Positions 1 to 13,653 of a DNA stretch of 13,653 bases are shown here, in pieces. The DNA lies in assembly GCA_021812735.1 (NCBI GenBank), contig JAKAMV010000167.1, positions 1 through 13,653 on the forward strand, written 5' to 3'. The notes under the pieces are model-generated. The model did no database searches. It was not told the origin of the DNA and saw only the letters and a list, made by a program, of their open reading frames with translations. The translations under genes and the position numbers were made by a program. Position 1 is the first letter of the stretch, and every line of letters starts with the position of its first letter. Source of the DNA: Chloroflexota bacterium. GTDB lineage: Bacteria; Chloroflexota; Limnocylindria; Limnocylindrales; CSP1-4.

Positions 1-165
1 TTCTACGACCTGCTGCCCCGCCTCCGGACGGTCGAGGTGCTTGCGCCGGCCGAGCTTCGCGGGCAGTTCGCCGCGGCCGGGCGGGCGCTGGCCGCGCGCT
101 ACGGGGCGCCGGCGGCGCGGTCATCGCCGCCGCGCCGCCGGGCCGCCGCGGATGGGCTCACCTGA
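1..165 (+). CDS. C-terminal end of a WYL-type transcriptional regulator (partial)
   Basis: Only the last 54 codons are in the window, ending at TGA 163-165. The peptide has the pattern FYDLLPRL..VEVLAPAELR..FAAAGRALAARYG, which resembles the C-terminal extension of HTH-WYL (YafY/DeoR-like) regulators, where a VL.P.ELR segment leads into a final helix ending in ALAARY. The complete WYL protein at 3325-4341 ends similarly ([20 protein letters not shown]). After that helix comes a low-complexity Arg/Ala/Pro tail. Neither the HTH nor the WYL core is visible, so the call rests on C-terminal resemblance only. Its stop overlaps the stop of the convergent small gene by 8 bp. Confidence 0.5.
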   Translation, partial: FYDLLPRLRTVEVLAPAELRGQFAAAGRALAARYGAPAARSSPPRRRAAADGLT

Positions 166-364
166 TCGTGGTCGCTGCCGGCTGAGCGGCACCGCGGGGC
201 GCGTCAGCTGCGTGCGCCGCCGCATCGTGGGCCGGGGAGGCAGGGGTCGTCAGCGCCGCCGCCTCGCCCTGCGCCGTCCGGCGGGCGGCACGCTCTCGGA
301 GCTGGCGCTGGATCGCCCGCTCGCGCTCGTCGATGACGGCCCGGGCCATCAGGATCTGCAGCAT
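158..364 (-). CDS. Small hypothetical protein (68 aa)
   Basis: The ATG at 364-362 is preceded by a good Shine-Dalgarno stretch (GGAGGGAG, followed by a short spacer), which is why this start is preferred over one 21 codons upstream. The N-terminal half (MLQILMARAVIDERERAIQRQ) is a charged amphipathic helix rich in Glu and Arg; the rest is Ala/Pro/Thr-rich and probably disordered. There is no signal peptide, membrane segment or cysteine. I do not recognise the family. It is convergent with the partial regulator at the left edge and divergent from the HAD gene. It could be a spurious high-GC reading frame, but the ribosome site and helical N-terminus favour a real gene. Confidence 0.45.
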   Translation of the reverse strand: MLQILMARAVIDERERAIQRQLRERAARRTAQGEAAALTTPASPAHDAAAHAADAPRGAAQPAATTIR

Positions 365-506
365 CTCGCTCCCTCCTCGGTGCGTCTGTCTCGACGTCAA
401 AGGTAGCTGTTGATCATGCCAGTTCATGTCAGGATTGCTCTGCCGGTCATGTCACCCGACCACGGCTGCTGACGCCGCGTTCACAGGCTGTTGACGCGAC
501 GCCCGA

Positions 507-518
507 TAGGATGGGCCC
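507..518 (+). promoter_or_regulatory. Candidate leaderless promoter (-10 TAGGAT) of the HAD gene
   Basis: TAGGAT lies at 507-512, exactly -12 to -7 from the A of the ATG at 519. This is the spacing expected when transcription starts at the start codon itself. No Shine-Dalgarno sequence precedes the ATG, which fits a leaderless mRNA as is common in actinobacteria. No good -35 hexamer is visible at the matching distance (TTCACA at 480-485 gives a 21-bp spacer), so the call rests on the -10 placement. The same TAGGATG-K-GCCC string precedes the GTG at 6272. Confidence 0.45.
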
Positions 519-1298
519 ATGATCCCGCCCAAGATCCGCAGCTGGCTCATCGACATGGACGGCGTGCTCGTCCACGAGGAGACGGCGATCCCGGGAGCCG
601 ACGCGTTCCTGGCCCGCCTCGGCGAGCTGAACATGCGGTTCCTCGTCATGACCAACAACTCCATCTACACGCCCCGGGACCTGTCTGCCCGCTTGCGGGC
701 GAGCGGCCTGGACGTGCCCGAGACCTCGATCTGGACGTCCGCGCTCGCCACCGCGCAGTTCCTCCGACTGCAGCGGCCGGGCGGCTCGGCGTTCGTCATC
801 GGCGAGGCGGGCCTCACCACGGCCCTCCACGACGCCGGCTACACGCTCACTGAGCGCGACCCGGACTACGTGGTCCTGGGCGAGACCCGCACGTACAGCT
901 TCGAGCGCGTCACGCGGGCGGTCCGCCTCGTGAGCGAGGGCGCCCGCTTCATCGCCACCAACCCGGACCCGACCGGGCCCACGTCGGACGGTCCGGTGCC
1001 CGCGACCGGCGCCGTGGCCACGCTGATCTCCACCGCCACCGGCGTGCAGCCGTACTTCGTGGGCAAGCCCAACCCGCTGATGGTGCGCAGCGCGCTCAAC
1101 GCTCTCGACACGCACTCCGAGGTGTCGGGCGTCATCGGCGACCGCATGGAGACCGACGTGAAGTCAGGGCTGGAGGCCGGCATGTTCACGGTGCTCGTGC
1201 TGACGGGCTCCACGGTGGCCGAGGAGGTGGGCCGCTACCCGTACCGGCCGTCGCTGGTCGTGGACTCCGTGGCCGAGCTGGCGGCGCACCTGGAGTAG
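519..1298 (+). CDS. HAD-IIA family hydrolase (NagD-like sugar-phosphatase)
   Basis: This 259-residue cytoplasmic protein carries the HAD phosphatase motifs in order: motif I DMDGVL at residues 12-17 (nucleophile Asp12, general acid/base Asp14), motif II TNN at 45-47, the motif III lysine in VGKPNP (Lys183), and motif IV GDRMETD at 207-213 (Mg2+-binding Asp208 and Asp213). The cap between motifs II and III includes IGEAGL and TNPD.T.P, typical of the IIA subclass (NagD, AraL, phosphoglycolate and p-nitrophenyl phosphatases). Length is normal for the family. It probably dephosphorylates small phosphorylated metabolites, but the exact substrate cannot be read from sequence. The ATG start is supported by a -10 element placed for leaderless expression. 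It is followed at once by a decayed monooxygenase remnant. Confidence 0.93.
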   Translation: MIPPKIRSWLIDMDGVLVHEETAIPGADAFLARLGELNMRFLVMTNNSIYTPRDLSARLRASGLDVPETSIWTSALATAQFLRLQRPGGSAFVIGEAGLTTALHDAGYTLTERDPDYVVLGETRTYSFERVTRAVRLVSEGARFIATNPDPTGPTSDGPVPATGAVATLISTATGVQPYFVGKPNPLMVRSALNALDTHSEVSGVIGDRMETDVKSGLEAGMFTVLVLTGSTVAEEVGRYPYRPSLVVDSVAELAAHLE

Positions 1299-1309
1299 GG
1301 AGGGCGCGA

Positions 1310-1471
1310 ACGGGACTCGGCTTCGGGCTGCTCTCGGCCCGACTCCGGCCCGGCGAGACGGACTGGACGCGTGCCTACGACGAGACGATCGGCCTCGCCG
1401 TGGAGGCGGAGCGGCTCGGTTTCGACGCGGTCTGGACCAGCGAGCACCACTTCGTCGACGCCCTCCTCAAC
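1310..1471 (+). pseudogene. Remnant of a luciferase-like (LLM-class) flavin monooxygenase, N-terminal fragment
   Basis: In the frame beginning ACG 1310 the peptide reads GLGFGLLSARLRPG, then AYDETIGLAVEAERLGFDAV, then WTSEHHFVD. This is the first strand and helix of LLM-class F420/FMN-dependent oxidoreductases, whose usual pattern is ..FGL..., AERLGFD.VW.SEHHF. A strong Shine-Dalgarno (AGGGAGGG, 1297-1304) stands just upstream, but the codon at the expected start distance is ACG, as if ATG had mutated. After SEHHFVD (ends 1459) the similarity stops, so about 50 of some 300 residues remain. The frame stays open to 3283, but only as an antisense shadow of the MFS gene. The call is a 5' gene fragment left by a recombination that joined it to the 3' flank of the MFS gene; the right boundary is approximate. 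Confidence 0.6.
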
Positions 1472-1484
1472 ACCGGTTCCACCC

Positions 1485-1509
1485 GTATCGTTGCACGGAC
1501 GCTTACGAT
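1485..1509. promoter_or_regulatory. Inverted-repeat site resembling the MFS/WYL promoter region
   Basis: GTATCGTT (1485-1492) and TACGAT (1504-1509) form an ATCGT..ACGAT inverted repeat just beyond the 3' end of the MFS gene. The same two blocks occur in the MFS/WYL intergenic promoter (GTATCGTT 3288-3295, TACGAT 3309-3314), with the inner spacing longer by 2 bp. It may be a second operator or a displaced promoter copy; a chance match is possible. Confidence 0.3.
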
Positions 1510-1511
1510 CA

Positions 1512-1543
1512 CGGGCGCCGGTGTCCGCGGCATCCGGCGCCCG
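1512..1543 (-). terminator. GC-rich hairpin, probable terminator of the MFS gene
   Basis: A perfect 10-bp stem, CGGGCGCCGG (1512-1521) with CCGGCGCCCG (1534-1543), encloses a 12-nt loop, starting 22 bp past the MFS stop codon. There is no U-run on either strand, as is usual for hairpin terminators in very GC-rich genomes, so termination is inferred from position and stability. Confidence 0.5.
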
Positions 1544-1564
1544 CGCCCAGGGACCGCGATCGGC

Positions 1565-3226
1565 TCAGGCGGCGGCAGCGTCCGCCTCGTCGCCCGACCA
1601 GGTCTCGACGACCGGCTCCGGGACGGCGGCGGCCGCGCCCTGTTCGCGGAACAGCAGCACCAGCCCGGCCGCGGCGAGCGCCGTGGCGATGCCGACGCTG
1701 AACGTGCTCGCGGTCGCGACCGAGAGGGCGGAGTGGACGCCCGAGGTGATCGCCGGGACGAGCGGCTCGACGACGGCCCGCAGCGAGACGGGCAGCGACG
1801 CGATGAACGAGACGCCGGTCCCGCCGACGCCGACCAGCGCGCCGCCGCCGTTGGCGACGAGTGCACCGGCGACCTGGGGCGGGACGCCGGCCACGCCCAT
1901 CGCGCTGGGCAGCTCGCGCGCAAGCGAGCCCGCGAACAGGGTTCCCGAGACGGCGAGGCCCACGGTGCCGCCGATCTGCTGGAAGAATGTGAGGCTGCTC
2001 GACGCCGACCCGAGCTGCCGGATCGGCACGCTGGCCTGCACGACGAGCGGGAACACCGAGAACACCGGGCCCATGCCCAGGCCGGTCACGACCATCGCGA
2101 GCCACAACAGCGGCAGCGGCGTGTCCGCCCGCAGCTGCGTGAGCATCGCGAGGCCGCCGGCCAGCAGCAGCAGCGCCCCGAAGCTGAGGGCCTTGTGCCG
2201 GCCGGTCCGCGCGATGACCTGGCCGGACGCCACCGCCGCGACGATGACGCCTGCCAGCAGGGGCAGCATCTCGTAGCCGGAGACCGTCGCCGACGCGCCG
2301 CCGACGACTTGGAACCAGCGCGGCAGGAACACCGCTGCGGCGAGGTAGCCGCTCATGGCGAGGAAGACCGACAGCACCGAGACCGAGAACGCGCGGATCC
2401 GGAACAGTCCGAGCGGGACGATGGGCTCCGCCGTCCGCGCCTCGACGGCCACGAAGGCCGCCAGCACGAGCAGCCCGAGGCCGATGAGGCCGCCGACCGC
2501 GGGATCGGCCCAGTCAGCCGACGCCTTGTTGGACAGGCCGACCAGGATCGGCACGAGCGCGGCCGTGAACAGGCCGGCGCCGAGGTAGTCGATGCGCGGC
2601 CGGGGGCCCGACGCTTGGTAGGCGGGCAGATAGCGCCGAACGGTCACGAGCACGAACGCGCCGACCGGCAGGTTGACGAAGAACACCCAGTGCCAGCCGA
2701 CGGTGTCGGTCAGCAGGCCCCCGATGCCCGGCCCGAGCAGGCTTGCCAGCCCGAAGACCGCGCCGAACAGGCCCTGGTAGCGGCCACGCTCAGTCGGGGC
2801 GAACAGGTCGCCGATCGTCGCGATGGCGATGGGGAACAGGGCGCCCGCGCCGAGGCCCTGCACGCCGCGGGCGGCGACGAGCTGCCACATCTCGCGCGAG
2901 AAGCCCGAGAGCATCGAGCCGACCATGAACACGCCGACGCCGAGCAGGAACACCGGGCGCCGACCGATGAGGTCCGACACCCTGCCGTACAGCGGGCCGC
3001 TGATCGTGGAGGTCAGCAGGTAGGCCGTGAAGGCCCAGGTGTAGAGGCTGTTGCCCCCGAGGTCCGTGATGATCCTGGGGAGAGCCGTCCCCACCACGGT
3101 CTGGTCGAGCGCCGCGAGGAACACGCCGACCATGACCGCGCCGAGGACGCGCATGCGGACGGGGTGGGGGAGCGCGACCGGCGGCTGATCCGCCGATCCG
3201 AGCCCTGTCTGCACCGCTTGGGACAC
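1565..3226 (-). CDS. MFS drug exporter, DHA2 family (EmrB/QacA type, 14 TM)
   Basis: This inner-membrane proton-coupled exporter has about 553 residues and around 14 hydrophobic segments, the DHA2 arrangement. Near the N-terminus is LDQTVVGTALPRI, the DHA2 motif in TM1 with the conserved Asp. Next come the motif A loop GRVSDLIGRRP after TM2, QGLGAGALFP, LLGPGIGGLL (motif C, antiporter type), and WHWVFFVNLPVG, typical of EmrB/QacA members. The start is placed at GTG 3226-3224 because AGAGG lies 8 nt upstream; a GTG three codons earlier (3235) has no usable ribosome site. It is divergent from a WYL regulator, a classic local-regulator pairing that suggests inducible efflux of a toxic compound. 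Substrate is unknown. A hairpin follows the stop. Confidence 0.93.
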   Translation of the reverse strand: MSQAVQTGLGSADQPPVALPHPVRMRVLGAVMVGVFLAALDQTVVGTALPRIITDLGGNSLYTWAFTAYLLTSTISGPLYGRVSDLIGRRPVFLLGVGVFMVGSMLSGFSREMWQLVAARGVQGLGAGALFPIAIATIGDLFAPTERGRYQGLFGAVFGLASLLGPGIGGLLTDTVGWHWVFFVNLPVGAFVLVTVRRYLPAYQASGPRPRIDYLGAGLFTAALVPILVGLSNKASADWADPAVGGLIGLGLLVLAAFVAVEARTAEPIVPLGLFRIRAFSVSVLSVFLAMSGYLAAAVFLPRWFQVVGGASATVSGYEMLPLLAGVIVAAVASGQVIARTGRHKALSFGALLLLAGGLAMLTQLRADTPLPLLWLAMVVTGLGMGPVFSVFPLVVQASVPIRQLGSASSSLTFFQQIGGTVGLAVSGTLFAGSLARELPSAMGVAGVPPQVAGALVANGGGALVGVGGTGVSFIASLPVSLRAVVEPLVPAITSGVHSALSVATASTFSVGIATALAAAGLVLLFREQGAAAAVPEPVVETWSGDEADAAAA

Positions 3227-3235
3227 GAGCGACAC

Positions 3236-3324
3236 CTCTGCTTCGCGATTTCGTTGACGGTGCCGAGTCTGGCGGGTAAATAGGCTTGTATCGTTCCTAA
3301 TGCATCGCTACGATCCGCGACGTC
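3236..3324. promoter_or_regulatory. Divergent promoter/operator region between MFS exporter and WYL regulator
   Basis: For the regulator there is a good promoter: TTGTAT (3286-3291), a 17-bp spacer, and TACGAT (3309-3314), giving a start around 3320 and a nearly leaderless message beginning at ATG 3325. The -10 is embedded in the palindrome ATCGCTACGAT (3304-3314), and a wider ATCGT (3290-3294)/ACGAT (3310-3314) inverted repeat spans the promoter. Both are plausible operators for autoregulation by the WYL protein. A minus-strand promoter for the exporter is not obvious. Confidence 0.55.
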
Positions 3325-4341
3325 ATGAGCACCTCCTCACGGCTCCTCCGGCTGCTCTCGCTGCTCCAGACGCCGCGCGACTGGACGGGCGCCGAGCTCG
3401 CCGACCGGCTGGAGGTCAGCGCGCGCACCATCCGCAGCGACATTGAGCGGCTGCGCGCGCTGGGCTACCCGGTGCACGCGACCCGTGGCGCGATCGGCGG
3501 CTATCGGCTGGAGGCCGGCACGTCGATGCCGCCCCTGCTGCTCGAGGATGATGAGGCGGTCGCCGTGGCCCTCGGCCTGCGGACGGCGACGGCGGGAGCC
3601 GGGGCCGGGATCGGCGAGAGCTCCCTGCGCGCGCTTGCCAAGCTCGAGCAGGTCCTGCCGCCGCGCCTGCGCCGCCAGGTCGCGACGCTCCAGGACGTCA
3701 CGGTGCTCGCGCACCGGCGCACGGCGGCCACGGCCGCTGACCCGGCGGTCCTCACCGAGCTGGCGCGCCTCGCCCGCGAGCGGTTCAGCGTCCGGTTCGA
3801 CTACTCGGACCGGCGGGCGACTGCGTCACGGCGGCGCGTGGAGCCCTACCGCGTCGTCCACGCCGGCGCCCGCTGGTATCTGGTGGCCTGGGACCTCGAC
3901 CGCAGCGACTGGCGGACCTTCCGCGTCGACCGTGTCGCGTCAACCCTCTCAGCCGCCGCCCGGTTCCCGCCGCGACCGCTCACCGATGCCGACGTGGAGG
4001 CGCTGGTCACGCGCGGGATCCCGCCCGAAGCGCGCGCACACCAGGCGCGGGTGATCGTGGCCGCTCCGGCCCAGGAGCTCGCCGACCGCTTCGGGCCGTG
4101 GCTCGGGCCGGTCACGGAGCTCAATCCCGGGAGCTGCGCGGTGACGATCGGCGCCGATCGCGTCGAGGACCTCGCGCTGTGGCTCGGCCGCCTCGGCGCC
4201 GACTTCACCGTGGACGGTCCCCCGGAGCTGCTCGCGATCCTGGGCGTGCTCGCCGACCGGTACGCAGCCGCCGTCGCGCGCTCCGCTGCACCACGCGTGA
4301 CGCTTACCCCCGCGCCTGGAGCTTCGCCCAGGTGTCCTTGA
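3325..4341 (+). CDS. HTH-WYL domain transcriptional regulator (YafY/PafC-like)
   Basis: The 338-residue protein has an N-terminal winged helix-turn-helix of the HTH_11/DeoR type (about residues 6-62, recognition helix [17 protein letters not shown], wing GGYRL). A linker helix region follows, then a WYL domain at about 145-215 with RFDYSD, VEPYRVV and the diagnostic W-Y-L at 184-186 ([10 protein letters not shown]). A WCX-type C-terminal extension ends in the [16 protein letters not shown] helix. WYL domains are thought to bind ligands, often nucleotides or nucleic acids, and control the attached HTH. It is divergent from the MFS exporter across an 89-bp region with palindromes and probably represses that gene and itself. 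Its 3' end overlaps the 3' end of glnS by 38 bp on the opposite strand. The ATG start is set by the upstream -35/-10. Confidence 0.92.
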
Positions 4342-5998
4342 GGGTCAGCGTCCGATTGAACACGAGCGCCCCGGGCCGGGAGTCGGTGTCCGCGCAGAAG
4401 TAGCCGAGCCGCTCGAACTGGACCGTCTCGCCCGGCTTGGCGGCCGCCAGCGCCGGCTCGACGAATCCGTGGACGACCGTCTCGGACGCGGGGTTGAGGT
4501 CGTCGAGCAGGTCGCGGCCGTCGGCGCCCGGGTCGGGGCGGGTGAACAGGTAGTCGTAGAGCCGGATCTCGGCTGGCACCGCGTGCGCCACGGACACCCA
4601 GTGGAGCGTCGCCTTCGGACGCCGGCCGTCGGGCGAGTCGCCGCCCCGCGTCGCCGGGTCGTAGGAGCAGCGGAGCTCCACGACCCTGCCGCCGGCGTCC
4701 TTGACCACCTCGTCGCACGTGACGAAGTACGCGTTCCGCAGCCGCACCTCGCGCCCCGGCGCCAGGCGGAAGAACTTGGGCGCCGGCTCCTCCATGAAGT
4801 CGTCCCGCTCGATCCACAGCTCGCGCGAGAACGCGACCGGTCGCTCCCCGGCCGACGGGTCCTCGGGGTTGTTGACCACCTCCATGGTCTCGACCTGGCT
4901 GGCGGGGAAGTTCGTGATCACGACCTTGAGCGGGTCGAGTACGCCGAACCGCCGCGGCGCCGTGCGGTTGAGGACGTCGCGCACGCAGTGCTCGAGCAGT
5001 GCCATCTCGTGGGTGGAGTCGGCTCTGGCCACGCCGACCTCGGTCGCGAAGTCGCGGATGCCCTCGGCGGGGAAGCCGCGCCGGCGCAGGCCCGAGATCG
5101 TGGGCATGCGCGGGTCGTCCCAGCCCCGGACGCGGCCCTCGTTCACGAGCCGCAGCAGGAACCGCTTCGAGAGCACCGTGTAGGTGAGCGAGAGCCGCGC
5201 GAACTCGTACTGGTGCGGCACATGCGGGACGGGCAGGTGCTCGATCAGCCAGTCGTACAGCGGCCGGTGGACGTCGAACTCGAGCGTGCAGATCGAGTGC
5301 GTCACGCCCTCGATCGCGTCGCTCTGACCGTGCGCGTAGTCGTAGGTGGGGTAGATGCACCACGCGTCACCCGTCCGCGGGTGGCTGGCGTGGACGATGC
5401 GGTAGAGGACGGGGTCGCGCAGGTTGATGTTGGGCGAGGCCATGTCGATTTTGGCCCGCAGGACCCGGGCCCCGTTGGGGAACTCGCCGGCGCGCATCCG
5501 CGCGAACAGGTCGAGGTTCTCCTCGACGCTTCGGTCGCGGTGCGGCGAGTTGACGCCCGGCTCCGTGAGCGTGCCGCGCGTCTCCCGGATCTCGTCGGCC
5601 GACAGGTCGTCGACGAAGGCGTCGCCGTTCCGGATGAGGTGCAGCGCCCACTCGTAGAGCGTCTCGAAGTAGTCCGAGGCGTGGAACAGGTTGTCCCCCC
5701 AGTCGAACCCGAGCCAGCGGACGTCTGCCTGGATCGCGTCGAGGTACTCCTGCTCTTCCTTGACCGGGTTGGTGTCGTCGAAGCGCAGGTTGCAGTGCCC
5801 GCCGAACTCGGCCGCGACGCCGAAGTTGAGGCAGATCGACTTGGCGTGGCCGATGTGGAGGTAGCCGTTGGGCTCGGGCGGGAACCGGGTCACCGGCACC
5901 CTGATCCGGCCGGCGGCGATGTCGGCGGCCACGATGTCGCGGATGAAGTCGCGGCGGTCGGGGGCGGCGGGGGCGGGCTCGGTGTCTGGTTCGCTCAT
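4304..5998 (-). CDS. glnS: Glutaminyl-tRNA synthetase (GlnRS)
   Basis: A class I aminoacyl-tRNA synthetase of 564 residues, full length for bacterial GlnRS, which attaches glutamine to tRNA-Gln in the cytoplasm. Visible landmarks are [18 protein letters not shown] (HIGH at 48-51), FDDTNP at 73-78, [14 protein letters not shown] at 211-224 (amino-acid pocket; the Cys and Tyr pattern separates GlnRS from GluRS), and VLSKR at 275-279 (KMSKS equivalent). The C-terminal anticodon-binding beta-barrels carry NFPAS.VE and DTW. The ATG follows AGGAG with a 7-nt spacer. A tRNA-Gln(CUG)-like gene sits 70 bp upstream on the same strand, so the two may be co-transcribed. GlnRS is sporadic in high-GC Gram-positives, many of which use Glu-tRNA-Gln amidotransferase instead; acquisition by transfer is a reasonable inference. 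Confidence 0.97.
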
Positions 5999-6068
5999 GC
6001 GGCGGCTCCTGCTACTGGTCGGGGAGGAGTCGCGTCACGCGCCGGGCGCACCACACTCCGACGGGAGT

Positions 6069-6142
6069 TGGCTGACGCGCCGGGATTCGAACCGCGGCCC
6101 TCCCGGCTCAGCACCGGGTGCTCGTCCATGAGCCACGCATCA
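6069..6142 (-). tRNA. tRNA-Gln (anticodon CUG), atypical, possibly degenerate
   Basis: The minus strand folds as a tRNA with encoded CCA. The acceptor TGATGCG pairs with CGCGTCA (one G-U), and the discriminator is G73. The D-arm is GCTC/GAGC, and the anticodon stem CCCGG/CCGGG encloses TGCTGAG, so the anticodon is CTG (6111-6109). The variable loop has 5 nt, and the T loop is TTCGAAT. The U1-A72 pair and G73 match known GlnRS identity elements. Odd features are G instead of the near-universal U at position 33, a short D loop, and two mismatches in the T stem (CGCGG against CCCGG). These cast doubt on function, so it may be a pseudo-tRNA. It lies just upstream of glnS on the same strand. Confidence 0.65.
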
Positions 6143-6211
6143 GCGACCTGGCCGCAAGTCTAGCGCAGCCGTGCGGGCGGCCTGTGCGCTCGGCGACGGT
6201 GCGCCACGTCC

Positions 6212-6258
6212 CTGACATATACGTATACTCATACTCATACCGCCCTGAACCAAGGAGG
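6212..6258 (+). promoter_or_regulatory. Promoter/operator with AT palindrome and ATACTC repeats, plus Shine-Dalgarno
   Basis: This is an AT-rich patch in GC-rich surroundings. It has the 10-bp palindrome TATACGTATA (6218-6227) running into tandem ATACTC (6225-6230, 6231-6236, partial ATAC 6237-6240). TATACT (6224-6229) is a good -10 hexamer, and AAGGAGG (6252-6258) is a strong Shine-Dalgarno 7 nt before GTG 6266. Short tandem repeats overlapping a promoter are typical operators of ribbon-helix-helix proteins, and the next gene begins with such a fold, so autoregulation is inferred. Confidence 0.5.
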
Positions 6259-6265
6259 CTAGGAT

Positions 6266-6799
6266 GTGCCCGTGCCGAACAAGACGATCTACGTGTCCGA
6301 CGGCGACCTGCCGCTCTTCGCTCGCGCGCAGGAGCTCGCCGGCGGCAACCTCTCGTCCGCGATCTCGAGGGCGCTGCGCCGCTGGGTCGACACCGCAGAG
6401 GGCCTGGGGGGCGGGTTCGAGGAGATCACCGTCAGGGTGGGTCTCGGGGCCGGTCGAAAGGTCCGCTTCGTCGGCGTGCTCGTGGGCGAGTGGATGGACA
6501 CTCGAGCCGGCCGGGGCGGCATGGCTGACGCCTACCACGTCTATCGCGGCCGGACCGGCAAGTTCGTGGTCCACGTCGAGCGGAGCCCCGAGTGGTGGGC
6601 AGTCGACGCCGAGGGCAAGCCAGCCGGCTGGCGAGCATGGGTCGGCGTGGGCGACATCCGGTACGGCTCGGGGCCCAAGGAGTCAACGCTCGAGGTGGTG
6701 GACGTGCTCGAGCAGCTGCGCGACAAGATCCCCCCGGAGCTCTTCGACATGGTCGAGCGGACGACCCGCCAGCCGACCGTGGAGGAGCTCGACATCTAG
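6266..6799 (+). CDS. EXLDI family protein, ribbon-helix-helix-like N-terminus
   Basis: A 177-residue protein beginning (MP)VPNKTIYVSDGDLPLFARA and ending in VEELDI. The C-terminal E-x-L-D-I signature and the NKTIYV start match the uncharacterised EXLDI family. The first 45 residues (strand KTIYV, then two helices ending AISRALRRWVD) look like an Arc/MetJ-type ribbon-helix-helix DNA-binding domain. The middle part (EITVRVG, KVRFVGVLVGEW, YHVYRGRTGKFVVHVER) looks beta-rich and could sense a ligand. The start at GTG 6266 is best for the Shine-Dalgarno; GTG 6272 gives the family-typical MPNKTIYV and has TAGGAT at -12 to -7. It precedes a DrrAB-type exporter by 51 bp and probably regulates it. Function in the family is not established. 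Confidence 0.85.
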   Translation: MPVPNKTIYVSDGDLPLFARAQELAGGNLSSAISRALRRWVDTAEGLGGGFEEITVRVGLGAGRKVRFVGVLVGEWMDTRAGRGGMADAYHVYRGRTGKFVVHVERSPEWWAVDAEGKPAGWRAWVGVGDIRYGSGPKESTLEVVDVLEQLRDKIPPELFDMVERTTRQPTVEELDI

Positions 6800-6850
6800 C
6801 CGGTCCGGCGCCGTACACGGCACCACGTCCGCAGCGCCGGGAGCCGTCCG

Positions 6851-7810
6851 ATGACCGCGCCGTCAGCCGACCCCGCCATCTCTGTGCGCGGTCTTCGCAA
6901 GGCCTACGGCTCACATACCGTGCTCGACGGCATCAGCCTCGACGTGCCCGCGGGCTCGGTCTTCGCACTCCTGGGCCCCAACGGGGCGGGCAAGACGACG
7001 GCGGTCCACATCCTCACCACGCTGCTCCATCCCGACGCCGGGGAGGTGCTCGTGGGCGGCGTGGACATCGCGCGGCGGCCAGACGACGCGCGCCGGCTGA
7101 TCGGGCTGACCGGCCAGGTGTCCGCCGTCGACCCGCAGTTCACCGGCGCCGAGAACCTGCTGCTGATGGCCGATCTGCACCACCTCCCGCGCGATCGGAG
7201 CCGGCGGCGCGTCCGCGAGCTGCTCGACCGCTTCGACCTCGAGGACGCCGCGGCCAAGCCGGTCCAGACCTGGTCGGGCGGGATGCGCCGTCGCCTGGAC
7301 CTCGCGATGACGCTCGTGGTCGAGCCGCGGATCATCTTCCTGGACGAGCCCACGACGGGTCTCGACCCGCGCAGCCGCCGGGTCATGTGGGACATCGTGC
7401 GCGAGCTCGTCGGCGGCGGCGCCACCGTGTTCCTCACCACGCAGTACCTTGAGGAGGCCGACCGCCTCGCGAGCCGGATCGCGCTGCTCGACGACGGCCG
7501 CATCGTGGCCCAGGGGACCCCGGTCGAGCTCAAGCGGCTCGTCCCCGGCGGCAGTGTGCGGCTGGAGTTCGGATCGCCCGGGGAGCTGGAGCGCGCGTCG
7601 AGCGTGCTCGACGGCGCCGCCCGCGACGAGCAGGGCCTCGCCCTCGAGGTCGCCAGCGACGGCGGCATGCACTCGCTCCGGGCGCTGCTCGACCGCCTCG
7701 ACGCGTCGTCGGTCGAGGTGGACGCCCTCTCGGTCCGTCCGGCCGACCTCGACGACGTGTTCCTCCACCTGACGGGCCGCCGGGACGGCGGCGAGGAGAT
7801 CAGCCGATGA
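6851..7810 (+). CDS. ABC transporter ATP-binding protein, DrrA (daunorubicin resistance) type
   Basis: A 319-residue cytoplasmic ATPase subunit of an exporter. It has Walker A GPNGAGKTT at 42-50, Q-loop Gln89 (GLTGQVSAVD), the ABC signature WSGGMRRRLD at 141-150, Walker B IIFLDEP at 161-167, D-loop TGLD at 169-172, and TTQYLEEAD, where Gln replaces the usual switch histidine as is common in DrrA-type proteins. The C-terminal 80 residues form the DrrA-type extension ending in DDVFLHLTGR, which in this family helps bind the permease. The ATG has a modest GGGAG site. Its stop overlaps the permease start by ATGA, implying translational coupling. Likely cargo is a hydrophobic drug-like compound; specificity is unknown. 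Confidence 0.95.
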   Translation: MTAPSADPAISVRGLRKAYGSHTVLDGISLDVPAGSVFALLGPNGAGKTTAVHILTTLLHPDAGEVLVGGVDIARRPDDARRLIGLTGQVSAVDPQFTGAENLLLMADLHHLPRDRSRRRVRELLDRFDLEDAAAKPVQTWSGGMRRRLDLAMTLVVEPRIIFLDEPTTGLDPRSRRVMWDIVRELVGGGATVFLTTQYLEEADRLASRIALLDDGRIVAQGTPVELKRLVPGGSVRLEFGSPGELERASSVLDGAARDEQGLALEVASDGGMHSLRALLDRLDASSVEVDALSVRPADLDDVFLHLTGRRDGGEEISR

Positions 7811-8613
7811 ACGCCCATGCCCTCGCCGACTCGGCGACGATGCTCCGCCGCAGTCTGCGCCGGATGCGCCGCTACCCGTCGCTCACCCTGTTCGTGGCCG
7901 GCATCCCGGTGGCCCTGATGCTCCTGTTCGTGTACGTGTTCGGCGGCACGCTGGGCGCGGGCATCGGCGGGGCGGCGGCCGATGCCACGCTCGACCGCGC
8001 GGCCTACACCGCGTACGTCGTGCCGGCGATCCTGCTCATCGCCGTTGCCGGGGCGGGGCAGGGGACGGCCATCTCGGTGGCCATGGACATGACCCAGGGG
8101 ATCATCGCCCGGTTCCGCACGATGGCCATCGCCCGGTCGTCAGTGCTCGCGGGCCATGTGCTCGGGGCCGTCCTGCAGTCGATGATGGCCATCGCGATCG
8201 TGGTGGGGGTGGCGCTCGTGATCGGCTTCCGCCCGACCGCCGGACCCGTCGCCTGGCTGGCGGCACTGGGCCTGCTCGCCCTCGCCGCGACCGCGGTCAG
8301 CTGCCTCTCGGTGGCGCTGGGGCTGGCTGCCAACAGCGTCGAGACGGCCAGCAACTCGCCGATGTTCCTCACCCTGCTGCCCTTCCTGAGCTCGGGCTTC
8401 GTGCCCGCGGCGTCGATGCCGGGGCCGCTGGGCTGGTTCGCCGGGGTCCAGCCGTTCACGCCGGTCATCGAGACGCTCCGCGGGCTCCTGCTCGGGACCG
8501 CGGTCGGCGACAGCGGGATCGAGGCCGTGGCGTGGTGCTTGGTGGTGGCCGTGGCGGGGTTCCTGTGGGCGATGCGCCTCTACGAGCGGCTGCCGGAGAG
8601 GCCGGGCGCGTGA
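7807..8613 (+). CDS. ABC-2 type transporter permease (DrrB-like)
   Basis: A 268-residue inner-membrane protein with about six hydrophobic helices. The first follows a basic N-terminus (RRSLRRMRRYP, then LTLFVAGIPVALMLLFVYVFGG). Typical ABC-2/DrrB segments are seen: YVVPAILL, a MTQGIIARFRTMAIARSSVLAGH stretch in two parts on the cytoplasmic side, PMFLTLLPFLSSGFVP, and VQPFTPVIETLRGLLLG near the C-terminus. This last pair of motifs is shared by DrrB permeases. It starts inside the ATPase stop codon and so should form the transporter with it, probably as a 2+2 complex. A GC hairpin follows 49 bp after the stop. Confidence 0.95.
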   Translation: MNAHALADSATMLRRSLRRMRRYPSLTLFVAGIPVALMLLFVYVFGGTLGAGIGGAAADATLDRAAYTAYVVPAILLIAVAGAGQGTAISVAMDMTQGIIARFRTMAIARSSVLAGHVLGAVLQSMMAIAIVVGVALVIGFRPTAGPVAWLAALGLLALAATAVSCLSVALGLAANSVETASNSPMFLTLLPFLSSGFVPAASMPGPLGWFAGVQPFTPVIETLRGLLLGTAVGDSGIEAVAWCLVVAVAGFLWAMRLYERLPERPGA

Positions 8614-8661
8614 CGCCCAATGCCGATAGGCGAGATGTGACGCGCGTGTCCGCTGAGCGGG

Positions 8662-8690
8662 CGCGCGCCCGTGCACGCGACGGGCGCGCG
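8662..8690 (+). terminator. GC hairpin after the EXLDI-ABC operon
   Basis: A perfect 11-bp stem, CGCGCGCCCGT (8662-8672) with ACGGGCGCGCG (8680-8690), has a 7-nt loop, between the permease stop and the left 45-bp repeat. No U-run follows, so it is a likely but unproved terminator. Confidence 0.5.
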
Positions 8691-8727
8691 AGCACGTGGC
8701 CGCACCGGCTGCACCAGGAGTTGGGAA

Positions 8728-8772
8728 TGGCTGGCGCGCCAGGATTCGAACCTGGAACCCCCTGATCCAGAG
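8728..8772 (-). repeat. Left att repeat: 3' half of tRNA-Gln(CUG)
   Basis: On the minus strand this reads anticodon loop CTCTGGA (anticodon CTG), a 3' stem TCAGG, T-arm CCAGG/TTCGAAT/CCTGG, acceptor strand CGCGCCA and GCCA. It is identical to 11844-11888 over all 45 bp, and identity stops at both ends. No tRNA 5' half adjoins it (the following bases are unrelated), so this is a duplicated att fragment and not a gene. Confidence 0.78.
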
Positions 8773-8845
8773 GTCGGCCGGACCGTGAACGGCCGTTCTG
8801 TTCGTGCGTGCGATGCGTCCCGATCCGTTCCGTCCGTCCGGCAGT

Positions 8846-8878
8846 GTACCCCCGCCAAGGGGTACGGTTGCGGGGTAC
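8846..8878. promoter_or_regulatory. Three-half-site operator upstream of the DUF6941-like gene
   Basis: GTACCCC (8846-8852), GGGGTAC (8859-8865) and GGGGTAC (8872-8878) are three perfect 7-bp half-sites with exactly 6 bp between neighbours (13-bp period). The first pair is an inverted repeat and the second pair is direct. It lies 26 bp before ATG 8905. The arrangement looks like a protein-binding site controlling the first cargo gene; no regulator is recognised inside the element. Confidence 0.45.
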
Positions 8879-8904
8879 AGGTGTCGGCCAACGGGAGGGC
8901 TTGG

Positions 8905-9387
8905 ATGGACTCAGGCGGCCCCTACATCAACGCTGCGTTCTTCTGTGAGCGCGTGATCGAGGAGCGGGACGGCACGCTCTCCGCGATCCGGATCGTGGAC
9001 CGCGTCACGAATATGGCGGTCGGGACGGGCACCCCGGCGGCGATGCCCGCGATGCCCGTCAACCTCGCGCTGCTGATCGCCCTGAAGCCGGGGCGAGCCC
9101 TGGGACGGCACGACGTCCAGATCACCGCGGAGCGGCCTTCGGGGATCCGGACCGACATGGCCAGCGCCCTGTCCGTCAACCTCGAGGGCGGGGATCGCGG
9201 TGCCAACCTGGTGATGAACCTATCGCTCGTCGTGACCGAGGTGGGCCTCTACTGGTTCGACGTGGTCGTCGACGAGACGGTGCTCACACGAGTGCCGCTA
9301 CGTGTGCTCTACCAGCGACAGGAGGCGGGACCTCCTCCCGGAGAGTCAGGTTCACCTGGTCCGTCCGGTAACCGGCCCCAGTTGTGA
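8905..9387 (+). CDS. DUF6941-like protein, unknown function
   Basis: A 160-residue protein. The N-terminal pattern PYINAAFFCERVIEERDGTLSAIRIVDR is like the opening of DUF6941 proteins (a strand, CE.v.e..g..s.i.i.d). The remainder alternates hydrophobic strands (MPVNLALLIAL, LVMNLSLVVTEVGLYWFDVVVDE, RVPLRVLYQ), consistent with a small beta-sandwich. The last 25 residues are a Gly/Pro/Ser tail that overlaps the antisense gene at 9284-9664. The ATG is chosen because GGGAGG lies 6 nt upstream (8893-8898), although the frame is open further left through the repeat. It is the first gene inside the left att repeat. Function is unknown, no catalytic motif is visible, and the family assignment is from memory of the pattern. 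Confidence 0.75.
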   Translation: MDSGGPYINAAFFCERVIEERDGTLSAIRIVDRVTNMAVGTGTPAAMPAMPVNLALLIALKPGRALGRHDVQITAERPSGIRTDMASALSVNLEGGDRGANLVMNLSLVVTEVGLYWFDVVVDETVLTRVPLRVLYQRQEAGPPPGESGSPGPSGNRPQL

Positions 9388-9664
9388 CGCGCCACTCGGG
9401 GGCCGGCCCGATCCTCACGGGGATCGGGGCGAGGACCGCCAGCTCGGCGCGCAGCTCCTCATCATCGAGGACGCCGCTTCCGTGCTCCGCCAGGAGCAGC
9501 TCGACGCGACCCCACAACCGGTCCAGGGCATCGTCGCCGGCGGGGAGGGCCTCGCCCATCGTCGCGACCATCTCGTCGAGCTCGCGCAGCTGCCGCTCGC
9601 CGGCCACGACGGCGCCGATGGCGTCGCGGAGCTCGGAGAGCTGACCGGTGGTGGCGAAGCCCAT
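9284..9664 (-). CDS. Hypothetical helical protein (126 aa)
   Basis: The frame has strongly G/C-ending codons along most of its length, as expected for a coding strand here. GGGAG lies upstream of the ATG at 9664-9662. The N-terminal 75 residues are predicted to be largely helical with heptad-like spacing (QLSELRDAIGAVVAGERQLRELDEMVATM in pieces, then DALDRLWGRVELLLAEHG), suggesting a short coiled coil. The C-terminal part is mixed. It overlaps the tail of the DUF6941-like gene by 104 bp on the opposite strand, and its start overlaps the start of the divergent gene at 9648 by 17 bp. I do not recognise the family. Confidence 0.6.
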   Translation of the reverse strand: MGFATTGQLSELRDAIGAVVAGERQLRELDEMVATMGEALPAGDDALDRLWGRVELLLAEHGSGVLDDEELRAELAVLAPIPVRIGPAPEWRVTTGAGYRTDQVNLTLREEVPPPVAGRAHVAALV

Positions 9665-9977
9665 TGTCTATGTCTCCCAGAGCGAGCTGTGGCGCGTCTA
9701 CGCGGATGGCGATTATGACGGGCGACTGCAGCGCGGCGAACTCCTGTCTCGCGTGGTCGATGATAACCATCCCTCGCGACCAAAGGCGCGCGAGCCGTTC
9801 TGCACCCGCAGCCAGATGATCCAGCTCGTGCGTGCCCGCGACCACGCCGTGTTGGTTCTGGCGCACCGGTACCTCCGGCGCGACGGCACGATCGGGGCGT
9901 CCGGCAAGCCCGACCCAAAGCGGATCTACCTCGCCGACAAGATCCTGACCCTCGATCGGTCGGCGGCAGGATCGTGA
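9648..9977 (+). CDS. Small conserved-looking hypothetical protein (109 aa)
   Basis: Starts GTG 9648 or GTG 9651 (MAKPIVYVSQSELWRVYADG..). The protein has an N-terminal strand, a central basic stretch with CTRSQMIQLVRARDHAVLVLAHRYLR, and a C-terminal GTIGASGKPDPKRIY segment. The alternation of strands and short helices looks like a compact folded domain, not a shadow frame. There is no signal peptide or membrane segment. Its stop overlaps the next start as GTGA, so the two are translationally coupled. Function is not recognised; it may act with the downstream 97-residue protein as a two-part cargo module. Confidence 0.72.
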   Translation: MVAKPIVYVSQSELWRVYADGDYDGRLQRGELLSRVVDDNHPSRPKAREPFCTRSQMIQLVRARDHAVLVLAHRYLRRDGTIGASGKPDPKRIYLADKILTLDRSAAGS

Positions 9978-10267
9978 CCGAGCGCGCCGACGTCGAGCTC
10001 TGGCCGGTCCTGCCCGAGCGGCCGGCCGGCCTCGAGTGCGCGCCGCGGCCCGGCCAGTGGGTCTGGTACGTGCCGGAGAAGATCCGCCACAGCTCGTTCC
10101 ACGAGGTGCTGTCCGTCGAGTCGCTGACCGAGGACGGCGAGCCGCCGCTCGAGCTCGTGGTGGTCACGTGCGGGCGCGCCTGGCCGCTCGACGAGCTCGC
10201 GGCGGCCGTCGAGTGGTCGGTCCGGTGCTGCGACGGTCTCAGGACCGGGTCAGCGCCCAATGCCTGA
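9974..10267 (+). CDS. Small hypothetical protein (97 aa), coupled to the upstream gene
   Basis: GTG 9974 overlaps the preceding stop. The protein (MTERADVELWPVLPERPAG..) contains a WVWYVPEKIRHSSFHEVLSVESL core, then a strand PLELVVVTCGRAWPLDELAAAVEWSV, and a C-terminal pair of cysteines (RCC). The aromatic W-x-W-Y and the strand pattern suggest a small beta-rich domain. I do not recognise a family. It lies in a three-gene run of small frames that converges on the DUF5677-like gene. Confidence 0.68.
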   Translation: MTERADVELWPVLPERPAGLECAPRPGQWVWYVPEKIRHSSFHEVLSVESLTEDGEPPLELVVVTCGRAWPLDELAAAVEWSVRCCDGLRTGSAPNA

Positions 10268-10341
10268 ACTGCGCCCGGGAGGGGTCGGGCAAGCCGAACC
10301 ACTGGATGCGGCGGCTGCGGGAGACGGGCGTCCTGGGCTGA
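10225..10341 (+). CDS. Possible micro-ORF with CxxC (38 aa)
   Basis: GTG 10225 opens a short frame encoding MLRRSQDRVSAQ, CLNCAREG, then SGKPNHWMRRLRETGVLG, ending TGA 10339-10341. Codons mostly end in G/C, and the CxxC followed by a basic helix looks like a half zinc site or a DNA/RNA-contacting peptide. It overlaps the preceding gene by 43 bp and has no strong ribosome site. It could equally be a frameshifted C-terminus of that gene or chance. Confidence 0.3.
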   Translation: MLRRSQDRVSAQCLNCAREGSGKPNHWMRRLRETGVLG

Positions 10342-10359
10342 ACGAGCCCCGGGCGGCGC

Positions 10360-11121
10360 TTACGGACGCGGCTCCCACGCGGCGAGCGCCAAGCGCAGAG
10401 CGTCCAGGTCCGCCTCGAGGCCGAGGCCGAGCTGGCGGCTGGTAGACGCGAGCAGCATGCACAGGGCCGGCACGGCCAGCCCGCGCACCATCTCGCCGGG
10501 CACGGCTGGCCTCAGGCGCAGGTGCGTGCCGTCCGGACGCCGCGTGAGGCGGTCCCCGACGAAGGCGCGGCCGTTGGCGTGGACCATCTGGCTCAGCAGC
10601 TGGAACGTCCAGTAGAGCTCGACGGCGTCGCCGCCGAGCTCCGCGCGGTCCGAGATCGAGGGGAGCAGCGGGTCCGAGGCCTTGGCGCTGATCCGCTCGC
10701 CGACGCGGGCGACCGCGACCCGGCGCAGCAGGCGCGCCCGCTGCTCGCGCCGGCGGATCTCCTCGGGCGCGAACGCGGCCAGCTGGGCCAGGCCTCGGCC
10801 CTTCCGGACCCTGTTGAAGCCGATGCCGACCCGGATCGCGTCGCGGGCGTCGCTCGCGGTGTAGAGCGCGAGCCGCAGGCGCGGGGCGCCCTCGATCCAC
10901 TTGGCGAGGATCACCAGGTCGATCAGCGAGCGGAGGATGCCGACGCCGGCCTCGGGCCACCTGGCGGCGACGTCCCACGCCTGGCCGTAGTAGCGGACGC
11001 CCCGGAGGGCGAAGGCGATGGCGAACCGCTGCCCGTCCGTCCGGCCCTCGAGCGGCAGGTCGAAGGCGCCGAAGAACGCCCGGACCCGGACGTTGCCCTG
11101 CGAGGTGCTCATCGCGGCCAT
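10360..11121 (-). CDS. DUF5677-like helical protein, unknown function
   Basis: The start is placed at ATG 11121-11119 (GGGGGA just upstream; a second ATG lies 3 codons later). The frame stays open further but becomes an antisense Ser/Arg-rich shadow of the recombinase. The 253-residue protein is mostly helical: FAIAFALRGVRYYGQAWDVAARW, a RSLIDLVILAKWIEG helix, YTASDARDAIRVG, a YWTFQLLSQMVHANG helix, and a C-terminal VPALCMLLASTSRQLGLGLEADLDALRLAL region. The R-S-L-x-D/E-L..W helix followed by an H-containing helix (MVHANGRAF) resembles DUF5677-type proteins, which are uncharacterised and found mainly in variable genome regions. It is the only minus-strand cargo gene of medium size and is convergent with the small-gene run. 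The assignment is tentative; a long helical, possibly abortive-infection-like role is speculation. Confidence 0.7.
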   Translation of the reverse strand: MAAMSTSQGNVRVRAFFGAFDLPLEGRTDGQRFAIAFALRGVRYYGQAWDVAARWPEAGVGILRSLIDLVILAKWIEGAPRLRLALYTASDARDAIRVGIGFNRVRKGRGLAQLAAFAPEEIRRREQRARLLRRVAVARVGERISAKASDPLLPSISDRAELGGDAVELYWTFQLLSQMVHANGRAFVGDRLTRRPDGTHLRLRPAVPGEMVRGLAVPALCMLLASTSRQLGLGLEADLDALRLALAAWEPRP

Positions 11122-11155
11122 CGGGTCCCCCACGCGTCCCCCATTGGCGGCGAGG

Positions 11156-11188
11156 GGCCCCGGCCGAGGGGGGGATCCGGCCGGGGCC
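11156..11188. terminator. Strong GC hairpin between recombinase remnant and DUF5677-like gene
   Basis: A perfect 11-bp stem, GGCCCCGGCCG (11156-11166) with CGGCCGGGGCC (11178-11188), has an 11-nt loop. It lies 35 bp upstream of the minus-strand gene start, so it is not a normal 3' terminator for either flanking gene. It may insulate the two or act as a leader attenuator. Direction cannot be assigned. Confidence 0.4.
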
Positions 11189-11329
11189 GCCAGCGGCAAT
11201 TCTAGGACGGGCAGATCACCCCGGAGCGCGCTTCGCAAGCGCATCGCCGAGCGCTTCGCCGACGACCCACCTGAGCGCCCCCAGCCAGCCCAGGACGCCC
11301 CGCGGCGGCCCGAGAGCCCGGCGGACACG

Positions 11330-11764
11330 CTCGAGCGGGGGACGAACCGCCTGGCCGAGCCGAAGACCGACCGCAGCCGGCGGACGCTGCACCTGCCGCT
11401 CCCCGTCACGGCCGCTCTGCGGCGCCACAGGACCGCCCAGGAGCTCGAGAGGGCGTCGAGGAAGGTCTGGGACGTGCGCGGCCTCGTGTTCGCCAACAGC
11501 GTCAACGGCGGGCCGCTGGACGGCCACAACGTGACGGGAGAGCTCCGCGACGTCCTCGCGGCAGCCGGCCTGCCCCGCCAGCGATTCCACGACCTCCGCC
11601 ACGCCTTCGCGACCCTCCAGCTCGAGGCCGGAGCCGAGCTTTTCGAGGTGAGCCGGGCCCTGGGCCACTCCAACATCAGCACGACGGCAGACGTCTACGG
11701 CGCGTTCACGAAGGCGATGGCGCGCAGGACGGCCGAGCGGATGGACGCCGTGCTCGGCGGCTGA
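11330..11764 (+). pseudogene. Tyrosine recombinase (phage-type integrase), 5'-truncated
   Basis: The catalytic C-terminal part is intact. It has the beta-hairpin lysine in LAEPKTDRSRRT (Lys at 11363-11365), a RGLVFANS..G.PLDG..V region, H-x-x-R in FHDLRHAFATL (11588-11602), LGHSNIST with the second His (11666-11668), and the nucleophile Tyr in ADVYGAF (11696-11698), ending at TGA 11762. The arm-binding domain, core-binding domain and the first catalytic Arg are absent. Upstream the frame is open but shows only Pro/Arg-rich sequence antisense to other features, with no credible start or ribosome site. It cannot be catalytically complete. It sits 80 bp from the right att repeat, as integrase genes of tRNA-targeting elements usually do, and an intrinsic terminator follows. 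Confidence 0.8.
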
Positions 11765-11785
11765 AGTCGGTATGCCAAGTCGGTA
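11764..11785. repeat. Tandem AAGTCGGTA pair after the recombinase stop
   Basis: AAGTCGGTA occurs at 11764-11772 and 11777-11785, one 13-bp period apart, between the recombinase stop and the att repeat. Position and spacing suit an integrase arm-type or excisionase binding site, which is an inference from placement. Confidence 0.4.
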
Positions 11786-11800
11786 CGGCCCGGAATCGAG

Positions 11801-11829
11801 AGGCCCCCGGATCGCTCCGGGGGCCTTTT
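11801..11829 (+). terminator. Intrinsic (Rho-independent) terminator
   Basis: AGGCCCCCGGA (11801-11811), tetraloop TCGC, TCCGGGGGCCT (11816-11826), then a run of T to 11829. The perfect 11-bp stem with U-tract lies 36 bp after the recombinase stop. On the other strand it would also fold downstream of the tRNA-like sequence, but without a U-tract. Confidence 0.9.
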
Positions 11830-11843
11830 CACGTTCGGGGGAG

Positions 11844-11918
11844 TGGCTGGCGCGCCAGGATTCGAACCTGGAACCCCCTGATCCAGAGTCAACTGACCGA
11901 TAGTCAGGCGGTTCGCCA
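11844..11918 (-). tRNA. tRNA-Gln(CUG)-like gene at the right att site, probably degenerate
   Basis: The 3' half (11844-11888) is textbook: loop CTCTGGA with U33 and anticodon CTG, T-arm CCAGG/CCTGG around TTCGAAT, discriminator G73, encoded CCA. The 5' half (11889-11918) fits poorly. TGGCGAA matches the CGCGCCA acceptor in only five of seven pairs, the anticodon stem GTTGA/TCAGG has a G-G end pair and a wobble, and the D-arm does not form the usual four-pair stem. CCTGA, which would pair perfectly with TCAGG, is found instead inside the D-arm region. It is either a damaged tRNA gene or an att site with a chance upstream half. The anticodon still indicates Gln. Confidence 0.5.
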
Positions 11919-11929
11919 GCGCTGGCCCC

Positions 11930-12452
11930 GAACCCACGTTCAGGAGCCCTGTTTCGATCGCTCCTCGGGCGCTAAGCGCCGTCAGATTCCGGGGGTGTCA
12001 GGCGAACATCCCCGCGAGAGTCAGGCGCACCAGCCGGATCGCCTGAGCGTCAAGCGAACTTCGGGTGCGTCTCTTGATGGTACGCCTGGGGTGCGAGCGC
12101 GACCCCGCCCATGGAGGCGCGGGCGGCCCTGACCGTTGCGCCGGGGCCGCCGCCTTGTCGTTACGTGCGAAGGCCCAGGCCCACACGACCCAGAGGGCGA
12201 TCAGCGCCTCCTGGCGTCAGCGAGAACGCGCCTCCCGAGCACGCGACAGGAGTTGAGTGCGCGGACGTCACGGCTATTCGGATGGCATCGGGATCGGGAT
12301 CGGGATCGACGGAAGGGTGACCGAACCGCCCACCCGTCACGAACCATCAAGCGAATGCGCGACCGCCTGGGTCGGTCGTTCCGGGAGCAGCAAGTCGAAG
12401 CGTGCGTCGCGGGGTGGCACAGCCGAGGAACCTAGCGGGCCCCGAGACGCCT
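11930..12452. other. Intergenic stretch without a convincing gene
   Basis: About 520 bp between the right tRNA-like site and the AlbA_2 gene. Short frames here on either strand are rich in Arg/Ala/Pro and lack ribosome sites or recognisable folds. Visible items are a short tandem repeat, ATCGGG x 3.7 at 12287-12308, and scattered GTCAGGCG/GTCAAGCG words around 11997-12056. It may hold degraded sequence from earlier insertions at the tRNA site. Confidence 0.5.
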
Positions 12453-13653
12453 ATGCTGCTGTTCGTGGACATCGGGCAGATGCAACTTGGCGATCTCGCG
12501 GCGCTTCTCGGCGAGCAGCAAGCGTTCGTTCGCGCGGCGCTGCAGCGCGATGGTGACCGCTGGGCGCTGCGGACGTGCGAGGCGGTAGTGGGCGCCGAGC
12601 CTCCCGACTGGCATGCTGAATGCTGGGAGTACCCCTCGCATGCATTCGTCGCGGACATCGCGCCTGCGAGCTCCCTCCTCGGAGCCTTCCGGGTGGATCC
12701 GGGCGGCGAGATGACCATCGGGTCGGTTGCCGCGACGGTCGCAGCCACCTACGACACAGTGCAGTGGCGCCACCTCCCGAGCCGTTCCGCCTACGATCCC
12801 GGCCCGCTGCCATGGCCGACGGTCGACTACGAGATCAGCGGCCCGCAGGCTCAGGCGACCGGTGGCCCGTCCGGCTTCCTGATCGGCGACAGCTGTCCCT
12901 CGTTCACCGACGCCGACACCGCGCTGCGGGCGTTCTTCTACGGTGACTACACGACCATCGGCGCGGGGCGGACGACGAGTCGAATCGCCCTCATCCGGCA
13001 CGTCGACCAAGGGGCGTGGATCGGACGCATCGCAATCGGTCCGACGCACATCGACGTGGTGATCCGCGGCAATTCGGTCTCAGGGGTCACGGTTGAGCTC
13101 AACAGCGGGACGATCAGGACGAGGAGGACGACCGGTCCTGGCGGCCGCGTCCGGCTCAGTCTCCCGGACGGTCTTCCCGATGATGCGTGGCTATTCGTGA
13201 CCCGTTGCAGCCGCTGGCTCGACTATCGGCCGCTAGGCCAGCAGCTCCCCGGGACGAAGGCGCTCGCGGAGCGCGGGGTCGAGTTTGCGATCCCCGACGA
13301 CCCCGACAGTAGAGTGGCTGCCCTCATCGCCCAAGGCGAGGGGCCGCACGTCGAGTTCAAACGCGAACTGCCCGGCGCAGGCGACGAGTCTCGGCGCAAG
13401 GTCCTCAAGACCGTCGCAGCGTTCGCCAACGGTGCTGGCGGAGTGATTGTCTTCGGCATCGACCCCGACGAGGTCACAAGGGTCGGCGTGGCTGCGGACG
13501 ACGAGCAGGTCGTGCGTGACCGGCTCGGGGGGATTATCCACCGAGTCCTTCGACCCACCCCGGACTTCGAGGTCCGCTGGGCGAACGCCTTCGGCGTCCG
13601 CCTCGGGTTGCCGGAGGTGACGCCCGGCCTGGTGCAGCCGTACGGGATCCAGC
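12453..13653 (+). CDS. Schlafen/AlbA_2-domain protein with a novel N-terminal region (partial, runs off the end)
   Basis: Four hundred codons are open from ATG 12453 to the window edge. Residues about 1-290 (MLLFVDIGQMQLGDLAALLG..) match nothing I recognise. They look like a globular mixed alpha/beta region with several Trp and a beta-rich second half (ALIRHVDQGAWIGRIAIG, HIDVVIRGNSVSGVTVEL). From about 295 an AlbA_2 (Schlafen-type) domain begins: EGPHVEFKREL (Glu301, Lys303), KVLKTVAAFANGAGGVIVFG (319-335; FANG.GG is the family hallmark), GID at 335-337, then RDRLGGIIHRVLRPTP. AlbA_2 proteins include putative nucleic-acid-binding regulators and defence proteins. ATG 12453 has a weak ribosome site; in-frame GTG starts a few codons upstream or ATG 12480 are possible. 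Codons ending in A/T are more common than in neighbouring genes, suggesting later acquisition. Confidence 0.82.
   Translation, partial: MLLFVDIGQMQLGDLAALLGEQQAFVRAALQRDGDRWALRTCEAVVGAEPPDWHAECWEYPSHAFVADIAPASSLLGAFRVDPGGEMTIGSVAATVAATYDTVQWRHLPSRSAYDPGPLPWPTVDYEISGPQAQATGGPSGFLIGDSCPSFTDADTALRAFFYGDYTTIGAGRTTSRIALIRHVDQGAWIGRIAIGPTHIDVVIRGNSVSGVTVELNSGTIRTRRTTGPGGRVRLSLPDGLPDDAWLFVTRCSRWLDYRPLGQQLPGTKALAERGVEFAIPDDPDSRVAALIAQGEGPHVEFKRELPGAGDESRRKVLKTVAAFANGAGGVIVFGIDPDEVTRVGVAADDEQVVRDRLGGIIHRVLRPTPDFEVRWANAFGVRLGLPEVTPGLVQPYGIQ

Follow-up and report, generated by a model that had tools for sequence, protein, structure and literature searches.

A candidate prophage remnant at tRNA-Gln(CTG) and a putative second element at its attachment site in a Limnocylindrales genome

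Introduction

In the window studied here, a stretch of 13,653 nt from a Chloroflexota bacterium of the order Limnocylindrales, two identical 45-nt sequences are spaced 3116 nt apart and enclose a small set of genes. This raises the question of what kind of element the repeats bound, and whether the right repeat belongs to that element alone. A sequence-only reading had described the segment, here called element 1, as an integrated element resembling a phage satellite or mini-island, possibly with a function in phage defence. It overlooked a second role of the right repeat, which borders another stretch of interest to its right. A literature search on Limnocylindrales integrases found nothing, and related literature had nothing on the taxon among the matches listed.

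Results and Discussion

Repeats and integrase remnant

The features of the locus are listed in Table 1. Chance is ruled out as the source of an exact 45-nt match within a 13.6-kb window; 49 of 50 positions agree between 8723–8772 and 11839–11888, 45 of them consecutively. All 45 nt are present in tRNA-Gln genes of related Chloroflexota that ARAGORN calls complete (L163, L165, L168–L170 and L172–L177), and the repeats are therefore the 3' half of tRNA-Gln(CTG), as the sequence-only reading had recognised. In the window, ARAGORN reported a single tRNA, the odd one at 6069–6142. Both repeat copies fall short of a full tRNA; the Rfam tRNA model matched 11855–11905 with 17 bits, under its gathering score of 29. 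Repeats equal to a tRNA 3' end are thus found at both ends of element 1, as in tRNA-integrated islands and prophage remnants.

Table 1. Coordinates of the features in the window and the basis of their assignment
Feature	Position	Strand	Basis
Presumed host DNA on the left: glnS, odd tRNA-Gln, EXLDI regulator, ABC ATPase, ABC permease	4304..8613		Colinearity
Left repeat copy, tRNA-Gln(CTG) 3' half in displaced position, attR-like boundary of element 1	8728..8772	-	45/45 vs 11844-11888
DUF6941 protein, 160 aa	8905..9387	+	Pfam PF22091, E 7e-10, passes cut-off
126-aa ORF, second gene of triplet	9284..9664	-	Weakly similar stretch in three phage contigs
~105-aa ORF, third gene of phage-associated triplet	9648..9977	+	tblastn and alignment
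97-aa orphan ORF	9974..10267	+	Coding-like codon bias
DUF5677-like protein, 250 aa	10360..11112	-	Pfam PF18928, E 6e-4, under cut-off
Tyrosine integrase C-terminal catalytic part, 145 residues and stop	11327..11764	+	PF00589 positions 52-167 of 172; P0007 homology
Right repeat copy, tRNA-Gln 3' half, bounds element 1 on the right	11844..11888	-	45/45 vs 8728-8772
Arm-like block, proposed end of element 2	11889..12125	+	TCAGGCGAAC-type direct repeats
ORF with Schlafen AlbA_2 domain, open at window end	12402..13653	+	PF04326, E 1.2e-10

The recombinase remnant noted earlier at one end also stood up to inspection. It is 81% identical over 144 aa to the full-length integrase P0007 (392 aa), covering residues 244–387 only; homology begins at about position 11327, the N-terminal and central parts being lost. 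The integrase gene beside the attachment site therefore survives only as its C-terminal part, at a distance of 80 nt from the right repeat. In a close relative, G162, the same remnant adjoins an intact tRNA-Gln, split over several frames, and the DNA is 76% identical to the window over 458 nt comprising the remnant, the following intergenic stretch and the 3' half. Another remnant of this family lies beside tRNA-Gln in G213. Among 30 examined loci of the family, 8 have the 3' end of the integrase gene directed at a tRNA 3' end no more than 180 nt away (five tRNA-Pro, one tRNA-Lys and two tRNA-Arg).

The right repeat aligns with G162 up to 11891, beyond which G162 runs into the tRNA 5' half; in the window it is followed by a block of about 240 nt without the 5' half. 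As the right repeat also edges 11889–12125 and the DNA beyond, 11888 is a shared junction, and we read the repeat as the left end of a second element (element 2) as well.

Gene content of element 1

The DUF6941 gene, the small minus-strand ORF and the ORF of about 105 aa, at the left end of element 1, are here referred to as the triplet. DUF6941 has 106 homologs, some on contigs of 130–570 kb, and none was matched among INPHARED phage records. Neither DUF6941 nor the triplet is proven to be phage-specific, which is a caveat on a phage origin. The AlphaFold2 model of DUF6941 is all-beta (pLDDT 93), and the best 50 Foldseek matches are Ig-like and other beta-sandwich folds with TM values of at most 0.54. 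A literature search on DUF6941 found nothing. The 126-aa ORF has a GC content by codon position of 0.82/0.48/0.86. Three phage contigs have a weakly similar stretch at the corresponding position on the same strand, with 26–32% identity for hand-picked stretches that were aligned, the individual tblastn matches being weak (E 0.02–0.8). The third gene, with a conserved C-terminal DGTIGASGKPDPK-type motif, gave tblastn matches in L337 (E 3e-20), L340 (8e-15) and L338 (6e-11).

The 97-aa ORF has a GC content by codon position of 0.74/0.53/0.97, and searches of Pfam, PHROGs, NCBIfam and PADLOC gave nothing above chance. Five homologs of the DUF5677-like protein were found among 7998 scored candidates (one at 100% over 65%, one at 76%), and none in IMG/VR or among plasmid records. 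Its structure model is poor (pLDDT 46), and comparison with solved structures gave one chance-level match only (E 0.4). Literature on DUF5677 had nothing on the topic in titles and abstract openings. At a guess, DUF6941 and the DUF5677-like protein would be accessory prophage genes.

Of the five or six genes first listed as uncharacterised, the 97-aa ORF had no homolog found, DUF6941 passes its Pfam cut-off, the DUF5677-like protein stays below it, and the two small ORFs have counterparts in phage contigs, one well supported and one weak. The cargo is not core, in line with the earlier reading. DUF6941 occurs in 1 of the order's 126 genomes (30% identity) and the DUF5677-like protein in 3 (28–30%). 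Element 1 and the left part of the window have the same GC content, 0.723.

DUF6941 was found in five IMG/VR loci. All three triplet genes occur in the same order in L337, L338 and L340, with the middle gene weak; the third gene is weak in L341 (E 0.012) and was not found in L339. A terminase, a portal and a maturation protease lie near the triplet in L337, a tape measure near DUF6941 in L339, and a weak major head protein (E 2e-5) near the triplet in L340. L341 has a weak endolysin (E 8e-5). Integrases are located near the triplet genes in L338 and L341; these, and that of L342, are just 31–34% identical to the integrase remnant. The attachment sequence itself was found in IMGVR_UViG_3300032954_000044 (G321), a 39.8-kb IMG/VR contig encoding a terminase, a portal, a tape measure (E 3e-7) and an integrase, with one exact copy of the 45 nt about 400 nt from the latter. 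This temperate phage contig thus resembles the window in having the same attachment sequence together with an integrase, but its integrase is only 34% identical to the remnant and the match at the DNA level is confined to tRNA-like repeats.

The occurrence of the triplet in phage contigs makes a decayed prophage the better reading of element 1. Replication or transfer genes were not recognised in element 1, in agreement with the sequence-only reading, and structural, packaging and lysis genes were absent from 8773–11843, in searches of Pfam, PHROGs and NCBIfam; since the latter genes are missing, "remnant" refers to the triplet's association with phage contigs only. Phage satellites (PICI, P4-like, PICMI) have a replication or primase module, phage-hijacking genes and a working integrase. 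No such hallmark was seen among the Pfam, PHROGs and NCBIfam matches, and a prophage remnant is preferred to the satellite first suggested.

Alternatively, element 1 could be the remnant of an IME/ICE or a small genomic island, with the same mechanism of integration and decay, and the triplet could be baggage common to phages and islands. L338 fits such an origin: it has the triplet and an integrase together with ParB and an HTH regulator, and no structural gene was seen among its scanned ORFs. So does the presence of DUF6941 on long contigs, and so do G231:C159 and also G241:C5 of relatives, where tRNA-Gln 3' halves enclose units with metabolic genes and no recombinase was detected. The phage structural and packaging genes beside DUF6941 in L337 and L339, the 45-nt site in G321 and the lack of a transfer gene among the family matches of element 1 nevertheless render an island origin rather unlikely, if conceivable.

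The block right of the junction

The block contains TCAGGCGAAC-type direct repeats at 11998, 12021 and 12050 and a looser copy near 11904. A model of the block found it in 20 of the 177 genomes searched in the class, 9 of which had supplied training sequences. Within the order there are 39 matches (the self-match of G162 is left out of the following counts of 22 and 15). A tRNA-Gln 3' half lies within 250 nt in 22 of these, always in one relative orientation (22/22), and in the other 17 there is none within that distance. Only two of the 22 are training sequences (G160:C4 and G245), and 10 come from one genome, G231. The block is on the 5' side of the 3' half in 15 cases (13 at 49–65 nt, the others at 5 and 88 nt) and on the 3' side in 7, at 91–183 nt. 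Outside the order, four of six inspected block loci also carry the 3' half. A strict motif pair was detected in 3 of 126 genomes, each time beside tRNA-Gln or its half, and not in IMG/VR.

The block is multicopy in G231, G180 and G307, and comparison of 36–50 kb around it in G162 and G165 gave an alignment in the block only. It has the appearance of a second integrated element's end, which would amount to site-specific accretion at tRNA-Gln. A simple end-of-element model would not predict what is seen in G245 and G120, where a complete tRNA-Gln follows downstream of the block.

Our first reading took the right copy for what is left of a native "type B" tRNA 5' half. It was dropped when the block proved mobile and is kept as a rival, which takes the right repeat for a native tRNA-Gln that has decayed and 11889–12125 for its 5' flank and thus host DNA, element 1 alone being mobile. 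The arrangement in G245 and G120 would suit it, and in the window as in G162 and G165 the block begins with a stretch that is similar to an eroded tRNA 5' half. It is made improbable by the patchy distribution and multiple copies of the block, by the G162/G165 alignment being confined to it, and by G162 itself, where the tRNA-Gln beside the integrase remnant is intact and the sole block found sits elsewhere. A structured RNA was considered too and set aside; just one of 12 predicted pairs is changed on both sides. SrbA and other weak Rfam matches in 11700–12050 were all under gathering scores.

The Schlafen AlbA_2 ORF is the first large ORF past the block, and PADLOC gave no match for it. Defence genes were recognised in three of ten block contexts, most other contexts being judged by eye: ThsB-TIR, SLOG and TIR_2 beyond the block in G165, a GajB-like helicase, type IIG RM and HerA in G162, and HsdM/HsdS in G160:C4. 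Within the 3.1 kb of element 1, where phage defence had been suggested, PADLOC gave no confident match (the only one, PDC-S05 on the integrase remnant, E 0.033, is at chance level); such genes lie past the block in G162 and G165 instead. That every block carries defence cargo is ruled out by G231:C159 (LacI, ABC permease, beta-lactamase-family, GH32 and PfkB genes), G231:C21 (LacI, GH127), G180:C127 (IS110 transposase) and G239 (a DDE_3 fragment under cut-off).

Flanks and relatives

The left flank is colinear in G165:C93 (78–86% at the DNA level) and partly conserved in G162:C16, with its pieces rearranged. As its ABC permease lies about 27.6 kb from the tRNA in G162, the lineage of the window needs an extra deletion or rearrangement. 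The tRNA-Gln of G162 is without element 2 yet retains the integrase remnant. G165:C22 has an intact tRNA-Gln, no recombinase found 3' of it, and a flank that differs from that of the window. As a marker of the other side of the locus metH was discarded, giving only domain-size matches in G162 and G165. A glnS contig search gave identities of at most 72% among the matches listed. An assembly chimera, with unrelated contigs joined at the 45-nt repeat and the 3.1-kb unit unreal as drawn, is very improbable: the left flank and the right part are indeed distant or on separate contigs in G162 and G165, but the integrase-repeat junction recurs in G162, the protein collection lists the remnant (P0006) for three contigs, of which the longest equals the window in length, and the right junction has, in our reading, only about 15 nt in common with the tRNA-Gln site.

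Proposed history of the locus

We lean towards the explanation that element 1 is the integrase-proximal part of a decayed prophage at tRNA-Gln(CTG), and that a second, unrelated integrative element later joined it at the shared attachment site. A temperate phage would have integrated by a tyrosine recombinase into the tRNA-Gln(CTG) 3' half, leaving the displaced 3' half at 8728 and a phage-borne one at 11844. Most of the prophage DNA, including the integrase N-terminus, would then have been deleted, with the DUF6941 triplet, the orphan ORF, the DUF5677-like gene and the integrase tail surviving between intact attachment cores. Element 2 may later have recombined into the attachment site at 11844–11888, and for this reason the block and the Schlafen AlbA_2 cargo would replace the tRNA 5' half; the rest of element 2 and the 5' half would be located past the window end. 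Element 1 is predicted to have no self-mobility. Its two identical attachment copies could allow it to be lost, or to move with a neighbour in the manner of a CIME (cis-mobilizable element), if a suitable integrase were supplied.

Comparison with known systems

Element 1 has attachment sites on both sides and lacks functional integration and transfer genes, as a CIME does. An IME review (PMC5704250) describes CIMEs and tandem accretion with the same two att sites, no working integrase and a neighbour at a shared att; here the proposed parent is a prophage, mobility is putative, and the partner element is partly in view. Also within the Chloroflexota, 15 of 31 islands reported in work on Dehalococcoides ssrA-specific islands (PMC3146451) are without an integration module. 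These islands are likewise tandem and bounded by RNA-gene 3' end repeats, but involve ssrA and a serine recombinase, whereas the window has tRNA-Gln and tyrosine recombinases. According to an account of tycheposons and an additive island at tRNA-Lys in Methylophilaceae (PMC10872708), these too have tRNA-bounded cargo, tRNA 3'-end repeats and an XerD-type recombinase; element 1 differs as a remnant without a working recombinase, and the tycheposon hallmark compared is the tRNA. Islander-type tDNA islands (PMC4383910) likewise have ends marked by a regenerated gene and a displaced fragment, but in the window the regenerated gene would itself be interrupted by the second element. Element 1 and its junction are most likely a known kind of genome scar and not a new system.

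A more far-reaching scenario, which we consider doubtful, is that tRNA-Gln(CTG) anchors an attachment-site stacking system in the order. Units that may or may not encode an integrase, each terminated by a 3' half and by TCAGGCGAAC arm repeats copying the core half-site, would be captured and stacked in trans by an Xer-like integrase. Phage remnants would thereby be pooled with cargo for defence and sugar use, and some ends would supply the tRNA 5' half and rebuild the gene from the side opposite to the usual one. Arm repeats copying a core half-site have a parallel in the integron attI.

Implications

In this little-studied order of the Chloroflexota, tRNA-Gln(CTG) would be an integration site for phage, for more than one recombinase family and for units in which no recombinase was found. 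The signature of 3' half, core and TCAGGCGAAC arms may serve to find element ends in fragmentary genomes, and the phage-associated DUF6941 triplet provides a lead on families without an assigned function. The window itself would mainly represent a clear case of decay followed by accretion.

Repeats and relatives

The repeats bounding element 1 (8728–11888) are a real feature. The two copies are identical at 45/45 positions (49/50 with flank included), and the same 45 nt form the end of ARAGORN-complete tRNA-Gln(CTG) genes in relatives (loci L163, L165, L168–L170 and L172–L177), which bears out the sequence-only reading of them as direct repeats of a tRNA-Gln 3′ half. Neither copy was called as a tRNA by ARAGORN, whose sole call in the window lies beside glnS. 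The right-copy query (101 nt) found matches in 104 of the 126 genomes of the order sample, drawn from the order of G036. This is one of four genomes in a Chloroflexota-wide sample (n = 151) with 77–81% matches to the GlnRS of the window.

Features of the window
Feature	Position	Strand	Remark
tRNA-Gln	6069–6142		Sole ARAGORN tRNA; adjoins glnS
Left repeat	8728–8772		tRNA-Gln 3′ half
DUF6941	8905–9387		Sole cargo ORF with Pfam match above cut-off
Small ORF	9284–9664	minus	Coding-type codon bias
Small ORF	9648–9977	plus	Coding-type codon bias
ORF	9974–10267		Coding-type codon bias
DUF5677-like ORF	10360–11112	minus	Pfam score below cut-off
Right repeat	11844–11888		tRNA-Gln 3′ half
Block	11889–12125		TCAGGCGAAC repeats
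Schlafen AlbA_2 ORF	12402–13653		Domain C-terminal; open at window end

The nearest genomes found were G162 and G165 (GlnRS identity 88–89%), the glnS-ABC region of the window being colinear with G165 and partly so with G162. In the window, 115 nt separate the left repeat from the ABC permease of the left flank; in G162 the permease is ~27.6 kb from tRNA-Gln, so that a deletion, rearrangement or chimera has to be allowed for.

The glnS-linked tRNA-Gln is unusual, with a G at position 33 by our reading and a bulged T-stem base in the Rfam alignment; it scores 35 bits, yet no family was listed by the whole-window scan. It is 95–96% conserved across 77 nt in G162 and G165, both of which also have a canonical tRNA-Gln elsewhere. 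Two complete tRNA-Gln(CTG) genes flank glnS in G246, G036 and G243 (L170–L172), an arrangement that insertion of a tRNA-Gln-glnS unit next to a resident tRNA-Gln would give. In G241 (L257, contig 5, 1560–6170) a complete tRNA-Gln is followed by two further identical 3′ halves of 44 nt, which delimit units of ~3.5 and ~1.0 kb; no recombinase was found in either.

Gene content and origin of element 1

The recombinase remnant noticed earlier at one end was confirmed as the 3′ piece of an integrase. Its homology to a 392-aa integrase is limited to residues 244–387, hence the N-terminal domains are lost together with the beginning of the catalytic domain, presumably including the first catalytic arginine. 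As had been noted, no replication, transfer or phage structural genes were recognised in 8773–11843; nor were defence genes, and the suggested defence function of the cargo is thus not upheld for these 3.1 kb. Five homologues of the DUF5677-like ORF were present among the scored candidates, one with 76% identity along its length and one a fragment identical over 65%. The cargo is not core, since DUF5677-like matches, all weak, occur in 3/126 genomes of the order and DUF6941 in 1/126.

Members of the integrase family target tRNA genes: of 30 loci, 8 have the integrase gene pointing with its 3′ end towards the 3′ end of a tRNA-Pro, -Lys or -Arg no more than 180 nt away. G162 holds the same remnant, further decayed, next to an intact tRNA-Gln. 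The alignment (76%, 458 nt) includes the intergenic stretch as well as the 3′ half and stops at window position 11891, where G162 enters the tRNA 5′ half. A 77-aa remnant of the family likewise lies next to tRNA-Gln in G213. At least 10 of 63 tRNA-Gln(CTG) predictions (64 loci; two of the odd glnS-linked type) have a recombinase that starts no more than 1.5 kb from the tRNA on its 3′ side. The figure is a lower bound, as the models are restricted to two tyrosine groups and one serine type, and in many loci the sequence stops shortly beyond the tRNA.

Relatives of DUF6941 were found in five IMG/VR contigs. Three (L337, L338 and L340) share the order and strands of the window: DUF6941 plus, a small ORF minus and a ~105-aa ORF plus. 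L341 has a weaker version of this triplet, and L339 has the DUF6941 relative without it. The ~105-aa ORF is well supported (E 3e-20, 8e-15 and 6e-11), the minus-strand ORF only through its position and a 26–32% alignment. Terminase, portal and maturation protease also occur in L337, a tape measure in L339 and a weak major-head match in L340; in L338 and L341 an integrase follows the triplet. A 39.8-kb environmental phage contig from IMG/VR (G321, locus L342) contains the exact 45 nt of the tRNA-Gln(CTG) 3′ half once, ~400 nt from an integrase, together with terminase, portal and a weaker tape-measure match. It is evidently a phage using this site, and we infer that it belongs to this Chloroflexota order.

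With the triplet beside phage genes and the 45 nt in a phage contig, element 1 is probably the integrase-side remnant of a prophage. Against this, structural genes are absent from element 1, the integrases of L338, L341 and L342 are only 31–34% identical to the remnant, and the triplet may also occur outside phages.

The right junction

Beyond 11888 the window continues into the block instead of a normal tRNA 5′ half. The block, ~240 nt with direct repeats of the TCAGGCGAAC type, matches contig 73 of G162 (91%, 248 nt) and contig 61 of G165 (82%, 249 nt), and these two contigs align with each other in the block only (50 and 36 kb compared). It lies beside many tRNA-Gln 3′ halves (also L160, L161, L166, L167, L282 and L298). 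A strict motif pair occurs in 3/126 genomes, with tRNA-Gln or half of one adjacent in all three. A model trained on the window and ten sequences from nine genomes matched 20/177 genomes of the class, the nine included, with up to 12 matches per genome (G231, 12; G180, 8; G307, 7).

Within the order, 22 of 39 block matches have a 3′ half within 250 nt, all in one relative orientation; two are training sequences, ten come from G231, and G162, which matched the block itself, is excluded. The block is on the 5′ side in 15 (13 at 49–65 nt, the others at 5 and 88) and on the 3′ side in seven, at 91–183 nt. Outside the order, a 3′ half was present in 4/6 loci looked at. In seven other copies CGCC precedes the attachment-site core in place of the 3′ half, as it would in an unsplit site, with G165 a variant of this; the core was absent in those remaining matches without a 3′ half that were looked at.

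G160 has a complete tRNA that, with the host flank on its 5′ side, leads on into a tyrosine recombinase accompanied by repeats (contigs 1 and 16 share ends); contig 4 has a 3′ half, then the block. The arrangement is consistent with the attL and attR of a single integrated element, albeit on different contigs. We read 11889–12125 as the end of a second element that used the attachment site of element 1 for its integration. G245 and G120 have a complete tRNA-Gln with the block upstream, and contig 71 of G219 has the core, a real tRNA 5′ half and the block without a 3′ half; some element ends perhaps carry a tRNA 5′ half.

Cargo and mechanism

Beyond the block, the window encodes the Schlafen (SLFN) AlbA_2 ORF, in which ~310 residues without Pfam match precede the domain. 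G162 encodes a GajB-like helicase, a type IIG RM and a HerA-like protein, and contig 4 of G160 HsdM and HsdS. Genes for ThsB-like TIR, SLOG cluster-2 and TIR_2 follow one another in contig 61 of G165 (L161, 6830–11506), with a 515-aa serine recombinase and tRNA-Asn nearby. In contig 159 of G231, two 3′ halves enclose a unit of 10.3 kb that has repeats at either end and LacI, ABC permease, GH32 and PfkB genes, and in which no recombinase was found; LacI and GH127 follow the block in contig 21 of G231, and an IS110 transposase in contig 127 of G180. Defence genes were recognised in three of ten block contexts, most of the other seven judged by eye only, which makes defence one type of cargo among others rather than the general case.

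In the best supported scheme, a tyrosine recombinase would have integrated a prophage at the anticodon-loop/3′-half site of tRNA-Gln, most of the prophage would then have been deleted, and a second element would have accreted at the retained att site. The same three steps are described in PMC5704250: integration, decay to a CIME and entry of another element at the att site. As a parallel, the Dehalococcoides islands described in PMC3146451 are tandem units bounded by 3′-end repeats, with and without integration modules. The reading as a satellite-like island with possible defence genes gives way to that of a prophage remnant with an accreted element, a further example of an already known kind of element.
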